A DNA stretch of 64,000 nt from Sipunculus nudus. Its lineage: Eukaryota; Annelida; Sipuncula; Golfingiida; Sipunculidae. A program made the position numbers and the translations under genes. The notes beneath the pieces are model-generated. The model searched no databases. It worked only from the letters and a program-made list of their open reading frames with translations, and was not told the origin of the DNA. Shown in pieces: positions 1 through 64,000 of this stretch (the first letter of the stretch is position 1; each line of letters begins with the position of its first letter). Location of the stretch: the NCBI GenBank assembly GCA_026874595.1, contig CM049311.1, forward strand, positions 65,141,953 to 65,205,952, given 5' to 3'.

Positions 1-490
1 AAATAATAACGGTTCCGCAATTTATGAATTATTAAATTGTGGATGGACAACCCCTGAAACATGACATCCTGCTTACGACTGGTTTGGCCATGTGTGTGTG
101 TGTGTTGGGGGGGGGGGGGAGCGTTTGCTTACCTCAGAAAAATATAACAGAGACAACTTTCTTAAGGAAACCCATGGGAAAATACCCTTAAATACCCAAA
201 AATTTCAGATAGTTGAGAAAAATAAATTAAATGATGTTTTATTATACTGTTAACTCATCGCTTGATATGCTAATTAATATAAAATAATCTTTCCAAATTA
301 TAGCTTCTTTTACTTTTTTGGTATATTGTCATAGTGAAACTATTTCTGAATGTGTATATTGATATCCCGTCAACTAATAACTAATTTAATTCCAAAAGCA
401 TTGACAGAGATCTTACGTTTACGTTAAGAATTTAATAGTTAACACTTTATAAACCAGTTTCTAACATTTCGCGCGTTCTTTTATCTTTAG
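1..490. other. Intron sequence upstream of the first visible P450 exon
   Basis: AT-rich sequence without a recognisable exon. It contains a GT run followed by a G homopolymer near 95-120. It ends with a pyrimidine-rich stretch and the AG at 489-490 that serves as splice acceptor for the P450 exon starting at 491. The N-terminal P450 exons must lie upstream of the window. Confidence 0.7.
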
Positions 491-2462
491 GGATATCAAA
501 TAGTCCAAACTGGCGGGCTCTCCGGGGAAGGACACTGAAGGCGTTAAAGGAGTTCGGAATGGGCCGTACATTGATGGAGGGCCAGATATTAGAAGAGACT
601 AACAGGTTTATCACGGAACTATCCAAATCTGACGGACAAGCCATCGATCCATGTACACTTCTTAACAGCCTCACATTCAACGTCATATGTTCAGTTGTTA
701 TGGATAAACGACTTTTACACAATGACCAAAGCTTCCACGAATATCTCGCCAAAATGATGTATTTGCACACTTCTGGAAACGTTTTTGGTCTCCTTATGCT
801 GTTTCCTTGGTTGAAGTATATCCCCGGTGACCTGTTCGAGTTTTATAAAGCTAAACACGTATACCACTCAATGGTTTCATTTCATGCAAATGTTTGGCGG
901 CAGCACAAGCAAACCAGAACACAACAGGAACCACGTGATGTCATGGACCTATTCACAGACGAACAGGCAGCATTATCGGAAAGCGGAAAAACTGAGTTGC
1001 TCGGTGATTTTTTTTATGTATATTAACATATAGATCGGGTAGCTCTAATTTACTCGCATATCCGACTAATACCATATCATATAATTTAATATAATTTACG
1101 TAATTCAGCGTAGATATAAGAAATATAATGCAGTATCATTAATTATTGTAAATGGGAATATCCGTTTCCATGTGATTTACATATAATGAACCCTGAATTT
1201 CATTACCCTACTAGAGATTTTGAACCTATCGAACTTATAGCGGTGATAATAAATTTGCGTTTTATCTATAAGCATGCTGCAGTGATTAGATAATTTCATC
1301 CCAGTTTAATTCATATTAAAACATTTAATAATACAGGAAAAAAGTCACATAATTTGATTCTTTAGAAAGAATTCACCCACAGACATATTCAGAATGCTGC
1401 GTATAACATTGCTGTTTTAAATCCAATAGAATATATCCACAGAGCGTGATTTCATTGCCACAACATACGAGATGGTTGCTGCCGGTACGGAGACCACTGC
1501 CTCCACTTTAAGCTGGAGCATCGTGTTCCTGATGAGGCACCCGGAAGTACAACGTGAGCTCCAGGCGGAAGTGGACCGTCACCTGGGTTATAATGGCGTC
1601 CCGACTTACAGCATGCGGCTTCAAATGACCAAAATGGAGGCTTTTATATTGGAGGTGCATGGAACTCCTTTAACATCTAATTAATGTATGGCACATTTTG
1701 GTAAAGAAATAACCATATAGCAGCTGCGTATTTGAAAAAACTACCTATTTCCTAAACTACTTAACAAATATACCATTTGTCAATTTGTCGCATTGTGCTT
1801 TGCAGGACGATTCGATATTATCAAACTTTTAATGTGCTCATCGTTATATAATCAAAATATACTCGGGTAATTTTCTATACTCTACATCTTAATTATTCTC
1901 CTGATCTGTAGTCCCTCCGGCTTGGTGCAGTTGTTCCGTTCGGACTGCCACATACAGCGTACGAGGACTCCTTAATCAATGGCTACAGAATTCCAAAAGG
2001 AGCGACGATTATAGCCAATCTCTATGGAGTGTTATATGACCGAGAGATCTGGGGAGACCCAGAGCAGTTCCGCCCGTGGCGCTTCCTGGCGGACGATGGC
2101 AAAATCCGTAGTGACCTCGCTTCCAATGTGGTATCATTCAGCGTAGGTTAGTCAATTCCCGATGAATTGTAAAATGTGTAAATGTAATTGTTAACGTTAT
2201 TGGTCTTACGATTTACCGTTGTGGTAAAACCCGTGTGATTTTCATGTGTGTTACTATAATTGCTTTTGTTTCAGGAAGAAGAGAATGTGTAGGCGCATTA
2301 TTGGCCAGAATGGAACTCTTCCTGATTGCCTGCTGCCTGATTCAGAAATTTTCGTTTTTCCCGCCAGATGGGAGTGATCCGTATAAAATCGACGGCCATC
2401 TTGGTGTAACATACATCCCGCAACCATACCAAGTACTTATCAAACGGAGAAAACACGATTAA
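491..2462 (+). CDS. Cytochrome P450, CYP2 clan, last four exons (5' partial)
   Basis: Haem-thiolate monooxygenase, normally anchored in the ER and fed by NADPH-P450 reductase; the substrate cannot be inferred. I place exons at 491-1003, 1443-1654, 1912-2146 and 2275-2462 (TAA stop). All introns are GT-AG, and phases (1, 0, 1) join without a frame break. The visible part is about 381 residues of a usual ~500. Diagnostic motifs appear in order. The C-helix WxxxR is WRALR at 511. The I-helix oxygen-binding motif is AGTETT near 1478. The K-helix ExxR (ESLR) is split exactly across the junction 1654/1912. PEQFRPWRF follows near 2061. The haem loop FSVGRRECVG carries the Cys ligand and spans the last intron. 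The FGMG after helix C and the ARMELF after the haem loop are typical of the CYP2 clan. No lesion is visible, so the gene looks intact. Exact CYP family is unassigned. Confidence 0.95.
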
Positions 2463-2925
2463 ACATCAAAAACTGTTTAACACAAAAAGAAAAGCAAACA
2501 AAGAATCAGTGAAATCATCACACTGTTCACATCATCGTTCTATTATATCTTGCTTTAACATTTACCGTTTTACTCTCGTTTGATAACCTTGCTTCAAATT
2601 AACGTTTAAGTATTTTATTTTAATTTTATGAATATATATAGCTATATAGATATGTTCGTTCTGATTAATTTGAAAACATCTTGACTTCAATATTTCATTT
2701 ATCACAATCATTTGGTTACCTCGGTTAACTTTACGTTAAAGTTTTTCTCGCTCTGTAAATCAACGCATTTTTTTATTTATATGAATGCAGATGGTTAAAA
2801 ACGGAACAATAATAATGATTTCTGACCGTACTTTTACTGAACGAGTAGTTCCCACATTTTTATAAACATTTTACTTCTGCTGAAACTTTATAGCTTGCAG
2901 GAAATCGAAGATTTCTTAAAGCATG
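2463..2925. other. 3' flank of the P450 gene
   Basis: AT-rich sequence after the stop codon, presumably 3' UTR and intergenic DNA. I did not find an unambiguous AATAAA signal close to the stop. No other gene is supported. Confidence 0.5.
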
Positions 2926-5900
2926 TTGGTCAATTGCGTATGTCTGTTTGTGGGGGTGTTTGTTTATTTGTCAGTATTATGCTGGCCACAGTTTTTCAAT
3001 AATCGCTTTGAATATTTTTCAGTTGATAGACAATTAAAAGTCCTGGCTGCCTGCTCTTTGTGGTCAACATAGGTTCAAGGTCAATTAAGGCAATAAAAAA
3101 AAGAGTCGAAAATTTATTTTCATCATAACGTTGTCAATATTTGCCTTATCTTCGCAAGTTTAGGCTCATTAGGCTAATTTTCTTCCTCTTTATCTTCTTC
3201 ATAAAAGGGACTGGTCATCTTGCTTCAACTTTATGTCGCTTTGTCAGTATGTCTGTCTGTGTGTCAGTTGTCCTCAATTTCGCCTTCTTGTTGGTTCTTG
3301 TATCTTGCATATAGCTTTCTACAGGCCACAATTTTACAGGAGTCATTTTGAAACTGATACATCTTTAGTCGTGCACTAATATCCCGAGATTAATTTTTCA
3401 TTTGAGGAAAATAAGCGCTTTCATTGAGGAAAATAGTTGCTAGCGGCGCTGCACTCGAAAAACTTCAACTTATTATTTTACTTGCCATAGCTTATTTTCT
3501 TTTTTAGGGGTCTTCTCCAAAAGGAATCCTCTTGAAACTGGTACATCTTATGTCATACGAAAATATCTCAAAGGAGATTTTTCATTTTCGGGATATGGCC
3601 GCCAGGGGGCGCTGCAATCGAACCACTCCTTTACATGATTTTTTGGCCATATCTCCAAAACTTTAAACCTCAATTATATAAACGATAGCTTATTTTCTTT
3701 CTCTTGGTCTTAAGCTTCATTACATGTTCAAGTCATCTTGTCTCAACTTTGTGTCCCTTTTTCAGTATGTCAGTCACTTCAAAATACTTTAAAATGTAAT
3801 TTCCTCTTACCTTTGTCACTTGTGGTTGTCACAACCTGGCTCATTTTTTCATCTTCGTCTTCTGCATAACTAAGTCAAGTCAACTGGTCTTCACTTTTAT
3901 ATCACTTTGTCAAAATGTTTTTTCTGTTTGTCTGTTGTCCTCAAATTTGTCTTCCTGATGTTTCTTGCCTCTGTTATATAGCATTTAACAGGCCACAATT
4001 CAGTAGAAATCATTTTGTAACTTAAACATATTGTATTTCGAAACAAGTGCTTGAAGCTGTTTGTGGCCCGTTTTCTTCCTGTTCGTCTTCTTTATGAAGT
4101 GATTAAATTACTAGCCTTCCACTCTGTTAGTTTGACAGTATGTCGGTCCGTTTGCCAGTTGGCCTAAATATCGCCTTCTTCCTGGTTCTTGTCTCTGACA
4201 TATAGATTCTACAGGCCACGGTTTTGCAGGAATCTCTTTGTAACTTACACATAACGTATATCGAAACGATTTCTTAAAGTTGTATATATAATTTTTTAAT
4301 AAGTCAATTTTCATTTTCAAATCATGTCAAAATTTTAATTCTCCCACAACGTTTTCAATATTGATCCTATTATTCACAAATTATGGATCATATGGATCTG
4401 TAAGTCACCTGAGCTATAGCGATCATCCTTTGTCCCTCGTCCGTCCGGCCGTCTGTCGGTTAACAGGGCACAAATCGTAACCGCTGGACCTGGAATCTTC
4501 TAACTTGACATCCCGGGAGGTCCATGAAAATTCTCCTTGAAAACCTAAAATTAGGTCTCTGTTACTCATATTCTTACAGCTATGGGGTTCAGATGTACCC
4601 CCCCCCCCCCCCCAGAATAATGGAAAATTTGATACAAAAGCTCAAGTATCTGAACAACTAATGCATAATTAACCATGATTTTTTGCATGGATATTGGTCA
4701 TGGAATGTTTCCTCACTTTCTGCAGACTGATGGCGCCACCTGTATTTTTTTTTTTTACAAATTTGTTTACTCTATTTTTGAGACCTTAAAAATGCAGTCA
4801 TCTGTTAACAGGGCACAAATTGTTTCCACTGAACCTAGAATCTTCTATCTTGACATGAAGGGAGGCCCATGAAAAGTCTCGTTGGAAACCTGGAATTAAG
4901 TCTCTGTTACCCATATTCTTTGAGGTATGGGGCTCTGAAGTACCCCGAAGAATAATTGAAAATTTGATACAAAGGCTCTTAGTATCTCAAGAAATAGTTC
5001 ATGGATTGCCATGATTCTTTGCATGCTTATTCATCATGGATTGTTTCCTCAATTCCTGCTGACTCGTGGCACCACATGTATATGTTCAATTTTTTTATGA
5101 TTTATTTTCTCTATTTTTGAGACCTTAAAAGATGCAGTCATCTATTAACAAGGCACAAAAAGTAACCATTGGACCTAGAATCTTCTATCTTGACATGCTG
5201 TGAGGTCAATAAAATATATCCGTGGAAACCTGAAATTAGGTCTCTGTTACCCGTATCCTCTGAGCTATAGACCCCTAAGAATAACTTAAAATTTGACACA
5301 AAAGCTCTAGTATCTCAACAAATTGTGCAATCATTGCCATGATTCTTTGTATGGATATTCATCATGGAGTGTTTCATCAGTTCTTGGAGACTGGTGGTGC
5401 GACCTGGAATTTTTCCAAATTTTATGCATTTTCTCTCTATTTTTGAGGCCTTCAAAGATGCGGTCGTCTGTAAACAGGACAGGGGCGTCAATGAAAAATA
5501 TCCTTGGAAACCTGAAATTAGGTCTCTGTTACCCATATTCTCTGAGCTAAGGGGCTAATAAGCACCACTAGCATAATTGAAAATTTGATACCACAGCAGA
5601 TCACAAATTATAACCATTGGACCTAGAATTTTCTAACTTAAAATCCAGGAAGTTCCATGAAAAGTCTCCTTAGAAACATGAAATTAGGTCTATGTTACCC
5701 ATATTCTATGAGCAATGGGGCTTATAAGCACGCCCCAGAATATTTGAAAATTTGAGACCAAAGTAGGGCACAAATCATAACCATTGGACCCAGAATCTTC
5801 TCACTTGGCATCCTGAGAGTTCCTCAAAAGTTCTCCCCTCAAAACCTGAACTTGGGTCACTGTGACCTATATTCTCAGAGTTTTGGGGTATGTTTGAGCA

Positions 5901-6488
5901 TCCCAGAAGTAATGGCAAATACACACAAATTGCCAGGCTCCTCAGGAAAGGCTGGTTGGATTGTCGTTAAATTTGGTGTGCTAATGGGTCTTGATGAACT
6001 TAAGCTAATATGCATGAATGATGATGCCACCTATATTATCTTAATAAGTTTCCTGTGCAAGGACATATTGTCGACCTGTCAGTCGGCTGAGCGTCATGAC
6101 CCATGGGTCACTTGTTTTATCTAGTTACCTGTGTTTCACTCTGTCAGTGTGTCAGTATGCCTGTCCATTTGTCAGTTGTCCTCAATTTTGCTTGCTTGCT
6201 CGTTTCTCAGTCTCAAAGAAAACATTCTTAAGCAACTGTTTTACAGGAATCATTTTCTATCATACACATTTGCTATATATCAAGAATTTTTATTGGTTAA
6301 ATAGGCCAAAGGTCAGGGATATTAAAACTGCAAAACAGTGTTCCCTTCACATCTTTGTAAAAAAAACAATCACAGCCACATAAACTGAACCTCATTTTCG
6401 TCAAACTGCCCTCACTGACCTTTACTTTGACCTTGGTAAAACTGTTTGTTTGAATACCGGCAAGGGCGTGACCTCTGGTCATCTTGTT
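2926..6488 (+). mobile_element. F4 tandem-core element, HINE/pearl-like (interrupted)
   Basis: Diverged repeat units carry a TGTCTGTCTG-like run, then 'TTGTCCTCAA', then 'ACAGGCCACAATTTTACAGG'. They recur near 3238, 3895, 4125 and 6130. The 3' end shows an inverted repeat TGACC-TCT-GGTCA (6469-6481), one spacer base, then CTTGTT at 6483-6488. That is the same 3' layout as the other element families in this window. Between about 4395 and 6117 the element is interrupted by an F2 element. The 5' boundary is uncertain. No coding capacity is seen. Confidence 0.6.
4395..6117 (+). mobile_element. F2 tandem-core element nested in F4
   Basis: The degenerate head near 4400 (AAGTCACCTGAGCTATAGCG) is followed by a TCCGTCCGG-rich run. 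Repeated core units start at 'GGCACAAATCGTAACC'-like anchors near 4467, 4812, 5152, 5590 and 5766. Each unit includes 'GAAATTAGGTCTCTGTTACC', and one includes 'GGCGCCACCTGTATTT'. The tail at 6085-6117 has GGCTGAGC, the palindrome TGACCCATGGGTCA and CTTGTT. F4-type sequence occurs on both sides, so this is an insertion into F4. A poly-C tract near 4597 sits where the other copies have a short C run. Confidence 0.7.
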
Positions 6489-7351
6489 TTATTAGTGGAG
6501 ATGACTCTCTTTCCTGAAAATATGAGGGAAATATTTTCACTTATGTACTGTTATGAACAATGTACTGAAACAATGAGCTCGTTTCCTTTATGAAATGTTC
6601 ATGTTGTAGAGCTGATTAATCAATATGTATGTAGGATCAATATCTTGCATAATATCTTGGAGCATTTATGGACTTTTATATACTTGGTTTAATATGTGTC
6701 CAGGTTGTGATACAGCTATAAGTTTGTTTTAACTGAAAAAAAAAACTTCACAAAGTGCTTAATGGTTAAATATTTAGAAGGATCATACTTGAATTCCTAA
6801 GATTGTTTATGTCAGAAGTAATTGGCTCATATCATATATGTATTGTTTGACAAGGTAATTGCTTGTAATATGTATAACAAAGAGTTCAGTTTGTATATCC
6901 CGACATTTCTACAAATTACTTTATACATAATGGAAGGCTATACTTCAATTTTGCCCTGCAGTCGTTAGAAAAAGAAGCCTGAAGAAGATGGTCAGGTAAA
7001 TAATTTTGTGTGATAGTTGAAATGCGTAGTGCTGGGAGAGAATAGTTCTTTAAATGGACGCTTTCTTTGAAAACCGTGGAATGCGGGAGATGTGAAGATG
7101 CCAATATTTTCGTTATTTCTGACAACGCTTCATGGCATACAGGTACACTGTCAATCAACATAAACCAGACAATCGTTAGCATTTTTGTGTACTTTCTAAT
7201 AATACAAAACATGAGCGAGAAAAGTTCCGTTTTAGCACAGCACATTGGTAAACCCCTTGGCATGTTTGTTAAATATATGACCGCTTAAGCACAAGCTTGG
7301 CTCGCACGGGTTACAGGACGCAGGCAGCTTGCAGGCGATTCAGGAAATGAC

Positions 7352-7369
7352 CCGTCTCCATGGAGACGG
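7352..7369. promoter_or_regulatory. Perfect palindrome resembling an RFX X-box
   Basis: CCGTCTCCATGGAGACGG is its own reverse complement over 18 bp. Its core GTCTCCATGGAGAC resembles the palindromic RFX X-box (GTTNCCATGGNAAC), which recruits RFX factors, for example at ciliary genes. No gene start is evident beside it, so function is only a suggestion. Confidence 0.35.
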
Positions 7370-8281
7370 TGTTTGAGTTTGTGTTGTGAGCTCGCATGTA
7401 TACTATGGTCAATTTATCATTCTCAGCATAATATTGAGATGATTGGCCGTTTACCACAATATGAATGAAACCTGATGCAAGGCCACTGCGATACATTCCT
7501 GATATTACTTGTATCACGACCGGAGTAGGCTTACAAGCCCCATTATCCGATTGCCTACTGAGTCGGGTTGTCCCGGCTCCAATACACCCTGTTTACAAAC
7601 GCAAGCATTTCTGTAATTTCGGGTGCAGTCTGATAGAACATCCGTTATATTTGTGTCGCATCAGTTATTATTTCAGCATAATGCATTGTTTGGGTATCAT
7701 TCCGCCCAGTTCACGGGAACGAGAATCTTATGATCATAACCATTTACAACGCATCGTAAGAAAGGCCTCATGACCTAAGGTAGTTCTTATCATGTATTTT
7801 TTTTACCTTTGGCCGGTCAGAGACATAGTGGCTGTCTGCTGGTTTGGATCTGATTAGGTGGCAACCCTGAACATGGTATAATGTATGTGAATAAGTATCA
7901 GAACTGCAATATATAAAATAAGAAAATCACAAATTAGATAACAAATATAAATAAAAAGAGTACAAAAAGGAGAATAGATTAAATCAAGTCAACACAGTGC
8001 ATTTTAATGGACATGTATGAGTATTCTGTTATCCTGCATATTACTAAGATTAAAGCTACAGAAAAAAACACAAACCCAAAAACTTTATATGTATGCGTTG
8101 TGAGTTTCAAGGTCTAATACTTCATGGCATAGAGGAGCATTTTCGTGGATTATTGACTAAGAATGCTGACTATTAAAATGCCAAAGCCCATATGTGCTCT
8201 TGTGACGTTGTAATCATATTAAACAAACTTAACACTTGTTTGTATTTTATAGATAGATCGATTGATAATGTTTAAAGCAGA

Positions 8282-8577
8282 CTCACGGTCCATATACATA
8301 CATATATGAGTCAATATACACATAATATGCATAGACATAAAAAGAAAAACAAAAAGATATAGATACATATACATATATATACACAAACACATATACATAC
8401 ACATACATGCATATAAAAACATACACATTCCTGCGCATAAACATATATATAAATATATATTTATATATATATATATACAAACATGCATATACATTCATAT
8501 ACATATTATACACGCATACATATATACATAAATATACAAACATATACACATACATATACAATATATATATATATACA
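8282..8577. repeat. TATATACATA-type microsatellite
   Basis: About 300 bp of alternating purine-pyrimidine sequence built from ATACAT, ATATAC and TATATA. It creates long spurious ORFs on both strands that are rich in Tyr, Met, Ile and Cys. Confidence 0.85.
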
Positions 8578-9147
8578 AGGAATGAACCGCGACAACGGAT
8601 ATCTTGTCCATTGCATAGACTAAACTATAAAGCTGACCTCACACTTGCACCAGATGACCCGTCGACTTTGACATCTTGTCTCCAAGGAAAAGCTTATAAA
8701 AAAAGGTGTCAGCCATGACACTCCAATGTCCCCCCTCACATTTTAAAAGGAGGTAGTGGGCGACCAAGTACATTTTTCCCCTCACTCTTTCGGTCAAACC
8801 TTTTTACAAGAAAATTGATTAATTCCTTTTCTGATCTTTACACAATTATATTTCAGGAATGCATTACATATTATGACAATTAAGTATTTCACATATCTGT
8901 ACTGCTGTACTGCATGAGTAATGAGTATTGTAAGGGTCGCTGTTGCACCATTTCGGGTCTTGGCGTATTAAGCCAGCTCCATATGCTGGCAAATATATCG
9001 ACCATAATCTTAATCCAATGTAGAGAATTATGCCTTAAGGATTTAAGATCTAGGTCTCACTGTATGGCCTATCTAAATTTATCGCGTTTCAACGTGACAC
9101 CAACGCAAGGGAAAGATAATTGTCGCGTGGGAAAGATATAGGCCTAC

Positions 9148-9470
9148 TAGTACATCAGCCAGGGGTATTATCGGTACCAATTTGGTTACAATTGCTATCA
9201 ATGTTTTTTTGAAAGGTGTGTGTATGTAGATAATAAAAATGCCTGATAGCAGTGTGAGAGTGGTAGCTTTCTGTAAAATATCAGCCTATTTTGAAAAGTA
9301 CTTTCATCGAAATTTGTAATATTTGTGGAACATACTCTTATACATATTATTTATTTATGACACCTTCTATGTTAATTTATATGTACTACACTTGGTATCA
9401 GGTGATAGCTGACACTTAGGGCTTTCATATGATGTATTTTTCAAGAAAATAGCAATGTTAATAATAGAAA
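9148..9470 (+). repeat. Left terminal inverted repeat of the transposon
   Basis: It pairs, inverted, with 15010-15334. Matching blocks are TAGTAC-TCAGC at the tip, GGTACC at 9173, TAATAAAAATGCCTG at about 9231, GTGGTAGCTTTC at about 9259 and GGCTTTCA-ATGATGTAT at about 9419. Similarity is imperfect with small indels, indicating an old insertion. The inner limit is approximate. Confidence 0.75.
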
Positions 9471-10112
9471 TATAAATATTTTCCTTAATCCTGCCACTAG
9501 GTAATTTGTAAATTTTAGTCTAATTTATATAAAGGAAACATGATTGTATTCTTCCAACAAGCCCAATCATGATATGTTTGGCTGATATATATTTTCAGGT
9601 GATTTATGAGTTCTGAAATCTGTTATTTGAAAATGCTTGTCAAGTATTTTTTAATATAATTATGTATTATGCACGTCTAGGGTGAAAAATGGAGAGGACG
9701 ACAAGTAAAAATTTAAAACAGCATATTTTTATTTATAAGTTTGTTGTATTAGTTTTATATCACGTATGATAGTCTTTTCTGTACTTGCAGACCTGACTTA
9801 AACCAGCAGGTAACATTGTTGATAATTGTGTTGATAGTTTTCTTAATTGTTCAGTTGAAAAGTTTTGTTAATTTTTTTGTTTTATAGCAATGTTCCTAAT
9901 CTACAACATAGATGTGTATAGTTTTCACACTGAATGTTTTATTGCATGATATACAGGGTAAGAATAAATATAATAAATATTAACACTTTAGCTAGTGATA
10001 TGTAATTATTGAAAATAATGCAATGACAGTAAAATACTTAAACAAATCATTATTTATTTTTACAGTAAGTCTTTTTATTAGAAAAATATAGTCAATTATA
10101 ACTTTCAGGAAA

Positions 10113-13100
10113 ATGGCTAGCAAACAAGAGCATAAAACTGGTGAAAGCTCAACATCACAACCAAATTCTCAAACCACAGGTCCAACATGTATTATCCATT
10201 GCACAGATGAACACCCAAATTCAAACCTAACCAGCTTGAGAGATCTTTCCTCCTGGGAAACACTTAAAAATGCTGCCAAAATCAGAAATCACAAGAAATT
10301 ATTGGAAATTGCCAGTCGTACTCCAGAAAATCAAATTCCTGTTGCACTACCACAGAAAATGCAGAAGCAGATTTACCTTGAAAAGAGACCTTGAATCTCT
10401 TAAATCCAAGGACACTGAAATAAATCCAGATGATGAATTTATAGCAAAGCGCCCATCGAGACAGATTCCAACATCTTCGTCTAGAATACATGAAAAGAAA
10501 TGCATATTCTGTGAAAAAGTGAAATACGTAAAAAAACAGAGGACAAGAGAACCTCCCAGGAAATGTGTAGATTTACGTGCAGATAGCACTCTCAGAAAAA
10601 TTGCAATAGCAAAGGGGGACAGCAAAATTCTATCTTCGACTACAAGAGAATTAGTTGCTGCTGAGGCCCCTTATCACACATCTTGCTACAAGTTTTATAC
10701 TAAGCAAACAGAAAAACATGAGAGTGATTCTGACGAGGAATTAGATTATCAGACAATAGAAAGAGAAGCATACCAAGAGTTGTATCAGTTCATCAGAAAT
10801 GATCTGAGCCTACAGCCCCGAATCATAAGAACGTCAGAACTGACTGCACAGTTAACAGATTATATTCTGTCAAAAGGTGTTGTCGAGATTACCAAATCAG
10901 AAGAGTGTTGGCCACATTTACCAGCATCCCTGAATTCTGCTGCCTATATAATTCCAGATTTGTTGAAACGGTTCCTTTTCTGCATTCTGACTGGTGACCT
11001 GCAGCCAACAGAAGTATCTGACCGGGTGCAGTGGTTGGTGGATTCCTTTAGCCAGGATCTGATATACGCGGTAACATGTGGAAGGCAAAAGCCTCCCAAA
11101 CATATCTTGTTAGCAGAAGCAGTAAAAAGCCGAACGGGTAACGTCGAGCTGATGCAGGCACTGAATCGACTAGGCCATGCAGTTTCCTATGACCAGATAG
11201 AAGAGAATGAAACTGGCTTATGTCTCCTGAAAATGGCTGATAGTCAAAATACAAACACCGTACTTCCTGAAAATATATATCCATATATCTTTACTACAAT
11301 GGCTTCGATCTTTTAGAAGAAACATTAAGTGGACGTGGAACCAGCCATCGTGTAAATGGAATTATAATTCAGCCAACAGTATATGGGCCACATTTGCGTC
11401 GTACTGAAGCACCCTCTCTGGTTAAGCGCAAACAAAGAAGTATCTTCATTGATGACCTGCATTTGCCATGTTATAACAGTGGTGACAGAGTTGGCCCTGG
11501 TGTCTTGAAGACAAAACAAAATGATTACACTTACGCACTATTTGCTAAAGTGGCAGAATGTATGTGGAAAAACAGTCAGCAATTTGAGGGCATCATTATC
11601 CGGATGGGTAAATTCCATACAATTTGCAACCTTTTGAGCATAATTGGAAAACGATACCAAGATGCAGGATTAAGGGATTTGTGCATTGAATCTGGTGTCG
11701 TAGCTGAGGGTTCAGTTGCTGCTGCAATTATGGAAGGACGCCATTACAATAGAGCAGTGAGAATACACAAATATGTGTATGAAGCTTTTATGCGACTTGC
11801 GTACAGAGGCTTTCAGACATGAGTATATGAGGTGCATCCAGGGAAAAACAAGGTTCTTCAAGACCTACAGGAAGATGTTCCAGGGCCATGTGATAATGTC
11901 AGTAAGGTACACTTTGAGGCAACTTTGCAGAGTCAAACATTTGAAGAGTTTGTGGATTTGTTCGGTCAATACCTTGAACATTTGCGTCACAGTAATGGCT
12001 CCCTTTCATCATACTGGATGTCGTATGTTGTCATAGTTGGTAATGTTTTGCTTGGGCTACTAAGAGCATCACGAGAAGGAGATTGGACCCTCTACATGTC
12101 CGCCGTTCGGGACCTCATACCTTGGTGCTTTGCGTATGACAAAGTAAACTACGCACGTTACTTGCCAGTTTACTATGCTTCAATGTCAAATCTGGAACGA
12201 GATCATCCTGATGTATATCAACATTTCATAAATGGAGGTTTTGCAGTGCAGATTGGAGACCAAAATCCATTTGGCCGCATACCTGTAGATCAGGCCTGCG
12301 AAGAAACTGTGAATAAGGATAGTAAAACTCCAGGCGGTGTGAAAAAATACAGTTTAAGAGCGGGAGCAGTAGCTCGGTTTTACATGATAGCAGAGCATCG
12401 CTCAGCCTTTCTCCTTCAGTTTCGTTGTATGACAGGGCTGCATAAGCCTGATCTGCAACATACTGAACTCCAAAAGACAAGAATAACAAAAGATGAGACA
12501 GCAGTAAACAGCATAGTAGCCACAATAGAAAACTGGGTGAATCCATTTGACGTCACCAGAACTTGATTAGTTTATCAACTGCTGTTTCTGCCACCAAAGA
12601 AGTACAAGAAGACCTTCTCAAAGCAAAGGAAATAGGTGAAGCTGCATACCAAGCATGTAAAGAGGAGCGATTGGACCAGGAACCAGCCAATGTCAAGTTT
12701 AATGAACCGATATATAAAAGGAAACTGCAGACTTTTACCAATGTCAGCAAAAGAAACATTAACATAAGGGCAAAAGGTAAAGAAGTTATGCTGACAGCAG
12801 ACAGAAAACTGTTTGGACAAATGCTCCTGATTGCCCAAACTCGGAAAAATCTGCAAATGAAAGATGTATTGTGCCATCCTTTGGGACCATTACCTTGGTC
12901 CCTTGCAACAACAGATGGTAGACTAAGAAAAACAAACAAACCAACTCTGGCAAAGGAGCTGCAGAAGAATATCCCATCTACAGAAAACATACCTCAACCA
13001 TCAGCTGTCATCATAGATGGGATGGCGCTAGAGCAGAGGATGAAAGGTGATCAGAAAACATTTGGACAACTAGCATCTGCTGTACTTTCTTCCTCCTTGA

Positions 13101-14308
13101 AGCAAAATACCCAGAGTGAAAGAGTTGATATTGTCTTTGATGTATACCGAGAACGGAGTATAAAAGATACTGAAAGGGAAAACAGAGGAAGTGAACATAG
13201 TCTTCCGTTTAAGAGCATTGCATCCGGTCAAATTATCAGGCAGTGGAGAAAATTTTTGGCAAGCTCTGGCAACAAAAGTGCTCTGATTGAATTCTTTGTA
13301 CATCAGTGGAAACAGCCAGCTAGCAGGGAACTGTTGAAGAATCGGAAGCTCTTTGTGACCTGCGGGACGAAGTGCTACATAATTACAAAGGACATGTATG
13401 AAGAAGTGACCGCACTTGAATCTTCGCAGGAGGAGGCTGATACTCGGTTGTTACTTCATGCTGTGCATGCAGCTGAAAATGGAAACAAGTCCATCATTAT
13501 AACTGCAGATGATACTGATGTTTTCCTGATGTTAGTTGCTTTCAACAGCAATATCCGAGCGACAGTCTTCCAGAAATGTGGTACCAGAACACGCACACGG
13601 TATATTGATATTAGCAAGGTGGCACGTGCTCGTGGTCCTGAAGTTTGTAAAGGACTCCTTGGTATCCATGCATTCACTGGCTGTGACAGCGTCAGTACTT
13701 TTGCTGGCAGGGGAAAACTTACAGCTTTGAAGCTTCTGCAGAAAGATAGTACGGCCCAAGAAGTATTTAGCCAGCTTGGAGAGGAGTGGCTAGTAAAACC
13801 AGCAATGTACAAAGAACTGGAAAGGTTTACATGTAAGTTGTATTTCTCACGCACAGAGCTTGAAGATATTGATGACTCGCGGTACCATTTATTTTGCATC
13901 AAGAAAGGAGAGTGTGATTCACATCAACTTCCACCTTGTCAGGATTCTCTGTACAAACATATTCAGAGAGCTAACTATCAAACTGCCATCTGGCAATGTT
14001 GTCTTGTCAACTGCCCGGACATCCCAAGTCCTATTGGCCATGGGTGGAAATTAGAGACAAATGAAGGATCCACTAAGATTGCCATTGATTGGATGGATGG
14101 CCCCCCTGCCCCAGATGCTGGGTTAGAATTGTTAGCCTGTAAATGTGTAAGGCAGTGCAAGCCACCTGACTGCACTTGTATTTCAAATGGACTAAAGTGC
14201 TCACACATGTGCAAACTGCAAGCATGTGCCAACCAGCCAGCCAATGAAGATGACGAATGTGAAATAAACAAATCTAGTGATGACGAGGTCGATGACTATG
14301 ACTATTAA
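10113..14308 (+). pseudogene. Transposon protein: Cys/His cluster, FEN1/XPG-like nuclease, CXC domain; three frameshifts and one stop
   Basis: One intronless reading region of about 1,390 codons, conserved in style with large uncharacterised proteins of cnidarians and molluscs. It runs in frame from ATG 10113. It shifts frame near 10340-10352, shifts again near 11270-11295, meets TGA at 11820-11822, and shifts once more near 12560-12566. The rest (12563-14308, 581 residues) is open. Early part: CIFC and YHTSCY (Cys-x2-Cys, His-x3-Cys) suggest a zinc cluster near 10500-10690. Positions below count from 12563. The nuclease signature is IIDG (Asp152), VFDVY (Asp193), EEADTR (291-294), ADDTDVF (316-320), then GCDSVSTFAGRGK (373-385), which resembles the helix-hairpin region of FEN1/XPG enzymes. 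The CXC cluster at 526-555 has nine closely spaced Cys, as in tesmin/TSO1. I see no DDE or tyrosine-recombinase motif by eye. Sequencing error could explain some lesions, but four in one gene favours decay. The nuclease assignment is inference from motif order. Confidence 0.8.
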
Positions 14309-15009
14309 ACACAGCTTAATGTGCTTGTTATACAGAGCAGAAGTGTAAAGATATAGCTGATAAGGATTAGGCGTGAACATATGGGTTAGTGCTTAATCAT
14401 GTTTGACAAGCACCTTGAAATACATTGTCAGTACAATTGGTCTATTCACATTTTGTTCAAAAGAAAATGTTTTTTTTTTCAGCAGCTTGTTTTATTGAAC
14501 GTGTGATTTTACTTTAATGAATATCAAAATTGTTTACTGTATATGATAATCAGAACTCCTTATATTTTGTGAAAACTTCAGACATATACATACATGTACG
14601 TCCACAATGTCAGCATAACATGATATAGCCCTTATAATTTGAAACTGTAAATGCTATAGCGCACTTCCTTCACTGTCAGAAAAGAACTTGATATAATGTA
14701 AGTCTTCATAATAAAAGATATGCATCACTGTATTTTTGTACACTGTGAGTTGCTGCTTGCATAATCTAAGTAAGGACCGTGAAACTCTTAGAAATATAAA
14801 ATATTTAATATGGATTTTTTCTATGGGTGAGGGTGCCCATGAGAATATTACTTTATTTGCATACACCTAATAAACATGACCGATTCGGCATTTGAAGGTT
14901 TATGGTCCTAGCCATTATTTAAAAGCAGATTTGACCGGATATATTAGGTGAATACAGTGGCATGATGCTCATAATTAGTAAATTTTCTGTTTTCCTCGAA
15001 ATGTATTTT
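14309..15009. other. Transposon 3' noncoding region
   Basis: AT-rich DNA between the stop codon and the right inverted repeat. It holds a ~40-bp block at 14890 (CATTTGAAGGTTTATGGTCC) that is repeated in direct orientation at 15073 (CATTTGAAAGCCTATGATCT) inside the right arm. Such subterminal repeats could be transposase-binding sites; that is inference. Confidence 0.5.
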
Positions 15010-15334
15010 TTCTTATTGGTAGAGGAAACATAATAATGAATAACTTTGGCAGCAATTATCATAAATTATACATCATTTGAAAGCCTATGATCTAAGCTAT
15101 AATTTAAAGTGTTAAGAGCCTTATAACTGCAATTTTGTCATTTTCTTTGAAAACCAAAAATTTGTCGACCTTTGTACATAAAACATGCTCTTTTTCATTG
15201 AAAGCTACCACTTTCATACTGCTACCAGGCATTTTTATTACCTGCAGATGTATATCTTTCAAGCTGACATGGTGCCAATTTGTCACCAGAAATGGTACCG
15301 GTGAGTCAAATTCTGGGGTCTAGCTGAAGTACTA
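15010..15334 (-). repeat. Right terminal inverted repeat of the transposon
   Basis: Reverse complement of the left arm with the same order of conserved blocks. It ends GCTGAAGTACTA at 15334, followed by TAC (15335-15337). The 12-mer TGTCGCGTGGGA follows at once at 15338-15349 and also occurs, in the same orientation, at 9121-9132 outside the left end. Confidence 0.75.
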
Positions 15335-15680
15335 TACTGTCGCGTGGGATCGAGATAAAAAAAATAATTTTCTGTGTGTCCTCTACCAGCTGTTAGCTCA
15401 GGCTGTAAGTTATAATGCTAATAAGTGGCGTTTGGTATAAGGTTTCTTTGGTAAACACAGATCTGTGATTACCCTCGGCATACTTCGACATCCTGCGAAA
15501 ATAAGCTATACAAATGGTTTTATTATTAATATCCTGATTTGACGACCAACTCTCCAGCCATGGCTGCACATGTGGGTAAAATATTCTTATTGAGTTAATT
15601 TAAAGTTTTTTTTTGTGACACTTTCCCTACCTATGCAGTATCCCGATACTTTTCGCAATATATCTGAGACCTTTAAAATG

Positions 15681-15886
15681 GCTTGCTTTGTAATACCTGG
15701 ATAAACTCCGAAATCTTGCTGTAATGTTTACAGTGTTATACAGGATAGGAATGTTATAAAAACCTTATTTTGTTTGCTGTAGAGCTTGCTTTGTAATACC
15801 TGGATAAACTCCGAAATCTTGCTGTAATGTTTACAGTGTTATACAGGATAGGAATGTTATAAAAACCTTATTTTGTTTGCTGTAGA
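15681..15886. repeat. Perfect 103-bp tandem duplication
   Basis: The unit beginning GCTTGCTTTGTAATACCTGG occurs at 15681-15783 and again at 15784-15886 without a visible mismatch. The duplication is either very recent or an assembly artefact. Confidence 0.85.
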
Positions 15887-16137
15887 GGTTTATGAATACT
15901 GCATATATGTTTGATATAGATTCTTTTCAGAGCTATTGATTGCCATTTTAATTTTATATATTCTTTTCTGATCCATCAATTTATGTTTGTATCGATATTT
16001 TTGCATTTATCGATATATCGTGGCTCCCTGCTTGGTTTAATAAAATGTTTGTATACATGAACAAGATTAAGTGTCTTCTTTTCAATCAGTAAGGCCATGA
16101 TTATGTCAAATGACGTAATAAAAACGTAACATTAAAT

Positions 16138-16311
16138 GTAAAATTACGATCCTAATCACGTAAAATTACGCTATATCTACATGCAAAATAAGCGTAAAAT
16201 CACGCACTTAGTCGCGTAAAATTACGCGAATAATGTGATCAAATGTGCGTAAAATCACGCGACTATGCAGCGTCAACTTTGCATCCACGACATTGTCGCG
16301 TAAAATAACGC
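16138..16311. repeat. Cluster of six GCGTAAAATYACGC motifs
   Basis: Copies lie at 16138-16148 (partial), 16158-16171, 16192-16205, 16214-16227, 16247-16260 and 16298-16311. The motif is an inverted repeat (GCGTAA-AA-TTACGC in the best copy). Sequence between copies is unrelated, so this looks like a cluster of sites rather than a simple satellite. The bound factor, if any, is unknown. Confidence 0.6.
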
Positions 16312-18300
16312 ACAATTTTCACAGTGCAGGCAACAAAAAAAGCCGCATGGTCATGTCAAGTATAATTACTGACAGAAAACAAAGTTACCCCGTTCAGGTC
16401 ACAAATGCAAGCAATTTTATCGTAGCCATGTATCCGTTGCTAGCAAAACGTAGGCCTATACTAGCAGATAGAATTGTTGATTGTTGATATATTTCTTATC
16501 GACTGATTTCTCACCGGCTCGGCAGCAGGAGTGCATATGCCAAAGGCAGTTGATACATTGTAACACATTTATTCAGTATTTTGACCGATTATCGATTAAA
16601 ATGGATGAATGGAAGACTGGTTTAGACTAACAGATGATCGATCTTGCATTGCCATAATCGATTACAAAGTTTTTCCACAAAGGTAAGGCTTTATAATGAT
16701 GGAAGGTACATGTACTTTAAAAAAAATTATGCGAATAATCATTAGACCAATCTGAGTTTACTAATACTAGATTCACACCTACGTTTACTATATACATATA
16801 GGCTATAGATTTATTAGATAAATTAAGAATATAATCAGGCCTAGCTGTGTTTCAATTGAGCGGATGTACAGGTCTATATGTAAGTCAGAAATTTCACGTC
16901 TTTGTATATCTACGTTAATAAAACACAGAAAATAAGGCTTTTTTATCATTTAATTGCCAGTTACTTGCCTGAGGGGGTATTGTCCGTGCTGGCATATACC
17001 GGGAATTGCCAGTGGCATTTACCGGCCTGGCATTTACCAGCGAGCCCTAGGATTGACAGATAAATATTTCTGTCACACCGATGTTCGGTGTAATCATGTA
17101 TCAGTTTTTGCATGACACACTCACTTAACTATATAGATGTTTCATCTAATGTCGCTCAGTTAAATTCAGTAACAATATAAAATCCAAGCTTTCCTGTTTC
17201 TATTTCGATCGTTTTGGTCTTAAACAATTTAACGTCATAGATTTATTTGCGTAAGATAATTTTGCCATGCTTATCCCTGCCTTGGTTGAGAATAATAATA
17301 TTAAAAGAGATAAGAAAGACAATAAAGAAGTAATACGATTTGACCAGATTTGAGCCAGTGGTAATTATTCCTTCATTTATAAATTTACAGATATAGAGTG
17401 CATGCTGCAATACGGAATCTTTACGGGTACACATGTACGTTCATAAGCAAGAACACATTTAAAGCCTCCTCAGCTGATTCAGTATTTTCAGACAAGTAAA
17501 GTTAAAGGGGTATTTTATGATATTAATTACCAAATTATCTCATTATTATTGCAACACAAAATAGTAAAGTGAATTTAAAGTAAAATAATTTTCCCAAGGG
17601 TGAACAGTTGTCTATCGGCCACAACAGCATATAAGGTTGGACCTTGTCTGCATTGCCTTATTCCCAGGGTCATTCGTGCGTAAGTGACCGTACATTTGTG
17701 AATAGTCCTTGATGACCCTCCAGAATCCAGAGAAGATGCTGGACGCACACCAAAATCTAATCGACTCCCCTTAGGCCCATGAATTCACGAAATGCCCTGA
17801 AAATTTATGAGATTCATGATTGCGCGAGTTATTGCAAAACACAGACACACACACAGACACACACGAAAGGGGAGTGAGCGCATACCCTCCTGGTGAGGTA
17901 GTCTGCATGGTAATTTACCAAAGAACAAAAACTGTCGGTTTAATGGTTTAACAGTTTCTTTCTAGTCATTTCTACACACAGCAGATGGCACCACTAGTGA
18001 TCTTTGAGTGATAAGCCTAATGGTTTTCAAGGTTGGCATTGCGCGTTGTTTCGAACTTAATTAGGCCTACCAATGCGTAAACAAAAAGGAACTTCGAACG
18101 TTTCCGTGCGAAATGTATATATCGCCGCACAGGCGGATACCAGTTTTAACCTCCTTGTTCCAAACAGGTGAATTCCGGTTTGTCGAGTGCATAAACTTGG
18201 ACCATTCGTCATTGGCACTCAGTTTTGTGGAAGTCGTAACAAATGTGACAGAAGATGCAAGTGTATTGTTGTAAATTATCTAGTAAAAAGCACTCGCGTA

Positions 18301-18322
18301 CACACACACACACACACACACA
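18301..18322. repeat. (CA)n microsatellite
   Basis: Eleven CA repeats. Confidence 0.95.
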
Positions 18323-18771
18323 CCCTCACACGCGTATTAAGCAGTAATAATGAGAACAAGAGGGGTTGTGTAAGAGACTATGGAGATCCCAGGGTATACA
18401 TGCCTCTCATAAAATTATATCCAATCAGGGTTGGCAAGTTGTAGGCAGGAAAGTTTTAACCATAGGTTATAATATCACGACCATAAGTGTCTAAAAACCT
18501 ACTTTAGTTTAATTTTGTGACTTATAAATTTATATAGCTACCAATATGGCTTGGATTAGGCCTATGCAGTCTCAAGGCTTTGTTGGGCTCCTGAAGGGTC
18601 TCAGGTATTAGAAATGTTTAATTTCCTGTTGACTAGGATCACTCTTCTATAAGAGCCTGTAAAGGTTTCTGGACATGAGGCCATGTTTGTGTGGCACATG
18701 GTTTCATAGGTCCAGAATATGTCATAATCAGGATCGTTATGGTTTCCTGATGAGAGCCCTGCTACCTAGAA

Positions 18772-18992
18772 CAGAAGCGGATCCAGGGGGGTGGGCGGAC
18801 CTCACCCCTCCCCCCCCCCCCCTTTTTTTCATCAGAAACAACGTTTTTTAAGGGCTTCAGACAAAATTTTGCGGCCTGGACACCCCCCGCCCCCCTTTAT
18901 AGACCTGGTGACCTTTTTTTTAGGGTTTCATTAGTGTTCCTAGGTTGGACCCTCCCCCCCCCCCCTTTTCCTAAATCCTGGATCCGCCCCTG
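18772..18992. mobile_element. MITE, hAT-like, with TAGAA target duplication
   Basis: The ends are CAGAAGCGGATCCAGG and, inverted, CAGGGGCGGATCCAGG. TAGAA flanks both sides (18767-18771, 18993-18997). The 221-bp interior has G/C homopolymer runs and no ORF. The CAGGGGCGGATCCAGG-type end is common in invertebrate hAT MITEs. hAT duplications are normally 8 bp, so only 5 bp being identical here may mean decay. Confidence 0.75.
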
Positions 18993-18997
18993 TAGAA

Positions 18998-21369
18998 TGA
19001 TGTAACAGAGCCTCTAGCCCGCTGCCAAGGCCAGCTATCTGAGGGGGAGGTCATACTTGATCAGATTGACTCCTGTATATTTATCAGGGCGATGTGGTCA
19101 TATAACCAGCTGTGTTCATATCCTACTGCTGTTAGGTGTTAATGTGAACTTCCATACATGACCAGGAAGGTGCATTAATAGCCTCTGCATTTGCTCAATG
19201 TTCACTTGAGTCAAACTTATACCTGAATGAGTAAGCTAATGTAGCCAGGGCCCCTAGCTAACCGTGAGTTTCTCAGACCCCCAGACCCAAAGAGATGTGG
19301 GTTACTCTGATCAGGCCTCCAGACCCAAAAGTGATTATAAATATTTTTTGTGGTTTGCGACATATTCACTGTCAAAATAAAATTCGGTTAACAGTGTATT
19401 GCTAGGGTTCCATTTTCATTTTTTTAAGAGTACATCCTTCATTATATGGTCGATTCGTATATGTGTCCAAAATCTTAAAATTTTACCAGGGATGACCAAA
19501 CGGAATAAACAACCGGGGAAATTCCTGTTCCTGCTACTTCAGGGAAATTCGTCAGAATAAAATTTGATTAGCCACGAGGGTACTGAATAATATACAAGAA
19601 AATTCCTTACTTTGTTTAAACAATATTGTTATTGCAAAAAGACCAACGAGGATGGGAAACCACTGCACAGGGGGAAACCCCAGCCCGATGGAAAATGTCG
19701 TACCTTTGCAAGTGATACAAAATTCCCTATATATGCTCCAGACTGACAACATAGCTCTTCAGATTTTAAACTTTATCCTGCTATTATTATTAACTCCCTG
19801 TACAGGATCATATGCTAGTGTGATGTCATCTTAAATCCCAAAACCTCTCTACATTTTAATTAAACCAAACCGTTTCGAAATATTGCCGTGGTAGTAGCCA
19901 TAATGTAAATGGTCTTTGCAATTGGTCCAATTATGCGTGATCGAAATTTAGACAGTTTTTTTTTTTACGTGGTAGCTTAAAGTGTCAGTGTATCTATAAT
20001 TTATTTTTTCTTTGGAAAGCATGACTTCGAATTAATTTATTGCCGGTGATAACATTTCCGCTCTCTTTAGGAGTATACCTTTATTGGCTTTAACTCACAG
20101 TACTTTTAATGAACCATTTACAGTATGTGAATTCCAGACCAACCACTTCCTACGTAGTAAAAAGACTCTTCATGAAAATCTCGACTTTGCAAAGAATTTA
20201 TTTTTTAAATACATAGGGACGTCATACTCCTGTACATGAGCAACAATCAAACACACACAAACATAATTTTGAGAAAGACTGCAGTGAGAAAAACACCGGC
20301 ATCACCAATTTGTCAGTGTTCATTTGAAACAATATCGACATGTCAGAATCTGCGTTTTTTTAACGTACCAGTACATATAAGACTAAAATATACAAGATTC
20401 GGCGACTAGAATAGGATATAGGCCTATATATATATATGGTTATGGTGAATATAGCAAGAATAGGCCGAGATTGGCGGGACAGGTAGGCCTAATTTAGCTA
20501 CAATAGATATTCAGTATAATAATGTTCAGTGTCATGCGTATATATAATTGAAAATAATGATGTTATGTCAACGAATTGTTTTATGGCACACGAAGACACA
20601 CACACATATATATAGGCCTATATACCATCCGCTTCTTCATATAAAACGCTGAAACTGATATATTATTGCTACCGGCAAGAAAAAAATGTTCAAAAATGAC
20701 GATAATATAACCCCTCCCCCCCCCCCCCAAAAAAAAGCAAAAAATAAATAATTAACCTTCATAATCGTTGTAGGCTATTTACGTTTCCTTAATCATCAAA
20801 AGTATTTGTTTTATTTTTGTGAGTTAAACGCCCTATGAGTCTTTCATAAGGACCGAGTAAACTAAAGCTTAGAACATGCATAATTTTACTCAATCTGTAA
20901 CAAAAAAAACAATGACACAAAAGAAAAACACACTTGTCAATGATATAATTTCGTATAAAAGCTCGACTCTCCAGGCAGGTTCAATATACTGAATTATTAC
21001 AGGAAGGAAAACAAATAATTTTCATCGCAGGTAGCAAGGATAAATTTAGATATTTAAGATCAATGAAAATCTAGACATAGTCAATGTAATCTGAAACACG
21101 GATATAAACCGCAGGAAAAAATCATCTAACGACCCAATATCACAGGAGACCTGCCAGCACCCTATCAAGCGGATCATGAAAACGATGAATTTAAAGTCAC
21201 GCGTAATTGTAGCACACTCCGGGTAGCTGCAGTTGCAGAGGACGGAAGTAGCATGTAGAACTGCCCGGATGGAGATGAGTTTCCCCACTGTTTTAGCGGA
21301 GACGGTCAGCTGAGATGTGACAGCTAGGCCGGAATTTTACACCCACCCATATTTCTTTCGATTCCAGAG
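18998..21369. other. Intergenic region and presumed promoter side of DENND5
   Basis: No coding exon recognised. The palindrome TAGGCCTA recurs (about 20422, 20485, 20613). Sequence just before the DENND5 start (21347-21368) ends in TTTCTTTCGATTCCAG. That could be a splice acceptor, which would put an untranslated first exon further upstream. No TATA box can be assigned. Confidence 0.4.
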
Positions 21370-21463
21370 ATGACCAGCGGTCAGCCAAATTATCGGCTCG
21401 CTGACTACTTCGTCATCTGTGGTCTTGATGTCCAGGCGGGCTTGGAGCCCGACCATTTATCAG
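21370..21463 (+). CDS. DENND5: DENND5 (RAB6IP1-like), first coding exon
   Basis: DENN-domain guanine nucleotide exchange factor; vertebrate DENND5A/B act on Rab6/Rab39-type GTPases in Golgi-endosome trafficking. ATG at 21370 opens 31 codons including LADYFVICGLDVQAGLEPD, the signature of the DENND5 N-terminus (start of the upstream DENN module). The exon ends in phase 1 at G21463 before the donor GTAATG. Joined to 30647 the protein continues LSGENLQAPPLDRPYK without a break, matching the DENND5B-like arrangement that lacks the longer insert I recall from DENND5A. The family is ~1,280 residues, so only about 5% is present. A possible acceptor AG lies just before the ATG. Confidence 0.92.
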
Positions 21464-22994
21464 GTAATGATGAGTTTTGTTTTGATGCGCTCAGCCAGCG
21501 TAGTGTCATTCTCTCGCGTACCGTGTTACAAATACAAGCTCACTGTCCGTCCGTTGGTGTTTACGTTTTGCTCGGGTCAGGGGTCACGCCAGCTATTTGG
21601 TGGTCTGTTAGTTTCAGGCTGGTTAACTTGGTTGGGTTTAATGAAACCTCATTACCTATATTAGCAGTCATTGCTAATTAGTGTATGAAAATGTTTATGC
21701 TTTTTATGACCTCACTTTATAGCAGTTATAGCATTGCCATTGGCTTTATGTTAGCCTTTTACTTTTTTAATTTGAGTTTGGCTATCAAGAGCCTGAGTGT
21801 AAGCAAGTTCATTGATTTAAATAAAATAAGTGATTAAATCCAATATATTGCGAAAACATCATGAATAAAAAAATAAACTCGCTGCAATGAAAATTCTGTT
21901 GGACTTATTGGCAGCAAGCACTAGGTCTTAACTGTATTGGTAAAAACAATTTTCAATTCATCATTTCAGTATCCCTTTTGTTCAAACAGTCCTAAATACT
22001 GTTTATGTCATGATTCTGGACAGAACTAAACTGGAGACAAAAGTACCCTATCTTCTCGGGTGTATGTTCATTTGGATGTGATGCCTTGTTTTATTCCATC
22101 ACAGTACATCTTGAGAGTGAACAGAGAGGTGGTAAACTTTACAATTATAGTAACATGCATGGCTTTTATTCTTTAGGCATGCCATTCTCTATTGCAGCAA
22201 ATCCAGCATAGGATAATTAAGGAATATTGAGAGTGATTTAAACTAACATCAGTTTTACAAAACAAATAAAATATTATTTAAATCACTTTCACAATAAATT
22301 TGGTATTAAACAATCTTGTTCTTTAAATTTTGTACATAAAAGGATCTAATTATTTGAAATAAAAATTTCAGATATTAAATAATAAAATATTAACAGTTAC
22401 TTATATTCTCATATTATATAATCAAATAAATTAATATCGTGAAAAAAATGGTTAATTTAATTTTCAAAATATGAATTAACATAATTTTAGATACTGAATG
22501 AGTTTATAGCATTGTAGGCTTCAATATGTTATGGGTAGTGAAAACACCATTAGCTTAACATGAACATTTTGGGTCTGCTTTTTATTTGGTTCTATGTTAT
22601 ATTTTTCTTGAATGTGTGTTATTGCAATCTGTATGATTAAGATGCAAACTGGCTTGTGAAAACAAATCTAAGTACATTTCAGAATATGCATATGGGTTGA
22701 TGGATGTGAGATAAGATGTACATGTCACAATAATAATACACTATTTATCTGTCTCTTAACATCATCCATGGTTTACTAATCAAATGTCAGATTGTGCGAG
22801 GTAACTTATTTGGCTTTGACCTACTCTGTCCAGTACTCCTATGTAATTAGCACCAGTGGTCACCAGCAATGTGGCAGCTGGCCCATGCTTGCCTCAACAA
22901 TAGGCACATCCTGGGCAATTACTGGACAAGAACTGAGTCTGTTCAGCATTATTTGCTGATATGCTTCATGATCAAGGGGCTCACAGAAAGTAAT

Positions 22995-23130
22995 AGAAAT
23001 ATTACTCTATTACTTTGCCTTCTGCTTCTATTACTATTACTATTACAGCTCAAATTTTTTAGTCTATTACTATTACTATTACATGGAAAAAGCTGTAATA
23101 GTCTATTACTATTACTTATTGCTATTACCC
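22995..23130. repeat. (ATTACT)n-type microsatellite
   Basis: Imperfect CTATTACTATTAC repeats in two or three blocks separated by unique sequence. Confidence 0.85.
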
Positions 23131-25086
23131 CATGTCTGGTATTTAAATTAAACATTGACAGTGTGGTTCCTGTCTAGCAGAAGTCCGGAATTGGTGTTTA
23201 ATTGGATCTGCATGGTTTAGTTCAAGAGTGAATGAAATTAAAATGGCTTCCTCTAATCTATTATTTTTCCTTGACTGTCCTCAGTGTCCTACCCATCATC
23301 TGAATCTTGCTTAGTGACCCTAGCTAATCAAAACAGCAAATATAATGTTGACCAGAAGTAGTTTATAAACTTTGATGTGAATCCAGGTCACAAGTCATTC
23401 CTTGATACACTCAATGCCAATGGTAAAACACCAGTGTTTTGTTTAGCCCTGTAACACAAAATAAAATAAAAATTCTGCTTGTTTTGAACAACAGGGTTTG
23501 GGTGGAGAGTTTATCCTGCAAGCTTGGTCAGTATGTGTGTCATCTGAACAAAATGGCCACTGGCCAGTTCAGATATATCACAATATGTGACATTCAGTGT
23601 GAGGACATGCAACAACCCGACATACTATGCATAATAATAATCTTTAGGCTGAGTTGGGGCATGAATTGTAAATTTATGTACAGTATGTATGAAAATATTG
23701 GCATAAATTTACTCTCCAGAAAATTAGACAACAGTTGTCTCCAGGCTCCTGTCTGGCAAGGCATGCTGGAAAGGCTAACTCCGCTAAGGAGGGTCTAACC
23801 TCAGGCAATGTCATAATGACCTGTGAGGGATTTAGCATCTGCCCAGTCTCTTTGGGTAATTGACCTGACCATAAACTCTGTGACCTTAATCACATATTCA
23901 TTCAATGAATAGTCATGAGTAGAGAAGTTGGAACTGTTGGCAATACAAAGAGTCAGTCACTGTCACACAAGTGAAAAATGTGCATAATTTGGGTCACTCC
24001 CCAAACAGAACATGTAGTCAGTGCCTGTACCCATCCACGTTTTCCGGAATATTTATATACCAAGGAGATCATAAAAAAAGCTCAAGGTAAAAGGTTGCAG
24101 CTTTTCTGCTGACTGCTGAGTGAATAATAATATTTTAACTTGCACTGAATTTGTATGAGACAAATAGTCCAAAATATGAAAAAACACTTCACAGTGATGG
24201 TGATATATTCATCACTGGAGAAAGAGATATAGCAATTCCAGCTGGTGACGTCAATGAATAAGACATCACAGGCCACTGACCTTGTGACGTCTTTGTGACA
24301 TCACAATTAACTAAAAAACTCATCACATTGAAACACTTCTGTGTAGGAGCGTTTTGGGGCTTATAAACAATTAAGTCAAAGGGGCGGAGCATAAGGGCTG
24401 TGGTGGTTAGGTCAGTTTGCATAGATCTCCCTGTTTATTTGCTAAATATTTCTGTTTTGGGTGGGACGGAACCACTGGAGTAACTCTCACCCACAGACAC
24501 CTGTTGGGACTCCATTCCTATGATTCTGTGCTTGGAGGCTGAATGTTCCTGCTAACTTCACAGCAACCACTGGACAGTTTAGACTTTAAATTATGAATTT
24601 AATCTCAAGTGACTGTGTAAAAATGCAGGTGTCTTATTAAATGGTGGTATTTCAGACAGGTTTCACTGTATTTTATGGTGCAATTAATAATCAACTTTCA
24701 CAAGGTTTATGTTGCAAGCTGTGTCATATTTTAGGACATTTCTAGACAAGTGTGAATATCCCTTGTTTCATTTTCATATATATTGATGAAAAGGGAGCAC
24801 ATGTTTATTAAAAGTGATTGGTAATTTCTGTTTTTTGTACATTTTTTTAAATATTAGAAATAAATGTAAAATAAGTCGTATCCAAGGAAATTCAGTGCAA
24901 ATGTAGGTTTAGATACACAATTGATATGATTGCCATTCATTCAATTAAAAAGTTTGCATGTTGGTTACATGTTTAAAATGTCCAATTGTAATCCCTATAT
25001 CATGGATAAGCCACAACAAATGCTGAATATCATGTTTATAGTTTTGTCTTTTGTTTTATATAGTTAATATAGTTATCTAAATGAAC

Positions 25087-26623
25087 AAGAGTTTTCCCTA
25101 CGTCTGTTTGTCCATCAGTTTGTTTGTATACAAGATACCTCCAAAAGTATTCGGATGAAAAGATATCAGTGAACCTACTTGGGCAGGCGCACCTGGACAC
25201 CTGGAGTCATGGAAGAATTCATTATGTCTCCTTCCCCCCCCCCCTTTACAATATCTTGTGAATGCAACAACTTTTGATTTTGAAGGGCTGCATATTTTCC
25301 TCCAAAATTTGACACTGATTGTTCCTACCAAAATCTCCGAAGAGTTCAAAACCCATTGACCTTGACCCTCATCTTCAAGGTCAAATCTGCAAAAAATTTT
25401 AAAATTTTTGTGAACCTCATAACTTTTGAAGTATTTATCATTTTGTCCTCAAATTTGGTAAACCAATAGTTTCTACAATGTTCTTGGACTGTTTCTAAAC
25501 CTGTCGACCTTGACCAGGATCTTCAATGTCAAATCAGCCAAATTTTAGTTGTTGTCTTGTGAAAGTGATAACTTTTGAAGGGCTGTCCTCCAAAATTTTA
25601 AACACTCATTGTTTCTACCTAAAGCTCAGATGAGTTTGAAAACTGGTGGTCTTTGCCTTCATCTTCAAGGTCAAATCTGCTGAAATGTAAAATTTTTGTG
25701 AACTCTACAACTTTTGAACCACTTCACATTTCTCACCATGTCTTTATTGATACAACCTATATGCAGTTGGGGAGACATCTGTTTTTTGCAATTGAAGAAA
25801 CAAGCCATTCTTGTCAATAACCTTTTAGATTTTGAGGAGCCTGGACGGTCGAGTGGAAAAATGCTCAGCTCTTACTGCTGATTGCCTGGGTTCGATTCCC
25901 AGAGACACTATGAGATCTAGAGTTGGTTGTAGTAACCTGTTCAAAGTAGGTGGTTTTTGAAACAGTCATTGTATATTTTCCTCCAAAATTTGAAACGCTC
26001 ATTGCTCCTACCAGAATCTCAGATGAGCTGAAATCTGGTGACCTTGACCTTCATCTTTAAGGTCAAATCTGCCAAAATATAAAATTTTGGTGAACCCCAT
26101 AACTTTTGAAGGGCTTCATATTTTGTCCTCAAATTAAGTACACAAAATGTTCTTAGAAAGTCCTTGGGTGAGTTCTAAAACTGATGACCTTGACCACAAT
26201 CTTCAAGGTCAAATCAACCGAATTAAAGTTATTATCATGTGGATGCGATAACTTTTGAGGGGCTGTATATTTTCCTCAAAAATTTGAAACACTAATTGTT
26301 CCTACCAAAATCTCGGATGAGTTCGAAAACTGTTGACCTTGACCTTGATCTTCAAGGTCCAATTTATGCAGTTCTGCGAATATTGTGACCCCCATAACTT
26401 TGAAAGTACTTCAGAATATAGTTTCATCAAAATTGACACACCAGTGCTTTCTGCCAAAATCTTGTGGGAGTTTGAAAAGTGGTGACCTTGACCTTCAAGG
26501 TCAAATCTGCTGAAATCTAAAATCATTGTTTTTAGATAGTGCATATTTTACCCCTTATGTTTTGGGATGGCTCATAGGGGGAGACATTTGTTTTTGCACT
26601 GCAAAAACAAAGCCATTCTAGTT
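25087..26623 (+). mobile_element. F5 tandem-core element with AAGGTCA arrays
   Basis: The head GAGTTTTCCCTACGTCTGTTTGTCC is followed by core units of about 145 bp. Each has TGACCTTGACC, a short spacer and TTCAAGGTCAAATC; anchors lie near 25357, 25504, 25646, 26039, 26190, 26336 and 26482. The 3' end has a perfect stem GTTTTTGC-ACT-GCAAAAAC (26590-26608), a short spacer and CTAGTT (26618-26623). A second, older tail ends CTTGTC near 25815, so two overlapping or tandem copies are possible. A SINE fragment interrupts the array at about 25838-25965. Confidence 0.65.
25838..25965 (+). mobile_element. tRNA-derived SINE fragment
   Basis: GCCTGGACGGTCGAGTGG resembles a Pol III A box and GGTTCGATTCC at about 25889 matches the B box. 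The tRNA-unrelated part (GTTGGTTGTAGTAACCTG) matches the minus-strand SINE at 57470-57788. It cannot be a functional tRNA: the arms do not fold as a cloverleaf by eye. Confidence 0.7.
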
Positions 26624-26914
26624 TTATTTTTATTTTGATCTGGATGTAGATATGGTATCTATATTATATTTTAAATTTAAAGGCATATAAGGCTTAATTT
26701 TTCACAAACCTGACAATTTAAATTTTCTGAAGCAATGTAAATTTTCATTTAATCTTAAGTGACTGCATGTTAACAAATCATAATCGCATGTTGATTCTAT
26801 CACTGATTGGAAAGACTCTGCCAGCTCAAAGGCTTAAAAATAACTGTTCATTGAAAAGTATTTTTAAAAATCTTATTTGATCTCAAGGTCTATTTTATCT
26901 AGAATTCAAAGTAT

Positions 26915-26940
26915 ATAATAATAATAATAATAATATATAG
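26915..26940. repeat. (ATA)n microsatellite
   Basis: A short ATA trinucleotide run of about eight copies. Confidence 0.85.
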
Positions 26941-27783
26941 TATTTATATAGTGCCAATACTCCGATTTCATTTATGTTCAAAGCTATGATTGAAACTTTC
27001 CAAGGTTTGAATTTTCTTCCATGAGCTGTCTGTTAGATTCTTGGAAATACCAGCATTCTTCTTTCTGCTCTAAACACCTGTTATTATCCTTCAGTTTTAA
27101 TCAGTAAAAATAGGTCTTTCAGTGCTATAATTTGCTCATCATTCCTGAGATTGTCAAAAAGTTTGATGAAATCTGCATCTGTGGGTGGCTCAGGGCCTGG
27201 CAGATACAGCTGAATTATGCACCATATTCCTTTTAAGCCCACTGATGGGTCATTGCATATGACTGAAGACATTCTAAAGACATGATAGCTATGTTTTCTT
27301 ATGATACAGTCATTAAGAGAAAAACTCAAAGATTTAATATTCACTGGCAGTTTGTCTGTTGAAGCAAGGAGGTTAAAATTAGACATGTACGATTGCTTGT
27401 TTATTGTATAGCTTGTTTATTATTCCACAGATCTCCCCCCTCCCCCCCCACCCCTTTCCCTTCCAAGGAGGCATATAAGGATTATTATTTTGTTTTAGTT
27501 TGACTTTTGTCTATGCTGCACTAAATCCTTAATATGGCTGATTATTCATAATTTAATGGGGCTTGCTTTGTGCAACAGGGGTCTGGGATCATAGTTAAGT
27601 AACACTTCATAATTCCTGTATCAAAAGAAAACATTTGGTATTCAGTTGAATGCAAATGTCAAATGAGCATTATTAAAGTTTGCAAATACGGTTGCAACCT
27701 TTGTCACAGTTATCATAGAAATTCTCATGTGGTATAGGTCGGTAGCAGCCTAAATCTTGGCCACTATGACCCCCTCTTATGTT

Positions 27784-29650
27784 TTGAGCTCAGCTGACTA
27801 TAAGAAAACCCCTAAATCTCTTGCCCATACCGTGCCGAAAATTTGGTCAATAGGACTTCGTTCCTTCGAGATATTAAGTAAAAACCTCAATTTTTTATTA
27901 AAAATCTGTTTTCACACTTCAGGACTGCCTAATATCAAAACCACTCATCTGGTTTTCACCATATTTACAATAAATATTTCTCTATATATATATTTCCTAG
28001 GTACAAGCCAAAAGTTAAGTCAGTATTATATAATTTAAAAAAGTTATGGGCCCGAACATAATGGACTTTGTAAAAAATCAGGAAAGATATTTGGTCACTT
28101 AAGAGAAAAGGTGTTAAAGCTAGGGACTTTTTTTCAGTAATACAACTTTAGTTAATTAAACTGTAATTGTATACCAAAAATTAGATCAAAATCTGTTCAA
28201 TTTTTTAGCTCAGCTGACTGTAAGTCAACCGAGGTATAGGAATGGCGTTTTGTCTGTCGTCCGTCCGGATGGTTGTGCGGTCGTCTGTTAGCAGGGCACA
28301 AATCATAACTGCCGGTCCTAGAAATTTCTTAGTGGACATCGAGGGAGGACAATAAAAATTCACCTAGGAAACCTGAAATTAGGTCACTGCGACCAATATC
28401 CTCCGAGCTATTGCGCATGTAAATACCCACCAGAATAATAAAAAAAATACAAAACCTCCAATATCTTGATAATTAATGCATAGATTTTCATTAAACTTGC
28501 CTTTAATATTGACCGTTACTAGTTTTGTCAGTTCCTGAAAAGTGGTGGCGCCACCTGTATTTTTTCTTATTTTTACAAATATTTTTCTTTTTTTTTTTAC
28601 TATAAAATGACAATCATGTCAGTTTATCAGCTATGATTCCACCTAGTGTCCCAAAACCTGGTGTGTTTATTGATCACAAGTGGATGCCCTGTAGTAATTA
28701 CCCTGTCTATTTGTTCATCTGTCTGTCTGTCTGTCTGTCCATTCGTCCATCCACACAAATTTGTTTCCAGATGATAACTCTGGGTTGGATTGACATATGG
28801 ATTTCAGACATGACTTACACATGGCCCACAACAAAAGAAAGAACCTGTATGCTTTTTGGGTTATGAGGTTAAAGGTCAAGCTCACAAGACTCACTTATTG
28901 AAAAAGATTATGGCTGCATTTTAAGCCTAACTTTTCATCCCAAACTTTCCATCTTGGCAAGTTGCACATTTAGCAGACTTGCCAGTATAGGGACAGATTG
29001 GCTTCAAACTTGATTTATTAATGACCCACCACTTAAGTAAAAACATTTTGATTTTCAGGGTCCAGAGGTCAAAGGTGAAGGTCACAGGAGACATTTCTTA
29101 AAAATTATTGTGGATGCAATGTAAATCAAACTTTTCATCCAAAACTTTCCATCTTCCTCACATGCCCAAATGGGAAGAAATCTGTAGATTTTAAGGTTAT
29201 CTGGTTAGAGGTCAAGGTCACTGGACCCACATTTTTAGAGGTTTGTTACAATAATCTAAATGCTGCAAGTTCAAGGATAATAAGTTCTCAGATTTTTTGG
29301 TCACAAGATCATTGGTTAAGGTCACAGGACTGTCATTCATAAAAATTTCCTTAAAGACAAATAAAGCTGAGCGTTGAGACCCATGGGTCTCTAGTTAAAT
29401 ATTCAGCAATTGCGAATCAACTTTTTGCTGTAAGCTCTGTGCATTTGGGATATTTAGTAATTATTGTAACAGGGTACATTTTATAAAATAAAAAAACTAT
29501 TCCTTAATAATCAATACAAACCTAGCATATCAACCAACCATGGCCAATATTTCCTTTTCCTCTGAGACATGATCTCCATTTGTAATTATTTTAGATTTTT
29601 ATTTTCAAGGTCAACTTCAGCTGAGCACCATAACCCACGGGTCCCTTGTT
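27784..29650 (+). mobile_element. F2 element, outer copy of a nested pair
   Basis: The head GAGCTCAGCTGACTATAAG is at 27786. The interior to about 28204 closely matches 51170-51540 of the F2 copy at 50974-54142 (for example 'GGTCAATAGGACTTCGTTCC'). A tail CAGCTGAGC, near-palindrome AACCCACGGGT and CTTGTT ends at 29650. The middle is occupied by another F2 element (28205-29396). Confidence 0.65.
28205..29396 (+). mobile_element. F2 element, inner copy
   Basis: The head TTAGCTCAGCTGACTGTAAG is followed by a GTCCGTCCGG run and one core unit with GGTGGCGCCACCTGTAT near 28549. The tail is AGCTGAGC, GACCCATGGGTC, then CTAGTT at 29391-29396. It interrupts sequence homologous to 51520-51545, inside a T run. 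Confidence 0.75.
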
Positions 29651-30646
29651 CAAACCCTTTTCAATTTTGATTCTCACTATTGTAGTGAGGCCTTATCTCA
29701 GGTCCTTTCAGTGTCACACCTGCTACCCAGTAAAATAGATTTGTATATTTGTCATAAAAAAATTTTTTTAGCAAAATATAATGATTCTTGATGAAGCTTG
29801 CTTCATGGGTCTGACCACACCGCATGTGTGAAAATTGCAGAACATGGACAAATGCAGCATGCAAGGTTTTTTGTCTCAGATCACACTTCACAAATTTTTT
29901 TCAGGCAGAGGAACAGTTTGCAAGTTCCACATGTGTTCCCTTTTTGCTCCAGTCATGCTGAGCTATACTTAATCAGGTTTTGTCATCCAGGACAAAAATA
30001 AAAGCCATTAGATGTAGAAAGTTGTTGCTTGAATTTCAGAAATTTTGTGAAGTTTCTGGGCGCATCTAACATTGGGTCAGGGTGATCTTATTCTTTGAGT
30101 GATTTGGTGATAACATGCTTTTTAGTACCAAGAATAACATGTACTCTTGAGTTTACAAAGTGCACCCATTTACAAATATTACCCTGTCAGCATGCAAATT
30201 TGAATGAAACTTGTCCATCCAGTTTTTCAGAAGTATTACTTAAAGATGATAAAGTTGCCTGTAAGTGGTCTCTTTTGGAGTAAAATTTCCTAGAAAAGCT
30301 TTAATATGTTAATACCCTGATTGCCTTGAAATTTTTTATGCAAGCTCTTCTTGAAAAGGTTTATTAGTGATATGGGAACCATGGCACCACCTGTATAATT
30401 TCATTTGTTACATCATGTTTTTGTTTGTATTGTAGAGACTGCCAAAATACAGCTGTTGGTTCAGTACATTATCCTGAAACTTGGGTGTTCTCATTAAGCA
30501 CAGATAGTTTTAATGTGCTGAACAAGACGGGTGTTGCCATCTATCTTTTTCCATTTTTGACCATTTTATTTGTATTTTGAGACTGCTAGGTTGCAGCAGT
30601 CAGTGTATCATATATATATTGTCCTAAACATTATTTTACTTTTCAG
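29651..30646. other. Intron 1 end with degenerate F2-like core units
   Basis: At about 30382 'GGCACCACCTGTATAATTTC' and at about 30531-30600 'GGTGTTGCCATCTATC...GTATTTTGAGAC' are decayed copies of the F2 core. They end about 45 bp before the DENND5 exon 2 acceptor. No exon is seen elsewhere in the stretch. Confidence 0.5.
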
Positions 30647-30756
30647 GAGAGAACCTTCAGGCGCCTCCACTTGATCGCCCTTACAAGTGTAGTGTCCTTG
30701 CTCACTTTCCTGAAAATGTCCCCTGGAATCCATTTGATGAGTCAGCGGTGGCCATG
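30647..30756 (+). CDS. DENND5: DENND5 second coding exon
   Basis: After the two bases completing a Gly codon, the exon encodes ENLQAPPLDRPYKCSVLAHF and PENVPWNPFDESAVAM. This is the conserved DENND5 stretch before the first DENN strand, with the hallmark WNPFD. It ends in phase 0 on ATG at 30756 before donor GTAAGC. The next exon should start with a Leu-Cys-Met/Leu-Pro-type sequence. I did not find one before 64000. Confidence 0.93.
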
Positions 30757-33700
30757 GTAAGCTTATTCTTAACCATTTTAATTTAATAAATTAATGTTTG
30801 TAAAAAGTCACCTCAGCCCTGTATGAACTATTAATATTTCACCTTCAGATTTTTACCTGATCATGATAAGTTTCATGGAGGGAAACAGGCCTTAAGAATA
30901 TTAATAAGTCAGTGTAATGAGAAGAAAACATTTTGTGTTTTAAAATTTCCTTTTGTACCAACATACTCAGGATTGTTGGCTTCATATTCAAAGGGTTACA
31001 TTTTCTCTATGTTCTCCTTTTCATTGTTTTGCAAGGGTTTCATTTTCACAATCTTACCTAGGGTTTCTCCTGGGGGAAGAAACTTGGGGGGAGGGGATGT
31101 TGTTCAAGGAAATTAAACCAAAAATACAACACTTTAGTTTATATTACTGTTTTAACAATATGCAAATATTTAAAAAAAATATGTTAAAATGATTTAAATT
31201 AAAGAAAAAGGGATTAAAAATGAAAATTACTGTTTGTTAAGCAGACTATATTTTAGGTATCCTGACAATAAAATTACAGTGTAGACCTTTCTCTTTTCCC
31301 TATTCATTTGTCTCAAATCTACTTCATTAAAAAATTAAACATTTACATATGGCCCCTCTTAAAAATTCCTTGGTACCACACTGTCAGATGTAAATGATGT
31401 TTAAAATTTTAAATAACTTTTCTTGATAGTGTGTTTGTGTGTAAAATTTGAATCTTAAAAATCAATGAGCACAGTCTTTGTTTAATCTCAAATTATTTAA
31501 ATATTGAAAGCATTAGTATTTTAGACTTTTTTTATCCTTTGCTGACACATTTAAAATTCATGGCTTGATTTGAGAAATGTGCTATATGACATCGATACAA
31601 ATACACCTGTATCAAGAATGGTAATATTCTGATATGCCTGTAAAAAACCATGTGGGTGGAAGGTCATATGCATAAAGGGAAATGTCAGCTACGAACGCTG
31701 TTCTGCTCAATAGCTTTTTTATTTAAACATACCATTGATAACAAATGTCTGTTAATGTCAAGAATATTCACTTTAGAACAATGAAGCACTGAATGATGGC
31801 CGTGCAGTTATTAGTGTATCAGTTGTATTAGTTAGAAATCATATACGGCACTTAACATGAACTCCTCCTCAGAATGTGGACACATCTATATAAGCTGAAA
31901 TATTAATTTCCTTTGGCAGCATTGTGCGCATGAAGTGTTTTGAACTCCAGCTTCATGTAAATATGAAATATTTTAGTCCCAAGTAGGGATTTGTGTTCTT
32001 GTGGGTTATCTACAGTATCAAGCATATCCTGGTTACATTAGGCTATTTCATGTACTGTTTAATCTGTATCTGGTGTCAGTCACTGTTGCCATGTCCCTTT
32101 ATTTAATATTATTCTGTTAGGAGCCATAGTTGCACATAATAAAAAGTTCAGCCAAGGGTCATGGCCCATGGGTCATTAGTTCATATATAAATTACAGGAA
32201 GAGGTAGTGATTGTAAAGCACAGTGTTTGACTCCCTAGTACAGAATGATACCTGTGGGTAATGGACAGCTCAGTCAATAATTGTGTGTTTTAATCCCAGA
32301 AATCATTTTAAGTAATGTCTGGTAGATGCTATTTTGGTGGAGTCATACAGCCTCATCTGTACACTCATGGCTGTGTGTGTACCTTGCTCAGAAATATCAA
32401 TGGAGCTCTGCTTTCTACAGAAGACACATTGTGCCCTAATGACCAGCACATGACATGGCTGACCACTGGCTACTCAGGATATGATGTGTAGATAATGACT
32501 GGACCTTAGAGGTGACCAGCAGGCATTATTGATCAGATGCTGGTGTCACCTAAGATGCTCTGACATTATGTACAATGATACTGTATCTGTGGCTACCAGC
32601 TTAATACATTGTCATATAACCCTGGTCTTTCATTACATCCATTAGACCTCATGGTCACCCATACTTCTCTCTCATATAATGGATACTTAAGTTGACTTAT
32701 TGTTACTAATTTACCCAGTCTTGGTAAAATGGTAGGATGGCACAAGTTGCAGAGGTTTGCTGCATTCCAAATTTTTGAAAATGAATTTTGAAATAATGCA
32801 GTCAAGTGATACTTTTAACTCCTGACAAAGAAAACTGAAGTCCAATTTTAATTTTTCATGTGTATCCTAAAGCATTTGCTGAACACCTAGGTATACCTTG
32901 AATCAAACTGGAACAAGATGAGTGTTGGTGTTTGTTGAAAATAAAAGCCTTTGATATCTTCTACATTTCTATTATAAATCATCACCCATTAAAGCCAGGC
33001 TTATTTCAGGCAAGCTAGAATTATTATTTTTGTTTTTGTTAATACATTCCAGGATTATCTGTGTGTCCAGTGTAGCATTAAGATAGTCAGTGGGAGGCAA
33101 ATATATTAGCCAGTTGGGACTAGGTAAAGGGCTAGCAACAGTCTGAGATAAACATTTAAGTGAATTTAACACCAGGTATAACTGATGCAGCTGTACCAGC
33201 AGGTTTCAGAGAATGCATGAGGTTAGTGACCCTGAGCCTGACTGAGGATTGAGACAGAATAAATTTGTGAGTCTCCCACCAGGTGCATGGACTTTAAATA
33301 TGTGCCACATTATATAATCTGATAAGTTGATCCTCTGATGGATTAGGCATCACCCAAACAGTCTTACAAGTAAACTTACTGTTTAGCATGTTCAGTAGAT
33401 TACATTTGATTTGGCTAAAGATTTAGCCTGTGATAGATATGTAAGAACTTTTTTGTGTGAACAGAGCAGAATGATAATATGTGGCAAATTGGCAATGGTT
33501 CTTCAGATGATAATCCTGTAACCATCCAGATTATAGTATATAATCTCTGACAGAAGCTAGAAATGGTCAGGAATTCTTAGCTGCTGTTGAGATATCAGCA
33601 GGGGTGTTAAAAATGTTGGATTTTCAGCTCCAAAATCCACTTCCAAAACCAGCCACAGATGTGACAAAGAAGTGACTCGCCCACAACATAATTCATTGAC

Positions 33701-34228
33701 AGGGGCGGATTTGGCTGTATAATATAGTCAGTAGTGAATACATTTTTGTAGCTTACATAAAAGATAACATTCTTTAGATAGTATACAGAATAATTGTTTG
33801 CAGCAAGCATGAATGATGGCGGTCTTTAGATATTAGTGAATACATTTTTGCAGCAAACATATATATAATGTTACTTTGAAGGCACCTTGGTGACTGAACA
33901 AAAACCCTATGGATTTTCATGAAACTTGTTATACATATTTACCAATAGAGTTTCTCACCTCAGTTAAATTCCTCAGCAGATTTCATGCATATTTAATGAG
34001 GTCAGAGGTCACAAGACATAAGATGTGCAATTTAAAAGAACAGACAATCAAAAGTTACTGAAAAGTGGGGGTCCATGGACCTTTTGTTAATATCTTAAAA
34101 ACACAGGAACAACAACAGCTTGTTGTAAAAGTGAACTGAAATCTATGATATATTAATACAGTGGGCCATTGTCCTAGAAATACTTGAGTTTGAAGGAGGG
34201 AGAGGAGGGGGGCAAGGATTATTGAAGA

Positions 34229-34605
34229 GAGAGAGAGAGAGCTTGGGGCCGAAGAAAGATTACTGAATGCTTATTAGCCAATTCAGCATTATGTCATAGC
34301 CCATGGCTCCTTATTTAAAATAATGTAGAGAAAATTAACTTTCATTGAAAATGCAGTAAATCAACATATCTGGCACTATGTCATGGCTCATGGGCAACTT
34401 ATTCAAAAGGAAGCAAAGAGAGAGAGAGAGAGACAGAACTTTGAAAGTGAACTGAAAGCTTTATTGCACATTCAGCAGTATGACATGGCCCTTGGACCAC
34501 TAGATAAAAAAGACTATAGACAACAGGTACAGGCATGCATTGATTGTGAACAGAAAGCTAATTGGCAAATTCAGCAGTATACCATAGCCCATGAACCCAC
34601 GTCTA
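34229..34605. repeat. Tandem array of F2-tail-like motifs with GA runs
   Basis: Four copies of an ATTCAGCA.TATG.CATGGCCCATGG-like motif sit at 34281, 34370, 34470 and 34569, about 90-100 bp apart. Pure GA runs occur at about 34229 and 34417. The motif resembles the terminal hairpin region of F2. Confidence 0.55.
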
Positions 34606-37600
34606 AAACCCACAGAGGGAAAAGAAACAGGCAGTGTCCCCGGAAAGGATATCATTACCATCTTTCACAAATTTGTTTGGCTTGAGGATGAATTGAAGCA
34701 TGTTAAGGGTTTTTGACAGTTTGATCCTGAAATATTTAGCACAAGTCAAGGCAGCAACTCCTAAATTGAGAGATGAAGTCTAAATTACCAGGATACTACA
34801 GTGAACAAGTAAAAAAGGTGTGTTTTATAGCCCTCTGAACCAGCAGCTTGTCGAGTAGCTTTCCTGTCAAGTCCCATGTTTTAATTATTGGCCAGTATAA
34901 TGTAGGCTTAGATCCCACACAGCCATAAGGAGGGAATATCTGATAAAAATGAAATAAGCCTTTTTCTTTACTGTTCTTTGTTTGTTCACGAAAAAGGCCA
35001 TACTTATCTAACTTAGGTCTGAGTATATCAGTAAGTCAGACTCTGTTAACATTATTGTAAAAATATATCTCCCCATTGTTTGATATAGAGAGGAACTTTT
35101 CCTGGGCCAGTGATTTTCTGCCATTGCAAAATCTGCAGAATGAATCAGAGATGGTCAGGTTGGTTTAACATATATAAAGTTTTAACTTGTTTACCTGACA
35201 TGCATATGTATTATCCTGTTTTCTTATAGACTACTTAAGTATGAACAAGATGATATGTTTTATACAGTTTTAAGAAATTATATCCAAAACTATTATTTTG
35301 CTTTTTTCCATGACATTAAAGAATAATGTAGAGTAAGATGCCACTCAGTAGAGCATGTACATTAATCAGGGCTTCAGCTGACTCATAAATTTCCTATATT
35401 TTCCTTTTACAGATTGTCTCCTATAATTGCCTATATATTAGTATTTAGACCTCATAATCTCCAATATGTCCTTATATTTTGTGCACAAATATGTTTCTGA
35501 CATAACTGTGTTACTGATTAATTATCATTATATAAACCCATTATTATTGAGCACTTTCAGCTCTTTTGTATAATTGTCCAGTTAAGTGTTGCCACTATGC
35601 TTGCACAACCGTCAAAACCAATTAAACAATCCTTTACATGATACAATGAGAAATGATTGGTTTGGGTAAATTACCAAGTAAAACATGGTTGTGCAGTGAA
35701 ACAGTACTTGTATTGTGCTACAGTTTCTTGATGTTTTATTGATGTTTAATTTATTGATAACCTCCAAATTATAAATAAATAGGATGAGGGACTTACCACA
35801 AATGCCAAATACTGTCCTATGTGGCCCGTGGATCTCCACAGCTCCATGACATATATATTGTGGAGTCTCAAGATCAAAGATCAGTTCTGTAAACCAGTAA
35901 TTGATAAGAGAGATTGACCCATATTCATTTCTTTGGTTCCCTGGTTTTCAGGTTTGACACCAATACTCATTTATTTTATGCAGCTTAAGACTTGTTTTTC
36001 AGTATACCATATTTCCATTATTTTTCTTTGGCTCCAAATAATATAACAAGAACGTCAAATCAGGATCTTTCCTCCTTAAAGGGGCAAAATCAGGATCAAT
36101 ATTATGCATATTCTTTCACACTATCAGTTCAGTTTTTCTTTTATACAAAGGTTTCCCAGCAGAACCATCCTAGCACACAGTCTCATTTCATCGAATACGA
36201 CTGTTTAACACGTTGTTATGACCGTGCGGGTTGGTAAACACAGTCCATGTGTGTCTGTTTACCATAACAAGGTCGCATGACTGGAGGTCCGATTAATAGG
36301 GGCAACATGCGGTGTTTCAGCCTACAGCAACATGTATTATATTTTTTGGCCAAGTCAGTCAGGTTTTCCTCTGATTGACACGTGTTGAGGTTCTGCGCTG
36401 CACACGGCCTCATGCACTGTGTTTATGTTGACACCCTCCATTGCGCCCGGTTCACTGTTTTCAACACTTGTTTACAGGAGTAAGCAAATGGTTTCAAGGC
36501 AATGTTTTGGCAGTTACAGATTTATTTTAAAGGGAAGAAACCATTTTTCATGTTAACTTAACATGCTTTATAGGTGATTCGGCCCCTTTAATCTAATGGA
36601 CTTTCAATCACCTGTAGCCATCATTTGGCATTTCCTTTGCCCAGATATAAGAATAGTGTGTCATTGATGACTGGTGACTGATTGCAGCTCGGGGATAGAT
36701 TTACATGCTGATGAACTGCTGGTTCTTTTCAAATTAGTAAAGTGGTACATTTACATTCAGATTGATATCACATATTCCTGTAAGCATTTTGAAAACATCT
36801 AAATGGTAATGAAAGCATTGCTTTAATGCACTTTCACATTGCACTTGGGCAGCGGGGATAAATTTGATGTCCAAACCACCTTGTAAATGAGATTTACCTT
36901 TGCACTTTGTATATACATATATGATAAATATAAATGAACATATAAAGTTAACACATAATATATAACTATAGGTGTAATGACCAAAAAATCTACTGCTACA
37001 TTCATCAGGCTTTTATTTCACAAAGTCCCCTGTCAGCAGTATATTAGTTCGGTATATTTAAGGAGTCTGTATTCATTGCCAAATGTTACATTTTTTTTGC
37101 TATAATTCTGGAAGAGGTAAATATAAACTCTTAAACATATTATAGTTAATGCAGTTTTCTCACTAATTTCTTGTTCCCTTTATCAATCAGTTATTCTATT
37201 TTTCTTAATTAATTATTCTGAAAGTTATATTCAAATTTTAGTGAAATAACTACATTTAATTTTTAATTATAAATTATTAATTGTTTTCATATTATGAAAA
37301 TGGCATGTAAATTAAAATCCCATCAACTTTCTAAGGCTTATTTAGATCAAATTGATTCCTCTAGCTGGTTCAGGTAAAATGTACAATGTTACCTTAATAA
37401 ACACCTAATGACCCAGTTACTGGGTAAATTAAATTGATAGTAAAAACAAAAAATTGAAATTTATGTCCACTGGTATACATGTGATGTTATGGGAATCATA
37501 TTAGTTTAATTTTACTTAAATAATTTATGAAATGTAAAATATGTCATCAGTTGATACTGGCTTAGTAGGAATTTATTATTCTAAATTTTTTAGATTAAGT

Positions 37601-37755
37601 TCTGTTCCATATGGTTCACAGTCATACCTCTAAACATTTTTGCACATCTTAAGTAAATCTCATTAAAACATATATTTTATGCTAAACATGCATATATCAG
37701 ATGACACAAGAGCAAGATTTCAAGTAAATAAAGAATTAAAATTAATTTGACTTAA

Positions 37756-38041
37756 GGCCAAAAAAAAAATAAGGTATGGTTCTCAGGCACTTTTTTCCAG
37801 AAATCGGTGCGGGCGGGCGGTATTTTATTTTTGACCTTTTTTTTGAATGCTCCGATAAAATGACATATGATCAGTGAAAAGCATGAAAATAACATTTTTT
37901 TTGCTAAACAGGTAAAAGCACTACATAAATTGTATTATTTATATACTTGAAAGATAAAAATCAAAATAAAAATTTTTGATGCGGGGGTTAAAAATTGACG
38001 CGGGCGGTGCCTGAGAACCACACCTTTTATTTTTTTTGGCC
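37756..38041. mobile_element. MITE, PIF/Harbinger-like, TAA target duplication
   Basis: Inverted ends of ~30 bp start GGCCAAAAAAAA and continue to GGTTCTCAGGCAC on both sides. TAA flanks both ends (37753-37755, 38042-38044). PIF/Harbinger elements duplicate a TWA triplet. Length is 286 bp, with no ORF. Confidence 0.75.
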
Positions 38042-40765
38042 TAACCTCTTTTGATTGGTAACTGGATATGTCTGAGTGACCTAAGGCTAGGATTAAAATT
38101 AAAGATAATAACATGGGAAATATGTCTGTGCTGGCATGGCCATATAAATTGATGTTATCCTTTTGATTTTGAGTTTACAACCATGACAAATCTATTTAAG
38201 TTAATTTCAATCTGATTTGGGCCGGCTGTGACTGATCTGCAAAACCCTGATATATGTATGTGGAAGCTACAGAGCTGCAATCATAAACCACAGTTAAATA
38301 TACCTGGGCCAAGGCTCAGCCTCCATGCCTAAAGGAATTTTTATGCTTATCCTTAAGCAGCTGTATACATGTATCAAAATTCAAACACAGATCACCATGC
38401 TACATCTACCATGTTAGGTGTGACCATTGACTATCTGTCAAAGAGTTCAGTCAGGTCTTAAGATATAATACACAAAATTATTAAATAAAAAACAGGATGA
38501 ATGAAAATCAGAAATTCACTTAGCAAAAGACATTTGATATGCATTAAAGATACTGGGTATAGATTTTTTCCTTGTATGGCCCACGTGGACCTTTCTGTGA
38601 TACTTTGGTGGATTTCCAATAACCCAAATATAATAACTGTGTAACACGGTATAGGCTTACTTTTCACCCTTGTCTGTGTGTTAGCCTGGTTATAAGATGT
38701 CTTGAAATGTTAAAGATTGACTTCAGATAAATTTTTGAAAAATTGACAAAAAAAGTGAATCAGTTTTATTCACAGTTAGATGCAAATCCATGTTCAGATT
38801 CTCAAGTACATCCATCTTCAGCTGATTAAAGGGACAGTCACTGGTGCTGACACCTGGGCGAGAGGTTGTGTAGTATTCACCAGAGATGGAATAATAGATA
38901 TATGATTATATTTTTAAACTAAAAGGAATGATATTAACAAACTCTGGCTTTTGCAGAGCAATTAAGGTGTTATTTGAGTGGGGTCTGTTCCATGAGAGTG
39001 GCTATATTTGTCAATATCAGTTACAATTCTGAAACCTAGAAATATAAAATTTGCATTTGGAATTTAAACCAGACGCTCCAGTTTTACAGTGTCCTGGTGA
39101 AATCAAATAAGATCAAGTGTAGAATCAGATAACATAACCCCTGATTTCAAGATTATTGACCAAAAAGACATGAATAATTTCCATGTTGTATGTCTATTTT
39201 GGTTTAAATGCAAACCTTTATAGATGTCCAGGTATGATGGAGCCCTTCCCTGGCATTGGAATTTTCACACAAATTGTTTACAGTTACATTTGCCAGATCC
39301 CTGGATGTTTGATATGGTATGCATGAGGAGCTATGTATGATGCAGGATTTTGTTTATAGCAGCATTGTCAGGGAATATTTCACAGACAAATTTCATGGTA
39401 CATAGTTGAAACTTACTCCTTGGAACTCTGCAAATGGTCACTTGAATATTATCACTAACAATGTAGATTGAGACTACAATATAAACAAATAAAACAATTC
39501 TGCACAATCCCAAGTTCTAAATAAATTCTAATATCCTGGTCCAGAACCTTTCTTAACTTTATGATTGAAAGTTTATTAACAGGACATTTTATCACTGTTA
39601 CATCCAGAAACTCATAATTCATTGACCAAATAGGTCATGGCAAACAAACCCTGCTTGGAAACCTGAAATTCAGCCACTGTGTTCTTGTTATAATTGGAGT
39701 CTGGTGCTAAAATTTTCATTGCCAGTATTACAATAAGTGGAGATCAAAGAGAAAAATAAAATGCTGGATGTTTTACAAATCAATGTCATTGAAGCATACT
39801 CATGCAGGAAACATCTGTAGACATTTCAAAGAATAATTGCAGAATGTAAGAGAGGATGCACATGTGTACCTAAATACATATGTCACATCATGCAGAAAGA
39901 CACGAGGCAAGATATTTTGAGTATAATTTGTATTAAAAGAGCATAATTATTGATATTTTAAAAATATTTTTAAGCATATGCAGTACACTGACATGACAAT
40001 ATTTGGCTATCAGTTTATATACCAGGTAAGTGTGACTATCAAGGTACAGTTCCACAGGTGATGCATTCTTTAATGGGCACTTTAATAGCAGAGTAAGACA
40101 TGGGGTGTGTAATGGTATGGACAGACTGGGTTACTAAGGCTTGGTACAGAGGAGGCTGTGTGTGTAACACTTAGTGATGGAAGGTTATTTATGAGATGGG
40201 CAAATGAGGGCTTCAACATGGCTTAATGAGGAATTGTGAACAGAAGACCAAGAGAGCCCAAGAGGATATATTTAGATGATGACTCGGAGAAAACATAAAC
40301 ACAAGTGAGGTATTGTAAGTGCAAGGGCCCATGATGTGTGTAGCCTTGGCACTTTTAACACTAACTCATCAGTGTAACACCTACTTTTCCAGGAACTGTC
40401 ACAATGATAAGGTCCCCTAATAGGTTTTCCTGGATTCTTATAAATCTTGTCCTGCCATGCTGGTTAATTGGAGCAGGAATAAAACAGGTGCTTGCTGCAG
40501 ATGAAAGTTATAATGGCTAAAACCTACAAGTGCCGGTTGTTGACACTTGTTTCTTTCTTCAGGATAGGATCCACTCAGGCCACGTCCATTCATTACTGTG
40601 GTCACTGACTTGCTGTCCCATTTAATGTTTTTTTTTTTCCTAGTCCCCAATCCTTTTAGCATTTTGAAGTTTGAAATTTCCCATCTCATCAGAAAATCTT
40701 TTATGTTTTAATTAAAATCCCTATCTCTCTGGTTTATGCCAGTTTTGAACTTTAAATTTTATTGT

Positions 40766-42220
40766 ATCCGCCAAAATAAAGTTTTGGGGATACTATGTTT
40801 TTGACCGGGTTCTGCGTCGCCATGTTCTTTTCCAGAGAACCCCTCTGAGACTACTGGACGGATTTTTCCGAAACTTACACCAGTTATTGGGTCTCATGTG
40901 AACTGGTGCCTTACCAATTTGCGTTGACCTTTGACCTTTCCTCTCAGCATCCATTTGTGGGTCTATTTCCACACATAAACCCACATATCTCTGGAACAGT
41001 TTGACCGATCAGGAACAGAATTTTGTACAAATGTAGCCCTTGGATAGCTTTATAACATATACAAAAAATGGTGGCGCCACCTGCAACCACCTTTGCACAC
41101 TGTCCATCTGTTTGTCTGCCTTTGGTTAAAATCACTCATATCTCCGAAGTGGATTGACTAATTCACCTGAAATTTGGCATGCGTATACATCCTGGATAGC
41201 TTTCTTGATTTTATGATAGTTGGCGCCACCTACATTAATTCACGTTCATGCTGCAGACATCCATGCTTATATCTCTGGACTGGTTTGACGTATCTTCCTG
41301 AAAATTTGCATGTGTATAGATCTCACATAGCTCTTTACCATACACAAAACTGGTGGCGCCACCTGCAACCATTTTTACACAGCGTCCATCTGTTTGTCTG
41401 CGTTGGGATAAAATCTCTCATATCTCGGCAGTGTTTCCACATATTTGCCTAAAATTTCGCAGGTTTATACAGCCTGAACAGCTTTCTTGATTTTATGACA
41501 GGTGGCGCCACCTAAATTCTAGTTTACGCTGTAGACATCTAAGCTCATATCTCGGGAACCGTTTGACTGATTGGGCCAAAATTTTTCAATGTTTATAGAT
41601 CTCACATAGCTCTTTATCATACGCAAAACTGGTGGTGCCACCTGCAACCATTTTTGGAAAGCGTCCATCTGTTTGTTTGCTGTGGGATAAAATCACTCAT
41701 AACTTGGCAGTGGTTTAACATATCTTCCTAAAATTTTGCAGGTTTATACATCAGGGACAGCTTTCTTGATTTTATGACAGGTGGCACCACCTACATTATA
41801 GTTTACGCAGCAGACATCCAAGCTCATATCTGGGGAACTGTTTGACCGATTGGGCCAAAACTTTGCATGTGTATAGATCTCACATAGCTCTTTATCATAC
41901 ACAAAACTGGAGGGGCCTTCTGCAAACATTTTTGCACAGCGTCTGTTTGTTTGTCTGCCGTGGGCTAAAATCACTCATATCTCAGTAGTGGTTTGACTTA
42001 TCTGCCTAAAATTTTGCATGTTTATACATCTTGGCTAGTTTCTTGATTTTTTTTGGCGGATGGTGCCACCTACATACACATTTTGGCTGCAGACATCCAT
42101 GCTAATATGCAACACACCTCACTCTATTTCCCCTTGCCACTCAATCCATACCTCACTTCACCCGTTCCATTCTGATTTTGGCGGATACACGCAATCACTT
42201 GTTGACTACCCGTATTCTAG
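40766..42220 (+). mobile_element. F1 tandem-core element, copy 1
   Basis: It starts TATCCGCCAAAA with a nearby inverted arm (GTTTTGGGGATAC). Diverged ~140/280-bp core units each carry GGTGGCGCCACC-like palindromes and 'CATATCTC'. Near the end is TTTTGGCGGATAC, the inverted copy of the start. Then come a weakened hairpin (GCAATCACTTGTTGACTAC) and CCGTATTCTAG ending at 42220, followed by TT. Confidence 0.75.
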
Positions 42221-44492
42221 TTATATTAAAAATGGAGTCACCCACGAACATTTGTCTGTTTGTCTATCTTTCTCTCTTAAAGGAAAGAAAAGTGCAGTGG
42301 ATGAATTGTGCACTTTTCTATATGATATATTGTGATTCATTTGTTTATTCACTGTCATTAATGTTGTCTAGTTCATGATACTTTTCTTGTGAAACCGTAC
42401 AAATTACTGTATATATAAGTAGTATTAAACAGATTTTAAGTCACTGTTCTTCTTTGTTCTGGAGTTAAATAAAGTTTCATGCTCAAGAAGTCCATGCCAC
42501 TGTGCTTCAGGTATAATAACTAATAAAACAACCCTTTTGATTGGTTTGATTATGGACAGGTTAGCCAATCAGGTGCCCTTTAACTGATGTCTCACCAGTG
42601 ATGTTACACATGACACTTCTTTGATTATTAATGTAGGGGGTTCACTTATTAAAAATCTGGCTGTTAGTACAACAATCTGTTGTATGGTCATGTATCATCA
42701 ACATCTCGATACAGGGACGTCTGATGATAAAAAAATTTGACTTTATATTTGGGTATATTGATGCACCAGTGAACCATTACATCCCTAGATAATAGCAATT
42801 TAAAACAAACATTTGTAGGACTGGACTGGGTGATAGTTAGGACTAGTTCCCTTCTGAAGCATTCTCAGTCGATTACAGTGCTAAATAAAGAGGCTTCTTA
42901 CATAGTTTCAGATAAACTAGTATATAATATTACATTCAAAAACAAAACATGGAACATCCTTGAAGATTTATCAGCTGAGCTTATATCTTATTTTAGTAAA
43001 TGGCAAAATAATATGTTTTAATAGGTAAGTCCACAAAGGTATATGGTTGTCTGTGTATTTTAATTATGTAAAAGAGTGGTTTAAGTCAGGTTATAAAACA
43101 TAGCAAAAGATGATTTTCCTTTGGGGTATGCAAACCATATTGGTAATAACAGGGAATACAGTTGTAATACCATTTTCAGGTATTGCATTAATTTTAAGGT
43201 GTGAGGTTGTCTAGATACTAAAATAAACAGGTACAGGTTAGTTAACCATTAGGTGATGTGATTTTTCTTATCTTTCATAGAAATGGTGATATTGGGAGTA
43301 GAGGAAGAGCAGGATGAATATTGATTGCATCTCTTGCCAGATATTCCATCTCTGGCCAATATTTTCAGCACTAGGGAAACTTGTCAACAGATATGAAGCT
43401 ATTGGGGAAGACAGGCTGTGTTATTTCTCTCAAGAGCTGGGACATCTTTGCTCTGATGATTTGTCTGAGATTGTACATACTAAGCACGCATATTGACTGA
43501 GAAGAGATGGGAGACTTTGGTCAAGCCAGATTGGCAGTAGCAACATTTTCAGACAAAATCAAAGGGTTCCATTTTAATAGACCTGTCAAGTAGTCCCATG
43601 GTGACAATGGGGAATATAACATGAATGTTATGATTGATTTCTTGAGGGACTTTTGTTGTGTAACGTGAGGAGAGGTAGAGGATGTGTATTGATTTACGTA
43701 TGGGGGTGCTGGTGGACCAAGCAGAAGGGTACCAGTCCCTGTGCCAGCCGCTGGCCTTCTATTGATTTTACCAGGCCAGGCCAAGTAGATCTAGCTCTTG
43801 TCTTCTCTGGAATTTGTTTAATCCTTGTACATCCGCCTATCTGTCAGTTTTTACTACCAAGATCACTGCACACACCACCAGTTTGCTGCAATTCCTCAGT
43901 TAAATAATATACTTTATACTGAAATTCAATTTTAAAATTTCTGTTCAAAGATCATGTAAGATAGTCACCTTTTGAAGGCTATTAAAAATCTAGCAAAAAA
44001 AATGGAAGTTTTGAAGTTTAAGGTTTTACCTTTTTGTTTTATATCCTTTTATAGACTTGAGATTTGTGTTGGAATCACAGCTCAAACGGTTGAAAAACAG
44101 CTGACCTTCTGAGGCATAGATTTGCTCTAATGTGTTATTTATATGTCAGTTGACTTATAGATTATCCCTGTGTGTAAAATCCAGAAATCCAGAGCTCAGT
44201 AAAATGACATCATTCTTATCATATTGTTATCTACAAACTGATACAGTGGACAGAATTACATAGCTTCTTTTAATTGAAAAAAAAAATCTTATCCTTTAAG
44301 ATCATGGAAAACTCTTGAGATATCTTTTTTTTAAGGGGCCTATTCTGTTATCTGGTGTCTATTAACTAAAGATAATCCCTGGAAACTTGCCAGAAAATGG
44401 CAATCCCATCACACACAGGCTGTTTGTTTTGTTTATATCCAAATAATTGTATCCGCCAAAACAGAGTTTTGCGGATACTATGTTTTCAGCTG

Positions 44493-44526
<34 letters not shown>
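44493..44526. repeat. (GCC)n microsatellite inside F1
   Basis: About eleven GCC triplets. The other F1 copies have only short G/C-rich sequence here. Confidence 0.9.
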
Positions 44527-44527
<1 letters not shown>

Positions 44528-44759
44528 GTAGGTGTCCGGAGAACTCCTCCCTAACCGCTGGGCGGAATTTTCCGAAACCCGGGATTATGTTCGGGTCACA
44601 TGTGAACTGCTGCGCCCCGATTTTGTTTTGACCTCTGACCTTTCCTTTGCGATCTGCGTCCGTTTGTGCGTCTGTTTCCACACATAAACCCACATATCTC
44701 GGGAACCGTTTGACCGATCAGGAAAATTTTTTGGCACAAATGTAGCCCTCGGAGAGCTT

Positions 44760-46040
44760 TATAACATACACCAAAAATGGTGGCGCCACCTGCAACCATG
44801 TTAGCACAGTGTCCATCTGTTTGTCTGCCTTGGGTTAAAATCACTCATATCTCTGCAGTGACTTGACTAATTCACCTGAAATTGGGCATGCGTAAACATC
44901 CTGGATAGCTTTTCTGATTTTATGACAGGTGGCGCCACCTACATTCACGTTTACGCTGCAGACATCCAAGCTCATATCTCGGGAACTGTTTGACCGATCA
45001 GGAAAATTCTTTTGCACAAATGTAGCCCTTGGAGAGCTTTATAACATACACCAAAAATGGTGGCGCCACCTGCAACCATGTTTGCACAGTGTCCATCTGT
45101 TCGTCTGCCTTGGGTTAAAATCACTCATATCTCTGCAGTGACTTGACTAATTCACCTGAAATTGGGCATGCGTATACATCCTGGATAGCTTTTCTGATTT
45201 TATGACAGGTGGCGCCACCTACATTCATGTTTACGCTGCAGACATCAAAAGTCATATCTCGGGAACCGTTTGACTGATCAGGAAAATTCTTTTGCACAAA
45301 TGTAGCCCTTGGAGAGCTTTATAACATACACCAAAAATGGTGGCGCCACCTGCAACCATGTTTGCACAGTGTCCATCTGTTTGTCTGCCTTGGGTTAAAA
45401 TCACTCATATCTCTGCAGTGACTTGACTAATTCACCTGAAATTTAGCATGCGTATACATCCTGGATAGCTTTTCTGATTTTATGACAGGTGGCGCCACCT
45501 ACATTCACGTTTACGCTGCAGACATCCAAGCTCATATCTCAGGAACCGTTTGACCGATCAGGAAAATTCTTTTGCACAAATGTAGCCCTTGGAGAGCTTT
45601 ATAACATACACCAAAAATGGTGGCGCTACCTGCAACCATGTTTGCACAGTGTCCATCTGTTTGTCTGCCTTGGGTTAAAATCACTCATATCTCTGCAGTG
45701 ACTTGACTAATTCACCTGAAATTTAGCATGCGTATACATCCTGGATAGCTTTTCTGATTTTATGACAGGTGGCGCCACCTACATTCACGTTTACGCTGCA
45801 GACATCCAAGCTCATATCTCAGGAACCGTTTGACCGATCAGGAAAATTTTTTTGCACAAATGTAGCCCTTGGAGAGCTTTATAACATACACCAAAAATGG
45901 TGGCACCACCTGCAACCATGTTTGCACAGTGTCCATCTGTTCGTCTGCCTTGGGTTAAAATCACTCATATTTCTGCAGTGGTTTGACTAATTCACCTAAA
46001 ATTCGGCATGCTTATACATCCTGGATAGCTTTTCTGATTT
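44760..46040 (+). repeat. 280-bp minisatellite core of F1 copy 2
   Basis: Anchors at 44780, 45060, 45340, 45620 and 45900 are spaced exactly 280 bp. Only scattered substitutions distinguish units. Each unit is itself two diverged half-units, each with the 12-bp palindrome. Confidence 0.9.
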
Positions 46041-49000
46041 TATGACAGGTGGCGCCACCTACAATCAAGTTTACGCTGCAGACATCCAAGCTCATATCTA
46101 GGGAACCGTTTGACCGATTGGGCCAAAATTTTGCATGTGTATAAATCTCACATAGCTCTTTATCATACGCAAAACTGGTGGCGCCACCTGCAGCCATGTT
46201 TGCACAGCTCCCATCTGTTTGTCTGCCATGGGATAAAATATCCATGCTAATATGCAACACTTCACCCGTTCCACTCTGATTTAGGCGGATACAAGTAGTC
46301 GCTTGTCGACTACCCGTATTCTAGTTCTAACATGGGGGCCACCATGGGACAATATTTGTTGAAAGTACTTAAGATAATAATCTTATAAAATCATTTCACA
46401 ATTTGTGCTTCTGTATTTCAGGTTTAATGTACACAACAAAAGGAATAATCTCATTGAAATCATTACCAGTAATTAAGTTATTAGGCTAAACTTCAGAAGA
46501 TCTGTTAGGATATCTGCATTTTGTTCAGTACATTGAGACTAATCGGGAGACTGGTTAAGTTTTATAGTGTTTTTTTTTTACATCACAGAAACAAGTGTTT
46601 TGCAATTATGTTCTCCCAACCCAAAGGCCATCAATACATGTAAATAACAAAAAACTACCCAATCCATCAGCCAGGCAAAAAAGACAGCTGAGAAATTTTA
46701 TTCATCAATTCTGCCAAATGGTGTGTCCTGATGAATTGACTGGCCCTTAAAAACTTGTGATAAAAAAAAAAAGAAAAAAAATTAAGAGCATGCCCTCTTT
46801 GACTTATGTACTGTGTTACTTTGCAATTTGTTCATCTGAAGCCATTATTCATGTGGCTGTTAAAAAGCTAGGTATTTGTATTGAACTTGTAAAACTTCTT
46901 TTATAGGTGTCTTTATATACTGATTATAAAGTTACATACCCACATTTAGTTGTGGTCAGTGATCTGTTTGACTTAATTCCCATGACCCATGCCCATGGTG
47001 TTTTACATGAATGGAACAAAGCTTCTTGGGTAATGGGTGTAAATGTTATATTTTGTTATCACTAAACAGTTATGCATCCCTCACCTTCTTTGTGTGTTTG
47101 TTTGTCAGATTGATTCAATTTGGTTGTTCACACAATCTCTTCAAAAGCACACATTGATTTTCTGTGAATTAATGTTGTAAGGTGGGGTATTTGCCAAGGA
47201 ACAGATACTCATACAATGAGGTAGATCAGAAAAATAATAAGAAATGTTGTGATGTTGGTATTTTTTTTTTCAAGAGACCTGAAATTTAAAGCATGACATA
47301 GTTGCAGAATTATGACAGAAATATGATACACACGTAATATACCTACACACATTAAAATATACAACCCTTTATATATTTGATCAGCCTTTAATTAAAAGTT
47401 GTATTTCAAACCAAAAAATGCCAGATCTCTCCATGCAACTGTAGTATTTTCTGTACTCCATTTTTAAAATGTGTAAACTTTCAGTCAGCCACAAGGTACA
47501 AGAAATCCTTGGACTTGGCTAGGTTACATTTTATATAAAACAGTTCTCTAACCTTGGCAATAAACTGACAAAATGGTATGTTTTATTACATCTAATAAGA
47601 TGTAGTTGAGGATGGTAAAATTTTTCTTTTGCAAGATTGTAAGGGAAAATCACATCTAAAAGATGAAATTTATGGAACATAGTTGCAGTTACAGCAAAAC
47701 TTTGACAGGAGATTTATAAATTTTACTGGCGTCCTCATTTTATGTTAGCTTTAAACCTGTGTAAATTATCTTTTTGCTGTAATTGTTTGTAGAATAACTG
47801 GGAATTGGATGACAAACAGATACATTGAACCTGTGGTGTGTCCATTAGCAGTAACTTTTGACTTCGCCAGCCATGGGGGAAGTATCTATGTTCCAATTAT
47901 CAGGAAGCTTTTTCTTAATGTCTTTAGAATACGCTCCAGTCTCAGGTTTACCTGCCTTAGGACAGTGTAGGAGGTGTCCTCCGCACTATCATTTGCTCAG
48001 TGATATATGGTCCTGTCCACGGTGTCGTCCCAAAGGCTTCATTGCATGTGGTCCCTAGTGGCGCTGTGCTAGGTAAATCACAACATATGTCCCACCACTT
48101 GTCAAGTAAATTTGAGTTAATATCAACTTGCTTGGGCTGTCATCTCAGCTTAGACCTGCAGCGTTTTTCAGATTCACAACCAGCTACATGAATCATAAAA
48201 CCTAAATGTTGTCACATTTTTCTACTCAGAGTTTGAAATTGTCAGTACCTGTGCTATTATTATGTGCTGTATTTCCTTGTAATAAGCCCACTTGGGCTGC
48301 AGAAAATTCACTCTGGGCATGCAAGGAAACCAGAGAGCACAGATTTAAAGGTCTGTTTTCCTTAAAAATATTGATAAATTAATAGACATAGTAATTGTTT
48401 TTTATTAAAATAAATGTTTATAAATTAAAAATGTATAATTAAAAAAATCTGAATATTGTAACGTAACAAATTTAGGTCAAGCAAATGTATTCCAAATCTC
48501 ATTTTATTATCATATAACATAATTGCCTATGAAAAAATATTAATATAGAATTTACATAAAATAAGCCCAATTCCTGGAGGAAAAACATTTTTTCTATCTA
48601 TTTTTCCACTAAAAACATGAGGTTGTGTGATTTGTTCAAAAACTATTAGCACATCTATGAGCACTGTCAACTTGGCAGTGGTGTCACACACTGGGAAATC
48701 CCCTGTGACTAAAGATTCAAGATCTCAGTAAAAGCACAGTATTTCTGCCTCTGTCAGTCCCAAATTTTCAGCAGAGAATAAAAACAACATGCATTACTAG
48801 ATCTGAGTTGTTGATAAAACTCAGTCCATGATGTCACATGTGTACCAGCCAATCAAATCAGGACAAAGTCTGGGTTCTGGATGAAATCCTCCCATCACAC
48901 AACAAACGCACATGGAATAGGTTTACTTAACCTTCAGGACTTCAAAATTTTCCTTTGTGAAATCTTAAAACTCAGGACTGTCATTGTCTGTCAACAGTTT

Positions 49001-50835
49001 GATTTTCCAGGATCTCTTTGTCCATATGGGTTCAGCAATTAATATTATTGTAACACACATTTTTATGCATTTTTCTTCAGTTGCTCCAGATCATAATTAT
49101 CAGTATTACTTCAATAACAGGTAATAACAGGATTACTGTTCATTATTTTGAAGAAGCAACCAGTATTCCAGCATACACTAATGATTGATATCTCTTGGAG
49201 ATGATAATGACAGCAGTACCAATATTCATCATTATGAGTATATGTGTTATCACTAGTGCTCAAAGTAATGAATGAATGTCATGCTTATGATTACACTATT
49301 AATTATCACATCCCATTACCCAAGATATCATTTTCTTCCCACTGTTTACATAGCAATCATAAATGAGTACTTGACTGATTATATTAGCTTTTTAGAGATA
49401 ACATTTTGGAAGACATCAGACTAGCTTACTGCAGAGTTATTTTGCAGGGGGCATTGTTATTGATGGTAGGCTGTACTACGTAGACTGATCATTGAATGGT
49501 GCCATTATGAGCCACTGTGTGAGCCTAATAAGGGCTACAGCTAGCTACAAGCTGTCATTGATAGAGGAGGCTGTTGTCCCGCTTGTGCAGTGATTTTCCA
49601 GCCAGCGGTGGAAGCCTGGAAGTGACCAGTTTTACTTTGGGTGGCCTGCCTCGTCTTTCAGCGATTGATGAATGTTCTCAGTGTTGCCAGCTTGGTTCAG
49701 TGCAGAGAGGGCATGTTGCTGGCCTGCCGGTTGTTGCTGCGGATACCCGCATCCCCATGGTTATTGTCCTCCGATGAACAAGATTTGCAGCAGTTTATGC
49801 ATTTCTTTGGGTGGCCAAGAATGATAGGAGCCTGGCACATCTTTTGTTGCTGAGCTGAGCCCATATTCCCTTTCTTCTGATGATTCTGTATCTGTAGATA
49901 ACCCATGTAAATATCTCTCATGTCAACGTGGTTGATGTTCTCTGCTAACAAACTCAAGGTCCTTCATGTCTTCTAATTGATTTTCCACTCTTTTCCGGCT
50001 ATTCTGGCTCCTTAATTGATAGCCCTCTTTTGAATCTGTTGTTGCTGATGAGGATTCATCAGAAGCCTGGCTTTATCTGAAGATTTGAACTGTGTCGTTA
50101 TGGATTTTGCTTCGGTGACTTAATGATATTGAACATTAGCTATTTAGTGAAGCTATTGACCATTTCACAATTAATTTTTCCTTGTGAGTGAAAGGAGATT
50201 TTCTGACAAAAAGAAAAAGTCTTTTGATCACATATAATAGGTATTTAGTCCTTTAAGAAATACAACCAGAATTTTGCTGTGTTATAAACATAATACAGAT
50301 AAATCATCTTATAGTAAAGGGACAAATGAAGATCCCCATTCATCATTGCACTCTTTATGTGTTCACTGGGCATGATTGCCTGTTCACATGGTTCTCCTAG
50401 AAAAACTGGATATATATAGAAAGTAGAACATCCCACAGTTTGTAGCATGCACCCAGTTTGAGTTCATCTGATGAAAGATTAACTGAGATTTAGCAAAGTA
50501 TTCTTTAAGCATGATTTTATGCCATTTGTAATTTAACTAAAAGTTAACTACTTACAGATTGTGGTAAATAGCAAAATTTGATAGAATTTGCCTGTTCTCA
50601 CTTAGCTGGTTATGAGTGTTAACATTAAATTGCTTATTTTTGAGTATAAATTAATCTATAAATTATTAATTGATAGTTATTAATTTAAGCAAGATACAAC
50701 ATACTATTCATTGGACACATTTGGCTGAACATGTTATAGAAAAAGAGAAATCCAGAATATGGAGCAAAATTTGTCATCATTTGCCATGAGGTTTGCTTAT
50801 TTCAGAGCATATTGTTTTTAAATCAGGAAACAGGA

Positions 50836-50973
50836 TGGATGTGCCCTAGTAGTCAATAAGTTATAAGTGGTTGTGTGTGTTCTCTAGTTGTTATTAGGGG
50901 GTTGTGTGTGCCCTAGTGGTGATAGGGGTTTGGATGTGCCCTAGCATTTATGTGTGGGTTGGGTGTGCTCTAG
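50836..50973. repeat. GTGTGCCCTAGTGGT-type minisatellite, left part
   Basis: Units of roughly 35-40 bp of the form GGGTTGGGTGTGCCCTAGT-GTTATTA. The array resumes at 54143 on the other side of an F2 insertion. Confidence 0.75.
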
Positions 50974-51034
50974 TTAGCTCAGCTGACTATAAGTCATCTG
51001 AGCTATAGTCATGGTCCATTGTCCGTTGTCCGTC

Positions 51035-51069
<35 letters not shown>

Positions 51070-54000
51070 CCGTCTGGATGTCCGTCCGTAAGACTGGCAC
51101 GTTTCGACACCGTTGGACCTACGAATCTGAATTTCGGCATACAATTAGATGTCCCCATAATCTCCTACCATGCCAAAAATTGGGTCAATAGGACTTCGTT
51201 CCTTTGAGATATTAAGGAAAAACCTCAATTTTTTATTGGAAATCTATTTTCACACTTCAGGACTGCCTAATATCAAAACCACTCATCTGGTTTTCTTCAT
51301 ATTTACCATAAATATTCCTCAATATAGTTCCTATGTACATGCCAGATATTAAGTCAGTATTATATAATTTAAAAAAGTTATGGGCCCAAACATAATGGAC
51401 TTTGTAAAAAAATCAGGAAGATATTTGGTCACTTAAGACCAAAAGTGTTAAAGGTAGGGACTTTTTTCCAGTAATACAACTTTAATTAATCAATATTTAA
51501 TTGTATACCAAAAATTAGATCAAAATCTGTTAATTTTTTTTAAATATGGTCAAAAATATAAAATTGGTACCTTAAATTTTGCCCAACTTTGGCCATGGCA
51601 CGTTTTTTTCCTGTAAGTACTGTGGATTTAATTTTCACACCATGTATACATAAGGATTTAATCTGTTAATATCTGAAATTTGAAAATAAAAGCTGCAAAA
51701 TTAGGCTAGTTGTTGAATTTTTTTTGGAGGCTCTTGTTGTATTCCCTTACATTGTCAAGCAGTCCACTTTGATGACTGTAGGTCATTCAGTGCACATCTC
51801 CTTGCTCCCTAGGCTGTTGACATAATTTTAGATGTCCCCAAAATCTCCTACCATACCGAAAATTGGGTCATTAGGACTTTGTTCCTTCAAGATATTAAGG
51901 GAAAAAAACTCCGTTTTCCATAAAAAAAAGCCATTGTTACACTTCAAGGCTGCCTAATATCAAAACCACTGATCTGTTTTTGATCGTATTTAGTATTCAC
52001 ATTCTTTTATACATTTTCTATTAACATACCAAAAATTAGGTCAGTATTGGGTATTATTTTGAAGTTATGGGCCAAAACATAATGAAATTTTTTAAAAAAT
52101 CAGGAAATATATTTACTCACCTAACATGAGAATTGCTGAACCTAGAGACTTTTTTTCAGGAATATAACTTTATTTAATCAAGATTCAATTGTTTACCCAA
52201 AATTAGATCTGAATTTTGCAAATTTTTCAAGTTATAAGCATAAATAAAAAATCAATAGCTTAAATTTTGTCCAACTTTGGCACTGTTGATTTAATTTTCC
52301 CAGCATATATGCATAAGGATTTAATCTTTTAAAATCTGAACTTTCAAAAGAAATTGATTGGAATGAATAGCTTTTATTCATGTTTTCATACACCATGTCA
52401 AGTGTTGTTTACATCTAGCCCACCTAGTAGTACAGCCTTCACTTGCATTATGTAACCCACCCCAGGCAGCTTACCTTGGCCCAGCTTGGCCACTACTAGC
52501 AGGCTTCCCCTCTGCCCTGCACTCATCCCCCGAGCTGGTGCATAAACTAGATGAATGTTATAATTTTTCTGTATTTTATTTTATTCTTGGACATGCTACA
52601 TTTTAGATTTTGTATTGAACCACCAGGGTTACAATGATTAAAGTGTACATTTAATTGTGTCCACAAAGTGGTGTATTGCTGTGAAAGTGTGGATGTTCAT
52701 GAGATAAGTAATTCCTTACTTCAGAAGAGTAAAAGCTTCACCAGGTGTGAAATTGACTATTAATTCCAGTAATTAATCAAAACTGGGATAGTAATTAGCA
52801 CAATGATATTGTTTGTCCCTCATTCAACCAACAGTGTGTATACTATATTTGAAAAGATGTTTTATTTTATCAAATTTACTTTTATTTTATTTTGGTGAAT
52901 AAAATTAAGCATGTCCTGAAAACTCCAATGTGCAAAACTTTTTAATAGTGATTCAAGGAATATTCTTGTAGATGCCATGTTGTGGCATTATTTTCTTTTA
53001 AAATCAGTTTAAACATTTATGATTTAAAAATAATAAAATATATGTGTATGCATAATATGACCCAATGTTTTTTACTCTGTATATATAATGATTGCAACTT
53101 TTGCAACAATTCTAATTTTTTAACTTATATTTTCAGGTTTTTTAATTAAAAATTTATAAACCTGTAAATAAAAAAATGATTCAGATAAAAACTTCTTAAT
53201 GGAAAAAGTGGATCTGCTTAATAAAATAGGATTATATATAAACTTAAATGCATTATTCTCTTGAAAGTGAAATAAAGGTATTAGTCCATTCTGTCCACTT
53301 GCCTGTCCATCTGTAAATTTTCGTATGCAACACAGTATCTCAAAACTTTTACTGTTTTTCTTCATGACAGTCTTTTCAGAGTATTAGTTTGCAATCATAT
53401 ATTTAGAACTTTACTATAACCAAGTAGGAGGGCCCCTTTCCTCTTAGCTTTTCATATTCTTATATAAATGAAAAACATTACAATAGAATATTTCTACATC
53501 CACCTTCGTGCTGCCCTCACTTTTCCCTTCTCTAAACCCCATCCCAAAGTTAGCCTCAGTAAGCAAGAACAAGATGAATCAGATATATTCATACTTTAAT
53601 ATTTTGTATAACTATTTGTCCATAGGTACCTATGTACATGCCAGAAATTATTTCAATATTGTGTAGTATGTAGACATAGTGGGCATCACAATAATGTACC
53701 TTGTCAAGACTAAAGAGATATTGTGTCATACAGTCACATATTCATAAATCACTTCATCAGCATAGTTAATCATAACATTATATCTGTCAAATTGAACGCT
53801 TGCAGACTACCATACACTTTAGATCCTTCAACAAATAGCCTTATCATCATTCTACTACTGCTTATTACTGCTGTCATTGCTATCATATTTGCTCAAATAT
53901 ATCACAATTTTCAACCCCTCCTAAATAAATAAAAAATAAACCACTTTATTTGACTCTATTAATCCATCAGTCAGGTAATTTCATTTATCATTTACTCACA

Positions 54001-54142
54001 TATTACATTACATTTCTTTATAATAGCCCAACATGTCCATGATATTCATAAGCTTTATCGACTCGATATAGTATCACAGTGGAGAAACATTTATAGTCCA
54101 ATCACGATCAGCTGAGCGCCGTGACCCATGGGTCCCTTGTTT
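50974..54142 (+). mobile_element. F2 element inserted in a minisatellite
   Basis: The head TTAGCTCAGCTGACTATAAG forms a hairpin with GTCATCTGAGC and is followed by GTCCGTCTGTC repeats (51020-51088). The core differs from the GGCGCC type. Two ~680-bp units share 'GATGTCCCCAAAATCTCC' and 'GGACTTCGTTCC' (51149, 51831). The tail CAGCTGAGC, TGACCCATGGGTCC and CTTGTT ends at 54142. The same ends with a different core show that termini and interior evolve separately. Confidence 0.75.
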
Positions 54143-54380
54143 TTATGAGGGGGTTGGATGTGCCCTTGTGGTTCTGTGGGGCTGGGTGTGCCCTATTCAT
54201 TATTAGGGGGCTGGGTGAGCCCAAGTGGTTCTGAGGGGTTAGGTGTACGAGGGGTTGGGGTTGCCCTTGTAGTTATAACGGGTTCAGTGTGCCGTTGTAG
54301 ATATTAAGGATTGGGGTGCCCTTGTAGTTATTGCAGGTTGGGTGTGCCCTTGTAGTTATTTCAGGTTGGGTGTGTCCTTT
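54143..54380. repeat. GTGTGCCCTTGTAGT-type minisatellite, right part
   Basis: Continuation of the 50836-50973 array, with seven or eight diverged units such as GGTTGGGTGTGCCCTTGTAG. Confidence 0.75.
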
Positions 54381-57300
54381 CGTTGATCAGTCCAAGTCTC
54401 ATCTTCATAAGGAAGAGATTTCCACATATGTCTACAACTTGGATTAATTATGAAGCGTCACTGATGTATCTTTAAAAAAAATTTTTTTAAATAACAGGAG
54501 CTAAATACACAAGGTATCCATAAAAACTTTTAACATTCTCTACATTTCAGCACAACTTACTGCAGATTGACTGAACCATTGATATCATCCTTTTGGGATC
54601 AGTTTCAATCAGAGTGGATAGTACAGTTACAGTAATCGGCTACTCATTGCTAAGTGTTCTTCTGCCATCTTCTACATGTAACATGTATATGACTACAGTG
54701 CACATGCACAGGGATGCCATATTTAAGCAATAGTTCTCATTGGTGAAGCATATATTGCCCCTGGTATTAGTCTATTACTAGGAAAATCACTCAGGTAATT
54801 TCAAGCATGAAAGGCAATGCTGGTGTTTTGTTTTTCAGACTGTTTAATTGTCTCAAGACTTTTCATGGAATCCAAATTATCAGGCTCCTGGGTTTTCGGC
54901 ATTCCTCTGTATATGTCATTGGCCCACATCATGGTTTGCTGGTTCCCACTGTGTGTGTAATTGGAGTTCTAGTCTGCCCCTCCAGCTAGCTGTTAACAGG
55001 ACATTAGTTTGTACCTGCTATGCCTACAAACCTTTAATCAGGATTTAAGTGCCTTTTGGGTACCATCTTCAGCCAAGCCATAAATTAGGTCACCATGACT
55101 CCATATCCATAACCTGTTTGTTGAAACCATCAGTGGCTCTATCAAAAATGTAAATGACCAGTACATAATGCACAGAATGGTAACAATTGGTTCTGAATTA
55201 GTTAAGCTCTGAACAGATGATACAACTGAGTAGGTCTGTACAAATAGGTCACCTCATCAGATATCCAACAGTTACAGGCCTAAAATGATGCTCAAGTTGA
55301 ACGACAAGCAAATGCTCAAATGCAACATGTTTTATCAGCAGACTTTTTTAATGTTTTTTTTACTTAGTAAAACTTACTTACTTTCTAATTCTTTAAAGGA
55401 AGAACTAGAAAAATATGTCATCTATTCATACATTGAGTTTAAATGTAACAAGGAAAATGTATTTTGTTTTTTTTTCTTGAAACACTCCAAATATAGCACT
55501 GAAAAATTAATTAAGTTGAGAAATGCATCTGTGTGAAAAATCAGGCCTCCTTATATTTGTAGTGGGCAGGAGTTTTTACATTTAATCATAAAAGATCAGT
55601 AAAGGTGTGTATACATGGCTCTCTGTGAAAAAGTAGAATAATTTATCATTTTTGGTTTGATTGTAAACTTAGCTTGCAGTAATATTGGCAGTTTTTCCTG
55701 ACCTCTGATGGTCCTGGGCAAGATTAGCATCTTTTGAAAGTATATGCCCTACAAAAATAATTCATCACAACTATGAACAAAAAGTATGTTTTGCATGATA
55801 TTGTTTCATATTTTACTGCATGTTAGACAGCAAACATGTTCAAATATTTGTTTGTTTATTATATTTATCTTGTTATATTTATTTCTCCAAGAAAGAAAAT
55901 GGCTAACTGAAGATAGTCAAGATTCAGGCCCTTGTTTAAAGGTTTATGTTGGACCCACTTGCTCGGTCAGGCAAGTAGTAGGATCAACTTTTTGTTGCCC
56001 CATCATCATTTTCTGGAACTTTTAACTTGCCCTAGCCAAGTGGTTAACTATAAATATCAAACCCTGAATCAGCTAAAGAACAGACACTGATTCAAAATCT
56101 ATACTCTAAGCTGCACTGATTTTACAGTTGAATATTTGTTCCTTAGCCTTTTGAGTTATTTTAAAAGTTTTAGTGATATGTCCAGGTAACTGCGTTATGG
56201 TCGTGGCCTTTTGTTTCAGGTAAAAATCTCACACTGGAATTTCTTGTTCTTAGAGATGGGGGGAAAAGGTTGTATTCAAAAGGGAAAAAATGGTTCTAAT
56301 TATAACATATCTGAAATCTGGTAAAGTTCAGTTGACTTGTTAATGTGTCCCTGAGACATCTTGTCTGTAGGATTATTTGGTAAAAGGATATATTATGTAT
56401 TTGGCATGCACTTTAACAGGTCTTGCTATTATCATGTAGCATAAATGTCTAGGTTACCTAGTTTTAATTGCAGTAAGATTTTCTCTTGTCTTTATCTAAT
56501 CTACTATTAACAAGTGTTATAGCATACTACTATATAAACATAATTAACAACAACCCCTAAAAAGTAAACTTTTTATATATATACACCAATATTGGATCAA
56601 TCTATGTGTGTTTTATCCTGTTTCTGGGGCCATAACATCACTAAATACTCTCATTTCAGAGACTTACATTTTGGAACTAGCTTTTGACCATATCACATGG
56701 CCATTGTCAGCAGACTGTAATCCCTTCGTTTAGAGCTCTTATTAACATTTACATATAGTTCCCTTTGTGTGTCTTCTGGCAAGTCTGGTAACCATTACAA
56801 GTAAGTATGGTATTGGATTCTCAGGGCGTGGCACATATGTATGTCAGTAGTAGTAGGTCACTGTCACAGACAGCCAGATGTCATCGGACACCATCCAGCT
56901 CAGTTGAATGCCTGAAGCTTGTTGACTCCAAATTACACCAGATAGTTGTGGTATGAGCTGTATGTGGGAGGGTACAAAGCACCAGTATGGCACTGTATGT
57001 GAAACCTCTCACAGTCAAATGATGTTAACTAAAACCAGACGCCCAAAACCATTTGCACCGGTTTTATCAAAATGGCCAGCCAGTATGTCATTATAAGATG
57101 CCAACAGCAGAGACATGCTTCAGTACTTTGATGATGATGTTCCATAATTATATAACTATTATCAACATAGATATCAATATCAAGGCCCAGATCTGTGTAG
57201 CACTTACATACATCTGTGATGTTGGTATCTGATAAGTTTATGTTATCACCATGCCTGTCTCTGTGTCAGAATGTTATTTCAGACAGAATTAAGTAAGTTT

Positions 57301-57469
57301 TATTTAGAGCTGGGCCTGGACAGGAGGAATTTTTTTTTAAATTCAACTTTGGTTTGATTGATATTTTGGATGCAGGAAAATATCTAATCTCTCCCATTTA
57401 GGCAGTGCTTCCAGTGCTGACATCTGGTAGGGGAATTTAATACTAACTCAGAGAACTAACTTTTATACT

Positions 57470-57788
57470 GACTGACTGAAAGTGAAGTCGGCCGTCGAGC
57501 CAGCCGCAGGCCTCTGGAAAATGTGGCCCGCATTGGCTCCCTCAACAGCAACAAAGTTTGACAGATTGAGTGGTTTACAATTGGATATTTAAGGCGAAAA
57601 TGGAAGATACTTATAGAGATGAAGATCATAGTGAGAAAGTTGGAGGAAGCAAGAGAACCCAGAGAGAACCTCCGACCTTGCACGAGCCACTACAACCAGC
57701 TCTCATGGCAGCACCTGGAATCAAACCCAGGTCACCAGCAAAGAAGGCCAAGCCTTTTACCGCTCAGCTCTCCAGGCCCCCCTAAATC
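57470..57788 (-). mobile_element. tRNA-derived SINE with TTTATACT target duplication
   Basis: Read on the minus strand from 57788, a tRNA-like head has an A-box-like GAGCTGAGCGG and a B box GGTTTGATTCC. The body is related to the 25838 copy, and the tail ends in (CAGT)n repeats. TTTATACT occurs at both borders (57462-57469 and 57789-57796). An ORF on the plus strand here is antisense SINE sequence. Confidence 0.7.
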
Positions 57789-58416
57789 TTTATACTAACT
57801 CTGAGTAATAAATTTACTATTGACTCTGAGTATTCAAGCCTGATTGGTCTGAGGGAAGGGAATTTAAATTTAGGAGATGATCAGGACACATGTGAAAGGA
57901 ATTGGGTTTTATGGGGATGTAGAACCTCAGAATAATTTGTTTTCTGCATGACACCCCAAAAGCTGGTTATTGTCCCCCGCTCCGTGGATGCAGGGGAAAA
58001 TTATTTTGGGTTTTTCTGTCTGTCTGTCCTTCTGTCTGTCTGTCTGTCCTTCTGTCAGGTTTCATTTCCATGTAATAACTTTCCTAATTTTTATCCGATT
58101 TCATTCAAATTTGGGTCAGTGATTGCTCTCATGCATACCTTGGTTGGGATAGGTTTTGGAGTGTCTGGCTTGTGTCGGTCTGTCTGTCACTTTGTCGGTC
58201 TGTCTGTCAGGTTTTTAGCTCAGCTGACTGAAAGTCATCTGAGCTATAGCGACCACTCTTTGTCCGTCTGTCCGTCTGTCCGTCCGTTAACCAGGCACAA
58301 ATTGTAACCGCTGGACCTAGAACCTTGTAACTTGGGATTCTGAGAGGTCCATAAAAAATCTCCTTGGAAACCAGAAATTAGGTCTCTGTTACCCATATCC
58401 TTCGAGCTATGTCTCC

Positions 58417-60440
58417 CCAAAGTACCCCCCAGAAAAGTCAAAAATTTCATACAAAAACTTCAATATCTCATTAACTACTTGACTGATGGTCATGATTTTT
58501 GGCATACATATTGATCATGAGATGTTACATCACTTCCTGCAGACTGGTGGCGCCACCTGTATTTTTCGATTTTTTACGAATTTTTTTCTCTATTTTTGAG
58601 ACCTTTAAAAATGTGAACATCTGTTAACAAGGCACAAATCATAAAGACTGGACTTAGAATCTTAATTCTTGACACACTGAGAGGTCCATGAAAAATCTCC
58701 TTGGAAACCAGAAATTAGGTCTCTGTTACCCATATCCTTTGAGCTATGGGGCCCCAAAGTACCCCCCAGAATAGTAAAAAATTTCATACAAAAACTTCAA
58801 TATCTCAATAACTACATCAATGATGGTCTTCATTTTTGGCATATATTTTGATCATGAGATGTTCGATCAGTTCCTGCAGACTGGTGGCGCCACCTGTACT
58901 GTTTGATTTTTTACGATTTTTTCCTCTATTTTTGAGACCTTTGAGGATGCTGTCATCTGTTAGCGTGGCACAAATCGTAACGACTGGACCTAGAATCTTC
59001 ATTTTCGACACACTGAGAGACCTATGAAAAGTCTCCATGGAAACCAGAAATTAGGTCTCTGTTACCCATATCCTTTGAGCTATGGGGCCCAAAATTACCC
59101 CCCAGAATAGTCAAAAATTTCATACAAAAACTTCAATATCTCATTAACTACATCACTGATGGTCATGATTTTCGACATACATATTGATCATGAGATGTTT
59201 CATCAGTTTGTGCAGACTGGTGGCGCCACCTGTATTTTTCAATGTTCACGAATTGTTTTCTCGATTTTTGAGACCTTTAAGGATGTAGTTATCTGTCAAC
59301 AGGGTACAAATCGTAACGACTGGACCTAGTATCTTCGTTCTTGACACACAGGGAGACCCATGATAAGTCTCCGTGGAAACCTGAAATTTGGTCTCTGTTA
59401 CCCATATCCTTCGAGCTATGTGGCCCCAAAGTACCCCCCAGAAAAGTCAAAAATTTCATACAAAAACTTCAATATCTCATTAACTACTTGACTGATGGTC
59501 ATGATTTTTGGCATACATATTGATCATGAGATGTTACATCACTTCCTGCAGACTGGTGGCGCCACCTGTATTTTTCGATTTTTTACGAATTTTTTTCTCT
59601 ATTTTTGAGACCTTTAAAAATGTGAACATCTGTTAACAAGGCACAAATCATAAAGACTGGACTTAGAATCTTAATTCTTGACACACTGAGAGGTCCATGA
59701 AAAATCTCCTTGGAAACCAGAAATTAGGTCTCTGTTACCCATATCCTTTGAGCTATGGGGCCCAAAATTACCCCCCAGAATAGTAAAAAATTTCATACAA
59801 AAACTTCAATATCTCAATAACTACATCAATGATGGTCTTCATTTTTGGCATACATAATGATCATGAGATGTTCGATCAGTTCCTGCAGACTGGTGGCGCC
59901 ACCTGTACTGTTTGATTTTTTATGATTTTTTCCTCTATTTTTGAGACCTTTGAGGATGCTGTCATCTGTTAGCGTGGCACAAATCGTAACGACTGGACCT
60001 AAAATCTTCATTTTCAACACACTGAGAGACCTATGAAAAGTCTCCATGGAAACCAGAAATTAGGTCTCTGTTACCCATATCCTTTGAGCTATGGGGCCCA
60101 AAATTACCCCCCAGAATAGTCAAAAATTTCATACAAAAACTTCAATATCTCATTAACTACATCACTGATGGTCATGATTTTCGACATACATATTGATCAT
60201 GCGATGTTTCATCAGTTTGTGCAAACTGGTGGCGCCACCTGTATTTTTCAATGTTCACGAATTGTTTTCTCCATTTTTGAGACCTTTAAGGATGTAGTTA
60301 TCTGTCAACAGGGTACAAATCATAACGACTGGACCTGGAATCTTCGTTCTTGACACACAGGGAGACCCATGATAAGTCTCCATGGAAACCTGAAATTTGG
60401 TCTCTGTTACCCATATCCTTTGAGCTATGGCACTCCAAAG
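58417..60440 (+). repeat. 1,009-bp higher-order duplication in the F2 core
   Basis: The anchor AGAAAAGTCAAAAATTTCAT lies at 58431 and 59440, and other anchors keep the same 1,009-bp offset (58817 and 59826). Only a few substitutions separate the two copies, so three-unit blocks were copied recently. The right border is approximate. Confidence 0.8.
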
Positions 60441-61272
60441 TACAGCTCAGAATAATGGAAAATTTGATACAAAAGCTAAAGTATCTGAACAACTAATGCA
60501 GAGATAACCATAATTGTTTGCATGGATATTGATCATGGAGTGTTTCATCAGTTTCTGCAGACTGGTGGCACCACCTGTATTTGTTCGTTTTTTTTTACGA
60601 AATTTTTCTGTATTTTTGAGACCTTTAAAGATATGAACATCCGTTAACAGGGCACAAATCATAAAAACTGGACCAAGAATCTTCATTCTTGACACACAGG
60701 GAGACCCATGAAAAGTCTCCATGGAAACTTGAAATTAGGTCTCTGTTACCCATATTCTTTAAGCTGTATGGGTCCAAAATACCCCCCCCCCCCCCAGAAT
60801 AATGGAAAATTTGATACAAAAACTGCAGTATTTCAATAACTACAACACTGATGGTCATGATTTTCGGCATACATATTGATCATGAGCTGTTCCATCAGTT
60901 TCTGCAGACTGGGTGTGCCACCTCTATTTTTTTTCAAATTTTTACGAATTTTTTTCTTTTTTTTGAGACCTTTAAAGATGTGGTTATCTGTCAACAGGGT
61001 ACAAATCGCAACAACTGGACCTAGAATCTTCATTCTTGTCATGCAAGGAGGCCCATGAAAGGTGCCTGTGGAAACTTGAAATTAGGTCTCTGTTACCCAT
61101 ATCCTTCAAGCTATAGGACTCCGAAGTATCCCTCAGAATAATGGACAATTTGATACAAAAACTGAAGTATCTGAACAACTTATGCAGAGATCACCATGAT
61201 TTTTTGCATGGATATTGACCATTAAGTGTTTTTATTAGTTTCTGCAGACTGGTGGAGCCACCTGTATTTTTG

Positions 61273-62442
61273 TATCCGCCAAAACGAAGTTTTGCAGATA
61301 ATATGTTTTTGACCGAGTTCCTCCGCTGCGGCGGCGTTCGTTTCCAGAGAGCTCCTCGGAGACTAATGGACCGATTTTTCCCAAACTTACACCTATTATC
61401 GGGTCACATGTGAACTGGTGCCTAACCAATTTGCATTGACCTCTGACCTTTCCTCTCTATCCAGTGTCCATTTGTGGGTCTGTTTCCACTCATAAACCCT
61501 CATATCTCAGGAACCGTTTGATCGATCAGGAAATAAAATTGATACAAATGTAGCCCTTGGATTGCTTTATAACATACACAAAAAATGGTGGCGCCACCTG
61601 TAACCATGTTTGCACAGTGTCCATCTGTTCATCTGCCTTGGGTTAAAATCACTCATATCTCTGCAGTGAATTGACTAATTCACCTGAAATTCGTCATGTG
61701 TATACATCCAGGATAGCTTTCTTGATTTTATGACAGGTGGCGCCACCTACGTTCACTTTCACGCTGATGACATCCAAGCTTATATCCCTGGAACCGTTTG
61801 ACTGATCAGGAAATAAAATTTATACAAATGTAGCCCTTTGATAGCTCTGTAACATACACAAAAAATGGTGGCGCCACCTGTAACAATGTTTGCACAGCGT
61901 CTGTCTGTTAGTCTGCCGTGGCCTAAAATTACTCATTTCTCTATAGTGGTTCGACATAACTGCCTAAAATTTTGCAGGTTTATACATCATGGACAGCTTT
62001 CTTGATTTTATGACAGGTGGCGCCACCTACAGTCTAGTTAACGCTGGACACATCCAAGCTCATATCTCAGGAACCATTTGACCGATTGGGCCAAAATTGT
62101 GCATGTGTTTAGATCTCACATAGGTCTTTATCATACACAAAACTGGAGGGGTTACCTGCAAAGATTTGTGCACAGTGTTTGTCTGTTTGTCTGCCATAGG
62201 CAAAAATCGCTCATATACATTTAGTGGTTTGACTTTTCTGCCTAAAATTTTGCAGGTGTATACAACTTGGACAGCTTTCTAGATCAGTGGTAGGTGGCAC
62301 AACCTACATACACATTTAGGCTGCAGACATCCATGCTAATATGCAACATACCTCACTCTATTTCCCCTTGCCACTCAATCCATGCCTCACTATCCGATTT
62401 TGGCAGATACATGTAGTCACTTGTCGGTTACCCGTATTCTAG
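61273..62442 (+). mobile_element. F1 element, copy 3, innermost of the nest
   Basis: It starts TATCCGCCAAAACG with hairpin partner GTTTTGCAGATAA. Core units carry GGTGGCGCCACC at about 61588, 61737, 61870 and 62017. The end is TTTTGGCAGATAC, a partly decayed hairpin, CCGTATTCTAG at 62442, then TTTT. It interrupts an F2 core unit between CCACCTGTATTTT and TTTTAAAAGTTTACAAATTT. Confidence 0.8.
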
Positions 62443-63689
62443 TTTTAAAAGTTTACAAATTTTTCTCTATTTTTGAGATATATAAATACAGACTTAATCT
62501 TGGCCTGTTGGTTTATCTGTTTGATGCTTCAGTTGAATGGGTATATACTACCATTCTGATGATAAAATTTCCTTTTGCGAATCTCTTCCCAGTCAGCTGA
62601 GCGTCATGACCCATGGGTCACTTGTTGTTCCATGTGATAACCTTCCTAAATATTATCCCATTTCATTCAAATTTTGGGCAGTGATTGCTCTCATGCATAC
62701 CATGGTTGGGATTGGTTTTGGAGTGTCTGGCTTCTGTCTGTCTGTCTGTCACTTTGTCTGTCTTTCTGTCAGGTTTTCGTTTCTGTGCGATAACTTTCCA
62801 AAATATTATCCAATTTCATTCAAATTTTGGTCAGTGATTGCTCTCATGCTTACCTTGGTTGGGATTGGTATTGGAGTGTTTTGCTTCTGTCTGTCTGTCT
62901 GTCACTTTGTCTGTCTGTCTGTCAGGTTTTGTTTCCGTGCGATAATTTTCCTAAATAATGTCCGATTTTATTGAAAATTTGTTCAGTGATTGCTCTCATG
63001 CTTACCTTGGTTGGGATTTTTTTTGCATTGTCTGTCTGTCTGTCTGTCACTTTTTTTTTGTCTGTCTGTCAGGTTTTCATTTCCATGCGATAACTTTCCT
63101 AAATATTATCCTATATCATTCAAATTTTGGTCAGTCATTCCTCTTATGCTTACCTAGGTTGGGATTGGTTTTGGAGTGTCTGGTGTCTGTCTGTCACTCT
63201 GTCTGTCAGGTTTTCATGTCTGTGCCATTACTTTCTTAAATATAATCTGATTTCATTCAAATTTTGGTCACTGATTGATCTCATGCTTACTATGGTCGGG
63301 ATTGGTTTTGGAGTGGCTGGCATCTGTCTGTCTGTCTGTCTGTCACCCTGTTTGTCAGTCCGTCAAATTTTAACTTACGTGCAATAACTTTCCTAAATAT
63401 CTGATTTCATTCAAAATTTGGTCAAACATTGCTCTCATACATACCTATGTTGGGATTAGTTTTGGAGTGTCTGGCTTTTCTCTGTCTGTCTGTCACTTTG
63501 TCTGTCCGTCTGTCAGGTTTTCATTTCCCTGCTATAACTTTCCTAAATATTGTCTGATTTCATTCAGATTTTGGTCAGTGATTCCTCTCATGCATACCCT
63601 TGTTGGGATTTGTCTGTCCTTCCTTTATCAACCATAAAAAACAACAAGATCCCAAAGTGGGGGACATTAATTCTACGAATTTGCTTGTT

Positions 63690-64000
63690 ACATTGATAAT
63701 CAATTAATTCATTTAATTTTCAACATTCCAAATAACTGCATATCTAATAGTTCAGAGTGAGCTGCCAACCTTAGTTTGTGCTGGACAAACAGTCTAGTGT
63801 CTTTAATGCAGCTTCACTTGGCTTGTGTTAAAGCCATGTTTTCTAATTGTCTTTGGACCACTGTTAATCTTGCATAGAAGAGCCATAATTAGAACCATCT
63901 GCTAGAGTTATGTAGTTTTATATGGTCCAGAAATAGGACAGGTCCTTCAAAAATGAAGCCTCTCTGGGGGGTTATCATATTTGTGGCTCCTGTACATCTT
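63690..64000. other. Terminal stretch, nothing recognised
   Basis: AT-rich sequence with no exon or repeat signature that I can support. Confidence 0.5.

Follow-up and report, generated by a model that had tools for sequence, protein, structure and literature searches.

A degenerate copy of a probable AcademX-type DNA transposon in Sipunculus nudus, with a predicted FEN1/XPG-like nuclease beside a likely DDE transposase

The window (the whole stretch of DNA analysed here, 64,000 nucleotides of contig CM049311.1 of the Sipunculus nudus assembly) contains, at positions 9148-15334, a disrupted copy of a repetitive animal DNA transposon. The element is laid out as TAC, TAGTACATCAGC...GCTGAAGTACTA, TAC, with its edges at 9145-9147/9148 on the left and 15334/15335-15337 on the right. 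The left terminal inverted repeat (9148-9278, forward strand) consists of the TAGTACATCAGC tip and a subterminal stretch at 9172-9278, and the right one (15191-15334, reverse strand) consists of a stretch at 15191-15300 and a tip at 15323-15334; the two subterminal stretches pair with each other. Both copies of the target site duplication TAC (9145-9147 and 15335-15337) were read directly at the edges of the element.

These boundaries are confirmed by other copies in the same genome, whose homology ends at both edges of the element. Specifically, ten distant copies were extracted, and the match starts at base 1 of the element (9148) in nine of them and at base 3 in one. Of the other genomic rows compared at the left edge, all 39 start within 8 bases of 9148. 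At the right edge, likewise, 39 other rows were compared, of which 38 stop no more than 6 bases from 15334, while the C17 copy ends 8 bases short. A perfect 3-bp target duplication flanks 15 of the 19 insertions for which both ends were read, a set that leaves out L007 and L039 (right ends not recognised) and 12 coding loci besides L007 (element ends not recognised), and in which some ends were paired by nearness, the intervening DNA being unread. Among the four insertions lacking a perfect match (L037, L044/45, L046/47 and L017), two of three bases agree in L037, and L017 agrees only if the final base of its end has mutated; for the coding loci, a readable pair of ends was not obtained in 13 of 20. 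For three related elements, the flanks when joined match empty sites, uninterrupted and with one copy of the duplication; those of L015, L036 and L038 gave no empty-site match among the best 40 candidates scored. The original prediction, which was of a DNA transposon with inverted repeats and a TAC duplication and which called for a genome search for copies and empty sites, is thus borne out by shared ends, by duplications and by the empty sites of related families.

Between the ends lie the remains of a single gene on the forward strand (10113-14308), with a probable start codon (ATG) at 10113 and its stop codon at 14306-14308. The single long coding region that had been described from the letters alone holds as one gene with one long piece, but in this copy the gene is split into five open pieces, and all of these are short except the last (12551-14308, 585 aa). 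This last piece is no chance feature: at least 78 stretches of the 1.43-Gb genome match it, some of them being pieces of one copy. The open frames of two relatives (319 + 1,229 in L008; 559 + 957 in L010) suggest a full-length protein of roughly 1,500 residues. An intact transposase cannot be made from the window copy itself, and any movement of this copy would depend on protein supplied by another one.

From its N-terminus, the gene carries a cysteine/histidine region (CIFCE ... YHTSCYKFYT; 10501-10701, forward strand) that is possibly a zinc finger and has no Pfam match, and then the remnant of a DDE-transposase-like half (11271-12563, forward strand). The remnant keeps a GxFH motif (11601-11630) and DQACEETVN (within 12282-12314), and is interrupted by a stop codon at 11820-11822. 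Near the C-terminus a cluster of eight cysteines (14138-14227, forward strand) is CXC-like. The cysteines of the CXC cluster named in the original prediction are indeed there, but an assignment to Tesmin/TSO1 CXC does not reach the Pfam TCR cut-off (13.3 bits against 23.5; E 0.11), and TCR matches only two of 22 scanned rows of relatives (best E 0.057). None of the five forward-strand pieces has a Pfam match above the curated cut-off and none of eight reverse-strand frames has one with E ≤ 0.01, with no helicase found among the matches of either set. A PDB sequence search returned nothing with E ≤ 1, and the window has no Rfam match.

Of the two halves of the protein, the nuclease is the better modelled. 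Residues 129-494 of the 585-aa frame (12935-14032, forward strand) form, in the predicted structure, a FEN1/XPG/EXO1-like (PIN-fold) nuclease domain, with a best Z of 14.5 over 260 residues (rmsd 3.5) to the EXO1/FEN1/XPG group, and the C-terminal frame is accordingly predicted to fold as a nuclease of this kind, as had been proposed from motif order. All of those motifs were located in the frame: IIDG within 13004-13030, VFDVY within 13124-13147, EEADTR within 13424-13447, DDTDVF within 13502-13525 and GCDSVSTFAGRGK within 13667-13717. In the alignment of relatives, seven acidic residues of the FEN1 pattern (13016-13687, forward strand) are conserved, namely D156 (13016), D197 (13139), E295 (13433), D297 (13439), D321 (13511), D323 (13517) and D379 (13685), each of them missing in at most one aligned row. 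In a viral structure library the named rows were mostly FEN1/XRN-type nucleases, the best being a sturgeon herpesvirus protein (11% identity); these matches are taken as a common fold and not as kinship. Scans of viral and prokaryote contigs, with two short patterns each, gave 52 and 130 pattern stretches and no confirmed relative.

Upstream of the nuclease, relatives in the same genome carry a further domain, in which three acidic motifs are conserved: DNxD, FDQ and DxAxE. DNxD is present in 18 of 19 loci. In an alignment of 29 rows, 17 cover the column of the FDQ aspartate and 16 of these keep it, while 18 cover that of the DxAxE glutamate and 17 of these keep it; a simple pattern search recovers FDQ in 13 and DxAxE in 15 of the 19 loci. 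Neither DNxD nor FDQ was found in the window remnant (11271-12563), so that these two motifs could not be seen from the window alone. Pfam DUF6589 weakly matches this half in 10 of the 29 rows (best E 3.4e-6). Among the tabulated XPG-bearing proteins no such match reaches the cut-off of 27 (the best scores 26.4), and for several there is no match at all; one match above it (27.9 bits, C3:52481001-52481558) directly adjoins, in the same orientation, a match to the nuclease (C3:52479441-52480895). The structural model of this half is poor (mean pLDDT 56). Foldseek returned no match for it with E ≤ 0.001, the top rows being unrelated, and in a weak structural list Hermes stands at ranks 2-3 (Z 4.1, rmsd 8.6), with a Csm6 row, which is unrelated, scoring higher (4.4), values near 4 being possible by chance according to the comparison tool's own warning. 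The upstream half is likely a DDE transposase of the RNase H-like kind, with a helical insertion separating the second D from the E.

Stronger DUF6589 relatives sit opposite helicase-like genes at three examined loci of the same genome, with no nuclease there among the nuclease matches listed. A profile comparison links the transposase half weakly to this helicase-linked set (probability 4.3, E 0.0096), and these loci yielded no convincing inverted repeats and no readable duplication. Between families both halves are under purifying selection, with pS of 0.77-0.90 against pN of 0.20-0.34 in all seven pairs compared; within families, dN/dS is 0.29-0.75 (five pairs), so that recent copies are little constrained.

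A nuclease of this fold as the main catalytic unit of a cut-and-paste element had been expected to be unusual, but Academ elements with a nuclease and duplications of 3 or 4 bp are described in print as AcademX, and those with a helicase and duplications of 9-10 bp as AcademH (PMC10045372). With its 3-bp duplications and a nuclease domain of predicted EXO1/FEN1/XPG fold, the element agrees with AcademX on both counts. We take the AcademX nuclease to be of the XPG type. The stretch at 9148-15334 is accordingly read, with a probability of about 0.85, as a degenerate copy of a cut-and-paste transposon of the Academ superfamily, matched to AcademX by published description. On the same comparison, its status as a new family of a known kind is well supported. 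Among the titles and abstract beginnings searched, no report of XPG-bearing transposons was found, nor was DUF6589 found in the literature searched.

Since the nuclease half has both the better model and the clearer active site, while the other half has weak structural matches only, it could be argued that cutting is the work of the FEN1/XPG-like nuclease and that the N-terminal half serves only for DNA binding. This is improbable; the nuclease as sole catalyst was dropped, and its role as main catalytic unit, as originally proposed, is not supported, since nearly every covering row preserves three acidic motifs arranged as in a DDE transposase and this half weakly matches DUF6589, which elsewhere in this genome lies beside helicase-like genes (three loci) with no nuclease among the matches listed. 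It is very improbable that the element only resembles Academ and is a nuclease-bearing lineage of another superfamily (e.g. Kolobok, hAT or the KDZ group). Hermes, a hAT element, does appear in the structural list, but the duplications here are 3 bp, whereas those of hAT are 8 bp and the Kolobok target duplication is TTAA. Kolobok lineages are also described as carrying various nucleases and helicases (PMC9587614), but the lineage in print that combines a nuclease with duplications of 3 or 4 bp is AcademX (PMC10045372). Finally, long frames under purifying selection between families might suggest a host gene lying by chance between repeats; this is scarcely credible, as numerous copies scattered through the genome share these ends and have duplications, and a single-copy host gene was abandoned, with the empty sites of related families and the repeat status decisively against it.

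Under the AcademX-type reading, a single protein would carry, in order, the Cys/His region, the probable DDE transposase, the FEN1/XPG-like nuclease and the terminal cysteine cluster. The DDE domain would bind the TAGT... ends, cut the element out and join it to the target with a 3-nt stagger, while the nuclease, in the course of excision or gap repair, might trim or nick a strand that forms a structure or a flap at the ends, and the cysteine cluster may bind DNA. A bolder proposal is that the FEN1/XPG-like domain takes an active part in transposition (second-strand cut or flap removal at the ends), making this a two-nuclease transposase, and that replacement of the helicase by an XPG nuclease in the same superfamily determines how long the duplication is (3 against 9-10 bp); we hold this only tentatively and consider it rather unlikely. 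Well-bounded AcademX-type families are here found in one genome, together with empty sites, acidic motifs conserved in each half and relatives linked to helicases, and such a set makes directly testable the published suggestion that the accessory enzyme is related to duplication length. It also ties Pfam DUF6589, a family of unknown function, tentatively to a transposase.

Compared with known systems, the element's nuclease shares the predicted fold and the seven acidic positions with FEN1, EXO1, XPG and XRN nucleases, at roughly 7-15% identity among the rows listed, but unlike them it belongs to a transposon-encoded protein that also has a cysteine cluster. The transposase of Hermes (hAT) possibly has in common an RNase H core with a helical insertion, the structural match being weak, and it is not known to have a nuclease domain. 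KolobokE, KolobokD and KolobokP are described as combining, like the element, a DDD/E transposase with an accessory nuclease, but of unrelated folds (PD-D/ExK, DEDDh and His-Me; PMC9587614). With AcademH the point of contact is the transposase half, which is distantly related to DUF6589, a family found in this genome next to helicase-like genes at three loci; AcademH has an oppositely oriented helicase where the element unites XPG-like nuclease and transposase in one protein, and its duplications are 9-10 bp (the published figure, not read in this genome) against 3 bp. The length of the element, 6,187 bp, compares with a reported mean of 5,565 bp for bivalve Academ families (PMC10294476), and it is with AcademX that the element has in common 3-bp duplications and a nuclease together with a probable DDE transposase.

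The 6,187-bp element at window positions 9148-15334 is a repeated sequence whose ends are defined: it has the inverted termini TAGTACATCAGC and TAGTACTTCAGC, with TAC on either side and a further subterminal pairing inside (9172-9278 with 15191-15300). Its single gene, with a probable start codon (ATG) at 10113 and its stop at 14306-14308, lies in five open pieces in the window copy; the stop at 11820-11822 is absent from the copy on sequence C17 of the same genome, which is open at that place. Two related copies (L010 and L016) have, by eye, an apparent GT...AG intron at the same place in the gene. The 585-residue frame at 12551-14308 matches at least 78 stretches of the 1.43-Gb genome (several pieces of one copy may each be counted), several of them with long open frames. 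The closest copy among the matches listed is that on C17, with 94% identity in this frame, and C3 holds another close relative with a DNA-level match.

When the genome was searched with the left end at the DNA level and the best 40 of 571 candidates (window included) were scored, all 39 other matches started at query base 11-23, element base 1 being query base 19. With the right end (best 40 of 499 candidates, window included), 38 of the 39 others stopped at query base 284-291, the last base of the element being 285; the match of the C17 copy stops at 277. Of ten distant left ends that were excised, nine match from base 1 onwards and one from base 3, and identity drops outside the match. Four of these distant copies were extended, of which three (L036, L037 and L038) have both ends, 3.65-4.02 kb apart, and the right end was not found in the fourth (L039). 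Save short stretches near the left end, the inside of these copies has no DNA match to that of the element, and their listed frames of at least 90 residues look by eye unrelated to its protein; they are read as a non-autonomous family sharing the element's ends. Related families in the same genome have the ends TAGTCCAGCAGA, TAGTCCATTGG and TAGTCCGG.

A perfect 3-bp duplication is found in 15 of the 19 insertions with both ends read (seven coding and 12 not known to carry the gene), where a chance match would be expected at about 2% by arithmetic, at about 35% G+C. Among the coding insertions it is TAC in the window copy, TTT in L015, TAA in L016, ATA in L024, TAT in L020 and, by eye, ATT in L019; L017 can be made to fit only by supposing a change in the final base of its end. 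Among the others it is perfect in L036 and L038, extends to two of three bases in L037, and is perfect in seven of nine further end pairs; these ends were paired by proximity, at distances mostly of about 4 kb and up to 6.4 kb. Outside this count are L007 and L039, whose right end was not recognised, and 12 more coding loci with unrecognised ends.

Empty sites were sought in the genome by joining the flanks with one copy of the duplication. The join of L016 matches one place (C11:72084326-72084465, 99% over all 140 bases), that of L024 five places (97-98%, 139 or 140 bases) and that of L020 34 places (97-99% over all 140 bases), and thus the ends and 3-bp duplication of these three families are confirmed. 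The window's own join agrees more weakly, being spanned with small gaps by 71-81% matches within a diverged repeat family; the joins of L015, L036 and L038 had no match among the best 40 candidates. The original prediction had read the inverted repeats, the TAC duplication and the coding region accurately, and the many matching stretches, common ends and empty sites of related families bear out its view of transposon copies rather than a single-copy gene.

The flanks of the element (9078-9147 and 15338-15407) belong to an older family of dispersed repeats that has TGTCGCGTGGGA and 71-93% matches elsewhere, and a perfect 103-bp tandem duplication lies about 350 bp past the element, at 15681-15887. 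The window also holds plus-strand exons of a cytochrome P450 gene at 439-1026 (Pfam p450, E 8e-21) and about 1481 (AGTETT motif); when the window was scanned with a simple pattern, no heme-binding exon was found. A 336-345 bp unit that starts with GTTAACAGGGCACAAAT forms two arrays far apart, at 4459-5478 and 58286-61271, and a 279-280 bp unit containing GGTGGCGCCACCTG forms three, at 41044-42108, 44693-46239 and 61499-62284.

The nuclease half was modelled with AlphaFold from 22 aligned rows (mean pLDDT 75.8; above 75 in 32 of the 35 ten-residue blocks of residues 131-480). All seven Foldseek matches with E <= 0.001 are XRN1/XRN2/Rat1 nucleases, followed by T5 FEN, FEN1, Rad2, XPG and GEN1, with unrelated rows (e.g. 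SUMO E1) intermixed lower down; whole-model TM-scores are low (normalised by query length, none of the rows shown exceeds 0.34). Re-examination of this list with VIA-align put human EXO1 at the top (Z 14.5, 260 residues at rmsd 3.5, within model residues 129-494), followed by FEN1, XPG and Rad2, and so the predicted PIN/XPG fold was correctly called from sequence. Over the rows covering each column, E295, D321, D323 and D379 are conserved in 20 of 20, D156 in 19 of 20, D297 in 19 of 20 (the remaining row has E) and D197 in 18 of 19; the order and spacing of these seven acids (E-x-D, D-x-D) agree with those of FEN1's seven active-site acids. A downstream cysteine cluster matches Pfam TCR below the cut-off.

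A transposon driven by the XPG-like nuclease alone, as originally proposed, is unsupported, since the relatives have conserved DNxD, FDQ and DxAxE motifs upstream. DNxD is found in 18 of 19 loci, all except L021. A simple pattern finds FDQ in 13 and DxAxE in 15 of the 19, and aligned rows regain some of the missed cases: of 29 rows, the FDQ aspartate is kept in 16 of 17 covering it and the DxAxExxN glutamate in 17 of 18. Neither DNxD nor FDQ was found in the window copy; the C17 copy has DNxD, and FDQ was not found there by pattern. The structural model of this half is poor, Foldseek gave no match with E <= 0.001, and Hermes transposase, at ranks 2-3 in VIA-align (Z 4.1 at rmsd 8.6 and Z 4.0 at rmsd 9.0; model 138-591 against Hermes 154-590) just below an unrelated Csm6 row, may offer only a hint of likeness. 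Pfam DUF6589 matches 10 of the 29 rows, the best (E 3.4e-6) scoring 26.4 bits where the cut-off is 27; genome-wide, a match above cut-off (27.9 bits, C3:52481001-52481558) directly adjoins, on the same strand, a match to the nuclease (C3:52479441-52480895). In seven between-family pairs pS is near saturation (0.77-0.90) and pN is low (0.20-0.34) in both halves, and therefore both have been kept as protein between families; dN/dS is 0.29-0.75 in five within-family pairs.

The genome has 26 DUF6589 matches, some being pieces of one locus. At all three helicase-linked loci examined (L058-L060 with neighbours, L061-L066), DUF6589 and helicase-like motifs (GKS, DEVH, QxxGRxGR), the latter read as putatively RecQ-like, lie on opposite strands. 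Pfam Helicase_C matches at one locus (E 8e-13), and the helicase-like frame of a second had no Pfam match. DNI[DN] and GDQ[LM]T occur at two of the loci, and GDQLT at the third. Profile comparison of the XPG-linked, probable transposase half with this set gives a co-linear but weak match that spans the FDQ, FH and D..E motifs (E 0.0096, probability 4.3), and a weaker one still for the nuclease half (E 0.31).

The probable DDE domain would cut and join, and the XPG-like domain would process a structured strand, an essential or an accessory part being alike compatible. The AcademX nuclease is presumably of XPG type. According to a published account, target duplications in the Academ superfamily are 9 or 10 bp in AcademH and 3 or 4 bp in AcademX, and their length seems tied to the encoded helicase and nuclease, respectively (PMC10045372); work on bivalves gives 100 curated Academ consensus elements with a mean of 5,565 bp (PMC10294476). 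The helicase-linked loci are probably AcademH-type elements. Given this published split and these sizes, together with the XPG type assumed for its nuclease, we would call the present element AcademX-type, and the architecture that had been thought unusual appears to be already known.
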